Origin: Hydrogenophaga sp.
GTDB taxonomy: Bacteria; Pseudomonadota; Gammaproteobacteria; Burkholderiales; Burkholderiaceae_C
NCBI RefSeq assembly: GCF_030158645.1
Contig: NZ_JAOASO010000043.1
Span: forward strand, 1-64,000
DNA length: 64,000 nt
Direction: 5' to 3'
Shown here: piece by piece, positions 1 to 64,000 of the stretch
Position numbering within the stretch: position 1 is the first letter of the stretch
How the letters are laid out: each line of letters starts with the position of its first letter
Notes under the pieces: model-generated
The model's input: the letters and a program-made list of their open reading frames with translations, nothing else
The model's database searches: none
What the model was told of the DNA's origin: nothing
Made by a program: the position numbers and the translations under genes

Positions 1-167
1 TTCTCCATCTCCCACTGGTAGACGCCGCCACCCAGATCGGTGAGCTTCTCGACCTTGGGGAAATGGCTGACCGATTCGGGCACGTCGGAGAGCACCTCGA
101 ACACCTCGGCCGCCTTGGCCTTGACGTCGAATTCGTAGCCCAGATCGATTTTCACGGTGATGGCCAT
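1..167 (-). CDS. SRPBCC/START-like family protein (partial, 3' end outside window)
   Basis: Reverse complement reads MAITVKIDLGYEFDVKAKAAEVFEVLSDVPESVSHFPKVEKLTDLGGGVYQWEME..., typical SRPBCC N-terminus; runs off the window edge. Confidence 0.75.
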   Translation of the reverse strand, partial: MAITVKIDLGYEFDVKAKAAEVFEVLSDVPESVSHFPKVEKLTDLGGGVYQWEME

Positions 168-289
168 GGCGCTCCTCAAGGGGGTGTTGTGGTGGAAATT
201 CATTGTAGGGACGGGCCTGCCCGGCGGCCCCCGGGAGTTACACCAAGGCACAATCCCCGCTCCCCACCTCTCTTCGAGACCGTTTTCCC

Positions 290-1237
290 ATGAGCATCCA
301 GTGGTTCCCCGGGCACATGCACCTCACGCGCAAGGCCATCACCGAGCGGGTGAAGGACATCGACGTCGTGATCGAGATGCTCGACGCACGCCTGCCGGGG
401 TCCAGTGCCAACCCGCTGCTGGCCGAGCTCACGGCCGGTCGGCCCACGCTCAAGGTGGTCAACAAGCAGGACATGGCCGACCCCGAGCGCACCGCGCTCT
501 GGCTCGCCCACTACAACGCCCAGCCCAACACCCGCGCCATCGCGCTCGACGCCAGCATCACCGCGCCGGCGCGCGCCATCATCGCCTCGTGCTTCGAACT
601 CGCCCCTTTGCGCGGCGGCATGGTCAAGCCCATGCGGGTGCTGATCTGCGGCATCCCCAACGTGGGCAAAAGCACGCTGATCAACACCCTGCTGGGCAAA
701 CGCTCGGCCAAGACCGGCGACGAGGCCGGCATCACCCGCACCGAACAACGCCTGGTGCTGGCCGATGACTTTTACTTGTTTGACACCCCCGGCATGCTGT
801 GGCCGCGCATCGTGGTGCCCGAGAGCGGCTACAACCTCGCGGCCAGCGGCGCCGTGGGCCGCAACGCCTACGACGACCAGGAGGTGGCGCTGGAGCTGCT
901 GTCCAAGCTCAGGGTCGCCTACGGCGCGCAACTCGAAGCGCGCTACAAGCTCGGTTTGCCGCTGGACACCTTGGCCAGCCTCCCCGACGAGGAGGTGATG
1001 GCGGCCATCGCGCGCAAGCGCGGCGCCATCGGCACGGGTGGCAGCATCAACTGGCAAAAGGCCTCCGAGCTCCTGATCGCCGACTTTCGCAGCGGCGTGT
1101 TGGGTCGCATCACGCTGGAGACGCCCGAGCAGTTCCTGCAATGGCTCGCGGCCGGCCAGCAGGCCGATGCCGAGCGCCAGAACAAGAAAAAGGAACGCGC
1201 CAACAAGCCCAAGGTGCGCAAGCCCGACCGGCGCTGA
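290..1237 (+). CDS. rbgA: Ribosome biogenesis GTPase YlqF/RbgA
   Basis: Circularly permuted GTPase motifs: NKQD (G4) before GIPNVGKST (G1) and DTPG (G3); N-terminus IQWFPGHM. Confidence 0.93.
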
Positions 1238-1320
1238 AACTCCCGCGGGCTTGATCCGCGTCAAGGCGGGCGGTGCGCCCAGGCTTCAGGATGGAACGCC
1301 CCGTTCCGATGGAGCCCGCC

Positions 1321-1926
1321 ATGACCCACCCCATCACCGCGTCCCGCCGCATCTTGCTGATTGAAGGCCATCCCGACCCGGGTGCCGAGCGCCTCAACCA
1401 CGCACTGGTCAATGCCTACGCCGAGGGCGCCACCGCCGCCGGCCACGGGGTGCGGCGCATCGCCGTGGGCGCGCTCGACTTTCCGTTCCTCAAGACCGCA
1501 GAGGCCTGGCACCACGGCGCGCTGCCACCCTCGCTGCAGCCCGCGCAGGACGCCATCGCCTGGGCCGAACACGTGGTGATCTTTTTCCCGCTCTGGCTGG
1601 GTGACATGCCGGCGCTGCTCAAGGCCTTTCTGGAGCAGGTGGCGCGCCCGGGTTTTGCGGTCGGGCCCGAAGGGGCCAAACCGTTCGGGCACAAGCCGTT
1701 GAGCGGGCGTTCGGCGCGGGTGGTGGTCACCATGGGCATGCCGGCGCTGGCCTACCGCTGGTACTTCCGCGCGCACAGCGTCAAATCGCTGGAGCGCAAC
1801 ATCCTGGGCTTCGTGGGCTTTGCACCCATCCACGAAACCCTGATCGGTTCGGTGGAGGGCCTGGGCTCGGCGGGTGTGGCGCGCTGGCTGGGCAAGCTCG
1901 GGAAACTGGGCGCGCAGGCCGCCTGA
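1321..1926 (+). CDS. NAD(P)H-dependent oxidoreductase, flavodoxin-like fold (MdaB/Kef-type quinone reductase)
   Basis: RILLIEGHPDP...; AEHVVIFFPLWLGDMPALLKAFLEQV signature. Confidence 0.85.
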   Translation: MTHPITASRRILLIEGHPDPGAERLNHALVNAYAEGATAAGHGVRRIAVGALDFPFLKTAEAWHHGALPPSLQPAQDAIAWAEHVVIFFPLWLGDMPALLKAFLEQVARPGFAVGPEGAKPFGHKPLSGRSARVVVTMGMPALAYRWYFRAHSVKSLERNILGFVGFAPIHETLIGSVEGLGSAGVARWLGKLGKLGAQAA

Positions 1927-1948
1927 ACCCGGCGTCGCAGGGCCGTCG

Positions 1949-2875
1949 TCAAGGCCGCAAGGTGATCTTCAGGACGCGGCCATCAGCCAGCCAGGCACAG
2001 GCGCCGTCGGCTCTGGGCGTGAGCCGCTCCACCGTGCCGGGCAGGGGCTGGAGGTCGGCCAGCTCGTGCCACTGCCCGGGCGCTTCCCAGCGCAGGGCGT
2101 GCAACGCCTGGCGCGCCATGTCGGGCACGACGATGGTGGGTCGCAAGCCGGGCTGCTGCACGATCACCGCCAGTTGCTGTTCCAGCGCACCCATGCGGTG
2201 GTTGGACACGTCGAGCGCGCGGGCGAAAGGCACCAGCGCCGGGGGTTGCAGGTGGTGCAGCGTGAGCACACCGCCGATGTGGGGCGTGGTCACACTGGCC
2301 ACATCGAGTCGGCCGTCACCGTCAAAGTCGGCAAAACCCACCGGGTTCAGCCAGCGAAAGGTCGAGCCGGCGTGGGGTCCCCGGGCGCGCTCCACGAGCG
2401 TGGCTTGCCCATCGCGCTGCGCCAGCCCCAGCACCACCAGGGCGGCACCCCGCAGCGCATCGGCTTCGATCAGCACGATCTCGTCCCGGCCGTCGCCATC
2501 GAGGTCCACGAGGCGGGGAACCCGGTCCTCGAACACGCGATGAACCGGCAAGGACAGGCCCACCTTCACCGAAGCGCCGCGGGGTGTTCGGGTCAACACG
2601 TGGACACTGCCGGCGTGCACCGGTGAGCCCAGTGCGCCGTGCGGATAGCGGCGCGTGGGCGAGCCCAGCCAGACCCAGGCGATGTCTTTCGAGCCAGCCA
2701 CCGCCTGGCTGTCGGTCAGGCGACCGGACGCCTCGGTCGGTGCGGGTGGCGGTGTGGCTGGCGTTGCGCAGGTTGCGTCGGCGGGCTCCACCGACAAACC
2801 CATGGCCAAAGCCCATGCCGGAAACAGGCCGAGGACCAGCCCCAGACAGCACCGCCGGGAAAGGCCCCCGGTCAC
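1949..2875 (-). CDS. VCBS/FG-GAP repeat-containing exported protein
   Basis: DLDGDGRDEIVLIE and DFDGDGRLDVASV Ca-binding repeats; probable GTG start overlapping the stop of the upstream gene; signal-like N-terminus. Confidence 0.7.
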   Translation of the reverse strand: MTGGLSRRCCLGLVLGLFPAWALAMGLSVEPADATCATPATPPPAPTEASGRLTDSQAVAGSKDIAWVWLGSPTRRYPHGALGSPVHAGSVHVLTRTPRGASVKVGLSLPVHRVFEDRVPRLVDLDGDGRDEIVLIEADALRGAALVVLGLAQRDGQATLVERARGPHAGSTFRWLNPVGFADFDGDGRLDVASVTTPHIGGVLTLHHLQPPALVPFARALDVSNHRMGALEQQLAVIVQQPGLRPTIVVPDMARQALHALRWEAPGQWHELADLQPLPGTVERLTPRADGACAWLADGRVLKITLRP

Positions 2876-3414
2876 TTCACCGTGATGGTGATGCGCTCGC
2901 TGATCACCACCGGGTGGTGCGGGATGTGGTTCTGGTCGGCCACGATGAGTTGCAGCGTGTGGGTGCCGGGCTTGAGTTCCACGCTGGTCTCGGTCTGGCC
3001 CAGGCCGAAGTGGCGGTATTGGTCGTTGGCGGGCAGCGGGGCATTGGCATCGACCGCCGCCACGTCGATCAACAGGTGGTGGTGGCCGGTACCGGCCTTC
3101 TCCACACCCGCCGGCGCCACGCCCATGCCACTGAGGCCGAACACCACTTTCACCGGGTTGGTGACGGTGGCGCCGTTGCGCAGGTTGACGAAATAGACCT
3201 TGGCCTCGGGCGCAGCGACCACTTTCTTGTAGCCCGAACCCAGCGTGGGCGTGCTGGCCGTGATGCTGACCGGGGCGGTGGGTGCTGCCGTGGCCATCAT
3301 GCCGCCGTGGTGCATGGCGTGCATCGCGGCGTGGTCGTGGCGGGCGCAGCCGGACAGAACGAGAAGGGCTGCGGCCGTCAGGCCGAGTGACGCGGTGCGC
3401 GGGGAAAAGGTCAT
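2872..3414 (-). CDS. DUF4399-type lipoprotein
   Basis: Lipobox LVLSGC; KVYFVNLRNGATVTNPVKVVFGLSGMGVAPAG...GHHHLLID...FGLGQTETSVELKPGTHTLQL. Confidence 0.85.
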   Translation of the reverse strand: MTFSPRTASLGLTAAALLVLSGCARHDHAAMHAMHHGGMMATAAPTAPVSITASTPTLGSGYKKVVAAPEAKVYFVNLRNGATVTNPVKVVFGLSGMGVAPAGVEKAGTGHHHLLIDVAAVDANAPLPANDQYRHFGLGQTETSVELKPGTHTLQLIVADQNHIPHHPVVISERITITVK

Positions 3415-3526
3415 GAGGTGTCTCCTGGGGTGGTTGTTGTGCCACGCAGGATACGCGTTGGGGCGGGCGCACGAGGCCAGTCGCCCAGTGCCGGCCGGGG
3501 TCATTGCGACCCCGGTGCACCCAGGT

Positions 3527-3808
3527 TCAGGGCGCGACCTTCACGCCTTTCCAGAAGGCCACACGGCCCCGGATCTCGTCGGCTTCCGGTTTGGGGTCCG
3601 GGTAGTACCAGGCCGCGTCGGTGTTGAGTTCACCGTTGACCAGCAGCGAGTAGTAGCTCGCCTGGCCCTTCCAGGGGCAGCTGGTGCGGTGGTTGCTGAA
3701 GGTCACGTGTTCGCGGTTGAGCGAACTCTCGGGAAAATAGTGGTTGCCTTCCAGCACCACCGTGTCGTCGCTCTCGGCGATCACGGCGCCGTTCCAGGTG
3801 GCCTTCAT
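3527..3808 (-). CDS. DUF427 domain-containing protein
   Basis: MKATWNGAVIAESDDTVVLEGNHYFP...SCPWKGQASYYSL..AAWYYPDP is the DUF427 signature. Confidence 0.92.
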   Translation of the reverse strand: MKATWNGAVIAESDDTVVLEGNHYFPESSLNREHVTFSNHRTSCPWKGQASYYSLLVNGELNTDAAWYYPDPKPEADEIRGRVAFWKGVKVAP

Positions 3809-3815
3809 GCCAGGC

Positions 3816-3956
3816 TCACTTGTTCTTGTCCTTGCCGCGCGGCAGCACCGCCGTCACGGGCGGCATGGGCCGGTCGGACGTGGCCGGGCCCTTGGGCGCG
3901 GAGGTGTCTTTTTTGGGTTTTTTGGACAGTTTTTCGTTGCGCTGTTCTTTGCCCAT
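3816..3956 (-). CDS. Small basic hypothetical protein (46 aa), below ORF-track cutoff
   Basis: ATG..TGA on minus strand: MGKEQRNEKLSKKPKKDTSAPKGPATSDRPMPPVTAVLPRGKDKNK; sits 7 nt upstream of the DUF427 gene. Confidence 0.5.
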   Translation of the reverse strand: MGKEQRNEKLSKKPKKDTSAPKGPATSDRPMPPVTAVLPRGKDKNK

Positions 3957-4023
3957 GGGGGGTCTCCGTTTAACAGCCGCGAAGGCGGCTCGACTGCGCG
4001 ATGGTAAGCCACAAAACCACGCT

Positions 4024-4632
4024 TCAAGGCTGTCCCAGGCCGAGGAAAGTGGCCAGGGCCTGGGTGTCGTTGGCGCCGGCCTGCATCACCACCTGGTTGC
4101 TTCGCTGGTGGCGCGCCACGATGTAAGGCACCGAGGCGGCGCCCAGGCGCTCCAGCAGCTCGGTGTTGGTCTTGATGGCGGCCAGCACGTCGGGCGCGAT
4201 GTCGGCCGAGGCCGAGGTGCCGCCGCTGCCGGCCAGCAGCGAAGTCTCGTGCGCGGCCATGGCCTGCACCGGGTTGGTCGCGGTCATGATCGCCGCGCCC
4301 TGGGGTGCGCTCTTGGCGTTCATGATGGCCACCGGCAACCAGACGAACTTGACGCTGGTGTGCAACGGCAGGGACGCCTCCCACAGGCGCGCGCAGTGCG
4401 GGCATTGCGGGTCGAACAACACATACACGGCGTTGGCGCTGAGGATCTTGCCGGCGGCGAAACCCTTGCCTTGCGCAGCGAGCACGTCCATGGCCTGTGC
4501 CGCGTCGATCGGGGTTGTGCTGGCGGTCGCCGCGGGCGCACCGGCGGCCGGGGCGCTGGCCCCGTCTTTGGAGCAGGCGGACAGCAGGGCCAGCGATGCG
4601 AGCACGGGCAGGGCAAGGTGTCGAATGTTCAT
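4024..4632 (-). CDS. DsbG-like thiol:disulfide interchange lipoprotein
   Basis: Lipoprotein signal (LLSAC), thioredoxin-fold VLFDPQCPHCARLW active site. Confidence 0.85.
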   Translation of the reverse strand: MNIRHLALPVLASLALLSACSKDGASAPAAGAPAATASTTPIDAAQAMDVLAAQGKGFAAGKILSANAVYVLFDPQCPHCARLWEASLPLHTSVKFVWLPVAIMNAKSAPQGAAIMTATNPVQAMAAHETSLLAGSGGTSASADIAPDVLAAIKTNTELLERLGAASVPYIVARHQRSNQVVMQAGANDTQALATFLGLGQP

Positions 4633-4652
4633 GGTCGGCCCAGCGCAATGGG

Positions 4653-5129
4653 TCAGTTGTTGAGGATCAGGTTGGCGATCAGGCCGGTGGCAATCGCGAT
4701 CAGCACGTAGTCACCGCCCACCTGCACCCACTGGTGGCCCCGAGGAGGTGCATACAGGCGGTGCTGGTGATGGTTGACCACCACGTACTGGCGGCTGCGG
4801 TATTCCTGCGGAATGTAACGCCCGCGCTGGAACTGCGGGCCGCGCGCCTGGTAGTAACGCACCTGCGGGCCATGGCGGTATTCGTGGCGGTCGGCCCGGC
4901 GTTCCTGGCGGAAGTCACGGCGGTCTTCGCGGCGTTCCTGGCGGAACTCGCGGCGGTCGTCGCGGCGGTCTTCACGGAAGTCGCGGCGGTCATCGCGGCG
5001 ATCGTCCACGCGCTGCAAGGTGGGCTTTTCGAAGCGCCCGCCGTTGGGGTTGCCTTGTGCGAAAGACAAGGAGCTGATGCCCAGCGTGGCGGCAGCGATC
5101 GCATACACAAAAAGGTTTCTGGATTTCAT
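4653..5129 (-). CDS. RcnB family periplasmic protein
   Basis: Signal peptide, DRRDDRRDFREDRR... low complexity, C-terminal RGHQWVQVGGDYVLIAIATGLI typical of RcnB. Confidence 0.8.
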   Translation of the reverse strand: MKSRNLFVYAIAAATLGISSLSFAQGNPNGGRFEKPTLQRVDDRRDDRRDFREDRRDDRREFRQERREDRRDFRQERRADRHEYRHGPQVRYYQARGPQFQRGRYIPQEYRSRQYVVVNHHQHRLYAPPRGHQWVQVGGDYVLIAIATGLIANLILNN

Positions 5130-5243
5130 GGAGAACACTCCTGTGGGTTGGTGAGCTTTCATGTTGTGCCCTCCATGTATCTGCCGGGTAAATGCACGGC
5201 GCTGCACAGGCAAAGTTGCGCAGCCGCTTGTGGGGCGTTCGCG

Positions 5244-5720
5244 TCAGCCCTGGGCGGCGGCCTGGGCGTGCAGCTTGGCGGCGATGTATTCGCCGTGCGT
5301 CACGTGCAGCAATCCCGCCACCTTGCTGATCACGTGGTGCTCGTTGGCGTCGAGTTGGTTGTCGGCGAATGCCACTTCCCACATGGCTTCGACCACGCTG
5401 ATTTTTTGCGCCTGGGTGAAGCGCTCGTTCATCAGGCCGGTGAAGCGCTGGTAGTCGTAGGCGGTGCGGGCCGTCTCGTGCGCCAGTTCCATCAGGCGTT
5501 CCAGCTCGTCGTCGCTCAGGTCGAACTTGCGCCGCAGCGCGGCGATCACCGCCTCACGCTCGCTGTCCTTGAGGTCGGGCTCGGCCCGCATCACCTCCAC
5601 CAGCAGCACCGCCGTGGACAACTGCAGGGTGTGCGCCTGCTCGGCGGGCAGCTGGGCGCCAGCCGGTGCGGTGAGGCTGGCGGCGAGGTTGTCGAACAGG
5701 TCTTTGAGGTTTCGGAGCAT
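5244..5720 (-). CDS. TerB family tellurite-resistance-like protein
   Basis: LLVEVMRAEPDLKDSEREAVIAALRRKFDLSDDE...MWEVAFADNQLDANEHHVISKVAGLLHV. Confidence 0.88.
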   Translation of the reverse strand: MLRNLKDLFDNLAASLTAPAGAQLPAEQAHTLQLSTAVLLVEVMRAEPDLKDSEREAVIAALRRKFDLSDDELERLMELAHETARTAYDYQRFTGLMNERFTQAQKISVVEAMWEVAFADNQLDANEHHVISKVAGLLHVTHGEYIAAKLHAQAAAQG

Positions 5721-5754
5721 GGGCTTGGATTCACAAGGAGGGCGTGGGTGGAGC

Positions 5755-6399
5755 TCAGGCCGGTGCCGATGGTTCCCGAGCCCACACCAGCAGCAGGTTG
5801 TTGGCGGGCATGGCGTGGCGCTCGCGCAGGTGCAAACCGGCCTGCCGTGCTTCGTGTGCCACATCGCTCAGCCGGCGGATGCCCCAGTCGGGGTGGGTGT
5901 TGCGCAGGCTCTCGTCGAACGCCAGGTTGCCGGGTGAAGTGGGTACGCCGTCTTCGATGTACGGACCGTAGGTGATGAGCACGCCGCCCGGTGCCATCAC
6001 GCGCGCCGCGCCCCGCATGAGCCCCGCGCAGGCCGCCCAGGGGGCGATGTGCAGCATGTTGGCGCAATAGACCGCGTCGAAGGTGTTCCCAAACGCCTCG
6101 CCGAAGAGGTCGGCCTCGTCGGGCCACTGGTCCGAGGTCACGTCCAGCCGCAGGGGCGGCAGCACATTGGTCACACGCGCCTGCTCCGTCCAGGCGGCGA
6201 TCGTGGCCATCGCACTGGCCTGCATGTCGGTGGGTTGCCACTGCCAGCCGGGCAGACCGGCGGCAAACCACGTGGCGTGCTGGCCAGTGCCCGATGCGAT
6301 CTCCAGTGCCATGCCACGCTCGGGCAGCACCCGCTGGAGGGTTTCCAGGATCGGCTGCTTGTTGCGGTCGGCGGCTGGGCTGGCGGGCAGGGCGGTCAT
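5755..6399 (-). CDS. DUF938 domain-containing SAM-dependent methyltransferase-like protein
   Basis: NKQPILETLQRVLPERGMALEIASGTGQHATWFA...NMLHIAPWAACAGLM. Confidence 0.9.
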   Translation of the reverse strand: MTALPASPAADRNKQPILETLQRVLPERGMALEIASGTGQHATWFAAGLPGWQWQPTDMQASAMATIAAWTEQARVTNVLPPLRLDVTSDQWPDEADLFGEAFGNTFDAVYCANMLHIAPWAACAGLMRGAARVMAPGGVLITYGPYIEDGVPTSPGNLAFDESLRNTHPDWGIRRLSDVAHEARQAGLHLRERHAMPANNLLLVWAREPSAPA

Positions 6400-6547
6400 G
6401 CCTGCATTGTGGTCCAGCCCGGGCGCGATCCGGGCGACCCTGGGGGTTATCGTCGCGCGGCACCGGTTGGTGCGGTGCCGCGTGATAAATTGCGGGCACG
6501 TTCGGCGTGGGAGACCAGTGCCTCAGAGCCCTGTACCCGTTGCCGAC

Positions 6548-7612
6548 ATGTCCCACCACACCGCTTCCGCCGACCCCCGTGTCGATATCGTCTACCTCTG
6601 GGTGGACGGCAACGATCCCGCCTGGCGCGCCCGGCGCCACCAGGCGGCGCGGCAAGGCGGTGCCCTCGATCCCGGCGCCATGGCGCTGTACGGCAACGTG
6701 GAAGGGCGCTTTCGCGACAACGATGAACTGCGCTACAGCCTGCGTGCGCTGGAGCGCTACTTCCCCGACCATGGTCACGTGTACCTCGTCACCGACGGCC
6801 AGACGCCGGCGTGGCTGCGGCCTTCCAGCCGGCTCACGCTGGTCGATCACCGCGAGCTGATCCCCGCGAGCCAGTTGCCCACGTTCGATTCGGCCCACAT
6901 CGAGTCGTACGTGCACCGCATCGCAGGCCTGTCGGAGCGCTTTTTCTATTTCAACGACGACGTGTTCTTTGGTGCGCCGGTGCAACTGGACGACTGGTTC
7001 TGGTCGGGCGGTGTGTGCGCCACCTGGTCGCACGACCCGGTTGTCGAAGGTACGGCGCTGCGTTCGGATGAGAACGCGCTGGAGAACGCCAGCCGGCTGT
7101 CGGCGCAATGGCTGGGCCGGCTGCCCCACTACCGGCACACCCCGCGCACGTTTGCCCACTCGCCACGGCCGCTGCTCAAGTCGTTGCTGCTGGCGGCCGA
7201 GGCGCAGGCACCCGAGCTGTTCGAGCGGGCCCGGTCCACCACGTTTCGCAACTGGGCCAGCCCCACGCTGGTGTCCGACTTCGTGTTGCGCCGGGCGCTG
7301 GCCCACGGGCATTTGCGCATGAGGGAGTGCGCGCACCTGCACGTGACCACCGGCTGTGACGACCAGGCGCAGCAGCTGGATGCCTTGATCGACGCCGCCG
7401 GCACGCTGGATTTCTTCTGCATCAACGACACCACCGATGACGCCCACGGCGCCGACCCCCGCCTGGCCAAGGTGCGCGCCGCGCTGCAGACCCTGTTTCC
7501 GCTCGCGTCGCGTTTTGAACTGGAGCAGCCCGGCCCAGCGCACAGCCCGGCGCACACGCACCGCCACCCCCGGCCGGCCGCGCGCCACCCATCGGCTAGC
7601 ATGAAGCGATGA
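6548..7612 (+). CDS. Stealth family protein (sugar-phosphotransferase-like)
   Basis: Stealth CR1 DIVYLWVDGNDPAW, CR2 RFRDNDELRYSLRALERYFP, CR3-like FNDDVFFGAPV, CR4-like FFCINDTTDD. Confidence 0.88.
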   Translation: MSHHTASADPRVDIVYLWVDGNDPAWRARRHQAARQGGALDPGAMALYGNVEGRFRDNDELRYSLRALERYFPDHGHVYLVTDGQTPAWLRPSSRLTLVDHRELIPASQLPTFDSAHIESYVHRIAGLSERFFYFNDDVFFGAPVQLDDWFWSGGVCATWSHDPVVEGTALRSDENALENASRLSAQWLGRLPHYRHTPRTFAHSPRPLLKSLLLAAEAQAPELFERARSTTFRNWASPTLVSDFVLRRALAHGHLRMRECAHLHVTTGCDDQAQQLDALIDAAGTLDFFCINDTTDDAHGADPRLAKVRAALQTLFPLASRFELEQPGPAHSPAHTHRHPRPAARHPSASMKR

Positions 7613-8286
7613 GCACCCAATACGAGAGCCTGCAGCTCGCCAGCCTGTACCCCGACGCTTTCAATGTGCCGGCACCCGAAAAGCCCGCCGGGCGCGATGT
7701 GTGGCCGCGCAAGCCCGGCGTGTTTGTCCGCCTGGTGGCGAGCGAGCCGGTGGCCGATGGCGTTGAGCCCGGCAAACCCGAACTGGAGCTCGTCACGGGT
7801 CAGTTCGGCCTCGTGCCCACCTGGGTCAAGTCGGCGTCGGACGCGAAGCTGCGCTCCACCAAGCTGGTCAATGCGCGCAGCGAAATCGTGACCACCTCGA
7901 ACAACTTCCGAGACGCCTGGCTCGGTTCGCAGCGCTGCATCGTGCCGATGGTGTCGTTCCAGATCGACGACCTGCGCAACGGCAAGCCCGTGCCCACACG
8001 CATCACCCGCGTGGACGGCAAGCCCATGGGCGTGGCGGGCCTGTGGGAGCGCTGGCAGGGCGCGGGCGCCGAGGAAATCGTGAGCTTCTGCCTGCTCACG
8101 GTGAACGCCAACAGCCACGCACTGATGCACCGCTACGGGCAACCCGGCAGCGAAAAACGCATGCCGGCGATCTTGAATGAAGGCGCCTACAACGCCTGGC
8201 TCACCGCGCCTCAACCGGAGAAGGCGCGCGAGTTCATGCGCGCCTATTCGGCCGCGCTGCTCACGGCGAATCCGGTGCAGAAGTAG
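7609..8286 (+). CDS. SRAP (SOS response-associated peptidase, YedK/HMCES-like) family protein lacking catalytic Cys2
   Basis: NARSE core, RCIVP, GLWERW, TVNAN...RMPAIL SRAP pattern; N-terminus MSTQY instead of MC.RY; ATGA overlap with preceding gene. Confidence 0.82.
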   Translation: MSTQYESLQLASLYPDAFNVPAPEKPAGRDVWPRKPGVFVRLVASEPVADGVEPGKPELELVTGQFGLVPTWVKSASDAKLRSTKLVNARSEIVTTSNNFRDAWLGSQRCIVPMVSFQIDDLRNGKPVPTRITRVDGKPMGVAGLWERWQGAGAEEIVSFCLLTVNANSHALMHRYGQPGSEKRMPAILNEGAYNAWLTAPQPEKAREFMRAYSAALLTANPVQK

Positions 8287-8665
8287 GGCTCTTCGGGCGC
8301 CGGGCGTGGGCAGCGGGTTTGCTGGCCTGGCGCTTGGGCAGGGTGAGCACCGGCGGCATGGGTTCGTGAAACCGGGAGTGCTGGCGCAACAGCATGGCGG
8401 CTTCAAAGCGCGTGCGCCGCTTGACCACCACATGCAGCAACAAGAGCGCCACGCCCACCGCCAGCGCCATCCAGGCCGGTGCCAGCAGGGCGCGTGAGGC
8501 CATCGTGAACCTCGGCTCGTCGGCCATGGCCAGGGACAGCATCCACAAACCACAGCCCGCGAGCAGGGAGCTCACCCCGTTGACCAGCAGCGGCTCGTGT
8601 TTGCGCCGCGCGGATTTGCGCGGTGCGGTGGGGGCCTCGTGCAGGCGGGCTCGTTTTTTTGACAT
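8261..8665 (-). CDS. Hypothetical two-TM membrane protein
   Basis: Two hydrophobic segments flanked by basic tails; converges on and overlaps 26 nt of the SRAP gene. Confidence 0.55.
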   Translation of the reverse strand: MSKKRARLHEAPTAPRKSARRKHEPLLVNGVSSLLAGCGLWMLSLAMADEPRFTMASRALLAPAWMALAVGVALLLLHVVVKRRTRFEAAMLLRQHSRFHEPMPPVLTLPKRQASKPAAHARRPKSPTSAPDSP

Positions 8666-8788
8666 GCCTGTGCATCGTGCCGCCAGGCGGCGGTAAAAGG
8701 CACCCTTTCCCGACGAAGGAGGCCCATCACCGGCTGACCGCGCAGCCCTGCGCAGGCGAAGAAACGCTTTGTTTTAACCCGACGCCGA

Positions 8789-10063
8789 TCATGAGGACTT
8801 ACGGTTGATACCCGGCGGTGGTGAGCTCATCAGCTCGCCCGGCGCGGTGTCGATGTCGTGCTGCGACAGTGGGCGCGAATCACTGGCTTCACCCACCTCG
8901 GCCAGGGCGCGGCGTTCGGCCTGGTTGATCACGTCCATGGGCGTCGCGCCCTCGGGATCGAGCGTGATCACACCCATGCCCAGCTCGGGCGTGAACGGCT
9001 GGAAGGTCTGGCGCACGTCCATCACCGACATCGGCATGGCCACGGTGGAACGCAGGCGTGTCAGGGCTTCCAGCGTGGCCTGGTTCAGCTGGTCGGCGGC
9101 GAGCACCACCACGAAGCACCGCGGGTGGTAAAGCCCCACCACACACCGGAAGCCCGCAGCGCGGCGAACGCGCGCGGCCAGGGTGGTCAGGATCTGGTGC
9201 TCCGCGCCCTGACCCGGGGCATCCGCCAGCTCGTACAGGTTGCTCACATGCAGGCACACCACCGTGCACACACCGCCACGCCGTGCCGTGCGCCAGAACA
9301 CGTGTTCGACCTCGGCCAGCAGCGTGCCACCGGTGGGCAAGCCGGTGGCGGGCTCGGCGCCGGCTTCCAGGCGCGAGAGGCGCGCCAAGCGGCGGTTGTA
9401 CCGGTTGCGCACCAGGCCCAGCACCGACGCGATGAGGAAGTACGCCAGCGTGAGCACGGCGGTGGCCAGCCACACGCCCAGGCCCAGTCCAGGCAAGCCC
9501 AGACCTTTCGCATAGAGCCCCACAGTGGCGGCCGCCAGGCACACCATGCCCAGGCCCATCCAGCGCGCCAGCGGGTCGCCGAGCTTTGCAGCGCGAACCA
9601 CGGCGATCATGCCGAGCACCACCGGCACCAGGTTGGCGGTGGCCGCCAGCGCCAGCAACGCGTGAAAGTCCAGCGGGTCCACCTGCGAAGACACCGCGGC
9701 CAGCGCGAGCGCCACCAGCAGGATGGCCGTGCCGCCCAGCGCGGTGAGGTTGTGCACCAGCACGTCCTCGCGCACGCCACCGAGCCAGTTGCCCAGAAAG
9801 TACAGCGCCATGGCGCCCGCCAGCGGCCCCAGGCTGGCCTTGAGCACGATCATCAGTCGCGCCGGCAGATCCGGAAAAAACACCTCGGGCAGCCCCGTGA
9901 TGACGACACAGCTCGCACCCGCGATCAGCACGAAGAGCAGGTTGCGCACCGACCCCACCGAGCGGCTGGCCAACGCATCGCCCAGCGCCACGGCCGACAA
10001 GGTCAACAGACCACCCAGCATGGCGGACCACACGGCAATTTCAGAAACAGGCATGCGGGGCAT
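8789..10063 (-). CDS. Multi-TM protein with degenerate GGDEF domain
   Basis: N-terminal hydrophobic helices; C-terminal GLPTGGTLLAEVEHVFWRTARRGGVCTVVCLHVSNLYELAD...VVGLYHPRCFVVVL, a GGDEF scaffold without GG(D/E)EF. Start could also be 10054. Confidence 0.75.
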   Translation of the reverse strand: MPRMPVSEIAVWSAMLGGLLTLSAVALGDALASRSVGSVRNLLFVLIAGASCVVITGLPEVFFPDLPARLMIVLKASLGPLAGAMALYFLGNWLGGVREDVLVHNLTALGGTAILLVALALAAVSSQVDPLDFHALLALAATANLVPVVLGMIAVVRAAKLGDPLARWMGLGMVCLAAATVGLYAKGLGLPGLGLGVWLATAVLTLAYFLIASVLGLVRNRYNRRLARLSRLEAGAEPATGLPTGGTLLAEVEHVFWRTARRGGVCTVVCLHVSNLYELADAPGQGAEHQILTTLAARVRRAAGFRCVVGLYHPRCFVVVLAADQLNQATLEALTRLRSTVAMPMSVMDVRQTFQPFTPELGMGVITLDPEGATPMDVINQAERRALAEVGEASDSRPLSQHDIDTAPGELMSSPPPGINRKSS

Positions 10064-10173
10064 TGTGGTGGGCTCGGCGCAAAGCTTCTGAGACAAATGT
10101 CACGCAGGCAACGGCAGGGGTGCTTTTTCCGGCGGACGTGCAGCGCCGAGCGGCCAGCGCCTACAGTCCTCCC

Positions 10174-10953
10174 ATGACCGTCGTGACAACCCAGCCGCCA
10201 GCCACCGAACCCCACCACGCGGTGCACCGCCTGCGCACACGCCGCCTGGCCGCCAGCGCCAAGCCGTTCGTGGCCCGCGGCTCGGGGGGTGGGCGCTGCG
10301 CCGACTGCCGCCTCGTGGTCAGCCACTGCGTGTGTGCCCTGCGGCCGCAGGCGACCACGCGCGCCGGCATGTGCCTCGTCATGGGCGACATCGAAGCGCT
10401 CAAGCCCAGCAACACCGGCTGGCTGGTGGCCGACGTGGTCAACGACACCTGGGCCTTCGGCTGGTCCCGCACAGCGGTGGACCCCGGCCTGCTCGCGTTG
10501 CTGGCCGATCCGCAGTGGCAGCCGGTGCTGGTGTTTCCCGGCGAGTTCGTCGAAGCCGGGCGCGTGGTGACCCAGCTGCCACCCCGGGCGTCGGGCGGCA
10601 AGAAGCCGCTCTTTGTGTTGCTCGACGGCACCTGGTCCGAAGCCCGCAAGATGTTTCGCAAGAGCCCCTACCTGGACCACCTGCCGGTGCTCAGCCTGCA
10701 CCCCGAGGAAGTGTCCAACTACCGGCTGCGCCGCTCGGCGCGCGAGAGCCATTTCTGCACCTCGGAAGTGGCGGCGCTGTGCCTCGCGCTGGCCGGTGAA
10801 ACCCACGCAGGCGAGAGCCTGGCGGCCTGGCTCGACGTTTTCACGGAGCACTACCTCAGCGCCAAACGCAGCGTCGTCCTCGATCGCGAGAGCGACGCGC
10901 ACCAGCGGCTGCAAGCGCTGGCCGATCCGGGCCGCGCCGCCCCGTCGGTCTGA
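10174..10953 (+). CDS. DTW domain-containing protein (tRNA-uridine aminocarboxypropyltransferase, TapT-like)
   Basis: C-x2-C...C-x-C zinc motif ([13 protein letters not shown]), [18 protein letters not shown]-type motif. Confidence 0.9.
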
Positions 10954-10976
10954 GGCCCGGTGCTAAGCTGCCCGCC

Positions 10977-11525
10977 ATGCTTTTGGCACCCGCTTCCCGC
11001 TTGATCTGCTTCAACAAACCCTATGGCGTGCTGAGCCAGTTCACGCCCGAGGGGCGCTGGCGCGGCCTCAAGGACTTCATCGACATCCCGGGCGTGTACG
11101 TGGCCGGTCGGCTCGATGCCGACAGCGAAGGTCTGCTGCTGCTCACCAACGATGGCCAGCTGCAGGCCCGCATCAGCGACCCGCGCCACAAGATGGAAAA
11201 AACCTACTGGGTGCAGGTGGAAGGTGTGCCCGATGAAGCCGCACTCGCGGCGTTGCGCCAGGGCGTGCAACTCAACGACGGCCCCACGCGCCCCGCCCGA
11301 GCGCGCCTCATGCCCGAACCTTCCCCCTTGTGGGAACGCAACCCGCCGGTCCGCTTTCGCCAGTCCATCCCCACCAGCTGGCTGGAGCTGGTGATCAGCG
11401 AGGGGCGCAACCGCCAGGTGCGCCGCATGACCGCCGCTGTGGGCCACCCCACGCTGCGGCTCATCCGCGCGGCCATCGGGCCGCACGCGCTGGAGGGTCT
11501 GGCGCCCGGTGCGCTGCGCGGTTGA
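10977..11525 (+). CDS. rluE: 23S rRNA pseudouridine(2457) synthase
   Basis: RsuA-type [17 protein letters not shown] and [23 protein letters not shown]. Confidence 0.88.
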
Positions 11526-11543
11526 ACACGGCAGACCAAACAC

Positions 11544-12185
11544 ATGGCCAACAAGATCCTGCTCACCGGGTTTGACGCCTTCGGCGGCGCCACGCTCAAC
11601 CCCAGCTGGCTCGCCGTGCGCGCCCTGCACGACCGGCAGATCCTCGGCCACACGGTGGTGGCCGCGCAGCTGCCCACGGTGTTCGATGCTTCGTTGACTG
11701 CACTGAACGCGCTGCTGACGCAGCACCGGCCTGCGCTCGTCATCTGCGTGGGCCAGGCTGGTGGGCGCAGCGCAATCTCGCTGGAGCGCGTGGCCATCAA
11801 CGTGAACGACGCGCCCATCGCCGACAACGCAGGCGGTCAACCGGTGGACACACCGGTGAAGCCCGGCGCCCCGGCGGCCTACTTCACCAGTCTGCCCATC
11901 AAGGCCATGCTGGCCGCGCTGCAAGCCGACGGCGTGGCCGCCGAGGTGTCGCAAACCGCCGGCACCTTCGTCTGCAACCACGTGTTTTACGGGCTCATGC
12001 ACGCCCTGGCCACACGACGCGAACTGAAGCACACGCGCGGGGGGTTCATCCACGTGCCCTGGCTGCCCGAGCAAGGCACACCCGGCATGGCGCTGGACGA
12101 CATCGTGCGCGGCCTGCGGCTCGCATTGCGCTGCGCCCTGCAGGTGGACAAAGACGCCGCGCTGGGCGCCGGTGCCACGAACTGA
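11544..12185 (+). CDS. pcp: Pyroglutamyl-peptidase I
   Basis: ILLTGFDAFGGATLNPSW; VGQAGGRSAISLERVAIN; TAGTFVCNHVFYGLMH; FIHVPWLPEQ. Confidence 0.93.
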   Translation: MANKILLTGFDAFGGATLNPSWLAVRALHDRQILGHTVVAAQLPTVFDASLTALNALLTQHRPALVICVGQAGGRSAISLERVAINVNDAPIADNAGGQPVDTPVKPGAPAAYFTSLPIKAMLAALQADGVAAEVSQTAGTFVCNHVFYGLMHALATRRELKHTRGGFIHVPWLPEQGTPGMALDDIVRGLRLALRCALQVDKDAALGAGATN

Positions 12186-12198
12186 AGCCGCCGCAGCC

Positions 12199-12525
12199 TC
12201 AGGCCTGCCAGACCCCGAAGCCCGCCGAGCGCAGGTCGATGCCGATCTCGATCTCCTTCTCCACCGCGTCGTCGTACTGCATCGGGTTGAAGCCCTCGTA
12301 CAGATCGGGCAGCAGCCGCAGCCCGTACTTCATCACATACGCATTCGACTGAATCCCCGCCTTGTGCTTGTCGAACCGCACGTCCGGGTCCAGCCCGGTC
12401 ATGCCCACGTACACACAGGGCTTGCCGTCGATGTAGCCCGGGTTGTTCTTGCGAAAGCGCGGTTCCAGCAGCACGTCGTTGTGCAGCTCGATGACGTAGA
12501 CGTGGTGGTTGGGGCGGCGGGCCAT
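12199..12525 (-). CDS. GIY-YIG nuclease-like small protein
   Basis: HHVYVIEL...PCVYVGMTGLDPDVRFDKHKAG: GIY-like and YIG-like strands with following R/H helix. ATG directly follows TAG stop of upstream HEPN gene. Confidence 0.65.
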   Translation of the reverse strand: MARRPNHHVYVIELHNDVLLEPRFRKNNPGYIDGKPCVYVGMTGLDPDVRFDKHKAGIQSNAYVMKYGLRLLPDLYEGFNPMQYDDAVEKEIEIGIDLRSAGFGVWQA

Positions 12526-12933
12526 CTACGCGTTCAAGGCCTTTACAACCTGCTCTGCTGCCGTGATCAGATCGGTCACCAAGCGTTCGTCCACTTCCAT
12601 CAACCCCTCGTACTCGCCGAGGTTGCGTTTGTTGTGGCAAAGGTCCAGCACGCGCCACACCGCTGGCCCCAAACCCAGCGTGTGAGGCAGCACCTGAAAG
12701 ACGATGTAGCGATTACTCGCTCGGTAGCCTTTGCAGCGCAATGCCGCCAAGCAAAGGGCGTGGGCAGCGTTGTAGGCGAGGTCGAAACGACTTTCCAGCG
12801 CCAGCGAGACGTTGCGCGCATCGGCCAACCGTGCTTTTCCGGTGCGGATCAAGCCCGCTGTTTCGCTGTCATCCGGTGCCTCGGCTTTCAAGGCCTTGCC
12901 GGGACCGCTCAAGTTTTCAAGTGCTTGTGTCAT
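12526..12933 (-). CDS. HEPN domain protein (putative partner of MNT nucleotidyltransferase)
   Basis: Helical ALESRFDLAYNAAHALCLAALRCKGYR...RVLDLCHNKRNLGEYE pattern of HEPN; overlaps the MNT gene by 17 nt. Confidence 0.75.
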   Translation of the reverse strand: MTQALENLSGPGKALKAEAPDDSETAGLIRTGKARLADARNVSLALESRFDLAYNAAHALCLAALRCKGYRASNRYIVFQVLPHTLGLGPAVWRVLDLCHNKRNLGEYEGLMEVDERLVTDLITAAEQVVKALNA

Positions 12934-13534
12934 GGGTCGGCTCCTCCTCGCCGATCAGCCATATCTTGGGCTGTTGCATCACACGTGTGACGAACGCATT
13001 GTCTTGGGCGACACGCCGCTCAAACTCCTCGGGGGTATAGATCGTGGGGTTCACCGTGCGCCCCAGCGTGTGGGCTGCGGCCTCCAATGCGCCAAACACT
13101 TCCCCGTAGCGCAGACTGGGACTCACGATCAACAGGTCCACGTCGCTTTGTGCCGTGTCTTGCTGGCTGGCCATGGAACCAAACACAAAAGCCCGTTGGA
13201 TCGCCGGCGCCATGGGCGCCAGAGCGGCGCGCAACACATCGCCCAGCCCCATGGTCTTGAGCACCAGCCCTCGCAGCTCGGCAAATACCGGAGAAGCCGC
13301 GTTGGCCTGGTAGTGCTTCTGGTTGCCCTGTTTCCGCACGGTGATGAGGCCTGCGTCGCACAGCCCCGCTAGCTCGCGCTGTACTGCGCCCGTGCCGGAT
13401 TGAGCCATCGCGATCAATTCATTGGCGTAAAAACTTCGGTCGGGCGTGCCAAACAGGACGGCCAATACCCGTTGCCGGACCTTGGGGAACAAGGCGTCGG
13501 CTGTGCCGGAGAGGAGCGGTGCGTTTGTATTCAT
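12917..13534 (-). CDS. HTH-fused MNT-type nucleotidyltransferase (putative antitoxin); alternative start at 13597
   Basis: N-terminal winged HTH (RQRVLAVLFGTPDRSFYANELIAMAQSGTGAVQRELAGLCDAGLITVRKQGNQKHYQAN) plus GS-x10-DxD (GSMASQQDTAQSDVD). Confidence 0.85.
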   Translation of the reverse strand: MNTNAPLLSGTADALFPKVRQRVLAVLFGTPDRSFYANELIAMAQSGTGAVQRELAGLCDAGLITVRKQGNQKHYQANAASPVFAELRGLVLKTMGLGDVLRAALAPMAPAIQRAFVFGSMASQQDTAQSDVDLLIVSPSLRYGEVFGALEAAAHTLGRTVNPTIYTPEEFERRVAQDNAFVTRVMQQPKIWLIGEEEPTHDTST

Positions 13535-13547
13535 ACCCAAATTGGGT
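13535..13547. promoter_or_regulatory. Palindrome ACCCAA-A-TTGGGT abutting the MNT start codon; candidate operator
   Basis: Perfect 6-bp dyad with 1-nt centre directly next to ATG at 13534; TATTAT (minus strand) at 13551-13556 immediately upstream. Confidence 0.5.
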
Positions 13548-13603
13548 CCAATAATACCTTGTTTGGGGTTTATCGGTGCGGCAAAACATCCGGCCACACG
13601 AGC

Positions 13604-14080
13604 TCAGTCGCCGCTTAGAACAGCCCTCATGCGCTCACCCACCACCGACATCGCCCGCCCGAAGCCCGCCACCCAGCGCAGTGATTCGGGCTCAATGACG
13701 AACAGCGAAAAATCGCCAAACGAAAACAGCGGTTCGGCGTCGGGCAGTTTGGCCAGGTAGGCCTCGCGCGCCTGCGCGTGCCCGGCCGAGTCGGGTGGGT
13801 AGGGACGTGCTTGACCTTGCAGGCTGGCGCGGGGCAGGGCCAGCGGTGAATCGCCAACCGCCAGCGGCGCAGTGACCAGCAGCGCCACGGCGGGGTTGTG
13901 CAGCATGTCCTGCGTGTGGGTGGCGAGCTGGCTCACGTGAATGACGAAGCCCGTGCCATCGGGCAGCAGCGCGAACGGCACCATGGACACGGCGGGGGCG
14001 CCCTTGTGCAGCGTGGCCAGCGAGGCCACGGGCTGCGTGCGCAGCAAAGACATGAGTGCGGCGGATTCGGAAGCGTCCAT
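13604..14080 (-). CDS. Pyridoxamine 5'-phosphate oxidase-like (HugZ-like FMN-binding) protein
   Basis: PVASLATLHKGAPAVSMVPFALLPDGTGFVIHVSQLATHTQDMLHNPAVALLV...DFSLFVIEPESLRWVAGFGRA. Confidence 0.85.
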   Translation of the reverse strand: MDASESAALMSLLRTQPVASLATLHKGAPAVSMVPFALLPDGTGFVIHVSQLATHTQDMLHNPAVALLVTAPLAVGDSPLALPRASLQGQARPYPPDSAGHAQAREAYLAKLPDAEPLFSFGDFSLFVIEPESLRWVAGFGRAMSVVGERMRAVLSGD

Positions 14081-14088
14081 GGGGCTGG

Positions 14089-15024
14089 TCAGGCTGTGGG
14101 TTTCCCGGGCCGTGAAGCCAGCGGCGCATGCACCGCCATCAGCTCCACCACCCAGTCGATGAAGGCCCGCAGTTTCGCACTCACATGGCGGTTCGGCGGG
14201 AAGGCCACGTACATCGGCATGGCATCGACGCGCCAGCCGTCGAACAGTGGCACCAGCTCGCCGCGCGCTGCGTGGTCGCGCGCCATGTACTGCGGCAGCC
14301 ACAGCACGCCCATGCCCGCCACGCCGGCCGCCAGGTAGGCGTTGCCGTCGTCCACCGCCACCGCATGGCGCCTCTGCACTTGAACGCGCTCGCCATCGCG
14401 TTGCAGGCCCATGGGCGCCACCGTGCCGCTGCGCGCGCGCAGGTAGCCCACCGTGCGGTGGTGCGGGTCTTCCAGCTCAGCCGGGTGCAGCGGCGTGCCG
14501 GCGCGCTGCAGGTAGCTGGGCGCGGCGTACACGCCGATCGGCAGATCACCCACGTGGCGCGCGATCAACGACGGGTCGGTGATTTCGCCGCCGCGCAGCA
14601 CGCCGTCCACGTTGTCGCCGATCAGGTCCACCATGCGGTCGCTCACGCCCATGTGCAGCTGGATCTCGGGGTAGCGCGCGTGAAACGCCGGCAGCGCCGG
14701 CATCAGGATCAGGCGGGCCAGCGGGCTGGGCACGTCCACACGCAGGCGCCCGCGCGGCGAGGCCACTGCGCTGGAGAGGCTGGTGTCCGCGTCCTCCATG
14801 TCGGCCAGCAGGCGCACCACGCGCTCGTAGTAAGCGGCGCCATCCGCCGTCACCTTCACCTGCCGCGTGGTGCGGTTCAGCAGCTTCACGCGCAGCCGCG
14901 CCTCCAGCTGCTGCACCAGTTGCGTCACCGTGGTCTTGCTCATGTGCAGCGTCTGCGCCGCCTTGGTGAAGCTGCCGGCTTCCACCACGCGGGCAAAGGC
15001 CTGCATCGCGTCGAATCGGTCCAT
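14089..15024 (-). CDS. LysR family transcriptional regulator
   Basis: MDRFDAMQAFARVVEAGSFTKAAQTLHMSKTTVTQLVQQLEARL HTH plus substrate-binding domain. Confidence 0.93.
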   Translation of the reverse strand: MDRFDAMQAFARVVEAGSFTKAAQTLHMSKTTVTQLVQQLEARLRVKLLNRTTRQVKVTADGAAYYERVVRLLADMEDADTSLSSAVASPRGRLRVDVPSPLARLILMPALPAFHARYPEIQLHMGVSDRMVDLIGDNVDGVLRGGEITDPSLIARHVGDLPIGVYAAPSYLQRAGTPLHPAELEDPHHRTVGYLRARSGTVAPMGLQRDGERVQVQRRHAVAVDDGNAYLAAGVAGMGVLWLPQYMARDHAARGELVPLFDGWRVDAMPMYVAFPPNRHVSAKLRAFIDWVVELMAVHAPLASRPGKPTA

Positions 15025-15045
15025 GTCGGTTCCTCACACCGGTTT

Positions 15046-15070
15046 GATTGTTTGGAAACGCCAAACAGTC
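15046..15070. promoter_or_regulatory. LysR-type dyad in divergent lysR/ridA intergenic region
   Basis: gatTGTTTGG-aaacg-CCAAACAgtc: perfect 7-bp arms (15049-15055/15061-15067), partially extended. Confidence 0.5.
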
Positions 15071-15149
15071 ATTGTGCGACTGGCCTGTTTATCCCTGGGC
15101 CGCCGGTGCCTAGAGTCCATGCATTCCAACCACCTTCAAGAGGCTTTGC

Positions 15150-15554
15150 ATGTCCGCACGTGACGTTGTCTTTCCCGCCGGGCGCCAGGCGCTCTATGAA
15201 AAAAACCGCTACTCGCCGGCGATCCGGTCCAACGGTTTTCTGTTCGTCTCAGGCCAGGTGGGCAGCCGCCCCGATGGTTCACCCGAGCCCGACCTGCAAG
15301 CCCAGGTGCGGCTCGCGTTCGACAACCTCAACGCCATCCTCTCGGCCGCCGGGTGCACGTTCAAAGACGTGGTCGACGTGACCGTCTTCATCGTCGATCC
15401 CGAGCCCAAGTTTGAAACCATCTGGACAGAGCTCACCAAGCATTGGGGCGACGCACCGTACCCCACGCTCACCGGCGTCGGCGTGACCTGGCTCTACGGC
15501 TTTGATTTCGAGATCAAGGTGATTGCGAAGCTGCCGGAGGCCGTGGCGGCCTGA
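15150..15554 (+). CDS. RidA family protein
   Basis: YSPAIRSNGFLFVSGQVG...LNAILSAAGCTFKDVVDVTVFI...YPTLTGVGVTWL..FEIKVIAKLP. Confidence 0.9.
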   Translation: MSARDVVFPAGRQALYEKNRYSPAIRSNGFLFVSGQVGSRPDGSPEPDLQAQVRLAFDNLNAILSAAGCTFKDVVDVTVFIVDPEPKFETIWTELTKHWGDAPYPTLTGVGVTWLYGFDFEIKVIAKLPEAVAA

Positions 15555-15557
15555 TCT

Positions 15558-15615
15558 GCGTGGCCAGAGCCGTTTCCCGCACGTCCCACAGGAAGGCGCG
15601 CGGATCACGCTGCAT
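15558..15615 (-). pseudogene. Truncated HEPN (DUF86/HepT-like) N-terminus downstream of orphan MNT
   Basis: ATG overlapping MNT stop encodes MQRDPRAFLWDVRETALAT, resembling DUF86 N-termini, then runs into the ridA 3' end without the rest of the domain. Confidence 0.5.
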
Positions 15616-15913
15616 AGATGGCTTCGCGATGGCGGTTGATGTTGGCCAGCACGTATGGATTGCGCACCGCGCCGGGTTCGACCAAGTCCACACCCCGGCC
15701 GAGCAATTGCTCCAGATCTGACTTGGCGCCAAAGAAGGAATTCAGATCGGGGTAGACGCCCGGGGCGAACTCCACCAGAAAGTCCGCGTCGCTGCTGTCG
15801 GGGTTGAAGTCATCGGCACGCGCAGCCGAGCCGAACACTTCCAGCCGGCGAATGCCGTGGCGCTGGCAGATGGCAGCGATGCCTGAGCGGTGTTGGGCGA
15901 TGGCGGGATGCAT
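15605..15913 (-). CDS. MNT nucleotidyltransferase (MntA-like antitoxin), orphan
   Basis: GIRRLEVFGSAARADDFNPDSSDADFLVEFAPG minimal NTase motif; DLVEPGAVRNPYVLANINRHREAIYAA C-terminus. Confidence 0.85.
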   Translation of the reverse strand: MHPAIAQHRSGIAAICQRHGIRRLEVFGSAARADDFNPDSSDADFLVEFAPGVYPDLNSFFGAKSDLEQLLGRGVDLVEPGAVRNPYVLANINRHREAIYAA

Positions 15914-15981
15914 GATGCCGAGTGTATCGACGGACCGCGCTGGTCAGCAATGCCGGGGCATCAAGCTACCGCGCCCAGGCC

Positions 15982-16389
15982 TCACAGCCACACCGACCCC
16001 GGCGCCGGGCTGGTTTCGATGGTGAAGTCGGGCGAGCCGCCCAGCACGAAGGCGCCGAGCACCAGGCTGAGCAGCGAGATGAACAGGCTGGCCCAGAACG
16101 CCGTCCAGAACCCGTCGACCTTGAAGCCGTCCACCAGCTTGGCCACCAGCAACAGCATCAGCGCGTTGATCACCAGCAGGAACAGGCCAAAGCTCAGCAG
16201 CGTCAAGGGCAGCGTGAGCACCACCAGCAGCGGCCTCACCACCGCATTGGCCAGCCCCAGCAGCAGGGCCGAGACCACCAGCGCCGAGGTGCTGCCGAAC
16301 CGGATGCCCTTGAACAAATGGCTCGCCACCCACAGGGCGAGGGCGGTGATGGCCCAGTGGAGGAGGAAGGGGGTGAGGTTGGCGAGCAT
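15982..16389 (-). CDS. Phage holin family IV-like membrane protein
   Basis: Four hydrophobic segments: LHWAITALALWVASHLFKGIRFGSTSALVVSALLLGLANAVVRPLLVVLTLPLTLLSFGLFLLVINALML. Confidence 0.85.
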   Translation of the reverse strand: MLANLTPFLLHWAITALALWVASHLFKGIRFGSTSALVVSALLLGLANAVVRPLLVVLTLPLTLLSFGLFLLVINALMLLLVAKLVDGFKVDGFWTAFWASLFISLLSLVLGAFVLGGSPDFTIETSPAPGSVWL

Positions 16390-16475
16390 GGAGGGGGCGT
16401 TTCGGGTGGAGGATGTGGGCGGGCGCCGGGCGAGTGTAGGTTGCAGCCGCTGGCGGGCTTTCGCTTGCAGGCGAG

Positions 16476-16512
16476 GTGATTGCGTGCATCATGCGGCCAG
16501 GGACGCAATCAC
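16476..16512. promoter_or_regulatory. Inverted repeat GTGATTGCGT-N17-ACGCAATCAC upstream of NERD helicase
   Basis: Perfect 10-bp arms 16476-16485 and 16503-16512, ending 10 nt before the ATG at 16523. Confidence 0.45.
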
Positions 16513-16522
16513 TTACAACTAC

Positions 16523-18343
16523 ATGGCCACACTCATACCAGCACTCGGCGCTTGTCTTTCGCGCATGACCAGCGGAGAAAGACGGCTCGCCGAACGTCTG
16601 GAGCAAAAGCTCGAAGACGACTACCTGCTCTGGTACGACGTGCCCGTCGGCCCCAAACAATCGCACCCCGACTTTGTGATCCTGCATCCGCGCCGCGGGC
16701 TGCTGATTCTGGAAACCAAAGACTGGAAGCTGGAGACCATCAAGAACGCCACGCGCCAAGCCTGGGAAATCATTCCTGACGGGCATGTGAAGGTGGTCAT
16801 CAACCCGCTGGCACAGGCGCGGCATTGCGCCATTCAAGTGGTCAACGCGCTGGAGCGCGACGAACAGCTGGTGCAGCCCAGCGGCCCCCACCAGGGCAAG
16901 CTGGCTTTTCCGTGGGGCCACGGCGTGGTGTTCACCCGCATCACGCGCAGACAGTTTGAAATGGCCGGGCTGGGTGAGGCCATCGAGCCGCATTACGTCA
17001 TCTGCTCCGACGAGATGACCGAGTCCACCGACCCGGAGCAGTTTCAGCAACGCCTGTGGAACATGTTTCCGCACGCGTTTGGCAACGTCATGTCGCTGCC
17101 GCAGCTCGACCGCGTGCGCTGGATCATGTTTCCCGAGGTGCGCGTGCAGGTGCAAGGCGCCCTGTTTGACGACAGCGACGAAGCCGCAGAAATGCCCAGC
17201 GTCATGCGGGTGATGGACATCCAGCAGGAGCAGCTGGCCCGCAGCCTGGGCGACGGGCACCGCGTGATTCACGGTGTGGCCGGCTCGGGCAAGACCATGC
17301 TGCTGGGCTACCGCGCCGAGCACCTGGCCAAGGCCCACACCGCTGCGAGCAAACCCATCCTCATGCTTTGCTACAACGAGCCGCTGGCCAAGCAGCTCGC
17401 CCGCGTGATGACCGCCAAAGGCATTGCCGACCGCGTGCACGCCGTGCACTTTCACAAGTGGTGCCGCGACCAGCTGGTGGCCTTTGGCCAGACCCTGCCC
17501 GACCCCCGCCTACCCGTGGGCGCCAAGATGGCCGACATGGTGCAACGCGTGATCCACGGTGTGGACCGCCAGCAGATTCCGAGTGGGCAATACCAGGCCG
17601 TGCTCATTGACGAAGGCCACGACTTCGCGCCCGAGTGGCTCAGGCTCATCACCCAGATGGTGGACCCGGCCACCAACAGCCTGCTGGTGCTGTACGACGA
17701 CGCGCAGAGCATTTACGAGCGCAGCCGGAGCAAGCAGTTCAGCTTCAAGAGCGTGGGCATTCAGGCGCAGGGGCGCACCACCATCCTCAAGATCAACTAC
17801 CGCAACACGCGGCAGATCTTGCAAACCGCCAGCCTCGTGGCCGCCGATTTGCTGACCGCCGAGGACAAGGACGAAGACGGCATCCCCATGCTCAAGCCCG
17901 TGAGCTGCGGGCGCGACGGCGAAGCGCCGCTCATCATCCGCCTGCCCAGCCTGCGGGCCGAAGCCACGCGCGTGGCCGAGCTGCTGGGTGCCGCCCACCA
18001 GGAAGGCCACGCCTGGGGCGACATGGCCATCATCTGCCGGCACTACAGCGAGATGGACGAATGCGCCGGCGTGCTGCGCCAGCGCGGCCTGCCGCACCAG
18101 GTGCGCAAAGGCGCGGGCAGCTTCGACCCCGCCGCCGACACCATCAAGGTGCTGACCATGCACGCCAGCAAAGGGCTGGAGTTCCCGGTGGTGGCGCTGG
18201 TGGGCGCGGGCCACATGCCCGCGAAGGGCGAAGACGAGCGCGAAGAAGCGAAGCTGTTTTATGTGGGGGCTACGCGGGCCACGCATCGGTTGATCATCGG
18301 GATGGGTGGGGAAGGGCGGTTCGGGCAGAGGCTGGCTACTTGA
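16523..18343 (+). CDS. NERD domain-containing SF1 (UvrD-like) helicase
   Basis: NERD PD-ExK (HPDFVIL...LLILETKDW); Walker A GVAGSGKTML; IDEGHDF; DDAQSIY; NYRNTRQI; TMHASKGLEF; FYVGATRATHRL. Confidence 0.9.
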   Translation: MATLIPALGACLSRMTSGERRLAERLEQKLEDDYLLWYDVPVGPKQSHPDFVILHPRRGLLILETKDWKLETIKNATRQAWEIIPDGHVKVVINPLAQARHCAIQVVNALERDEQLVQPSGPHQGKLAFPWGHGVVFTRITRRQFEMAGLGEAIEPHYVICSDEMTESTDPEQFQQRLWNMFPHAFGNVMSLPQLDRVRWIMFPEVRVQVQGALFDDSDEAAEMPSVMRVMDIQQEQLARSLGDGHRVIHGVAGSGKTMLLGYRAEHLAKAHTAASKPILMLCYNEPLAKQLARVMTAKGIADRVHAVHFHKWCRDQLVAFGQTLPDPRLPVGAKMADMVQRVIHGVDRQQIPSGQYQAVLIDEGHDFAPEWLRLITQMVDPATNSLLVLYDDAQSIYERSRSKQFSFKSVGIQAQGRTTILKINYRNTRQILQTASLVAADLLTAEDKDEDGIPMLKPVSCGRDGEAPLIIRLPSLRAEATRVAELLGAAHQEGHAWGDMAIICRHYSEMDECAGVLRQRGLPHQVRKGAGSFDPAADTIKVLTMHASKGLEFPVVALVGAGHMPAKGEDEREEAKLFYVGATRATHRLIIGMGGEGRFGQRLAT

Positions 18344-18557
18344 CGGACAACCTTCACCGCTCGCGAACCGTCGCTATGGCACGAGTGCAACTGTTCCTCA
18401 CCAAACGACCGACGAGTTTTGCGAGATGTACTACGCTGAAAATTGGCAGGAGCTGCCTGCCGATGGAGTTAGGTCTTGCTTGGCGGGGAGCGAGAACTCA
18501 ATGTGGGAATGCCTCGCACTAGATGGGAGCAGACGTTGAATGCTCCTCCATTTTTAC

Positions 18558-21026
18558 CTAATGCTTCTTCCCTGAGCTAGGAAGCTGGCGTTCAAGTCCA
18601 TCGCAGCATTGCTGCGTGAAGAAGAGTCGATTTTCTGCGAGTATGTTCCTAGCATTGTCGAACTGTTGTCGTGAGCAAAAGTGTTCAAAGTCAACGCGTG
18701 CCAATTCTATTTTGGCTAGTGGGAATTTCTTTTCACGAAGAGTCTTGGATATTTCACCGTGAAGCTCATTAAACTGCAGGTCTTTCCCCTTTAAAGAGAG
18801 CATGCTAAGAAGAGTAAGCTTCACTGCGATTGGCAAGTTTTTTCGAGTGGAGAAAAGCTCTTGAAGGGAGGTTAAATCATTCTCAATTATGACTTCTCTC
18901 ATTTTTTCTCTTGCAAAATAGAAAGACGTCCCCTCGCGCTCATCGGCTGTTCTAAGTTGATCAAGGCAGCTATCAATTTCGGACACCGAAGCGCCGCGCC
19001 GCTCAGTTTTAAATCTTTCCAGCAGTATCATTGCCAAGATATCGAGTACATAAGGATTTCCAAAGGCAAGATCATGGGCCTTGGTTACGCAGTTGTATGC
19101 CTCGTCGAAGCTTCTCTCAAATGCGTAGATGTACGCGAGTTCACGGTATACATGGGAATCAGCATATCTATCTTGGCGGATTCTTTTGTACCATTCCAAA
19201 GCGCTCCGGAGATTTCCTTTTAAGCGCTCCTTTAAGCCGTTCCCAAAATTGTAAATCGCGTCTGATTGAGGCGATTTTTTGATGTTTAAATACTCTTTGG
19301 TGAAGTATTTGAACGAATCTTCATTTCCGGACCTTACAGAAGAAAGGCCAATTAATCTCCAGGCCTCTCTTTTGCCATTTTCACTTAGCTTTTCTGATTG
19401 CATATATGCATCTTTAGCTAGTCTCAATGAAGAGTTGTAGTCTTGAGCGTCGTATCGACGCTTTGCAGCGCGAATTTGTTGGCTTGGCATTACCAAGTTC
19501 GACAAATACCCTGAGATAGGGGTGCCGTCAAGAATGTGTGCAACTATACGAGCATCTAAGAGTTGAATTGAGAGGTAACTCTTGTCTTCAATTTTGTCGA
19601 ATTCTTCGAGAAGTGATTTTCGAAAGGGGGCGAGAGCTGCTCTATGTTTGTTGGCAAGATTTTCAGCAACTCTTTGAATGTAGCTCACAAGCGAATAATC
19701 TGATCCAGCTCGGATTAGTAGGCCTGCATCAAGCAGCGCTTCCGTGGCATCTTCGAAGGCCGGCCAGTCATTGAGAATGTTTTGAATTTCCCCGTAGGAA
19801 AGAATATTCGTTTCTGAGTAAAGTGCTACAGCCATTTCTCGATCTAAACTGCCGTCGACGACATCATTGAGGATTAGCTGAACTTGTTCGTTAATTAGTT
19901 TAACAATATTGTTGTGGGTTCTGTTCGGCTTATATTGAGGATTTCTTTTGAGGTAGTTGGCAACCAAGGTAATAAGTCCAGGGTGGCCTGATATGCTGGT
20001 TTCAATTCTGCTTTGCTCGTCCTTGCTTGGAATTGAAATGCCATGTTTTTTAATCAATATCCTAAACAAGAAGGTTGACCACTTTTCTTCAAGCGGCTCA
20101 ATTGTCAAGAACAGCCCATTGGTGAGGCTGTGGCCATTCAAGAAGCGCTGAGATACAAACCAGACGTATGGGTAATCTGCGGGTTCAAGGTATTTTGTTA
20201 GGTTTGCAAACCATGACTGCGGCTTTCCCTCCTCAGTTAAAGCTGCAGTGCCTAGGTTGATGACAACCACTTGATTAAATGATGTAGAGATTTCTTTTAG
20301 CAGTTTTGCCAGCTCGCGCGTGCGAAGCAGTGGGCTAAGTGCAATATATCTATCTAATTCAATTTTGTACTCATTTGCTCTCCAGTTTGCGCTGTAAGCA
20401 AGTGCACGGCGATATATATCGAATACATCGTCTACTTGGGCAACAGCTATCTCTATTTTATGGGTGGAAATCTGTGGGTAATATGACTGATATACTTTTG
20501 ATGCAAGCGTTCTTCTGCCAATTCCATTTGGCCCAGAGAGATATAGATAGCTGACTCCATTTTCAAGTTCAGATAGGGAGTCAACTATTTTTCTCTCATC
20601 TTCACTTCGTCCATGACATTCAAATTGAGTATTTGTCGAGTCATTTATTTCGTTGAGCAACCGAAGGGCAACGTGTTTGGGTGAGGGTGGGCAAGATACT
20701 AGATAGCGCCCCAACCAAGCCGGCAGAACGTTCCATTTTGTGTCATCTAATTGGAAAACTAGAAACTTCCGAATTTTCCACTTCGTTCGGAGTTCAAGAG
20801 CTAAATCAAGTTCGCCATTTACCCAGTTCGAACTAATTGACGATGCCGATAGAAATAGGGCATAGATCTGACAGTCCTCTATTCCCTCTAAAATCTGTGT
20901 TGGAAGATCGCCGTTTTTCTCGAACGTCTTAATGTCGTAGACGCATCGTCCCGCGCCTAATTCTTCATAGACCTTTTCGACAAAATCTTTGTCAAATGAG
21001 CTGTGTGAAAGAAAAACTTTTGACAT
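18558..21026 (-). CDS. TIR domain / STAND-like P-loop / TPR-like repeat protein (putative antiphage effector)
   Basis: N-terminal TIR (MSKVFLSHSSFDKDFVEKVYEEL...FLSASSISSNWVNGELDLAL); P-loop-like GPNGIGRRTLA; C-terminal TPR-like helices. Strong SD AGGAGG 6 nt upstream of ATG at 21026. AT-rich. Confidence 0.85.
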   Translation of the reverse strand: MSKVFLSHSSFDKDFVEKVYEELGAGRCVYDIKTFEKNGDLPTQILEGIEDCQIYALFLSASSISSNWVNGELDLALELRTKWKIRKFLVFQLDDTKWNVLPAWLGRYLVSCPPSPKHVALRLLNEINDSTNTQFECHGRSEDERKIVDSLSELENGVSYLYLSGPNGIGRRTLASKVYQSYYPQISTHKIEIAVAQVDDVFDIYRRALAYSANWRANEYKIELDRYIALSPLLRTRELAKLLKEISTSFNQVVVINLGTAALTEEGKPQSWFANLTKYLEPADYPYVWFVSQRFLNGHSLTNGLFLTIEPLEEKWSTFLFRILIKKHGISIPSKDEQSRIETSISGHPGLITLVANYLKRNPQYKPNRTHNNIVKLINEQVQLILNDVVDGSLDREMAVALYSETNILSYGEIQNILNDWPAFEDATEALLDAGLLIRAGSDYSLVSYIQRVAENLANKHRAALAPFRKSLLEEFDKIEDKSYLSIQLLDARIVAHILDGTPISGYLSNLVMPSQQIRAAKRRYDAQDYNSSLRLAKDAYMQSEKLSENGKREAWRLIGLSSVRSGNEDSFKYFTKEYLNIKKSPQSDAIYNFGNGLKERLKGNLRSALEWYKRIRQDRYADSHVYRELAYIYAFERSFDEAYNCVTKAHDLAFGNPYVLDILAMILLERFKTERRGASVSEIDSCLDQLRTADEREGTSFYFAREKMREVIIENDLTSLQELFSTRKNLPIAVKLTLLSMLSLKGKDLQFNELHGEISKTLREKKFPLAKIELARVDFEHFCSRQQFDNARNILAENRLFFTQQCCDGLERQLPSSGKKH

Positions 21027-21177
21027 ATCTATCCTCCTGAATTTTTGATTGGGAATGCTGTTCTTGGCTTCCACGCCTTGTGACTCATGGTGAAAAGGTA
21101 TTGCTAGTTCTTTGCGCGTGAGTAATTAATGCATTTCTTGAATCTCTGTATCCCAGATAAAGGTGGTTTATCCCATG

Positions 21178-23019
<1,842 letters not shown>

Positions 23020-23164
23020 CAGGGCATTCTAGGGGCGCGTTGCGTTTCCCCTCGGTGCCAGCGGTCTGTGGCGCGGGCTGAATGGTCGTGGCGCACCGCT
23101 TCAATTCGGGGGCTTTCCGTTATGGTTGCTGCGAAGCGGAGGGCCCCCCCGGGGCACACACAAC

Positions 23165-24397
23165 ATGACCAACGAACACCCTGAAACCATCCCCAACGAA
23201 GAGCCCACGCAATGGGAGATCACGCAGGCCGAAGACGTGTTTTTGCCGTCGGTGCGCGTGCGCCTGGGCTGGGCCGACATTGAAGCGGCGGTGGAGCGCG
23301 GCGCGATCGTGCCGAGCGAGGCGCACGCCTTGTGGTCGACGTGGGCGTCGCCGGGCAGCCAGCAGCGCGTGAGCGCCGAAGAGCTGGCCCCGCCCGCCGC
23401 GCAGCCGCTGCCGTCGGGCGTGCCGCTCTCGCCCATGCCGCGCATGGCGCCGGGCCCGGCCTTCTCATTCACCAACACGCTCTATTACTTCGGCGGCATG
23501 CTGGCCATCGGCGCCATGACGCTCTTCATGACGCTGGGCTGGGAGCTGTTCGGCGCGTGGGGCGTGTTCGCCTTGTCGATGGGCTACCTGGTGGGCGCGC
23601 TGCTGGTGGCGCGCAACCTCATGAAACAGCGGCTGCGCACACCGGCCGGCGTGCTGGCCACGCTGGCGGTGTGCCTGGTGCCGCTGGCGGTGTGGGCGCT
23701 GCAGAGCGGGCTGGGTTTCTGGCCCGAAGGCAGCAACGACAACTACCGGGACTACCACCGTTACATCGACTGGCGCTGGCTCACGCTGGAACTGGCCACG
23801 CTCGCGGCCGCCGTGGTCATGCTGCGCAGCTTCCGGCTGCCGTTCATGGTGATGCCGGTGGCCGTGACGCTGTGGTACCTCAACATGGACGTGGCGCACA
23901 TGCTCATGCAAAAGGACGGCTTCGACTGGGCATTCACGCGCGACGTGTCGCTGGTGTTTGGCCTGGCCACCTGCGCCATCGCGGTGTGGGTCGACCTGCG
24001 CAGCCGCACCGCCACCCACCCGCTGAACCGGCAAGACTTCGCCTTCTGGCTCTACCTCTTCGGCGCCATCATGTTCTGGTGTGGCCTGAGCCTGCGAGAC
24101 AGCGACTCGGAGCTCAACAAGTTCCTCTATGCGCTCATCAACGTGGGCCTGGTGTTCCTGGGCGCGGCCATCGGCCGGCGCGTGTTCACCGTGCTCGGTG
24201 CCATCGGTGTGGCGAGCTACCTGGGCTATTTGTCGTACCGCGTGTTTGAAGACAGCCTGCTGTTCCCGTTTGCGCTCACGCTGCTGGGCTTGGGCGTGGT
24301 GGCGCTGGGCATCTGGTGGCAGCGGCGCGAGGCCGCCATTCATGCGCGGCTGGCCAGCTGGCTGCCAGCGGCGCTGAGGCCGCTGGCGTCCGGCTGA
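23165..24397 (+). CDS. Multi-TM membrane protein (DUF2157-like)
   Basis: Cytosolic N-terminus then many hydrophobic helices from FTNTLYYFGGMLAIGAMTLFM onward. Confidence 0.65.
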   Translation: MTNEHPETIPNEEPTQWEITQAEDVFLPSVRVRLGWADIEAAVERGAIVPSEAHALWSTWASPGSQQRVSAEELAPPAAQPLPSGVPLSPMPRMAPGPAFSFTNTLYYFGGMLAIGAMTLFMTLGWELFGAWGVFALSMGYLVGALLVARNLMKQRLRTPAGVLATLAVCLVPLAVWALQSGLGFWPEGSNDNYRDYHRYIDWRWLTLELATLAAAVVMLRSFRLPFMVMPVAVTLWYLNMDVAHMLMQKDGFDWAFTRDVSLVFGLATCAIAVWVDLRSRTATHPLNRQDFAFWLYLFGAIMFWCGLSLRDSDSELNKFLYALINVGLVFLGAAIGRRVFTVLGAIGVASYLGYLSYRVFEDSLLFPFALTLLGLGVVALGIWWQRREAAIHARLASWLPAALRPLASG

Positions 24398-24408
24398 CGT
24401 TCAGTACT

Positions 24409-26103
24409 TCAGTACGTCAGGTTCAACTGCAGCACCGCGGTGGTGCCGCTGGATTCGTTGCCCACCACCAGCAGCGGTTTGCCGTTGGGCGACTGCGCCG
24501 CTTTGATCAAGGTCAGGCCTTCTGGTCCGCGGTCGCCGGTGGCGCCGGTGCGGGTGTTGAGGTAGGTGGTGTAAACGGGTGCGTTGGGGTTCGTCACGTC
24601 GTACACCATCACGCCGCCCACGCGCTCCAGGCCAATGAACGCAAAGGTCTTGCTGCCGAAGGTGCCCACGGTCACGCCTTCGGGCTCAGGGCCTTTGCTC
24701 CTGCTTCGGCTGTCAAGGGTGTTGTTGGTGTTGCTGGCATTGAAGTTGACGTTGGCAAGAGCCTGTGTGCGCTGCTCCAGGTCATCGCCCGAGTCGAACA
24801 CGCGGTTTACCTCGGTGCTCCAGATGGAGAACGAACGCGCACCAAAGCCGTAGAGCTCGTTGCACAAACCGGCGCCATTCTTGCCGTCAACCCCTGCGTT
24901 GGGTGTGGTGGTGATGTTCAGGCGTCCCAGGTTGCTGTCCAGAATCTGGTTGGCTGCATCGCTGAACACAGTTGGATCAAGACCCAGGCTGCAATGGCTG
25001 CTCACGCTTCGTTCCTCGACCAGTCCAGTCCATTCGCGCGCATCACCTTCGTTGGCGGTGATCAGCCAGGTCCGGCCGCCCGCGGTGTAGCTGGCAATGG
25101 CGTCGGGCAAGTAGAGGCCTTTGACTGGAACGGGGCCGATCTTGACCACCGCAGTGCCACCGTTGGCGTTCATGACGCTGTCTCTGTCGCTCACGTCCAT
25201 GCCCATGCCGGCCAGGCTGTGGTCCTTGAAGCCGAGGGACTTGACGGACGTGATGGTCTTGGTGGCGATGTCCACCGTGGCAATTGCGTTGTTCTCCTGC
25301 AGCGTGACGTAGGCGGTCTTGCTGTCGGCAGAGACGGTGATGTACTCGGGCTCCAGGTCTTGCGACACGCTGGCGCCTGGGCCGTAGATGCGCACACCAG
25401 CCGTGCGCAGGCTGGCGATCTGGCCATCAAAGCTGCCGAATCCGGCGCTGCTCACGGTGCGGGTCAGCGTCACCGACGTGGCGGTGGGCGTCACACCAGC
25501 GAGCGCAATCACGCTGACCGAGCCCACCGGGTCCACCGAGTCGGGCAGGCCGTAGCTGTTGGGCTCACCCTCGTTGGCCACCAGCAGGTGGCTGCCGTCG
25601 GGCGTGAAGGTGAGCATGTCGGGCAGGGCGCCCACGGTGTCGGTGCCGAGGATGGTCAGGTCGCTGGCACGCACCCAGGCGACCACGCCGTTGCTGGTCT
25701 TGGGGTTGGCTTCCACGGCGAGTGCCACGACGCCGTTGAACACCGCCACGCTGTTGATGGCGGCCAGGCCCGGGCCGATGGAGGCGGCGGAGATCGAGGT
25801 GATCAAGCTGGGTGCGGCGGGGTTGCTCAGATCGAGCACGTCCACCGAGGCGAGTGCACCGTTGATGACGAACAGGCGTTTGGTCAGTGGGTCGTAGGCC
25901 GTGATCTCGGCGGACGACGCGCCGCCGGCGTGGGTGAAGCCCCCGATCTTCTCCAGTGCGAGGCTCACCGGCGTGGCTTCCACCACGGGGGTGGGCGTGG
26001 CTGGTGGGGCATCGCTGCCGCCGCCGCAAGCGGCGAGCGCGGCGGTCATGACGAGGGAGGTGGCAAACAGGCGGGCGCGCGGCTGCTGAGGCAGGAGTCT
26101 CAT
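24409..26103 (-). CDS. Choice-of-anchor I family lipoprotein
   Basis: Lipobox AALAAC; GGASSAEITAYDPLTKRLFVING...VANEGEPNSYG...PEGLTLIKAAQSPNGKPLLVVGNESSGTTAVLQ. Confidence 0.88.
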   Translation of the reverse strand: MRLLPQQPRARLFATSLVMTAALAACGGGSDAPPATPTPVVEATPVSLALEKIGGFTHAGGASSAEITAYDPLTKRLFVINGALASVDVLDLSNPAAPSLITSISAASIGPGLAAINSVAVFNGVVALAVEANPKTSNGVVAWVRASDLTILGTDTVGALPDMLTFTPDGSHLLVANEGEPNSYGLPDSVDPVGSVSVIALAGVTPTATSVTLTRTVSSAGFGSFDGQIASLRTAGVRIYGPGASVSQDLEPEYITVSADSKTAYVTLQENNAIATVDIATKTITSVKSLGFKDHSLAGMGMDVSDRDSVMNANGGTAVVKIGPVPVKGLYLPDAIASYTAGGRTWLITANEGDAREWTGLVEERSVSSHCSLGLDPTVFSDAANQILDSNLGRLNITTTPNAGVDGKNGAGLCNELYGFGARSFSIWSTEVNRVFDSGDDLEQRTQALANVNFNASNTNNTLDSRSRSKGPEPEGVTVGTFGSKTFAFIGLERVGGVMVYDVTNPNAPVYTTYLNTRTGATGDRGPEGLTLIKAAQSPNGKPLLVVGNESSGTTAVLQLNLTY

Positions 26104-26198
26104 GGTGGTCTTGTGGTTTTAAGGGTTGAAAACCACGGTTGTAGGGACCGGCCATGAAACGACCGTGACGCCCGCGTGACGCTGGCGTGACGCTTTGG

Positions 26199-26825
26199 CT
26201 ACTGGCCGAAGCGCGGGCCGTCTTTCAGGAACGCGTCTTCCGCGGGCGTGGTGGTGCGCCCGAGCACGGCGTTGCGGTGGGGGAAGCGCCCGTACTGCGC
26301 CACGATGTCGCGGTGCACCACCGCAAAGCGCAGGTTGCTGGCGAGTTTGTCGCGCAACGCTGCGGGGCTGCTGTCCACCAGCCGCTGAAAACGCGCCACG
26401 CACTCTTCCTGCAGTTCGAGGTTTTCCGCGTGCATGAGCGGCATGTAGAGAAACACGCAGCCGGCCGGCGTGAGCGCGGTGTCCATGCCTTCGGCGAGCG
26501 AAAGCCGGCTCAGGCGCTGGGCGCGGGCATCGCCGTCGAAGGCGCGGCGCTGGCCGCGGTGCACGTTGCGCGAGAGCTGGTCGAGCAGCACGATGAGCGC
26601 CAGCCGCGCGCGCGGCCCGGCTTCCCAGTCGGTGAGTCCACCGTCCAGCGCGTCGTCCACCAGCAGGCCAAAGCGCTGGCGGATGGCGGCGTCCTGCGCG
26701 GGATCGCCGCCAAACCACAGCGCGTTGTGGTCTTGCGAGGGCCAGTCGCGCTGCAAGCCGTCGCCGAACCAGAAATCGAGCACATCGAGGGCGGCGGGGG
26801 GTGTGGAGAGCCGGGAATCGGTCAT
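26199..26825 (-). CDS. DUF924 family protein
   Basis: LDVLDFWFGDGLQRDWPSQDHNALWFGGDPAQDAAIRQRFG...LIVLLDQLSRNVHRGQRRAFDGD. Confidence 0.93.
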   Translation of the reverse strand: MTDSRLSTPPAALDVLDFWFGDGLQRDWPSQDHNALWFGGDPAQDAAIRQRFGLLVDDALDGGLTDWEAGPRARLALIVLLDQLSRNVHRGQRRAFDGDARAQRLSRLSLAEGMDTALTPAGCVFLYMPLMHAENLELQEECVARFQRLVDSSPAALRDKLASNLRFAVVHRDIVAQYGRFPHRNAVLGRTTTPAEDAFLKDGPRFGQ

Positions 26826-26950
26826 GGGGGTTACGTCTGGCAACGACTTTGACGGGGCGTGCGGTACGGCGGGAGGCGCCGTTGCTTGTAATGCAGGCAC
26901 AGGGTAACCAAAACCCTGGCACCCGCCCCCCGCGAATTCAGGAGCCCCAC

Positions 26951-27418
26951 ATGAAAACCGCCTCACTCCAAGCCCACTGGGCGCGCACCTCGGCCTTCGC
27001 CCGTGGTCTCACGCTGGCCGCCCTGGCCGCCAGCGCATGGGCCCTGTCCACCGCCGCCACGACGGCGCAGGCCCGCGACAACATTTCCTGGTCCATCGGC
27101 ATCGGCTCCCCCGGTGTGGCCGTGGGGGTGTCCAACTACCCGCAGCCGGTTTACGTCAACCGCTACCCGGTGTACGAGGAGCGCTACCCCATCTACGAAG
27201 AGCGCCGCCCGATCTACCAGCGGCCCATCGTGGTGGAGCGTCGCCCGGTGGTGGTGTACCCGCAGCCGGTGTATGTGCAGCCGCGCCCTTACTACCGCTC
27301 CCACTGGGGCCACGGCCCGCGCTGGGATGACCGCCGCTACGGGCACGGTCACCGCAAGCACGGCCATCGTGGCGGGCGCGACTGGGACGATGACGACGGC
27401 CGTCGCGGCCACCGCTGA
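26951..27418 (+). CDS. Exported low-complexity protein rich in YPxY/PVYV and His/Arg/Gly/Asp
   Basis: Signal peptide ending AQA; repeats NRYPVYEERYPIYEERRPIYQRPIVVERRPVVVYPQPVYVQPRP; tail RRYGHGHRKHGHRGGRDWDDDDGRRGHR. Confidence 0.65.
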   Translation: MKTASLQAHWARTSAFARGLTLAALAASAWALSTAATTAQARDNISWSIGIGSPGVAVGVSNYPQPVYVNRYPVYEERYPIYEERRPIYQRPIVVERRPVVVYPQPVYVQPRPYYRSHWGHGPRWDDRRYGHGHRKHGHRGGRDWDDDDGRRGHR

Positions 27419-27424
27419 GCGGCC

Positions 27425-28213
27425 TCACATGGCCCGAAACCGGTCCGCGTAAAGCCGGCTCACGGCAAAGGCTTCGGGCCGGGCGCGCAGCTTCAGGCTC
27501 AGCCGCCCGGCTTCGTTGCGGGTGACGTTGTCGATGGCCTCGGCACGCACCACGGTGCCCCGGTGGACCTGCCAGAACACGGCGGGGTCCAGCTGGGGCA
27601 TCAGTTCTTTCAGCGGGGTGCGGATCAGCACCTCGCCTTGCGCCAGCAGCACGCGCACGTATTTGTCGGCCGCCTCGAACGCCTGCACCTCGGTGAGTGG
27701 CACCATGCGGATGCTCTGGCCCACGCTGGCCGGAATCACCTGCAGGCGGGCGGCGGGCGGTTGCGGTGGGGCCATCAGCTGGCGCAGTTGTTCCAGCGTG
27801 GCGTCCAATGGTCCGGTGGCGGGGCGGCGCTGCGCGAGCAGGGCCTGCACGCGCTGCACGGTCATGCGCAGGCGCTCGGGTTGCACGGGCTTGAGCAGGT
27901 AGTCCACCGCCTGGGTCTCGAAGGCCTGCACGGCGTAGGCATCGAACGCGGTCACAAACACCAGCGCGGGAAAGGGCTGGTCGTCGGGCCATTCCTCGGC
28001 CAGCTCGGCGGCGGCGTCCAGCCCGCTTTGGCCGGGCATGCGGATGTCGAGCAACAGCACGTCGGGGCGCAGGGCCAGCGCCTGCGCCACGGCGGCGTCG
28101 CCGTCGCCCACCACCTTCAACACACGCAGGTCGGGCCAGGCGCGCACCAGTTCGGCCTGCAGCGCCTGGGCCAGCAGGGGTTCGTCTTCGGCGATGAGGG
28201 CGGTGGCGTTCAT
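27425..28213 (-). CDS. LytTR family response regulator
   Basis: Receiver (ALIAEDEPLL, DVLLLDIRMPG, FVTAFDAYAVQAFE) plus LytTR (AADKYVRVLLAQGEVLIRTPLKELMPQLDPAVFWQVHRGTVV). Confidence 0.93.
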   Translation of the reverse strand: MNATALIAEDEPLLAQALQAELVRAWPDLRVLKVVGDGDAAVAQALALRPDVLLLDIRMPGQSGLDAAAELAEEWPDDQPFPALVFVTAFDAYAVQAFETQAVDYLLKPVQPERLRMTVQRVQALLAQRRPATGPLDATLEQLRQLMAPPQPPAARLQVIPASVGQSIRMVPLTEVQAFEAADKYVRVLLAQGEVLIRTPLKELMPQLDPAVFWQVHRGTVVRAEAIDNVTRNEAGRLSLKLRARPEAFAVSRLYADRFRAM

Positions 28214-29244
28214 GGGGTGGGCAGGGGCAGGGTGAGCAGGGCGCGGGTGCCGGCGCCCGGGGCGCTGTGCCAGTGCAGCCGGGCCTGGCCGGGGTAGGCG
28301 GTGGCCAGTCGCTCGCGCACCTGGCTCAGGCCGAAGCCGGCCGCCGGTTCGGCCTCACAGCCCACGCCGGTGTCGCTCACTTCGAGTTCGAGGCCGCCGG
28401 CGCCCTGGCGCGCGCTCACCCGGATCTCGCCGCCGTCCACGCTGGGCTCCAGCCCGTGGCGGATGCAGTTCTCCACCAGCGGTTGCAGCAGCAGCGGCGG
28501 CACGCGCTGGCGGCTGAGGGCCTCGGGCAGTTCCAGCGTGTAGCGCAGGCGCGGACCCATGCGCACGGCCATGAGTTCGAGGTAGTCGCGCAGCCGCGCG
28601 AACTCGTCGGCCAGGGTGTGCTGCCCGGCGGTGGCGTCTGCGCGGGAGGCCTTGAGCGTGGCGCGCAGAAAGTCGTTGAGCCGATCCAGCATGGCCACGG
28701 CGCGCTCGGGATCGGTGCCGATGAGGGCGCGCAGGTTGGCCAACGTGTTGAACAGCATGTGCGGCTCCAGCTGGGATTCGAGCAGCTTCAGGCGCGCTTC
28801 GGTGGCCTGGCGCTGGGCTTCTTCGCCGGCCAGCCGGGCGCGGGCCAGCAGCTCGCGGCTGGTGAAGTAGTAAGCGCCAAAGCCGCCGGCCGAGAGCGAC
28901 ATCAGCACAAAGCCCAGCGTGGCGCGGGGGAAGTGGTTCAGGCCGATCAGCAGCGGACGCCCCAGCAGCGCGTTCGCGATGGCGCTGCCCAGCGGGTAGG
29001 CGACCAGCACCGCACCGATCACCAGCCCGGCCATGGCGCGTGCGCCGGGCCAGCCGCTGGGGTGCAACACAAAGCGCCCGCCGTCGATCAGGCCCCAGAT
29101 GAGCAGGCCGATGAACTGGGAATAGACCATGTTCACGGCCAGGGTCTCGCCGCTGACCGCGGTGATGGCCAGCGCAAGGACCGTGTTGAACACCACGGCG
29201 GCCAGGGCCCGGCGGGCGATGGTGACGGGGTTGAACGGCGGCAT
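28210..29244 (-). CDS. LytS-type sensor histidine kinase
   Basis: LKLLESQLEPHMLFNTLANLRALI His_kinase motif, VPPLLLQPLVENCIRHGLEP N-box; 4-nt overlap with regulator. Confidence 0.93.
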   Translation of the reverse strand: MPPFNPVTIARRALAAVVFNTVLALAITAVSGETLAVNMVYSQFIGLLIWGLIDGGRFVLHPSGWPGARAMAGLVIGAVLVAYPLGSAIANALLGRPLLIGLNHFPRATLGFVLMSLSAGGFGAYYFTSRELLARARLAGEEAQRQATEARLKLLESQLEPHMLFNTLANLRALIGTDPERAVAMLDRLNDFLRATLKASRADATAGQHTLADEFARLRDYLELMAVRMGPRLRYTLELPEALSRQRVPPLLLQPLVENCIRHGLEPSVDGGEIRVSARQGAGGLELEVSDTGVGCEAEPAAGFGLSQVRERLATAYPGQARLHWHSAPGAGTRALLTLPLPTP

Positions 29245-29276
29245 GGACGCAGTATCCCGCAAGGCCGGGGTCGGGT

Positions 29277-29579
29277 TCACAAGCCCTGGCGCTGCCGTGT
29301 CAGGCGTTCGCGCTCCTGCGCCACCAGCCGCGCCTGCAGCCCGCCGCCGCCCAGCGCGATCCACACGCCCACGCCGTGCATGAGCAGGCCCAGGCCCCAG
29401 CCCAGTGCGGGGTAGATCGCCCAATGGCGCCCGCTGGCCAGCGAGAGGCCCATGAGTGCGGTGTTGACGGCCAGAAACACGAGGGCGTGTGCGCACCAGC
29501 CCATGCGGGCGCCAACGCGGCGGCGTGCGATGCGGTCCAGGTCGGAATCGGTGGCGGTCTGGATCAGGTGGGTGTTCAT
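29277..29579 (-). CDS. 2TM domain-containing protein
   Basis: RRVGARMGWCAHALVFLAVNTALMGLSLASGRHWAIYPALGWGLGLLMHGVGVW. Confidence 0.8.
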   Translation of the reverse strand: MNTHLIQTATDSDLDRIARRRVGARMGWCAHALVFLAVNTALMGLSLASGRHWAIYPALGWGLGLLMHGVGVWIALGGGGLQARLVAQERERLTRQRQGL

Positions 29580-29627
29580 GGCGGGCTTTCGAGGGTGAAG
29601 GTGGACAGCGGTGGACGGGCGGGTGGT

Positions 29628-30059
29628 TCAGACCAGGCCGAGCCACTGGCCCCAGACCAGCTGGCCGAGCAGGCGCCCGGGGGCCAGGGTGAAAGCGCCC
29701 GCGATCAGGCAGGCGCTCACGTACAGCGAGACCATGGTCTTGCGGTGGCCGCTCACGTTGCCGCGCAGCAGTTGCCGGAAAGCCAGGAACAGGCTGAACA
29801 GGACGACCGGGATCAGCAGGTGGATGGGCGAGAAGCCGGCGATGTTGGGCACCGCGGGGTCGCTGATGAAGATGGCCGACAGCGCGGTGACCAGCATGAG
29901 CGTGACCCAGGCGTAGCCCGCGGCGCGGTGCAGCCGGGGGCGCTGGCCTCGGGGCTGGCGGCTGGCGTGACCGCGGCGCGCCCACAGGGCGATGGGACCG
30001 ATGGTCAGGGCGGCCAGGGCCGCGGTGGTGTGCACGGCAATGAGGGGGGTGAGTTGCAT
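29628..30059 (-). CDS. DUF2306-like membrane protein
   Basis: IAVHTTAALAALTIGPIALWARRG...RLHRAAGYAWVTLMLVTALSAIFI...GNVSGHRKTMVSLYVSACLIAGAFTLAPGRLLG. Confidence 0.8.
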   Translation of the reverse strand: MQLTPLIAVHTTAALAALTIGPIALWARRGHASRQPRGQRPRLHRAAGYAWVTLMLVTALSAIFISDPAVPNIAGFSPIHLLIPVVLFSLFLAFRQLLRGNVSGHRKTMVSLYVSACLIAGAFTLAPGRLLGQLVWGQWLGLV

Positions 30060-30263
30060 GGCGCTCTCCGGTGGGTGGTGTGGGGCGGACTGTGCCGACG
30101 GGCGCAGGGCCGGTCCAACGGATTGCGACGAATCCGGGTGCGGGGGGCGTGAAATGCCGCCGGGCGGAGCGAAATGCCGCGCGCAGCCGGTGCTTTACCC
30201 GCGCGAAACCCGGCAGATACCCCGCAGTGATGCAGGTACGACCCCCGTTCCTACAATGGACCG

Positions 30264-31664
30264 ATGAAAAAAGCGACTTGGATTTCGGGTGCGGTGGTGC
30301 TGGCGCTGGCGGCTGGCGGCGGCTGGTGGTGGAGCCAGCGCAGCGCGCAATCGGCGGTGCAGTACCGCACCGCCACCATCGAGCGCGGCCCGCTGCAGGC
30401 CAGCGTGTCGGCCAGCGGCACGGTCAACCCGGTCACGCAGGTGTCGGTGGGCACCCAGGTCTCGGGCCAGGTGCGCGCGGTGTACGTGGACTTCAACACC
30501 GAGGTGAAGGCCGGCCAGTTGATCGCCGAGATCGACCCGCAGACGTTTGAGTACCGCCTGAGTTCGACCCAGGCCGACCTGGACGCCTCGCGCGCGGCGG
30601 TGCAGATCGCGGTGGCCAACTCGGCGTCGAGCCGGGCCAACGTGTCGCGTGCGCAGTCGGATCTGGCGGAGGCGCAGCGCACCCATGAGCGCAACGTGAA
30701 CCTGGTGGGGCAGGGTTTCATCGCCCAGAGCGAGGCCGACCGCACGCGCGCCGTGATGATCTCGGCGCAGGAATCGCTCAAGGCGGTGCAGGCGCTGGTG
30801 GGTGTGAGCGAGGCGCAGATCAAGAGCGCACAGGCCAATGTGGCGCAGCGCGAGGCGGCGGTGGCGCAGGCGCGCATCGACCTCTCGCGCACCCGCATCA
30901 CCTCGCCGGTGGACGGCATCGTGATCAAGCGCACCGTGGAAAAAGGCCAGACCGTGGCCGCCAGCCTGCAGGCGCCCGAGCTGTTCGTGATTGCGCAGAA
31001 CCTCTCCGACATGCAGGTGGACGCCAGCATCGATGAAGCCGACGTGGGCCGCATCCAACCGGGGCAAAAAGCCAGCTTCACGGTGGACGCGTTCCCCGGC
31101 CAGAACTTTGAAGGCCAGGTGCGCCAGGTGCGCAAGGCCGCCACCAATGTGTCCAACGTCGTGACGTACGTGGCGGTGGTGGGCTTTGCCAACGAGTCCG
31201 GGCGCTTGCTGCCCGGCATGACGGCCAACGTGCGCGTGGTCACCGAGTCGCGCGAGTCGGTGTTGAAGGTGCCGAATGCCGCGCTGCGCGTGCGCATCGC
31301 CGGCGTGGAGCCGGCGGCGGTGCCGGCGGGTCCGAACGATGCCCCGGCCAGCGCGGCCGCGGCGCCCGCCGCCAGCGGAGCCTCCAATGGCGCGCCCCGC
31401 GTGGCCGGGCAGGGCCGTCCGGGCGGATCGGGTCGCGGTGCGTCGCAGCGCGGCCGCATCTTCCTGCTGGATGCCAAGGGCAAACCGCAGGCGTACGACG
31501 TGCGCCTGGGGGTGAGCGATGGAACCTCGACCGAGCTGCTGGTGCGGCCCGATGCCCCCAACGCGGAGGCGCTGGTGGAAGGCGCCACCGTGATCACGGG
31601 CGTGAGCGGCGCTGCGACATCGGCGTCACCCGCCCGGGCGGCCGGTCCCCGGATGCCGTTCTGA
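30264..31664 (+). CDS. MacA-like efflux periplasmic adaptor subunit
   Basis: RND/MFP adaptor: [41 protein letters not shown]...INSP-like [19 protein letters not shown]. Confidence 0.92.
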
Positions 31665-31666
31665 CC

Positions 31667-32388
31667 ATGACCACTCCCAACCTCATCGAAGCGCGCGACC
31701 TGGTCAAGACCTACACCATGGGCGACCAGACCGTGCAGGCCCTGGCCGGCGTGTCGCTCACCATCGAGGTGGGCGAATTCGTGGCCATCATGGGCGCGTC
31801 GGGCTCGGGCAAGTCCACCCTCATGAACATCCTGGGTTGCCTGGACCGACCCACCAGCGGCCACTACAGCCTGGCGGGCGAGCCGGTGGAGTCGCTCGCT
31901 CCCGACGACCTGGCCAGCGTGCGCAACCGGCGCATCGGTTTCGTGTTCCAGCAGTTCAACCTGCTGCCGCGCACCAGCGCCCGCGAAAACGTGGAGTTGC
32001 CCATGGTGTACGCGGGCGTGCCCTCGGCCGAACGCCAGCAGCGCGCCCTGGCCGCGTTGCAGCGTGTGGGCCTGGGCGAGCGCAGCGGGCACACGCCGGC
32101 CGAACTCTCGGGCGGCCAGCAGCAGCGTGTGGCGATCGCCCGCGCCCTGGTCAACCAGCCGCAGCTGATCCTGGCCGACGAGCCCACCGGCGCGCTCGAT
32201 ACCCACACCAGCGAGGACATCATGCGGCTGCTGACCGAACTCAACGAGCAGGGCATCACGGTGGTGCTGGTCACGCACGAGAGCGACATCGCGGCCTGGG
32301 CCAAGCGCCGGCTGGTGTTTCGCGACGGCCTGATCGTGGAGGACGTGCGGCAGACGCCGGTGCGCCACCTCACGGCGGAGGCCGCACC

Positions 32389-32392
<4 letters not shown>
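31667..32392 (+). CDS. MacB-like ABC transporter ATP-binding protein
   Basis: [12 protein letters not shown] Walker [16 protein letters not shown] signature; [12 protein letters not shown] Walker B. Confidence 0.95.
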
Positions 32393-33621
<1,229 letters not shown>

Positions 33622-33713
33622 GCGCGCCGGAAGCGGGCCGACCCAGCAGGTACGATACCGGCCTGCCCGTCGGGCCCTCGGTGGGCCCGCGCACCACCTG
33701 AGAATGTGCTCCC

Positions 33714-34544
33714 ATGGATTTTGTGTTGTTGATCAAGGCCGCCATCATGGGCGTGGTGGAAGGCCTCACCGAGTTCATCCCGGTGTCCTCCACCGGCCAC
33801 CTCATCCTGGCGGCTTCGCTGCTGAACATGCCGGGCGAGAAGATCAAGCTCTTCGAGGTCGTCATCCAGACCGGCGCCATGATGGCCATCGTCTCGCTCT
33901 ACGCCCGCAAGTTGTGGGACACGCTGCTGGGGCTGCCCCGCGAGCGGCAGGCGCAGCGCTTCACGCTCAACGTGCTGGTGGGCTTCTTCCCCGCCGCCTT
34001 GCTCGGCTTCCTGTTCATCGGCGTCATCAAGAGCGTGCTGTTCAATCCGCTGGTGGTGGCGATGGGCTTCATCGTGGGCGGGGTGATCATCCTGTGGGCC
34101 GAGCGGCGGCAGGCGCGGGGGGTGGTGCCGCGCATCGAGTCGGTGGACGAGGTGCGCTGGACCGATGCGCTCAAGGTGGGCCTGGTGCAGTGCGCAGCGC
34201 TGGTGCCTGGCGTGAGCCGCTCGGGCGCCACGATCATCGGCGGCATGCTGCTGGGCTTCAGCCGCAAGGCCGCCACCGAGTTCAGCTTTTTCCTGGCGAT
34301 CCCGGTGCTCTTTGGCGCCGCCGCTTACGACCTCTACAAAAGCCGCGACCTGCTGAGCACGGCCGACATTCCGCTGTTTGCGGTCGGGCTGTTTTTCTCG
34401 TGGCTGTCGGCCTGGATCTGCGTGCGCTGGTTGCTGCGTTTCGTGGCCACCCACACCTTTGCGCCTTTCGCGTGGTACCGCATCGCTTTTGGCGCGCTGA
34501 TCCTGCTCACCGCGGCCATGGGCTGGGTCGACTGGGTGGCCTGA
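33714..34544 (+). CDS. uppP: Undecaprenyl-diphosphatase
   Basis: [20 protein letters not shown]...[35 protein letters not shown]. Confidence 0.96.
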
Positions 34545-34553
34545 ACCGGCTGA

Positions 34554-36476
34554 TTACCCCGCCAGTGGCGCGTAGAGGCTGAAAAAGAAGGTGGCGCCTT
34601 GGCCCGGTGCGCCGGTGGCGCCCATGCCGCCACCGTGTCGCTGCACGATGCGCAGCGAAGTGGCCAGACCAATGCCCAGGCCCGCGAATTCGTGCGGCAT
34701 GTGCAGGCGCTGAAACGGCTGGAACAGCTTGCCCGCGCGGGTCATGTCGAATCCCGCTCCGTTGTCGCTCACGCAAAAGCGCGTCTGGCCGTCGACCTCC
34801 TGCGCATGGACGCGGATCACCGCGTGCGGTGTCTTTGCGGTGTACTTCCAGGCGTTGTTCAGCAGGTTCTGCATCAGCGCTTCGATCAACGGTGGATCGG
34901 CCATCGCATTGAGGTCGGGTTCGATCTCCCAGCGCACGTCGCGCCGCGGGTCGGCGCTGGCGAACTCGTCGAGCAGGCGGCCGGCGATGTGGCTGATGTT
35001 GACCGGCTTGCGCTGCAGTTCGCCGCGCGAGAACTGCGAGAGCGTGAGCAGACCGTCGATGAGCTCGCCCATCTTCTTGCTGGCGCCCATGATGCGCTCC
35101 AGGTGCGCCTGGCTGCCTGTGTCGAGCTTGGGGTTGTCTTCGCGCAGCGCCTGGGCAAAACCGTTGATGATGCGCAGCGGCGAACGCAGGTCGTGCGCCA
35201 CCGCGTAAGAATAGCTCTCCAGCTCGTCGTAGGCGGCCTTCAGGGCGCGTGTGCGCTCGTCGATGCGCTGCTCCAGCGAGGCGTTGAGTTGCTGGATTTC
35301 CATCTCGTTGCGCTTGCGCTCGGTCACGTCGCGCGTGACACCCAGGGCGCGCACCGCGCGGCCATGGGCATCGCGCTCGAACTCGGCGCGCACGGTGAAC
35401 CAGCGCCATTCGCCGCCGAACATGATCCGGTACTCGATGTCGTACACCGCCTTGCCCTGTACCGCCAGCGCCCACTGGCGCAGCACGTGGGCCCGGTCGT
35501 CGGGGTGGGTGATGGCCAGCAGTTCGGTGTCGGTGAATTCGGCTTGTGGCAGGCCCAGTGTTTCGTGCGAACCCGACAGCGTGATGAAGCGGCGCGTGGC
35601 CACGTCGGCCTGCCAGCTCGCCAGGCCGGCGAGTTCGTGCGCCTGGCGCAGCAGTTGCTCGCTGGTGCGCAGGGCTTGCTCGGCGTGTTTGAGGGCGCTG
35701 ATGTCCTGCACGACGGCGATCACGTAGTCGGCTTCGCCCGAAGCCTTGCGCACCAGCGAGATCGTCAGGAAGGCCCAGACCACGTGGCCGCGTTTGTGGA
35801 TGTAGCGCTTCTCGAAACTGTAGTGGTGGATCTCGTCGTTCAGCGCGCGGTGGAACTGGGCGAGATCGACTTCCAGGTCGTCCGGGTGGGTGAAGTCCCG
35901 GAAGTGCATCGTCAGCATCTCGGCCTTGGTGTAGCCAAAGATGTCGCAGTAGGTCTGGTTGATGCGGATCCACTCGCCGTTGAGGTGGCTGTGGGTCATG
36001 CCGGTGGCACCCTGCTCGAAGGTGTCTTCCAGCTGCTGCTTGCCTTGCTGGATCAGGGCGGTGGCTTCGCGCAGGTGGCGGTTCTGCCGCTGCATGAGGG
36101 CGATGGCACCGACCACCACGAGCTGTGTGATCAGGTGCCACAGGTTGAGCCAGAAGGCCTCGACCGGATCCTCGAACGCGAAACTGAAGTAGGGCTTGAC
36201 CAGCGCAAAATTGATCGCCAGGGCCCCCAGCAGGGTGCTGAACATGCCGACCCGGAAGCCACCGTAAAGTGCCGAGATGGCCGCCGCCAGCGACAGCGTG
36301 ATGAAGCGCCCGCCCGACTCGGCCGGCGCCAGCGCGATCCGCATCCAGGCCGCCAGCAAGGTGATCACCAGCGCCACGGCCAGCCGCAACCAGATGCTGT
36401 GCCGGTCGGGTTGCCAGTCTGCCAGGCGACGCCACCCCCGCTGCAGCGGGTTGCCCGATGGAGAAGGAGGCGTCAT
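34554..36476 (-). CDS. PAS-domain sensor histidine kinase (MASE/DUF4118-like TM + PAS + HisKA/HATPase)
   Basis: N-terminal TM helices; PAS repeats; YSYAVAHDLRSPLRIINGFAQAL H-box; MQNLLNNAWKYTAK N-box. Confidence 0.9.
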   Translation of the reverse strand: MTPPSPSGNPLQRGWRRLADWQPDRHSIWLRLAVALVITLLAAWMRIALAPAESGGRFITLSLAAAISALYGGFRVGMFSTLLGALAINFALVKPYFSFAFEDPVEAFWLNLWHLITQLVVVGAIALMQRQNRHLREATALIQQGKQQLEDTFEQGATGMTHSHLNGEWIRINQTYCDIFGYTKAEMLTMHFRDFTHPDDLEVDLAQFHRALNDEIHHYSFEKRYIHKRGHVVWAFLTISLVRKASGEADYVIAVVQDISALKHAEQALRTSEQLLRQAHELAGLASWQADVATRRFITLSGSHETLGLPQAEFTDTELLAITHPDDRAHVLRQWALAVQGKAVYDIEYRIMFGGEWRWFTVRAEFERDAHGRAVRALGVTRDVTERKRNEMEIQQLNASLEQRIDERTRALKAAYDELESYSYAVAHDLRSPLRIINGFAQALREDNPKLDTGSQAHLERIMGASKKMGELIDGLLTLSQFSRGELQRKPVNISHIAGRLLDEFASADPRRDVRWEIEPDLNAMADPPLIEALMQNLLNNAWKYTAKTPHAVIRVHAQEVDGQTRFCVSDNGAGFDMTRAGKLFQPFQRLHMPHEFAGLGIGLATSLRIVQRHGGGMGATGAPGQGATFFFSLYAPLAG

Positions 36477-36576
36477 GGGTTCGACGGCGGGTTGAGGGCT
36501 TCGTGTGCTGGTGCGGGTGCGTCAGTCCCGGTTATACCGGAGCGGCGAACGGCGTGGACCGCGGGTCTGCCCTTGT

Positions 36577-37425
36577 TCATGGGGCGGCTTGCAGCGCTTG
36601 CAGCATCGTGTCGATCGCGGCGGCGGTCTTCAGCGGCTGCTCCATCGGGAACAGGTGGCTGCCTTCGATCATGACCAGGCGCTCCGGGTGCTCCCGACCC
36701 ACCAGCCGGTGGGTCATGGCCATGCCGACCTGCTTCATTTCCAGCGAACGGGTGCCACCGATGAAACCCACCGGACATTGCAACGGATGGCGGCGCAGCA
36801 GGCGGTCCAGGTTGTGCGGCAGGGTGTTGTAGATCGCGGTCTCCACCTCGCGGTCGAAGTCCAGCGTGCGGTGTTGCTGGCCATGGGCATCGACCACGTC
36901 GCGCGTGCCGTGGGCAATGTAGTCCTGCAGCACCTGCGGGTCCCAGGCGGCAAAGGCCTTCTTGCTGGCGAAGTGCGCCTGGGCCGCCGCCGCATTGGCC
37001 CAGGTGTTGCGCCGCTTGCGGCTGATCTTGCCGGGTGAGACCGATCCCACCAGCTGCGTGCGTTTGATCAGCTCCAGCGTGCGCGCACGCCAGCCGCCAA
37101 GCACCGGCGAGTCGATCAGCACCACACCGCGCACCGGGTGCCCGCCCAGCTGCGGGTGGCGTGCGGCGCACATGAGGCTCAGGAATCCGCCCAGCGAATG
37201 GCCCACCAGCCAGGCGCCGCGTCCGTGGGTTTCGATTTCGGGCGCAGCGAAGTCGGCGAGCTGCTGCACCAGGTGCGGCCAGTTGCTGGTGACGGGGTAC
37301 TGCGGGTCGTGCCCGAACTTCTCAAGCGCGCGCACCGTGTGGCCACGTGCGCGCAGGGACTTGAAGAGGACGCGGTAGGTGCTGGCGGGGAAGCTGTTCG
37401 CGTGGGAGAAGATGATCAGCGACAT
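36577..37425 (-). CDS. Alpha/beta hydrolase
   Basis: HGRGAWLVGHSLGGFLSLMCAARHP nucleophile elbow; C-terminal GSHLFPMEQP. Confidence 0.9.
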   Translation of the reverse strand: MSLIIFSHANSFPASTYRVLFKSLRARGHTVRALEKFGHDPQYPVTSNWPHLVQQLADFAAPEIETHGRGAWLVGHSLGGFLSLMCAARHPQLGGHPVRGVVLIDSPVLGGWRARTLELIKRTQLVGSVSPGKISRKRRNTWANAAAAQAHFASKKAFAAWDPQVLQDYIAHGTRDVVDAHGQQHRTLDFDREVETAIYNTLPHNLDRLLRRHPLQCPVGFIGGTRSLEMKQVGMAMTHRLVGREHPERLVMIEGSHLFPMEQPLKTAAAIDTMLQALQAAP

Positions 37426-37428
37426 GCC

Positions 37429-38256
37429 TTAAATGAGCTTCTCTCGGGCGTTCGAGATCTTCTTCAGCGGCTGGCTGCGCGCGCCGTTGCACAGCAGCGG
37501 AACGTCGGTGTGGGCGCCGTCCCAGGTCGGGTGTTCGATGCTGTCGAACACCTCGCGCAGCTTCTGGCCCCAGGTGTTGTGCAGCATGCGGAAGTAAGGG
37601 TTGTCGTTGTCGATGCAGGTGATCTTGTCGGTCTGCAGCTGGTTGGCTTCGTACACGACCAGATCCAGTGGCAGACCCACCGACAGGTTGGACTTGAGCG
37701 TGGAGTCCATCGACACCAGCACGCATTTGGCGGCTTCGTCCAGCGGGGTCTCGGGGGTGATGACGCGGTCGAGCACCGGCTTGCCGTACTTGGATTCCCC
37801 GACCTGGAAGAACGGGGTCTCGGACGTGGCTTCGATGAAGTTGCCGGCCGAATAGACCTGGAACAAACGCATGCCCTCGCCCTGGATCTGGCCGCCGAAG
37901 ATCATGGACACGTTGAATTCCACGCCCGCGCGCTGCAGCGACTCGCCGTCGCGCTCGTACACGTGGCGAACGGCCGCGCCCAGCACCCGCGCGGCGTCGA
38001 ACATGCTTTTGGCGTTCCAGATGGTGATGCTCTCGTCGGTATCGGGGTCCTTGAGCTGCTCGACCTGAAGGATCTCGCGCACCGATTGCGAGATGCTCAG
38101 GTTGCCCGCCGACAGCAGGCACATGAAGCGGTCGCCCGGCTTCTCGTAGACGATCATCTTGCGGAAGGTGCTGATCTGGTCGAGACCGGCGTTGGTGCGC
38201 GAGTCGGACAGGAAGACCAGCCCCGCGTCGAGTTTGATGCCTACGCAATAGGTCAT
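37429..38256 (-). CDS. Anbu-type proteasome homologue (predicted proteasome-type peptidase)
   Basis: [44 protein letters not shown]: Anbu N-terminus with Thr after Met. Confidence 0.9.
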
Positions 38257-40934
38257 GGTGCGGTGTCGCTTTCGGGTGGGTGTTGCATTGCCTGCAATCG
38301 GTACAGCGCGTCGAGGGCCTGCTTCGGGGTCAGGGCGTCGGGATTGATCTGGGCCAGCGCCCGTTCGACCGCCGACGGTTCGGCAGCGGCCACGGGCGCG
38401 GGCGGCGCAAACAGGTCGATCTGCGCCTGCCCCGATTTTTGCTGCGATTCGAGCGCTTCGAGCGCGGCGCGCGCCTGGCGCACCAGCGAGGTCGGCATGC
38501 CGGCCAGCCGCGCCACCTGCACGCCGTAGCTGCGGCTCGCCGGGCCGGGCTGGATGTCGTGCAGGAACACGATGTCGTCGCCGGCTTTGCAGTGGCCGCT
38601 GGTGTGTGTTTCGACGGCAGATACATGCACGTTGATCGCGCGCTCGTGCTTCGCCGGGAACGCCGTCAGTTCGAAGTAGTGCGTCGCGAACAGCGTGAAC
38701 GCGTTGTTGCGCTCGTGCAGATGGCTGGCAATGGCGCCGGCCAGCGCCAGGCCGTCGAAGGTGCTGGTGCCGCGGCCGATCTCGTCCATCAGCACCAGGC
38801 TGTGGGGCGTGGCGGCGTGCAATATCTGCGCGGCCTCGGTCATCTCCAGCATGAAGGTGGACTGCGCATTGGCCAGATCGTCGGCCGCGCCGATGCGGGT
38901 GTGGATGGCGTCGATCGGCCCCAGCCGGCAAGCGGCTGCGGGCACGAAGCTGCCCATGCTGGCCAGCAGCACGATCACCGCCACCTGGCGCATGTAGGTG
39001 CTCTTGCCGCCCATGTTGGGGCCGGTGATCACCTGCATGCGCTGCTTGGGGCCGAGCACCGTGTCGTTGGCGATGAAGCTGCCGCCGCTGGTTTCGTTCA
39101 GCCGCGCCTCCACCACCGGGTGGCGCCCGCCGCGGATGTCGATGCAGGGCTCGGGCACGAACTGCGGCGCGTTCCAGTTCAGCGTGAGCGAACGCTCGGA
39201 CAGCGCGCACAGCGCGTCGAGCGCGGCCATGGCGCGCGCCAGCTGCGTGAGCGGCGCAACAAAGGCCTGCAGCTGGTCCAGCAACTGCTCGTAAAGCCAC
39301 TTCTCGCGGGCCAGCGCCCGGTCCTGTGCGGAGAGCGCCTTGTCCTCGAACGCCTTGAGTTCGGGCGTGATGAAACGCTCCGCGTTCTTCAGCGTCTGGC
39401 GGCGGCGGTAGTCGTCGGGCACCTTCGAGGCCTGGCCCTGCGTGACCTCGATGTAGAAGCCGTGCACCTTGTTGAACTGCACGCGCAGGTTGGCAATGCC
39501 GGTGCGCGCGCGCTCGCGCTGCTCCAGCTCGATCAGGAAACCGTCGCAGTTGTTCTGGATGGCGCGCAGCTCGTCGAGGTCGGGGTCAAAGCCGTCGGCG
39601 ATCACGCCACCGTCGCGCACCAGCGCGGCGGGTTCTGCCAGCAGCGCCGAGCGCAGCAGCCCGGCACAGCCCTCGGGCGGGGTGAGGTGTGTGGCGATGC
39701 CGTCCAGCAGGCCACCAGCCTCCTGCGAGCCGAGTTGCCGCGCCAGTTGCTGCGCTCGCTCCAGCGTCTGCCCCAGACCCACCAGCTCGCGCGGTTTCAC
39801 CTGCCGCAGGGCCGTTCGTGCGGTGATGCGCTCCACGTCGCTCGCGCCCTTGAGCGCGGCGCGCAGGCCCTGCCACAGGCCACCGCGCAGGGTGGTGATG
39901 GCGGCCAGCCGGGCGCGTGCTGGCGCACGGTCGCGCCGGGGCTCCAGCAGCCAGCTGCGCAGCGCGCGGCTGCCCATGCCGGTGCAGCACACATCGAGCA
40001 GCGAGAGCAGCGTGGGGCTGGTCTCGCCGCGCAGGGTCTGGGTCAGTTCGAGGTTGCGCCGGGTGTTGAGCGGCAGGTCGATCAGCTCGCCGCTGCGGGC
40101 CACCTGCAGGCTCTTCACATGGGTGAGTGCACGGCCCTGCGTGTGCTCGGCGTAGTTGAGCAGGGCCGACGCCGCGGCGTGCGCATCCGTCAGGTCTTGC
40201 GCGTCCCACGCGGCGAGGCTGGCGGCCTGCAGTTGCTCCAGCAGCTTGCGCTGGCCCAGGCCGGCGTCGAACGCCCAGGCCGGGCGCAGCACTGCCACCA
40301 GGCGTTGCCCGTTGGTGGGGTTGGCCAGCGCCAGCACGGTTTTCTCGAACGCGGTGGATGAGTCCGCGCTGTAGAGCAATTCGCCGGGATTGACGCGCGC
40401 CACCCAGTCGGCGAGTTCGTCGCTCGCGCACTGTGCTAGGAACACGATGCCCTGCGTGACCGACATCCACGCCAGACCACAGCCGGTGCGCGCGCCGGGG
40501 TGCACGGCCATGAGCACCGCCTCGGTCTTGTCGGAGAGCAGTTCGCTGTCGGTCAGCGTGCCGGGCGTGACCACCCGCACCACCTTGCGCTCCACCGGGC
40601 CTTTGGACGTGGCCACGTCGCCCACCTGTTCGCAGATGGCGACCGACTCGCCCAGCTTGATGAGACGCGCCAGGTACGTGTCGACCGAATGGAAGGGCAC
40701 GCCGGCCATCACCACCGGCTGCCCACCCGACTGGCCGCGCTGGGTCAGCGTGATGTCGAGCAGGCGCGCGGCCTTCTCGGCGTCGGCAAAGAACAGCTCG
40801 TAAAAGTCGCCCATGCGGTAGAAAAGCAGCGTGTTCGGGTACCCGGCTTTGAGGCCGAAGTACTGCTGCATCATCGGCGTGTGCGCAGACAGCTCGCCTG
40901 CGGGGGAGTGGGGGGCGGCGGTGTCCTTGTTCAT
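38253..40934 (-). CDS. mutS: DNA mismatch repair protein MutS
   Basis: [82 protein letters not shown]. Confidence 0.98.
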
Positions 40935-41141
40935 GGGTGGCTCAGAGCGAGGGCGTGGCTTGCACCGTCTGGTTCACCATGAACAGAGCGACGGACGGCC
41001 CGGATGCTCACGACGCGTGAGAAGGCGAGCGCAAAGGCGATGCGGGTGAGCGGGTGGGGCAGTTTCATGGGTTCTGTGGTGGGGCGGCGTGCCGGCGGGC
41101 CGTGCACCCGGCGGTCTCCTGGTCGGCTGGCCAGGTCTGCA

Positions 41142-42266
41142 TCATGTCAGGCGGTAGCGGTAGACACCGTCCGCACCCAATTCGCGCACGGCTTCGCCGC
41201 GCACCAGCAGGTGGTTGAGGTGGGCCACACCTTCGCCGGTGGCCATGCCCAGCAGTTCGCCGGTGTTGTCGATGGCGCGCGCGAACAGGGCACCGAACAC
41301 ATCGACTGTGCGTTTGGGCGATTCGGCCAGGCTGCGGCGCAGGCGCTGCAGGCCGCGCTCGTGACCGTGTGCCAGGCGATCCAGTCTGGCATGCAAGCCC
41401 CGGAAGGGCTCACCGTGGGCGGGCAAGACCAGCAGCTCGTCGCTCAGCGTGCTGCGAAGGCGCTCAATGCTCTCGATCCAGTCGCCCAGCGGGTCGGCGT
41501 CGGGTTCGGTCGGGAACACGCTCACGTTGGAGGAAATGCGTGGGAGCACCTGGTCGCCCGAGACCAGCACGCCCAGGTCGTCGCTGAGCAGGCAGGCGTG
41601 TTCGGGCGAATGGCCGCGCCCGACGACCACGCGCCAGCCGTGCGCGCCAATGCGCACCGTCTCCCCGTCGGTGAGGCGGCGAAAGCTGTCGGGCAGGGCG
41701 TGCATGTGCTTGCCGTAACCGCCGAAGCGGGTGCGGTAGATGTCCAGGGCTTCCTCGTTCCAGCCCATCTGCCGGTAGAACTGGATGGCTTCTTCGGGCG
41801 CTTCACGGCCGGTGTCTCCCACGAGGGTGCGGCAGGTCAGGTACTCGAGCCGCGTCATCCACAGCCGGCACTGGAACTTGCGCGTGAGCCAGCCCGCCAT
41901 GCCCACGTGGTCGGGGTGCATGTGGGTGCAGAAGATGCGCGTGATGCGCGCACCCTGCGCCGTGGCGGCCAGCGGCCCCTCGGGTGAGATCAACCGGCGC
42001 CAGGCGGCCAGCGCCTCGGGTGTCTTGGTGCCGGTGTCGATCACGGCCCAGCCTGGGCCGTGCGCGTCTTCGTCGGCCACCGCCCAGAGGTTGATGTGGT
42101 TCAGCGCGAACGGCAGCGGCATGCGCAGCCACAGCACGCCGGGCGCGACCTCGCGCACCTCGCCAGGCGCTGGCGGCTCGCCACAGGGGTAGAGCAGCGC
42201 GTGGGGTGCGTCGGGCGTGGCGGCTGGGTCGTCGGGGCGGCCGTCCGGGGTGGGGGCATCAAGCAT
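41142..42266 (-). CDS. MBL fold metallo-hydrolase
   Basis: THMHPDHVGMAGWL metal-binding motif; GRGHSPEHACLL; SGDQVLPRISSNVSV. Confidence 0.92.
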   Translation of the reverse strand: MLDAPTPDGRPDDPAATPDAPHALLYPCGEPPAPGEVREVAPGVLWLRMPLPFALNHINLWAVADEDAHGPGWAVIDTGTKTPEALAAWRRLISPEGPLAATAQGARITRIFCTHMHPDHVGMAGWLTRKFQCRLWMTRLEYLTCRTLVGDTGREAPEEAIQFYRQMGWNEEALDIYRTRFGGYGKHMHALPDSFRRLTDGETVRIGAHGWRVVVGRGHSPEHACLLSDDLGVLVSGDQVLPRISSNVSVFPTEPDADPLGDWIESIERLRSTLSDELLVLPAHGEPFRGLHARLDRLAHGHERGLQRLRRSLAESPKRTVDVFGALFARAIDNTGELLGMATGEGVAHLNHLLVRGEAVRELGADGVYRYRLT

Positions 42267-42303
42267 GGGGCGATTGTTCCAGATGCCCGCACCCACCCGG
42301 GAT

Positions 42304-43113
42304 TCAGGCGGCGGCTTCCATTTGCAGGCGCAGTGCAGCCAGCTCGTTGCGCAGCGCATCGTTTTGTGCCTGAAGCTCCTGCACCTGGCGGCGCAGGGCG
42401 GCGAGTTCGCCTTCTGGTGCCCGCGCTTCATCGCCTGCATCCACGGCCTTGCGGCGCGATTCGCGCACGCGTTTGGCGGCCAGTTTGAGCTCGTCTTTGC
42501 CGGCCAGCGCCGCGGCCTTCTGTTCGTCCGCCGGCAGGTCGGCCACCGCCGCCGCCGCGTTGAGCGAGAGCGCGCCGGCTTTGAGCGCTTGCACCAGCTC
42601 GGGTGCGGCCTGTTTCTGGATCTTTTCGATCTGCACCACCTGGCTGCTGCTCAGCCGCGCCGCCCGGGCGATGTCTTCACGGCTGCGCAGCGGCCTGGGC
42701 GAGACAGGGTTGTCCGACGTCGATGCAGGCGGTGCTGCGTCGGGCGCCACGTCACCGGGTGCCGGCGCAGACGCGAGGAAGCGCGAACGCCGATCGGCCA
42801 GGATGTCACGCTTGCGCAGGGCCAGCACACCGCGCTGGAAATCCGACACGCTGCGCCGCCCCAGGTGCTGGTCGATCATCCACAGGTGCACGTCCTGCTC
42901 CGACTGGAAGTTGGGGTTTTGCACCGTCTGGAACGCGATGCCGTGCTGTTGGCAGATGCCGTACCGGTTGTGCCCGTCCACCAGCACATCGCCCCACAGC
43001 ACCAGGGCGTCCCGGCAGCCCTCGGCCAGCAAGCTGCGCTCCAGCGCCGCGTGTTCGTCCGGGGTCAGGGGGTCGATGTAGGCTTTGAAATCGGGGTTGA
43101 CCTTGAGGTGCAT
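42304..43113 (-). CDS. ParB N-terminal domain-like protein
   Basis: MHLKVNPDFKAYIDPLTPDEHAALERSLLAEGCRDALVLWGDVLVDGHNRYGICQQHGI; ARAARLSSSQVVQIEKI HTH; coiled-coil C-terminus. Confidence 0.8.
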   Translation of the reverse strand: MHLKVNPDFKAYIDPLTPDEHAALERSLLAEGCRDALVLWGDVLVDGHNRYGICQQHGIAFQTVQNPNFQSEQDVHLWMIDQHLGRRSVSDFQRGVLALRKRDILADRRSRFLASAPAPGDVAPDAAPPASTSDNPVSPRPLRSREDIARAARLSSSQVVQIEKIQKQAAPELVQALKAGALSLNAAAAVADLPADEQKAAALAGKDELKLAAKRVRESRRKAVDAGDEARAPEGELAALRRQVQELQAQNDALRNELAALRLQMEAAA

Positions 43114-43276
43114 GGGAACGGTGTGCGGTGAGAAAGGGCGCGAATTGTAGATGCCGTTCGCCCGCGCAGTGTGCGGTTTGACGCTGTGCAGGGCACGCCG
43201 GCCCGCGTACATTTGCGGGTGACGCCCAGTCGTGGGACGGACATCTCGCCCAGCGCACCCCAACCACAGAGCACGC

Positions 43277-46200
43277 ATGCCTGAAGCTGCCTCAGAACCT
43301 GCCCCCGACGAGCGGGTCTCCCAGCCGCCGTTCCCGGCACCGGCGGGTACCTTTCCTCTTCCCTTCGACGCCATCTTCATGGCCGCGCCGTTGCCGGCCT
43401 CGGTGTCCAGCTGGCACGACGGTCGCCTGCTGTGCGTCAACGACGCGTGGCTGGCGATCACCGGCCTGTCGCGGGAAGCGGCCATCGGCCGCACCACGGT
43501 GGAGCTGGGTCACTGGCGCGACCCGGCCGAGCGCGATCGGTTTCTGCACCACCTGCCCTGCCCGGACAACGTGCAGGTGTTGCACCTGCATGGCGGTCAT
43601 GCACACCGGGTGCGCATGCACGCCGCGCCGCTGGAGACCGGAGCCGGCAAGTTGCTGCTGGTCTATTTCACCGAGGTCACCCGGGAGCTGGAAGCCCAGG
43701 CCGCGCTGGTGAGGTCCAACGAGGCGCTGAAGCTGGCCAACGTGGCACTGCAGCAGCGGGTTGAACTGCACGCCGTGATCGAGAAGATGGCCCGGGTGGG
43801 CCATTGGACCAACGCCGAGAACGACGACGAGGTGATCTGGTCGTCGGGTCTGTACGAGATCGCCGGGCTTGAACCCGAGGATCGCATCCGCCGCACGGCG
43901 GGGCGCGCGGGCATCCACCCGGACGACAAGCCCGCCTGGCTTGCTGCCCGAACCGCCTTTGATGGACGGGAAGTGGAGTTCCGCTGGTTGCGGCCCGATG
44001 GCGAGCTGCGCTGGTTGCGCACCCGCATCGGCCAGACCACCGTGGCGGGCAACGCGCAAACCGATTTTGGCGTGGTGCAGGACATCACGGCCGAACGGGC
44101 AGCCACCCAGCGACTGGGAGAACAGCTCAAGCTGCTGCAGGCCATCGCCGCCCGCGTGCCGGGGATGATGTACCAGGCGCGGCTGGGCGCGGACGGCCGG
44201 AGCACGATTTCCTATGTCAATGATGTCGCGCGCGACATGCTTGAGATCGAACCACACGATCTGCAGCGAGATGCCAGCATCCTGTTCGAGCGGGTTCATC
44301 CCGGCGACCGGGCCGATGTGATCGCCTCGCTGCAGCGCTCAGCGCGCGAACTGGCGCTCTGGCGACAGACCTACCGGGTGGTGTTGCCCAAGGGGGGCGA
44401 GCGCTGGTACAGCGTGGAGGCGGTGCCCCAGGGCGAGCCCGATGGGTCCGTCGTCTGGCACGGCTTCACCTCCGACGTCACCCAGGCGCGGCTGGCCGCT
44501 CAGCGGGTGGAGCGCCAGCAGCGCATGCTGGAGGCGGTGCGCCGTGCGCAGGCGGTGTTCATCGAAACCGAGGAAAAACGCGCCGCGTTTGAAGGCCTGC
44601 TGGACGCGTTTCTTCAACTCACCCACAGTGGCTACGGGTTCGTGGGCGAGGTGCTGTACGACGTCAACGACCACCCCTACCTGAAGACGCACGCGATCAC
44701 CAACATCTCGTGGGACGAGGCATCGCGGCGCATGTACACGGACCAGCTCGATGCCGGCATGACCTTCAGCAACCTCAAGACGCTGTTTGGTCGGGCCATG
44801 ACCAGCGGCAAACCCGTGATCGCCAACGATCCCCGCCAGGATTCGCGCTCGGGCGGCATGCCCGCAGGGCATCCGGGCATGGACGCGTTCCTGGGCATTC
44901 CCCTGTTGGTGGGGGATCGGCTCGTGGCCATGGTCGGCTTGGCCAACCAGCCCGACGGCTACAGCGAGGCCGACATCGAGTTCCTGCAGCCGCTGCTGGG
45001 CGCCGTTCGCCAGCTGGTGCTGGCCTGGCGCAGCTTTCAGGAGCGCAAGCGCACGCGCAGCCAGCTCGAGGCCACCAGTGCCCTGCTCACCGAGAAGAGC
45101 GCCGCCCTGCAGGTCACGCTGGACAGCATCAGTCAGGGACTGACCATGGTGGATGCACAGGGTCGCATCCGTTTCTTCAACAAGCGAACGCTGGAGCTGC
45201 TGGACCTGCCCGACGAATTGCTGGCACGGCGACCCACCCTCGAAGAGGTGGTCAAGTACCAGCGCGAGCGCGGTGATTTTGGTCCGCACCTGCAACTGCT
45301 GGACCCGCTGGCGCGGCGCTACCTCGACGAGCCCGATCCGCTGGAACTTCCCGACCACTACTGGCGCAAGACGCGGGACGGACGCACGCTGGAGGTCCGT
45401 TCCCGTCGCCTGTCCGACGGTGGGGTGGTGCGCACCTTCACCGACGTCAGTCCGTACATCGCGACCCAGGAAGCGCTGCGCGAAGAGCGCCAGCGCCTGG
45501 CCCGGGTGCTGGACGCCACCCGGCCCGGGATCTGGGAGGCCAACCTCGACGAACGGACGCTGATCGTCAACGAGCGCTGGGCCGAAATGCTGGGGCACAC
45601 CCTGGCCGAACTGGAGCCCGTGACCTTCGACACCTGGCAATCGCGGGTGCACCCCGATGACCTGGTGCGGGCCGACGCCGTGCGCGACCAGCACCTCAGG
45701 GGCGAGCTGCTTTTCTACGAATGCGATCTGCGCCTGAAGCACAAGGACGGTCATTGGGTCTGGATCAACACGCGGGGCCGCTTGCACCCGAAAGACCGCG
45801 ACGATCAGGCCCTCTGCATGTCGGGCACGCACCTGGACATCAGCGAGCGTGTGGCCGCGCAGGAGCAGATCCGTGCGCTCAATGCCAGCCTGGAGCAGCG
45901 GGTGCGGGCGCGCACCGCTGAACTGGAGCGTTCCATGCGCGACATGGAAGCCATTTCGTATTCGATCGCACACGACCTGCGGGCGCCGTTGCGGTCGGTC
46001 AACGGCTTTGCGCAGGTGATCAACGAAGAAGAGGGCGATCGGCTCAGCGAGAACGGGCGCCAGATGTTCGAGCGCATCGCGCGCTCGTCGCGCAACATGG
46101 GTCAGATGATCACCGACATGCTGGAGCTGCTGCGCGTGGTGCAGGTCGAGCTCGTTGCGCGTCCCGTGCCCATGAGGTCGCTGGCGAGCGCGGTCGCTGA

Positions 46201-46594
46201 AGCGCTGGCACCGCAGGTGCCCAGCGCCCGCATCGAGGTGGGTGAGCTGCCCGATGCGCTGGGTGATGCCACGCTCCTGCGCCAGGTGCTGAGCAACCTC
46301 CTGGACAACGCCTTGAAGTATTCAAGGCATCAGGGCGAGCCGGTGGTGGTCGTGGGTTTTGACGACGACGCAGCTGCTTATTTCGTGCGCGACAACGGCA
46401 TGGGTTTCGACATGGCACGGGCGAACAAACTGTTCGGCCTGTTCCAGCGGCTGCATGCCGGCACCGATGTGCCCGGCATGGGCGTGGGCCTGGCCATCGT
46501 GGCGCGCATCATCGAGCGCCACGGCGGCACCATCTGGGCCGAGTCGGCGCCGGGGCAGGGCGCCTGTTTCTGGTTCCGCGTGCCGCGCGCCTGA
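43277..46594 (+). CDS. Large multi-PAS/GAF sensor histidine kinase
   Basis: Several PAS domains, GAF-like segment (AFLGIPLLVGDRLVAMVGLANQPDGYSEADIEFLQPLL), YSIAHDLRAPLRSVNGFAQVI H-box, NLLDNALKYS N-box. Confidence 0.9.
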   Translation: MPEAASEPAPDERVSQPPFPAPAGTFPLPFDAIFMAAPLPASVSSWHDGRLLCVNDAWLAITGLSREAAIGRTTVELGHWRDPAERDRFLHHLPCPDNVQVLHLHGGHAHRVRMHAAPLETGAGKLLLVYFTEVTRELEAQAALVRSNEALKLANVALQQRVELHAVIEKMARVGHWTNAENDDEVIWSSGLYEIAGLEPEDRIRRTAGRAGIHPDDKPAWLAARTAFDGREVEFRWLRPDGELRWLRTRIGQTTVAGNAQTDFGVVQDITAERAATQRLGEQLKLLQAIAARVPGMMYQARLGADGRSTISYVNDVARDMLEIEPHDLQRDASILFERVHPGDRADVIASLQRSARELALWRQTYRVVLPKGGERWYSVEAVPQGEPDGSVVWHGFTSDVTQARLAAQRVERQQRMLEAVRRAQAVFIETEEKRAAFEGLLDAFLQLTHSGYGFVGEVLYDVNDHPYLKTHAITNISWDEASRRMYTDQLDAGMTFSNLKTLFGRAMTSGKPVIANDPRQDSRSGGMPAGHPGMDAFLGIPLLVGDRLVAMVGLANQPDGYSEADIEFLQPLLGAVRQLVLAWRSFQERKRTRSQLEATSALLTEKSAALQVTLDSISQGLTMVDAQGRIRFFNKRTLELLDLPDELLARRPTLEEVVKYQRERGDFGPHLQLLDPLARRYLDEPDPLELPDHYWRKTRDGRTLEVRSRRLSDGGVVRTFTDVSPYIATQEALREERQRLARVLDATRPGIWEANLDERTLIVNERWAEMLGHTLAELEPVTFDTWQSRVHPDDLVRADAVRDQHLRGELLFYECDLRLKHKDGHWVWINTRGRLHPKDRDDQALCMSGTHLDISERVAAQEQIRALNASLEQRVRARTAELERSMRDMEAISYSIAHDLRAPLRSVNGFAQVINEEEGDRLSENGRQMFERIARSSRNMGQMITDMLELLRVVQVELVARPVPMRSLASAVAEALAPQVPSARIEVGELPDALGDATLLRQVLSNLLDNALKYSRHQGEPVVVVGFDDDAAAYFVRDNGMGFDMARANKLFGLFQRLHAGTDVPGMGVGLAIVARIIERHGGTIWAESAPGQGACFWFRVPRA

Positions 46595-46597
46595 GCG

Positions 46598-47527
46598 TCA
46601 GAAGGGCGCGTCGCCCTGGCTGGGCGCATCCGCTGCCGGTGCCTCGGCCGCAGGCGCTTCGGCAGCCGGTGCGCCGGTGTTGCGGGCTTGCCGCACCGCC
46701 GCCTTGTCGCCCGCGCTGGCGAACTTGCTGTATTTGCCGGTCACACCGACCAGCTGGCCGTAGATCTTCGGGTTGGCGGCCATGCATTCCTTTTGCTCCA
46801 GGAAGTCGGCTTCGCCGGTGAAGTTGCCGATCAGGCCACCAGCCTCGGTGACCAGCAGTGCGCCCGCGGCCACGTCCCAGGGCGAGAGACCCATCTCGAA
46901 AAAGCCGTCGGTGAAGCCCGCCGCCACGTAGGCCAGGTCGAGTGCGGCCGAGCCGGGGCGGCGCACGCCGGCCACGCGGGGCATCACGTCGCCGAGCATC
47001 TGCAGGTAGGTCTGGAAGGCGTCGCCCGGGCGGAACGGAAAGCCGGTGGACATGAGGCAGTCGCGCAGCGTGGTGCGCTTGGCCACGCGGATGCGGCGGT
47101 CGTTCAGGTACGCGCCGCGTCCGCGCGTGGCGCAGAAGAGGTCGTTGCGGGTGGGGTCGTAAATCACGGCCTGTTCGAGCTTGTTGCCCACCATGAGCGC
47201 GATGCTCACGCAGTAGACCGGGAAGCCGTGAATGAAGTTGGTGGTGCCGTCCAGCGGGTCGATGATCCAGACGTGGTCTGCGCCGCCGTGCCGTCCTTCG
47301 CGTTTGCCCGACTCCTCGGCCCAGATCGCGTGGTCGGGGTAGGCGGTGAGCAGCGTGTCGATGATTGCGGCCTCGGCGGCCTGATCAACTTCGGTCACGA
47401 AATCGTTGGTCTGCTTGACCGAAACGCGGACCGATTCCACATCCAGTGCGGCGCGGTTGATGATGGTGCCGGCAAGGCGTGCGGCCTTGATGGCCACGTT
47501 GAGCATGGGGTGGAGCGTGGACGACAT
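46598..47527 (-). CDS. suhB: Inositol monophosphatase family protein
   Basis: [53 protein letters not shown]. Confidence 0.93.
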
Positions 47528-47650
47528 GAATTGTGAACCTCGGCGCGACACGGGACGTGGCGCGCAGCAGTGGAAGAGCAGACAGAAACGCCCCGGTGAT
47601 GCGGGGCGGCGACAATGTGCGAGATTTTACCGCCACCTCCACACCCCAGC

Positions 47651-48385
47651 ATGCGCACCCGTTTTGTATTGATCCAGACCAGTCACGCCGGTAACGTCGG
47701 CGGCGTGGCCCGCGCCCTGAAAGTGATGGGTTTTGACGACCTGGTGCTGGTGCAGCCGCGCTGGGCCAACGTGCTCAGGCGCGAAGAAACCATCCAGCGC
47801 GCCAGCGGCGCCAACGACGTGCTGGCCAGGACGCGCGTCGTCGACACGCTGGACGAAGCACTCGACGGCGTGACCCACCTGTGCGCCACCGCCATGACGC
47901 CGCGCGACTTCGGCCCGCCCACGCTGGCGCCGCGCGAACACTTCGAGACTCTGCTGGCCACACCCGAGCCGCCCGAGGGCGTGGCTTTCCTGTTTGGCTC
48001 GGAGCGCTTCGGCATGCGCAACGAAGACGTGTACCGCTGCCACGCGGCGCTCAGCATCCCCACCGCGCCCGATTTCGGTTCGCTCAACCTCGCGGCGGCG
48101 GTGCAGCTGATCGCCTACGACTGGCGCCAGGCGCTCGGAGGTTTTGCGCCGCTACCACCCGCGCCGCCACGCCAGCAGGCCGACGCGCAGGCCATCGGCG
48201 GCATGCTGACGCACCTGGAGCAGGCGCTGGTGGCCGTGGACTTTCTGGACCCGGCGGCGCCCAAGAAGCTCATGCCGCGCCTGAACCAGCTTTTCAACCG
48301 CGCTGCTCCCAGCGAGGAAGAAATCCACATCTTGCGAGGTGTTGCCAAGGCGATGCTGCAGGTGGCCGACAAGGCCAGGCGCTAG
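47651..48385 (+). CDS. trmJ: tRNA (cytidine/uridine-2'-O-)-methyltransferase TrmJ-like
   Basis: RFVLIQTSHAGNVGGVARALKVMGFDDLVLV; FLFGSERFGMRNEDVYRCHAALSIPTAPDFGSLNLAAAVQLIAYD. Confidence 0.93.
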   Translation: MRTRFVLIQTSHAGNVGGVARALKVMGFDDLVLVQPRWANVLRREETIQRASGANDVLARTRVVDTLDEALDGVTHLCATAMTPRDFGPPTLAPREHFETLLATPEPPEGVAFLFGSERFGMRNEDVYRCHAALSIPTAPDFGSLNLAAAVQLIAYDWRQALGGFAPLPPAPPRQQADAQAIGGMLTHLEQALVAVDFLDPAAPKKLMPRLNQLFNRAAPSEEEIHILRGVAKAMLQVADKARR

Positions 48386-48394
48386 ACTGCCGCC

Positions 48395-49162
48395 ATGTTT
48401 GCCCGCCTCCGCTCCGACATCCAGTGTGTTCTAGACCGCGACCCCGCTGCGCGCAGCGTGTTTGAAGTCGTCACCTGCTACCCCGGCCTGCACGCGGTCT
48501 GGCTGCACCGCCCGGCCCACTGGTGCTGGAACCACGGCTTCAAGTGGATGGGCCGTTTCATCTCGCACGTCGCGCGGTTCGCCACCGGCATCGAGATCCA
48601 CCCCGGCGCCAAGGTGGGAGAGCGCGTGTTCTTCGACCACGCCATGGGCGTGGTGGTGGGTGAAACCGCCGAGATCGGTGATGGCTGCACCATCTACCAG
48701 GGCGTGACGCTGGGCGGCACCTCGCTCTACAAGGGCACCAAGCGCCACCCCACGCTGGGCAAGGACGTGGTGGTGAGCGCGGGCGCCAAGGTGCTGGGTG
48801 GTTTTCTGGTGGGCGACGGCGCCAAGATCGGCAGCAACGCGGTGGTGATCAAGCCGGTGCCGGCGGGCGCCACGGCGGTGGGCATCCCGGCCCGCATCAT
48901 CCCCAGCAAAACCGGCGAGAGCGCCGACGTGACCGACCCGAAGTTCCAGGCCTACGGCATCACCCAGGAAGACGATCCGCTCTCACAGGCCATGCGCGGA
49001 CTGATCGACACCACCGCGAGTCAGGAGCACCAGATCGCGCTGCTGTGGTGCGCGATCGAAAAGCTGTCTCAGTCGTCGCGTGATGGCGACTGCGTGCCCA
49101 AAGACGCGGCGCGCGAAGAGTGCTTTGAAGCCGACAAGCTCAACCAGCTGATCGGGAAATAG
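48395..49162 (+). CDS. cysE: Serine O-acetyltransferase
   Basis: Left-handed beta helix hexapeptides: [71 protein letters not shown]. Confidence 0.95.
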
Positions 49163-49163
49163 A

Positions 49164-49373
49164 GAACACCCCCGCGCCGCGCCTGCGGCGCGTCACCCCC
49201 TCAAGGGGGCGGCATCTGCGGCCCGGCAAAGCCGGTTCCGCGATGCCCTTGGACAACTCCCCCTCCGGCGCGACGTGTCTGTGATCAAGGATGCCGTGGA
49301 ACTGGCTCTGCCAGGCCACAGGCATCGCCCCCTTGAGGGGGTGACGCGCCGCAGGCGCGGCGCGGGGGTGTTC
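49164..49373. repeat. Perfect 48-bp inverted repeat element with nested hairpins (REP/BIME-like)
   Basis: 49164-49211 gaacacccccgcgccgcgcctgcggcgcgtcaccccctcaagggggcg is the exact reverse complement of 49326-49373; each arm holds GCGCCGC-GCCT-GCGGCGC and CCCCC-TCAA-GGGGG hairpins. Confidence 0.9.
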
Positions 49374-49848
49374 AATGATGATGTCCGTGCGCGCCGTGCG
49401 CATGGCCGTGTGAAATCTCTTCCGCACTCGCCGCTTTCACATCCACCACCTTGACGGCGAACTTCAGTGTCTGCCCGGCCATGGGGTGGTTGCCGTCCAG
49501 GTGCACCGTGTCGCCCTTGATCTTCATCACGGTGAACACGTGCTGCTGGCCTTTGTCGTCGCTGCCTTCGAGCTGACCGCCGACCTTCACGCCCGGTGGA
49601 AAGTCGCGCTTGGGCATGGTGGTCACCAGGCTCTCGTCGCGCACGCCGAACGCGTCTTCGGGCGGCAGCACCAGCGTGGCGGCGAAGCCGGGCTCCTGGC
49701 CTTCCAGCGCCTTCTCGATGCCCGGCAGCGTGTTGCCGTAGCCGCCGTGCAAATACGCGCGCGGCTCCTTGCCGTCTTCGAGCACCTTGCCCTGGGCATC
49801 GGTGGCGCGGAAGGTGAGGGTGACGATGGTGTCTTTGGTGATCTTCAT
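49372..49848 (-). CDS. slyD: FKBP-type peptidyl-prolyl cis-trans isomerase SlyD-like
   Basis: LTFRATDAQGKVLE...LHGGYGNTLPGIEKALEGQEPG...PPEDAFGVRDESLV...DGNHPMAGQTLKFAVKVVDV; His-rich tail HGHAHGAHGHHH. Confidence 0.93.
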   Translation of the reverse strand: MKITKDTIVTLTFRATDAQGKVLEDGKEPRAYLHGGYGNTLPGIEKALEGQEPGFAATLVLPPEDAFGVRDESLVTTMPKRDFPPGVKVGGQLEGSDDKGQQHVFTVMKIKGDTVHLDGNHPMAGQTLKFAVKVVDVKAASAEEISHGHAHGAHGHHH

Positions 49849-49868
49849 GTTGTGTCTCGCAAACAGGT

Positions 49869-50474
49869 TCAGCGCGCAGGGCGCATGGCGGATTTGGGGC
49901 GGAAGGCCTTGCAGACCTCGTCGTTGGTTTCGAGGTAGGGCCCGCCGATGAGGTCGATGCAGTAGGGCACGGCGGCAAAGATGCCGTTGACCTTCTGCGA
50001 GCCGTCGGCGTTCTTCAAACCTTCCAGCGTTTCGGCAATCGCCTTGGGCTGGCCTGGCAGGTTCAGGATCAGGCTCTGGTCGCGGATCACGGCCACTTGG
50101 CGCGAGAGGATGGCAGTGGGCACAAAGGTCAGGCTGATCTGGCGCATCTGTTCGCCAAAGCCCGGCATCTCCTTGTGCGCCACGGCCAGCGTGGCCTCGG
50201 GCGTCACGTCGCGCAGCGCCGGGCCGGTGCCGCCGGTGGTGAGCACGAGTGAGCAGCCCGCCTCGACCAACTCGATCAGCGTGGCGCTGATGCGCTCCAC
50301 CTCGTCGGGGATCAGGCGGGGCTCGAAGGTGATGGGGTTTTTGAGCGCGCGCGTGAGCCACTCCTGCAGCGCGGGCAGCCCCTTGTCTTCGTACACACCG
50401 GTGCTGGCGCGGTCGCTGATGGACACGATGCCGATGCGCACCGGGTCTTCTTGTGGACGGGTGGTTTCGTTCAT
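49869..50474 (-). CDS. mog: Molybdopterin adenylyltransferase
   Basis: IGIVSISDRASTGVYEDKGLPALQEWL; LVLTTGGTGPALRDVTPEATLAV; LPGQPKAIAETL. Confidence 0.93.
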   Translation of the reverse strand: MNETTRPQEDPVRIGIVSISDRASTGVYEDKGLPALQEWLTRALKNPITFEPRLIPDEVERISATLIELVEAGCSLVLTTGGTGPALRDVTPEATLAVAHKEMPGFGEQMRQISLTFVPTAILSRQVAVIRDQSLILNLPGQPKAIAETLEGLKNADGSQKVNGIFAAVPYCIDLIGGPYLETNDEVCKAFRPKSAMRPAR

Positions 50475-51124
50475 GCGGGGTCTTCTTCCACCGGCGCATC
50501 GGGTTCGTCCGAGCCCTGGTTCAACGCGGCCTTGACCAGCTGGAAAATTTCGCGGTAGGCCTTGCCGTGGCGCACCGCTTCACCGGCGCGCTCCAGCGCC
50601 TCGTTGGCCTGCGCGTCCTTGCGGGCCTGGCGGATCAGCGCGCGCAGTTGTTGCACGTCGGTGTCCGGCGCCTGTTCCAGCCAGCGCGTGAGCGCGTCGT
50701 CGTTGGCGATGAGTTGGTCGCGCCATTGTTCGGCCAGGTGCAGCGACAAGGTGCCTTTGGCGGACCCCTTGTTCTGCTCGTCCAGTGCGGCTTCCACCTC
50801 GGCCAGCGTGGCTTCGCTCACGCCGCGCATGAGCTTGCCGATGTACTGCATCTGGCGGCGGCGGCCTTCAAAGTTGGTGATTTTCTTGCAGTCGTTGACC
50901 GCGTCCACCAGTTTCTCCGACAGGTCGAGCCGCTTCATCAGGTCGGCGCGCAGCGTGAGCAGGCTCTCGCCGAGCTGTTGCAGCCGATCGCTGTACTTTT
51001 TGAGATCGGTCTTGCTCATGTCGTCGGAACCCTTGAGCTCGCGCTTGAGTTCCAGGTCCAGCTCGCTGCCCAGGGCGACGAACTGGCCGCGGACGAAATA
51101 GCCTTTGGTGGGTTTGCGGGACAT
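50471..51124 (-). CDS. yjgA: Ribosome-associated protein YjgA/DarP (DUF615)
   Basis: LDLSEKLVDAVNDCKKITNFEGRRRQMQYIGKLMR; EQWRDQLIANDDALTRWLE. Confidence 0.93.
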   Translation of the reverse strand: MSRKPTKGYFVRGQFVALGSELDLELKRELKGSDDMSKTDLKKYSDRLQQLGESLLTLRADLMKRLDLSEKLVDAVNDCKKITNFEGRRRQMQYIGKLMRGVSEATLAEVEAALDEQNKGSAKGTLSLHLAEQWRDQLIANDDALTRWLEQAPDTDVQQLRALIRQARKDAQANEALERAGEAVRHGKAYREIFQLVKAALNQGSDEPDAPVEEDPA

Positions 51125-51221
51125 GTGGGGTCTCAAAAGGGGAGGGCTGCACGCTGGGCAGCATGGGCATCTGCGCGCGATGCAGCGCCCGGGTAGGGCG
51201 GCCAGTATCATAGCCGTCGAT

Positions 51222-52652
51222 ATGAAAAATGCCCCCCACACCCCGGCCCAGCCCACCGCCTCAAGCTCGGCCAACGCCCCGCTCCCCGGTTTCCAGTACG
51301 CCCGCAGCCAGTTTGAAGAGCTGGTCGATCTCGCCCTGTCGCACGCCCAACAGCTCGGCGCGGCCGATGCCGCCGCCGAGGTGTCCGAAGGCGCTGGCCT
51401 GAGCGTGTCGGTGCGCAAGGGCGAGCTGGAGAACGTGGAGCGCAACCGCGACAAGTCGCTCGGCGTCACGGTGTACCTGGGCCAGAAACGCGGCAACGCG
51501 TCCACCTCCGATTTCTCCGCCGCTGCGGTGCGCCAGACGGTGCAGGCCGCTTATGACATCGCCCGCTTCACCGCCGAAGACCCCATGGCCGGCCTGCCCG
51601 ACGTGGCCGATGTGGCCGACAGCTACCTCGACCTTGACCTGTTCCACCCCTGGGCGCTGAACTCCGAAGAGGCCATGCGCATCGCGCTGGAATGCGAAGC
51701 CGCGGCCTTTGCCACCAGCAAGAAGATCAACAACAGCGAAGGCGCCGGCGTGTCGGCCCAGCAGTCGCACTTTTTCACCGCCCACATGCGCGACGGTGCG
51801 CGCTCGGGTGCCGGCATCTTCAGCGGCGGTTACGCCAGCTCGCGCCACAGCCTGTCGGTGGCACCCATCGCAGGCAAAGGCGCCAACATGCAGCGCGACT
51901 ATTGGTACAGCTCGCAGCGTTCGCCGCAAGACCTGGCTTCTCCGCAGGCCGTGGGCCGCTACGCCGCCGAACGCACCCTCGCGCGCCTGAACGGCCGCAA
52001 GATCGCCACCACCGAATGCCCGGTGCTGTTCGAGTCGCCCATGGCCGCCGGCCTGCTGGGCGCCTACGTGCAGGCCACCAGCGGCGGCGCGCTCTACCGC
52101 AACACCACCTTTTTGCCCAACAGCCTGGGCAAGCGCGTGCTGGCCAAACACATCGACATTCTCGAAGACCCTCACCTGCGCAACGGCAAGGGAAGCTCGC
52201 CGTTCGACGATGAAGGCGTGCGCACGGCCAAGCGCAAGGTGGTGTCGGCCGGCAAGGTGCAGGGCTACTTTCTGTCCACCTACTCGGCGCGCAAGCTCGG
52301 CATGCGCACCACCGGCAACGCGGGCGGTTCGCACAACCTCACGCTCACCAGCCGCCTCACGCAGCCCGGTGACGACCTGCGCGCCATGCTCCAGAAGCTC
52401 GGCCGCGGTCTGATGGTCACCGAGCTCATGGGCCAGGGCGTGAACTACGTGACCGGCGACTATTCGCGCGGCGCCTCGGGCTACTGGGTGGAGAACGGCG
52501 AGATCGCTTACCCGGTGCACGAGATCACCATCGCCGGCAACTTGAAAGACATGTTTCAAGGCATCGAGGCGGTGGGTGCGGATGCGTACAACTTCGGCGC
52601 CAAGACGGTGGGCTCGATCCTGGTCAACCGGATGAAGATCGCCGGCAGCTGA
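51222..52652 (+). CDS. pmbA: Metalloprotease PmbA (TldD/PmbA family)
   Basis: EGAGLSVSVRKGELENVERNRDKSLGVTVYLGQKRGNASTSDFS...TGDYSRGASGYWVENGEIAYPVHEITIAGNLKDMF. Confidence 0.95.
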   Translation: MKNAPHTPAQPTASSSANAPLPGFQYARSQFEELVDLALSHAQQLGAADAAAEVSEGAGLSVSVRKGELENVERNRDKSLGVTVYLGQKRGNASTSDFSAAAVRQTVQAAYDIARFTAEDPMAGLPDVADVADSYLDLDLFHPWALNSEEAMRIALECEAAAFATSKKINNSEGAGVSAQQSHFFTAHMRDGARSGAGIFSGGYASSRHSLSVAPIAGKGANMQRDYWYSSQRSPQDLASPQAVGRYAAERTLARLNGRKIATTECPVLFESPMAAGLLGAYVQATSGGALYRNTTFLPNSLGKRVLAKHIDILEDPHLRNGKGSSPFDDEGVRTAKRKVVSAGKVQGYFLSTYSARKLGMRTTGNAGGSHNLTLTSRLTQPGDDLRAMLQKLGRGLMVTELMGQGVNYVTGDYSRGASGYWVENGEIAYPVHEITIAGNLKDMFQGIEAVGADAYNFGAKTVGSILVNRMKIAGS

Positions 52653-52687
52653 TGTAGTCGACGGCCACCGGCCACCCCGAATTCACC

Positions 52688-53575
52688 ATGCGCCCCGAGG
52701 CCCTCGCCCTGCTCGCGGCGGGCTGCTGGGCGATCGCCAGCCTCTTTTCGGCGCCCGCGGCGCAGCGCTTGGGCGCGTTTGCCTTCAGCCGCTGGCGCAT
52801 GCTGTTTGCCAGCCTCATCTTGTGGTGCATTGCCCTGTCCACCGGCGGCTGGCGCGGCTTGCACGCGTCCGCCATCGGGCTGCTGGCGGTGTCCGGCGTG
52901 ATCGGTATCTTCATTGGCGACACCGCGCTGTTCGCCTGCATGAACCGGCTCGGACCGCGCCGCTCGGGCGTGTTGTTTGCCACGCACGCCCTGTTTTCGG
53001 CATTGATCGCGTGGATGGTGCTGGGCGAAAATTTGTGGGGCTGGTCGCTGGTGGGCAGTGGATTGCTCGTGAGTGGTGTGATGCTGGCCATCGTGTGGGG
53101 CCGACGCGGCGATGAACAACACGGCTGGGAGCAGACCCGGGGCCGCCTGGTGGTGGGGGTCGCGCTGGGACTGCTGGCGGCGCTGTGCCAGTCGGTGGCC
53201 ACGCTGATGCTCAAGCCGCTCATGACCACGGGCATCGATGCCGTGGCGGGCTCGGCGGTGCGCATGAGCACGGCCTTGCTGTCCCATGTGGCGCTGCTGG
53301 CTTGCGGCTGGGCTGGTGCCCGTGCCCAGGCCCGCGTCCGACTGCAGGATGCGGCCCTGACCTTCGCCAGCGCCGCCGTCGCGATGGCGCTGGGCATGAC
53401 GCTGATCCTGCAGGCCATGAAGCACGGCCAGGCAGGGCTGGTGGCCATTCTGTCGTCGGTGACACCGATCCTGATCCTGCCCGCGCTCTGGTTGGTGTAC
53501 AGGCGCCGTCCCGCCTGGGGCGCCTGGGCGGGCGCTGCGCTGGCCGTGGCGGGAACCGCGCTGACCCTGCGCTGA
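52688..53575 (+). CDS. DMT/EamA family transporter
   Basis: Two EamA halves with about 10 hydrophobic helices; GIFIGDTALFACMNRLGPRRSGVLFATHALFSALIAWMVLGE. Confidence 0.9.
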   Translation: MRPEALALLAAGCWAIASLFSAPAAQRLGAFAFSRWRMLFASLILWCIALSTGGWRGLHASAIGLLAVSGVIGIFIGDTALFACMNRLGPRRSGVLFATHALFSALIAWMVLGENLWGWSLVGSGLLVSGVMLAIVWGRRGDEQHGWEQTRGRLVVGVALGLLAALCQSVATLMLKPLMTTGIDAVAGSAVRMSTALLSHVALLACGWAGARAQARVRLQDAALTFASAAVAMALGMTLILQAMKHGQAGLVAILSSVTPILILPALWLVYRRRPAWGAWAGAALAVAGTALTLR

Positions 53576-53707
53576 GCGCAGCGAGGCGGGGGCATGAGGC
53601 GTTGACCCGACCCTCAGCCTCTTGCGGCGCTGCTACTGCCGAGGCGTTATTGCGATCCGGCGGCATCGTCGATACGGTCGATTCCCTCACAACTTCGGGA
53701 GGGTGTC

Positions 53708-55573
53708 ATGTCACCAGCAGGTTCTTCCATGGGCGCCGCAGGTCGCGCGAAAGTCGGCAGGCGTTTTGATCGGCTGTGGCGCCACCTGCAGGTGCTCGCA
53801 GCAACTGCGGCGATGGGTGGGTTCATCGGGCAAGCCCAGGCCACGTTCCCCGGCGAGAACGGCGTCATCGTGTTCAACAGCGGTGGGTCGGAATCCATCA
53901 TCGGCAGGGTCTCGCCCGGCAGCAGCACCGTCACCATGCTGACCCAGGGATACGCGCCCAAGGTGTCGCCCAACGGGAAAAAAGTGGCGTTTCTGAGGGG
54001 CAAGTACAGAGACCTCAAAGACGTTTACGTGATGAACATCGACGGCTCCGGCGTCGTCAAGTTGACCGAAACCCCGGTGGCGACCGCGGTGGCGTGGTTC
54101 TCCGACGGAACCAGGTTGGCCTACACGGTGGCCGCATCCACACTCGCCATGGCGGACCTCTGGACCATGAGGGCGGATGGCACCGACAAAATCCGCGTCC
54201 GCGCGTTGACGGAGGCGCTGTACGGGATGGATTGGTCACCGTCGAGCGACGCGTTTGTCTTCGCCGGGACCGGCTACGTCTACGTGGCGGACATGGTGAA
54301 CCCGCTGTCGAATCCGATTCATCCAGGCCACATGCCTTCCTGGGCGCCGGACGGAAAGAAGATCGTCTTTGGTGGAAGTCAGGGCTACCAGGGTCTTGCA
54401 GAAATCAGGCCAGACGGGACAGGCTATCGCGTGTTGCCGCCTGACAATACCTTCACAGGGACCAACGCCATCTCCCCAGATGGCACGCTCATCGCTGGTG
54501 GTATCGCTTCGAACGGGTCTCAATTGGCGACCCGTGCCCCCGCCGGCGTCCCCACCACGTTCACCTGGCCCACCGCCGTCGGTAACGTGGATTGGGGTCG
54601 GGTGCCGAAGAACTGTTTTGCCAGCACGCCGGAGGGCGGTGGCGGGGTGCTGGCCGACGATGTGGATGCCTACGCAGACCAATGCGCCATCGCCCTTGTG
54701 CCCGAACCCGTGGCCAGCGGTGTGCTGGCGCAGGCGGTGGCGGTGGGGTCCAATGGACGCGTCCATGCCCGCACGCTGAAGGCCAATCCCTCGGGCGGCA
54801 ATCCTGTGTGGGGCCCTTTCACGGTGATCCCCGGCTTGTCGGGCAACCCCGATGGTGTGAGCGCGAAAAAACTCGCCATCGCGGCGGCCAGGGACGGCAG
54901 TTTCCAGGTGGCCATCACCATCGCCGGCGACAACACGGTGGCCCACGCCCTGCAGTACCCCAACGGCACCTGGTCCGGTTTCAGCCGCCTGGACGGCTTC
55001 TCGGGGTCTCCCGATTTCCAGGCTCGCGATGTCGCCATCGCCATCAATGGAAGTTCGGCCAGTTCAGCGGGCAACGCGCAGGTGATCGCCAACGGTCTGG
55101 TGGGCGGCAGCGTGTTTCACCGGGTCCGTTGGCCGGCGGGCAACTGGACACCCTTTTCGCAGGTGCCCGGTGCGCAAACGTTGGACACACAGGCGCTGGC
55201 CATCGCTTCCTCGGACGATCTCAACACGAACCTGCTGGTCATCACGACCCAGGGCATCGTCAAACAGGTGCTTCGGGATCCGGACGGGAACTGGGGTGGC
55301 TGGGTCAACGTGGGAACACCGTTGGGCATGCAGTTCAACGAGGCCAGCGACGTGGCGATCACACGCACCGAACTGGCGGGCAACCCCGCCCATGTCATGT
55401 TGTTGGACTCGAAGAGCCGGGCGTACTTCCAGGTGCGCGCCCATCCGAATCTGGCGGCTTCCTGGCAGGGGGTTGTGCCCACCGTGAGCGTCACCACCGA
55501 CGGTCGAACGGTGTCGATCTCTTCTGCGGGGAGCGGGAGCATCCTGCTGACCACGCGCGTTGACCCGCCGTGA
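53708..55573 (+). CDS. Exported beta-propeller (TolB/PD40-like) protein
   Basis: Signal-like N-terminus; NGKKVAFLRGKYRDLKDVYVMNIDGSG, GTRLAYTV, PDGKKIVFGGS PD40 repeats; C-terminal repetitive half; GGGAGG SD-like upstream. Confidence 0.75.
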   Translation: MSPAGSSMGAAGRAKVGRRFDRLWRHLQVLAATAAMGGFIGQAQATFPGENGVIVFNSGGSESIIGRVSPGSSTVTMLTQGYAPKVSPNGKKVAFLRGKYRDLKDVYVMNIDGSGVVKLTETPVATAVAWFSDGTRLAYTVAASTLAMADLWTMRADGTDKIRVRALTEALYGMDWSPSSDAFVFAGTGYVYVADMVNPLSNPIHPGHMPSWAPDGKKIVFGGSQGYQGLAEIRPDGTGYRVLPPDNTFTGTNAISPDGTLIAGGIASNGSQLATRAPAGVPTTFTWPTAVGNVDWGRVPKNCFASTPEGGGGVLADDVDAYADQCAIALVPEPVASGVLAQAVAVGSNGRVHARTLKANPSGGNPVWGPFTVIPGLSGNPDGVSAKKLAIAAARDGSFQVAITIAGDNTVAHALQYPNGTWSGFSRLDGFSGSPDFQARDVAIAINGSSASSAGNAQVIANGLVGGSVFHRVRWPAGNWTPFSQVPGAQTLDTQALAIASSDDLNTNLLVITTQGIVKQVLRDPDGNWGGWVNVGTPLGMQFNEASDVAITRTELAGNPAHVMLLDSKSRAYFQVRAHPNLAASWQGVVPTVSVTTDGRTVSISSAGSGSILLTTRVDPP

Positions 55574-55654
55574 GCCCTTGGGCATTCGATGCGCTGCGCA
55601 GCGGCCCGCGCGCTGCGCCTGGTTCTGAAGCTTGCGCCGGAGCCCGGTTTTGGG

Positions 55655-56107
55655 TCAGCCAGCCAGCGCAGCCTTGACCGCCGCTGACACCATGCCCATG
55701 TCGGCCTTGCCGGCCAGGCGTGTTTTCACCGCGCCCATGACCTTGCCCATGTCGCCGGGACCGGTTGCGCCGAGCTCGGCCACGATGGCCTTCACTTCGG
55801 CAGTCACCTCTTCGGCCGAGAGGCGTGCGGGCAGGTAGGCCTGCAACACCTTCAGCTCGGCGCTTTCCTTGTCGGCCAGGTCCATGCGCTCGGCCTTGGT
55901 GAAGGCTTCGATGCTGTCCTTGCGCTGCTTGATCAGCTTGTCGACGATGGCGACCACCATGGCGTCGTCGAGCTCCACGCGGTCGTCCACTTCCTTCTGC
56001 TTCATGGTTATCGCTGAGATAAGCAGACGGATGGTGCCCAGGCGCTCGCTGTCCTTGGCGCGCATGGCGGCCTTCATGTCTTCGGTGATCTGTTCCTTGA
56101 GGCTCAT
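55655..56107 (-). CDS. yqeY: GatB/YqeY domain-containing protein
   Basis: LKEQITEDMKAAMRAKDSERLGTIRLLISAITMKQKEVD...GATGPGDMGKVMGAVKTRLAGKADMGMVSAAVKAAL. Confidence 0.95.
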   Translation of the reverse strand: MSLKEQITEDMKAAMRAKDSERLGTIRLLISAITMKQKEVDDRVELDDAMVVAIVDKLIKQRKDSIEAFTKAERMDLADKESAELKVLQAYLPARLSAEEVTAEVKAIVAELGATGPGDMGKVMGAVKTRLAGKADMGMVSAAVKAALAG

Positions 56108-56148
56108 GGGGACTCCTGTGGGTGGTGAAGAGAATGTTCAGGAAACAA

Positions 56149-56182
56149 AAAAGCCCGCTTGAACGTCTTCCAGCGGGCTTTT
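56149..56182 (-). terminator. Rho-independent terminator downstream of rpsU
   Basis: aaaagcccgct-N12-agcgggctttt 11-bp stem with flanking A/T tracts. Confidence 0.75.
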
Positions 56183-56212
56183 GGGCAACCGGGCGAACCC
56201 GGCGGCACAGAC

Positions 56213-56425
56213 TCAGTACAGCTTCTTGGGCAGCTGCATCGAGCGCACACGCTTGTAGTGGCGCTTGACGGCGGCGGCCTTCTTGCGCTTGCGCTCGGCG
56301 GTGGGCTTTTCGTAAAACTCACGGGCGCGCAGGTCGGTCAGCAAGCCGAGCTTTTCGATGGTGCGCTTGAAACGGCGCAGAGCGACGTCGAAGGGTTCGT
56401 TGTCTTTTACACGGATGGTCGTCAT
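56213..56425 (-). CDS. rpsU: 30S ribosomal protein S21
   Basis: [59 protein letters not shown]. Confidence 0.98.
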
Positions 56426-56563
56426 GGGCGAGAAATGTCCAGAATGCGCGGAAAGAGGATGTTCGGGAAGATCGGGCCCAAGCGTCGTATCCGCAAAATG
56501 CCCCGTCGTTAACTAGTATTGGCAGACGGGGATTTGCCAGCAAAGCCTTGGATTATAGCCACT

Positions 56564-57781
56564 TCAATCCGATTGGCTACCCAGAGCCAGCGCGCACGCA
56601 TGCGCACTCGCCCAGGCCCACTGGAAGTTGTAACCGCCCAGCCAGCCGGTCACATCCACCACCTCGCCAATGAAATACAGGCCCGGTTGCTTCGATTCCA
56701 GGGTTTGCGACGAGAGATCGCGTGTGTCCACCCCGCCCAGCGTCACTTCGGCTTTTTTGTAGCCCTCGGTGCCGGTGGGGGTGATTTCCCAGCGGGAGAG
56801 GCGCTCGGCCAGCCGGGTCAGGGCCTTGTCGGACGCTTCGGCCACCGGCCGTTGCCAGTCGGCGTCCTGCTGGACCCAGGCGTCGGCCAGGCGGCTGGGC
56901 ACGAGGCCGGCGAGTTCGTTGACCAGCAGTTTGCGGGAAGAGGCCTTGGCGCGCGCCAGGGCAGCGGGCAGGTCGGCGTCGGGCGCCAGGTTGAGGCGGA
57001 TCGGCGTGCCTTCTTGCCAGTAGCTGGAGATCTGCAGCACGGCCGGGCCGGAGAGGCCACGGTGGGTGAAGAGCAGGTCTTCCAGAAATGCCATCTGCGT
57101 TTTTTTCTGACCGGTCTCGATGCGCACAGGCAGCGCCAGACCGGACAGCTCGGCGTATGGCGACCAATGGTCGCCGTCGAAGGTCATGGGCACCAGGCCC
57201 GGACGTGGCTCGACCAGGCGCAAGCCGAACTGCTTCGCCAGCCGAAAGCCGAAGTCGGTGGCACCAATCTTGGGGATGGACAGGCCGCCGGTGGCCACCA
57301 CCACGGAGCGGCTGCGCACCGGGCCGCGGTCGGTGTCGAGCTCGTACACGCCGTCGCCGTCCACCCGAATGGCCTTCACGCCACAAGGTTGCCAGCGCTG
57401 CACGCCGCCCGCATCGCACTCGCGCAGCAGCATCTCGATCAGGTCTTCGGCCGAGCGGTCGCAGAACAGCTGGCCTTTGTGCTTTTCATGAAAGGCAATG
57501 CCGTGCCGCTGCAGCAGCCCGATGAAATTGGCAGGCGTGTAGCGCGATAGCGCCGAGCGGCAGAAGTTCGGGTTGGCGCTGATGAAGTGCTTGTGCGGCG
57601 CGTGGGGGTCGAGGTCGCGGTTGGTGAAATTGGCGCGCCCGCCGCCCGAGATGCGGATCTTTTCGGCCACCTTCTCGCTGTGGTCGAGCACGAGCACCCG
57701 CAGGCCTCGTTGACCGGCGATACCGGCACAGAAGAGGCCGGCGGCGCCAGCGCCGATGACGATGGCGTCGAAGTTTTGCAT
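56564..57781 (-). CDS. NAD(P)/FAD-dependent oxidoreductase (HI0933/BaiN family)
   Basis: FDAIVIGAGAAGLFCAGIAGQRGLRVLVLDHSEKVAEKIRISGGGRANFTN; GGYNFQWAWASA C-terminus. Confidence 0.95.
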   Translation of the reverse strand: MQNFDAIVIGAGAAGLFCAGIAGQRGLRVLVLDHSEKVAEKIRISGGGRANFTNRDLDPHAPHKHFISANPNFCRSALSRYTPANFIGLLQRHGIAFHEKHKGQLFCDRSAEDLIEMLLRECDAGGVQRWQPCGVKAIRVDGDGVYELDTDRGPVRSRSVVVATGGLSIPKIGATDFGFRLAKQFGLRLVEPRPGLVPMTFDGDHWSPYAELSGLALPVRIETGQKKTQMAFLEDLLFTHRGLSGPAVLQISSYWQEGTPIRLNLAPDADLPAALARAKASSRKLLVNELAGLVPSRLADAWVQQDADWQRPVAEASDKALTRLAERLSRWEITPTGTEGYKKAEVTLGGVDTRDLSSQTLESKQPGLYFIGEVVDVTGWLGGYNFQWAWASAHACALALGSQSD

Positions 57782-57807
57782 GGCGCGCAGTGTAGGCGCC
57801 CCGGCGT

Positions 57808-58494
57808 TCAGCCGTTGCTTCGGCTTCGCTCCGCCAGCACGGCCGCCTTGCGGGTGAGACGGTCGATTTCCCCGGTGATGTCCGACAGCACGTTGGCCAC
57901 TACCGCGAATTCGCGGCCGTGTTGCCCGGCCCGCGCGGCGATCACCTGCGCGTTGAAGCTCACCACTTTCGCTTCCTTGGCCACGCTCTGGATGTCGTCC
58001 ACGATGCCGGCGAGCTCTTTCATCATGGCGTCGGAACGGGCCTTGGCGACTTCGTCGAAGGCCGTGGTGGCGGTGTTGAGGGCTTCGAGAATGCGGTCGG
58101 TGTGACCGACCAGCTCGGCGGTGGTCGCCCCCGCGCGCGGGTTGGCGGCTCCGATCTGGTCGAGTGCACTGCGCACGAGTTGCATGAAGTCCTGAACCAC
58201 GGGGCCGACCCCGCGTGGGCCCTGGTAGGTGTCGTTGATTTGGCGGGCGCTGGCGGGCTCGAGATGTGCACCGGCGTCCAGCAGATGCCGCTGACTTTCG
58301 GTGAAGATCTGCAGGCTGCGCTGGGCGGCTTGCAGCCGAACCCCATCGCCCTGCGCAGCGAGCACGGTCTGCAGGATCATGCGTTGCGACAGCATGCGCT
58401 GGCGCGCCGCGAGGTTCACCAGCGAGAGGCCCGCGATGTGGGCCGGCGTGTCGGTGCGCTGAACGGCGGTGTTGGGAGCGGCGAGTGTGGTCAT
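57808..58494 (-). CDS. PilJ-type/methyl-accepting chemotaxis-like soluble protein
   Basis: LSLVNLAARQRMLSQRMILQTVLAAQGD PilJ-type motif; KVVSFNAQVIAARAGQHGREFAVVANVLSDITGEI partial MCP signalling motif; no obvious TM helix. Confidence 0.75.
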   Translation of the reverse strand: MTTLAAPNTAVQRTDTPAHIAGLSLVNLAARQRMLSQRMILQTVLAAQGDGVRLQAAQRSLQIFTESQRHLLDAGAHLEPASARQINDTYQGPRGVGPVVQDFMQLVRSALDQIGAANPRAGATTAELVGHTDRILEALNTATTAFDEVAKARSDAMMKELAGIVDDIQSVAKEAKVVSFNAQVIAARAGQHGREFAVVANVLSDITGEIDRLTRKAAVLAERSRSNG

Positions 58495-58567
58495 GCCGAA
58501 CACCAAGCAATCGCCGGGCCACGGCTGTGCGTGCCCAGCCCGCGCGTTGCGCACCAGCGTGGCGCGC

Positions 58568-59695
58568 TCAGCCTTTCCAGGTGAAGGGAAACGCGAGCTG
58601 CTTCAAAAAACCCTTCGGCACGTAGTCGCCCAGCACGCCGTAGCGCTCGGGCCAGACCTTGGGGCTGTTGACGGCGGTGCCGAACAGGTGGTCGAGAAAG
58701 GCGTAGTGCGCGGCGTAGTTCTTGTCGATCGCATCCGCGTCCTGGCTGTGGTGCCAGTGGTGGAAGTTGGGCGTGACGATGAGGTAGCGCAGCGGGCCCA
58801 GGCGCACGCTCACGTTGGCGTGGTTGAACACGGCCTGGAAGCCCACCACGATGATGTAGGCGTCGATCACTTCCTTGGAAAAGCCCAGCAGGTAGATGGG
58901 CCCGAGCACCAGCGTGCGCGTGATGATGGTCTCCAGGATGTGTTGGCGCGAACCGGCCATCCAGTCCATGTGTTGGGTGCTGTGGTGCACCGCGTGCAGG
59001 CGCCAGAGCAGGGGCACCTCGTGGTAGGCGCGGTGTGTCCAGTACTGCGCGAGGTCGGCCACGAGGATGATCAGCGGCAGCGCAGCCCAGAACGGCAGCG
59101 CCGCGATCCAGCCGCGCACGCCGTCCACCGGCACCCAGCCGAAGATGTTGTGCACCAGCAGGTTGGTGGCCAGCAGCATGAAGCCGATCACCAGGTGGTT
59201 GACGATGAAGTGGTGAAAGTCGGTCTGCCACTCGGGGCGGAACACCGGCTGGTCCTTGCGCAGGGCGAACAGCTTTTCAATGAAGATGAAGATCAGCGCC
59301 GAACCCAGCAGGTCGAGGATGAACCAGTCCATGCCGATGTAGGGGGTGTGGTCGGGGAAGTTCGGATCCACCTCGACCTGGTGCCCGCCCAGCAACGCGC
59401 TGAGCGTGACCAGCGCAAACGCGAAGGCCGAGAGCCAGCGCGCGCGGTTGAACAGCACGTTCACCAGGCTCAGGCCACCAGCGATCACCATGCCCCCGAA
59501 GAGCAGCTGCCGCATGAGGCCCACGTCGTACTGCTGGCGCAGCTGGGGGGTGGTGAGGTACTGCGGAAAGTGAAACGCCATCACACCGAGGAAACACAGG
59601 ATGGCCAAGGACAGGGCGATGGCCCCGGTGACAAGGCCCCGACCCGGTCGCAGGGCACCGTGGCCTTCGGTGAACTGGTTGAGTTTTTTGAGCAT
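58568..59695 (-). CDS. Sterol desaturase/fatty acid hydroxylase family membrane protein
   Basis: Histidine boxes YWTHRAYH, HAVHHSTQH, HHWHH. Confidence 0.93.
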   Translation of the reverse strand: MLKKLNQFTEGHGALRPGRGLVTGAIALSLAILCFLGVMAFHFPQYLTTPQLRQQYDVGLMRQLLFGGMVIAGGLSLVNVLFNRARWLSAFAFALVTLSALLGGHQVEVDPNFPDHTPYIGMDWFILDLLGSALIFIFIEKLFALRKDQPVFRPEWQTDFHHFIVNHLVIGFMLLATNLLVHNIFGWVPVDGVRGWIAALPFWAALPLIILVADLAQYWTHRAYHEVPLLWRLHAVHHSTQHMDWMAGSRQHILETIITRTLVLGPIYLLGFSKEVIDAYIIVVGFQAVFNHANVSVRLGPLRYLIVTPNFHHWHHSQDADAIDKNYAAHYAFLDHLFGTAVNSPKVWPERYGVLGDYVPKGFLKQLAFPFTWKG

Positions 59696-59763
59696 GCAGA
59701 GGGCTCCGGAGCGCCCCGACGGGGGCGCGGCTGCGGCAGTGTAGCGGCGCCTGGCGCGCGGGT

Positions 59764-60564
59764 TCAGGCCGTGCGGGCGAGCGGCAGCGGCGCCTGAAGA
59801 GCGGCGATGCCGCTCACCACATCGCCCACCACGATCACCGCCGGACTGCCCAGCCCTTCGTGCTCGATGGTGGCGCGCAATTGCCCCAGCGTGGTGACGG
59901 CGTGGCGTTGTTGGGGCAGCGTGGCGTGCTGGATCACGGCCACCGGTGTGTGGGCCGGCAGGCCGGTGAGCAGTTCGGTCTGGATCTGCTGCGAGCCACT
60001 CACGCCCATGTAGATCACCAGCGTGAGCTTGGCGTCGCGCGCGGTGGCGGCCAGGGCCGGCCAGTCGGTGCCGCTGTCGCCGGGCTTGGCGTGGCCGGTG
60101 ACGAACACCACGCCGTGCGCGTGTTCGCGGTGGGTGAGCGGCACACCCAGCGAGGTGAGGCTGGCCAGGCCGGCGGTGATGCCGTTGACCACCTGCACCT
60201 CGATGCCGGCGGCGCGCAGCGCTTCCACCTCTTCACCGCCACGTCCGAAGATGAAGGGGTCACCGCCCTTGAGGCGCACCACCACCTCGCCTTCGCCTGC
60301 GGCCATGACCATGAGCTTTTCAATGAAGGCCTGCGGCGTGCTCTTGCAGCCGCCGCGCTTGCCCACATGCACGATGCGCGCACGCGGTGATGCGTGGGCC
60401 AGCACCGCATCGCTCACCAGATCGTCGACCAGCAACACGGTGGCCGCGCTGATGGCCTTGACCGCTTTGAGCGTGAGCAACTCCGGATCGCCCGGGCCGG
60501 CGCCCACGAGCGAGACGGTACCGGGCAGGAACTCAGAGGGCGTGTGCATGGGCTGGGGAATCAT
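59764..60564 (-). CDS. cobA: Uroporphyrinogen-III C-methyltransferase
   Basis: GTVSLVGAGPGDPELLTLKAVKAI; VVVRLKGGDPFIFGRGGEEVEALRAAGIEVQVVNGITAGLA. Confidence 0.95.
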   Translation of the reverse strand: MIPQPMHTPSEFLPGTVSLVGAGPGDPELLTLKAVKAISAATVLLVDDLVSDAVLAHASPRARIVHVGKRGGCKSTPQAFIEKLMVMAAGEGEVVVRLKGGDPFIFGRGGEEVEALRAAGIEVQVVNGITAGLASLTSLGVPLTHREHAHGVVFVTGHAKPGDSGTDWPALAATARDAKLTLVIYMGVSGSQQIQTELLTGLPAHTPVAVIQHATLPQQRHAVTTLGQLRATIEHEGLGSPAVIVVGDVVSGIAALQAPLPLARTA

Positions 60565-61462
60565 GGTGCTCAAGCGCTCGCAAGATGTGTTCCACCTGCA
60601 GTGCGATCGGCGTGGGAATGGGCAACGAACCGTCGAGCACGGCGCGGATGTAGGCCGCGGTGCGCGCGGCGTCCACCGAGGGCAACGAAGGCAGCTGCGC
60701 GAGCGGGCCGTCTTGCTGTGGCTGCACCTCGGTGCGCTCGCCGTCGCGAAAAATTTCCATGCGCGGTGTGCGGCGCGCATCGGCTACGGGCTCGCCTTCG
60801 GTACCGCGCAGCAGCATCGCGTGTGCGCCGGTGAGTGTCCAGGTGGCGGCCATGGAACCGGCGTATTCGGGGTGGGTGTAGCTGCCCACGATGAAGGCCT
60901 GGCCCGCACACGGGTTCATGAGCTTGACCAGGCTGTGCGCCGGGTTGCGCAGGCCGACCGCACGGCGCACATCGAGCAGGCGCTTGAGGCCGGGGCACAG
61001 CACCTCCGTGGGCACAAAGGCCACGTGCCCCGACGCCAGCTTGGGCACCTGGGTGGCCGGCAACACGCCGAGCTCGGTGAAAACACGACCGGCGAACACA
61101 CGTTTGTCTTCGGTGGCCGTGCCGTGCACCAGCACCGGCACACCCTGGCGCGCCAGCAGCAACGCCAGCAGGGGCGTGAGCACCGGCAGCTTGCGCGCAC
61201 CGTTGTAGCTGGGCAGCACCACGGTGGTGAGGCCGTTGTCGGGCAGGCGGTGCAGGCGGGCGTGGGCAGCGTCCAGAAAGCCGGCCATCTCGTCGGGCGT
61301 TTCACCCTTGATGCGCATGGCCAGACAAAAGCCGCCCACCTCCAGGTCGGTCACCGAGCCGTCGAGCACCTGGCCCAGCAGGTCGGTGGCCTGCTCGCGC
61401 GTGAGCGAGCGGGCGCCGTCCTTGCCGCGACCGATTTCCTTGATGTAGTGGCTGATTCCCAT
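60533..61462 (-). CDS. ybiB: DNA-binding protein YbiB (TrpD2-like)
   Basis: IGRGKDGARSLTREQATDLLGQVLDGSVTDLEVGGFCLAMRIKGETPDEMAGFLDA; PSYNGARKLPVLTPLLALLLAR. Confidence 0.92.
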   Translation of the reverse strand: MGISHYIKEIGRGKDGARSLTREQATDLLGQVLDGSVTDLEVGGFCLAMRIKGETPDEMAGFLDAAHARLHRLPDNGLTTVVLPSYNGARKLPVLTPLLALLLARQGVPVLVHGTATEDKRVFAGRVFTELGVLPATQVPKLASGHVAFVPTEVLCPGLKRLLDVRRAVGLRNPAHSLVKLMNPCAGQAFIVGSYTHPEYAGSMAATWTLTGAHAMLLRGTEGEPVADARRTPRMEIFRDGERTEVQPQQDGPLAQLPSLPSVDAARTAAYIRAVLDGSLPIPTPIALQVEHILRALEHHDSPAHAHAL

Positions 61463-61519
61463 GGCGCGCGATTGTCCGGGAAGTTTGATGACCCGGCGTT
61501 ATATGTCGAAAGCCAGGGC

Positions 61520-64000
61520 TCAGGCGGGGAGCAGCGCCGGGGTGGCACGCACCAGGCGCTTGAGTTCGGGCACACACGATCCGCAGTTGGTGCCGCAGTG
61601 CAGGCTGGTTTGCAGTGTGGCCAGGCGCGCGTCCTCGCTGCCCTCGCAGGTGGCCAGCCGGTCGGTGATGGCCAGGTCGGTCACGTTGAAGCAGGTGCAC
61701 ACCTGCCGGCCCTTGGCCTCGACGGCCACCGGCGGTTGGGCGCCGGGCATGAGCAAGCGGCGGCCGTAGGCGTCGGCGGGCAGTTCGTCTTGCAGCAGCG
61801 GCTTGAGCCAGGCCTCGGCGCGCGTGTCGCCGGCCAGCACAAAGCCGTCGAGCTGCGTGACCTCACCCACACGCACCAGCCGTGCGGCGCGGTGCTGGCC
61901 CAGGCGTTTGTCGGTGTAGCGCAAGGCATCCGCCGTGTTCAGGCCGAGCAGGGCTTCGATCTGCTCGGTCAGGGCCGGGTCGGGCGCTTCGGGGGCGGCG
62001 GCGCGGAACAAGACACCGGTGCGTTCCCGACCGAACGGCACGCAAGACGCAAAAGGGAACTTCGCCATGAGTTCGCGCAAGCCCCGCTGTGCGCTCAGTG
62101 CACCGGTCTCGGGCAGCCAGGCCATGGCCAGCAGCGTCCAGGGCAGCTCGGCCTTGAGCACTTTCACTGCGGCGTGTTTGAGTTCGGGCTGTTTTGAGGA
62201 CGGGCAGTATGCCGAGGTGGTGAGTGCGTTCACACCCGCGAGCACCTCGCCGGTGCTGCTCATGCCGCTCAGGTACTCGGCGCCCCAGTGCATGGCGATG
62301 AAGGCCTGCGACAGGCCGATGTCGGTCGAGCCCTGCAGTGGCACCACGATGGCGCCGCGCTTGCTGGTCACGTGCACCAGATCGCCTTCTTTCAGGCCAC
62401 GGCGCACCATGTCCTGCGGGTTGAGTTGCACGGACGGCTCGGCCACATGACCGAACAGGCGGCCCAGCGTGCCGGTGCGCGTCATGCCGTGCCACTGGTC
62501 GCGCAGGCGGCCGGTGGTGAGCGAGAACGGGTAGCGCGATTCGCGCGGTTCGGCCAACGGGACGAAGGGCAGGGCAGCGAAGCGGGCTTTGCCATCGACG
62601 GTGGGGAAGACGCCGTTTTCGTAGAGGCGCTGTTTTCCCTGCGTCTCGCCGGATTTGATAGGCCATTGTTGCGGGCCTTCGTTCTCCAGTTTTTCGTAGG
62701 AGAGACCGGTGATGTCCAGGTCGCGTCCTCTTGTTGACTCGCGGTGTTCGTTCCAGATGTCTTCGGGGGTTTGGTAGGGGAAGAGGGTCTTCTCCGGCTG
62801 CACCGCAAATGGGGTCAGAGCCGAATTTCGTTGGAGGTTGTTGGCGGCATCGGGCGCTGCTGTCCTGAATTCGGATCTGACCCCATTTGCTCTCTCCAGC
62901 CGCCTCGCAAAGTCCACGACGATGCGCCAGTCGTGCCGTGCCTCACCCGGTGCGGGCACGGCCGGGCGGACGCGGCTGATGCGGCGTTCGCTGTTGGTCA
63001 CGGTGCCGTCTTTCTCGCCCCAGGTGGTGGCGGGCAGCAGCAGGTCGGCGAAGTCGCAGGTGGCGGCGGTGGCGTAGGCCTCCTGCACCACGACGAACTC
63101 GGCGCGCTGCAGCGCGCGGCGCACGGTGGCCTGGTCGGGCATGGACTGGGCCGGGTTGGTGCAGGCGATCCACAGCGCCTTGACCTCGCCGTCGGCCGCC
63201 GCCTCGAACATCTCCACCGCGCTCTTGCCCGGCTTCTCGGGCACGCTCGGCACGCCCCACAGCGCGGCCACTTCCGCGCGGTGCTGCGGGTTGGCCAGGT
63301 CGCGGTGGGCGCTCAACAGGTTGGCCAGGCCGCCGACCTCGCGCCCGCCCATGGCGTTGGGCTGACCGGTGAGGCTGAAGGGGCCGGCGCCGGGTTTTCC
63401 GATCTGGCCGGTGGCCAGGTGCAGGTTGATCAGGGTGGCGTTTTTCGCGGTGCCGCTGCTGCTCTGGTTCAGGCCCTGGCAGTACAGGCTGAGCGTGGCG
63501 GCCGACTGTGCGAACCATTGGGCAGCGGTGTAGAGGTCTTCCTTTTTCAAGCCACACGCTTGCGCCACGCGTTCGGGCGTGTGCTCCCGGACCAGGGCCT
63601 TGAGCGCGTCAAACCCGGTGGTGTGCGCGGCAATGAACGCGGTATCCAACCAGCCTTCCCACAACATGACGTGCAGCAAGCCGTGGAACAGCATCACGTC
63701 GCTGCCGGGTTGCAGCGGCAGGAACAGGTCGGCGAAACCGGCGGTGTCGGTGCGGCGCGGGTCGGCCACGATCACCTTCATGGCCGGGTTGGCCTGCTTC
63801 GCTGCTTCGATGCGGCGGAACAGCACCGGGTGCGCGAAGGCCGCGTTGCTGCCGACGATGAACAGGCACTGCGCGTGGTTCACGTCGTCATAGCAGGCGG
63901 GCGGCGCATCGGCGCCCAGCGTGAGCTTGTAGCCGGCCACCGCGCTGCTCATGCACAGGCGCGAGTTGGTGTCGACGTTGTTGGTGCCGATCAGGCCCTT
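61520..64000 (-). CDS. nasA: Assimilatory nitrate reductase catalytic subunit (molybdopterin oxidoreductase), 5' end outside window
   Basis: GSNAAFAHPVLFRRIEAAKQANPAMKVIVADPRRTDTA...GLNQSSSGTAKNATLINLHLATGQIGKPGAGPFSLTGQPNAMGGREVGG; C-terminal BFD-like CTCFNV...CGTNCGSCVPELK. Frame open to window end. Confidence 0.93.
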   Translation of the reverse strand, partial: KGLIGTNNVDTNSRLCMSSAVAGYKLTLGADAPPACYDDVNHAQCLFIVGSNAAFAHPVLFRRIEAAKQANPAMKVIVADPRRTDTAGFADLFLPLQPGSDVMLFHGLLHVMLWEGWLDTAFIAAHTTGFDALKALVREHTPERVAQACGLKKEDLYTAAQWFAQSAATLSLYCQGLNQSSSGTAKNATLINLHLATGQIGKPGAGPFSLTGQPNAMGGREVGGLANLLSAHRDLANPQHRAEVAALWGVPSVPEKPGKSAVEMFEAAADGEVKALWIACTNPAQSMPDQATVRRALQRAEFVVVQEAYATAATCDFADLLLPATTWGEKDGTVTNSERRISRVRPAVPAPGEARHDWRIVVDFARRLERANGVRSEFRTAAPDAANNLQRNSALTPFAVQPEKTLFPYQTPEDIWNEHRESTRGRDLDITGLSYEKLENEGPQQWPIKSGETQGKQRLYENGVFPTVDGKARFAALPFVPLAEPRESRYPFSLTTGRLRDQWHGMTRTGTLGRLFGHVAEPSVQLNPQDMVRRGLKEGDLVHVTSKRGAIVVPLQGSTDIGLSQAFIAMHWGAEYLSGMSSTGEVLAGVNALTTSAYCPSSKQPELKHAAVKVLKAELPWTLLAMAWLPETGALSAQRGLRELMAKFPFASCVPFGRERTGVLFRAAAPEAPDPALTEQIEALLGLNTADALRYTDKRLGQHRAARLVRVGEVTQLDGFVLAGDTRAEAWLKPLLQDELPADAYGRRLLMPGAQPPVAVEAKGRQVCTCFNVTDLAITDRLATCEGSEDARLATLQTSLHCGTNCGSCVPELKRLVRATPALLPA
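62805..62890. repeat. REP-like imperfect inverted repeat embedded in nasA coding sequence
   Basis: Left arm 62805-62827 gcaaatggggtcagagccgaatt; right arm 62868-62890 reverse-complements to gcaaatggggtcagatccgaatt (22/23 identical). Confidence 0.8.

Follow-up and report, generated by a model that had tools for sequence, protein, structure and literature searches.

The window, a 64,000-nucleotide stretch of contig NZ_JAOASO010000043.1 from Hydrogenophaga sp., carries three co-directional genes that encode, from 5' to 3', a nucleotidyltransferase with an N-terminal winged HTH (MNT), a HEPN-fold protein and a small GIY-YIG-like protein (GIY; Table 1). The coordinates and junctions given in a preliminary description were confirmed, including the 17-nt overlap of MNT and HEPN and the TAGATG junction, in which the TAG stop of HEPN (12526-12528) abuts the ATG of GIY (12523-12525). 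Relative to the nearest relative, dN/dS is about 0.13-0.15 for all three genes, and this purifying selection indicates that they are real genes. On inspection of the sequence, a good Shine-Dalgarno is absent upstream of the GIY start, suggesting that GIY translation is probably coupled to that of HEPN. The coupled order MNT-HEPN-GIY was found to recur, being present in three genomes (the window genome, G000; G001; and the genome of locus L130), with a remnant in G010. G001 and the G010 remnant share the TAGATG junction; L130 has TGATG.

Table 1 Features of the locus in the window and related orphan operators.
Feature	Position	Strand	Remarks
wHTH-MNT (PDC-M05A)	12917-13534	-	205 aa; predicted autorepressor and adenylyltransferase antitoxin
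HEPN-fold protein (PDC-M05B)	12526-12933	-	135 aa; predicted toxin/effector
GIY-YIG-like gene, small single-domain	12199-12525	-	108 aa; near-core in genus, probably outside PDC-M05
MNT/HEPN overlap, 17 nt	12917-12933	-	
TAGATG junction, HEPN stop/GIY start	12523-12528	-	
Double palindrome ACCCNNNNTGGGT-N8-ACCCNNNNTGGGT, 21 bp repeat	13535-13568	.	abuts MNT start codon
Putative -10 box TATTAT	13551-13556	-	5/6 to TATAAT; lies between palindromes
pcp (pyroglutamyl peptidase)	11544-12185	+	Peptidase_C15 5e-70; convergent GIY neighbour in most relatives
PDC-S09 nucleotidyltransferase	15605-15913	-	second, stand-alone MNT protein
NERD-UvrD helicase	16529-18343	+	PADLOC C3a187, 8e-170, very strong; recurs in relatives' interval
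TIR protein	18558-21074	-	838 aa, N-terminal TIR; weak PADLOC TIR-NLR match; adjoins glnS
glnS	21178-23019	-	anchor of variable interval holding PDC-M05
Orphan PDC-M05-type double operators before GIY	L074:9973-10006; L072:10293-10326; L123 (G037); L124 (G027)		

The first two genes were recognised by PADLOC models, bearing out the claim of an MNT-HEPN pair. The first protein matches PDC-M05A at 5.6e-84 (residues 11-201, profile positions 6-196 of 201) and the HEPN protein matches PDC-M05B at 6e-63 (profile positions 1-134 of 141). On these profile matches, 12526-13534 is a PDC-M05 pair. The MNT protein (hereafter M05A) consists of an N-terminal HTH (residues 14-79) and an NTP_transf_2 domain (residues 110-173), with an exact GSX10DXD catalytic motif (G119 S120 ... 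D131 x D133) that is conserved in relatives. The wHTH-fused MNT had been regarded as a non-standard architecture; the HTH, however, already lies within the PDC-M05A model, by which the HTH-fused MNT is the standard form of PDC-M05A. Among 80 related loci, picked by similarity to the window HEPN and taxonomically biased to Comamonadaceae, nearly all have MNT directly 5' of HEPN, and the window shows the same A-B order. The locus thus resembles PDC-M05 in the nearly full-length match of both genes, in their order and in the HTH fusion, and differs in that a coupled GIY-YIG-like gene follows. In the passages that name it, PDC-M05 is a nucleotidyltransferase and HEPN pair with an unconfirmed antiviral role (PMC12988326), of which PDC-M05A was upregulated in phage-infected Burkholderia cenocepacia K56-2 (PMC12584637). 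We consider the pair to represent a known kind of candidate phage-defence system, with a predicted role in defence. One related locus contains tandem M05 copies (L138:2334-3104 and 5342-6393), the HEPN of the first being truncated.

We also compared the pair with the type VII toxin-antitoxin (TA) system HepT-MntA (Shewanella SO_3166/SO_3165; Legionella and related HEPN-MNT pairs). Both combine a GSX10DXD MNT with an adjacent HEPN-fold partner, and MntA-HepT entries are found among the Foldseek matches. In contrast, M05A has an extra wHTH and only weakly matches the MntA NCBIfam equivalog (26.3 bits, below the cutoff of 60), while M05B presents RX4Y as opposed to RX4HXY and has no sequence match to this system.

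The HEPN protein (M05B) has no match in Pfam, NCBIfam or PHROG, and sequence searches of the PDB yielded nothing useful. An AF2 model of M05B (pLDDT 94) gave the HEPN-domain entry 2hsb as best Foldseek match (probability 1.00, TM 0.69-0.73, with a weak E-value of 3e-3), followed by, among the next matches, HepT toxins in MntA-HepT complexes with E-values that are weak, 3e-3 at best. According to this model, M05B has a HEPN fold. An alignment of 37 M05B proteins reveals an invariant R103-N104-x3-Y108-x-G110 (RX4Y); the canonical RX4-6H(XY) is absent at this conserved RN motif in all 37, with Tyr108 found instead. A literal R94-x5-H100 does occur in M05B and is conserved in close relatives only, H100 being lost in distant members. 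A survey of the HEPN superfamily links RX4-6H with RNase activity, and reports its entire or partial loss in HEPN domains fused to nucleotidyltransferases, which were taken as substrate-binding domains (PMC3710099). With an invariant RX4Y instead of RX4-6H, RNase activity of M05B is not assured and RNase catalysis is regarded as uncertain, flagging the PDC-M05 HEPN as a protein without the usual catalytic histidine.

Nucleotidyltransferases act as toxins in other TA systems, and the roles within the pair could be altered, with the MNT enzyme as the toxin and M05B, not an RNase toxin, restraining it or presenting its substrate. The replacement of RX4-6H by the invariant R103-N104-x3-Y108, the confinement of R94-x5-H100 to close relatives and the motif loss in nucleotidyltransferase-fused HEPN domains would fit such an assignment. 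We nevertheless consider it unlikely, as it is the MNT protein that carries the DNA-binding autorepressor domain, a typical antitoxin trait.

Upstream of MNT, two ACCCNNNNTGGGT palindromes are located 21 bp apart. With up to 5 of 18 mismatches allowed, this arrangement occurs at 101 of 105 M05 loci (non-redundant set, MNT identity of 50% or more) and in 16 of 2480 shuffled sequences. A -10-like hexamer, TATnAT, separates the palindromes when the spacer consensus ATnATcAa is read from the shared T, and 63 of 104 M05 operators have 5-6 of 6 -10 matches at this position. A sigma70 consensus scan identified no -35/-10 pair; the -10 box is proposed because the hexamer separating the palindromes is conserved. 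We dismissed a genome-wide repeat as the origin of the signal, as a genus-wide pattern search located palindromic double sites at M05 or GIY loci only. The disposition of double palindromes around a -10-like hexamer leads us to predict that M05A autorepresses through its wHTH and the double operator. This conserved M05 operator appears new here, as it was not found in the passages naming PDC-M05 (PMC12988326, PMC12584637), and provides a concrete candidate regulatory site for PDC-M05, a putative defence pair that is widespread and has a predicted mechanism.

The third gene encodes a member of a compact, strongly conserved family that is present in 45 of 60 Hydrogenophaga genomes (sharing 73-93% identity with the window protein) and also occurs in other families of the order. 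Residues Y10, Y39-V-G41, R50, H54 and E91 are invariant across 28 relatives. The window protein matches PF01541 at 0.0088 and 16.8 bits, under the gathering score of 22.6, and 27 of the 28 relatives match PF01541 alone, again weakly (best 2.7e-4). Foldseek against the PDB gave a best E-value of 1.0, with no GIY-YIG entry among the 50 matches listed; the secondary-structure order is compatible with GIY-YIG. The protein shares with small single-domain GIY-YIG proteins the strand/helix order and the order of the invariant Y, Y, R, H and E, and differs from these in scoring below the Pfam gathering score and in an insertion that separates strands 1 and 2. It constitutes a Burkholderiales family of its own, for which functional annotation was looked for and none found.

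The suggestion that this nuclease-like protein is a third component of the system fared less well. A strong M05B match was found in 11 of the 60 genus genomes, as opposed to 45 for GIY, and co-occurrence of the two is not significant either within the genus (p=0.44) or order-wide (13 observed versus 8.7 expected, p=0.067). The trio does recur elsewhere, so that it is not the case that GIY never co-occurs with the pair, but the association falls short of significance. In most relatives GIY lacks an adjacent M05 and is often convergent with pcp; conversely, an adjacent GIY is missing from most M05 loci, with GIY a neighbour in about 9-10 of the 80. Elsewhere GIY is placed on the other side of the pair (GIY-MNT-HEPN, in G055 and Acidovorax Leaf78) or kilobases away from it (G052, G034, G024 and G049). 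The three pairs with the order MNT-HEPN-GIY form one subclade in a quick M05 tree (96 SH-aLRT), from which a single origin of the arrangement is probable. Counting the two genomes with reverse order, GIY directly adjoins M05 more often than expected from chance placement, and the adjacency may confer some functional benefit. An obligate partnership was rejected: GIY is near-core and mostly found without M05, is kept when M05 is deleted and shows no significant co-occurrence. GIY is thus probably a housekeeping-type gene in its own right that persists after the pair is lost, and not a PDC-M05 component, which would remove a false three-gene system. A literature search combining HEPN, MNT, GIY-YIG and toxin returned no paper.

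When all ORFs in the 80 M05 loci were clustered, glnS emerged as the commonest M05 neighbour (23/80 loci), ahead of GIY. The region between glnS and pcp/rsu is occupied by variable genes, comprising TIR, NERD-UvrD, PDC-S09, M05 and GIY; no HEPN partner gene was noticed beside the PDC-S09 nucleotidyltransferase. The glnS-linked pairs are located in one 49-row Comamonadaceae clade of the quick M05 tree. On gene content, a glnS-linked variable interval rich in defence candidates houses both M05 and GIY, and their proximity can be attributed to this shared residence. The data draw attention to this interval of Comamonadaceae as defence-rich and linked to glnS; a literature search for a glnS defence hotspot returned no paper containing glnS.

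Comparison with related genomes reveals scars of the pair. In G014, G032, G037 and G027 the double operator is located just upstream of GIY, and MNT-HEPN is absent there. In G010, HEPN residues 98-135 alone remain, followed by TAGATG, whereas G050 has an operator together with a fragment of MNT, about 1 kb before GIY. M05A is absent from G014, G032, G037 and G010, while G027 has a diverged M05A on another contig. G027 and G458 (which contains L130, where the arrangement is intact) are sister genomes, and G010, G014 and G032 belong to the same clade as G000/G001, all seven genomes of which keep GIY and two the intact pair. These remnants and operator-only sites, which quick trees place in relatives of intact genomes, support loss of M05 with retention of GIY; the genome set includes many MAGs, among them fragmented or contaminated ones (glnS is present in several copies in G014). 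In the operator-only genomes the palindromes are kept, although the -10-like hexamer matches less well (4, 3, 2 and 3 of 6); intact G001 also has just 4 of 6, making -10 loss at most a possible mark of these genomes.

The operator could alternatively be the ancestral promoter of GIY itself, with M05 inserted between promoter and gene. Four genomes that lack M05 at this site have it before GIY, and G014 and G032 keep an apparent native GIY leader after it. However, nearly all close M05A genes have the operator, irrespective of their location, most GIY genes are not preceded by it, the operator-only G014, G032 and G027 are relatives of genomes with an intact or remnant pair, and the sequences at operator-only sites are similar to the window/G001 type. 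We regard this origin as highly improbable.

Retention of the operator before GIY after MNT-HEPN loss would also be expected of a true three-gene module, in which M05A controls a GIY-YIG nuclease as a second, DNA-cleaving effector together with the HEPN effector. The abutting or overlapping junctions in three genomes, the single M05 subclade of GIY-adjacent pairs, purifying selection on all three genes and the presence of a different GIY-YIG-type protein (PDC-S14) directly 3' of HEPN in L151 and L158 agree with such a module. It is in conflict with a near-core GIY found without M05, with the many M05 loci without an adjacent GIY, with the retention of GIY in all seven G000-clade genomes as against two intact pairs, and with the lack of significant co-occurrence order-wide, and we judge it quite unlikely. 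Very unlikely, too, is a version in which M05A represses an operon that releases HEPN effector and GIY nuclease together, leaving the operator before GIY as a functional relic.

The locus is therefore most likely best explained by an operator-controlled PDC-M05 pair beside an independent, resident GIY. The M05A wHTH would bind the two palindromes flanking the -10 region and repress the operon, while the MNT domain, by analogy with HepT-MntA (PMC7641770), would nucleotidylate M05B and keep it silent. Failure of this control, for example upon infection, would then allow M05B to act on the cell. In one sub-lineage, the M05 pair would have been placed directly upstream of the resident GIY, which is here probably expressed from the M05 promoter through predicted co-transcription and translational coupling. 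The presence of GIY on the same transcript would probably be a consequence of position, as opposed to shared function.

Other proteins occupy similar positions. PDC-S14-type proteins (GIY-YIG-like by eye, with DUF4357) are encoded directly 3' of HEPN at L158:6405-7289 and L151:5783-6649. Like GIY, PDC-S14 is found beside M05 in glnS regions, but represents a separate family of 290 aa that is distinct from the window GIY protein. Further members are located near M05 or glnS in L127, L138, L144, L159 and L166, with diverged forms in L188 and L193. In L002 (G031), at about 900-1500, a gene that by eye resembles an AbiEii-type nucleotidyltransferase lies directly upstream of GIY, another TA-like gene in the same slot.
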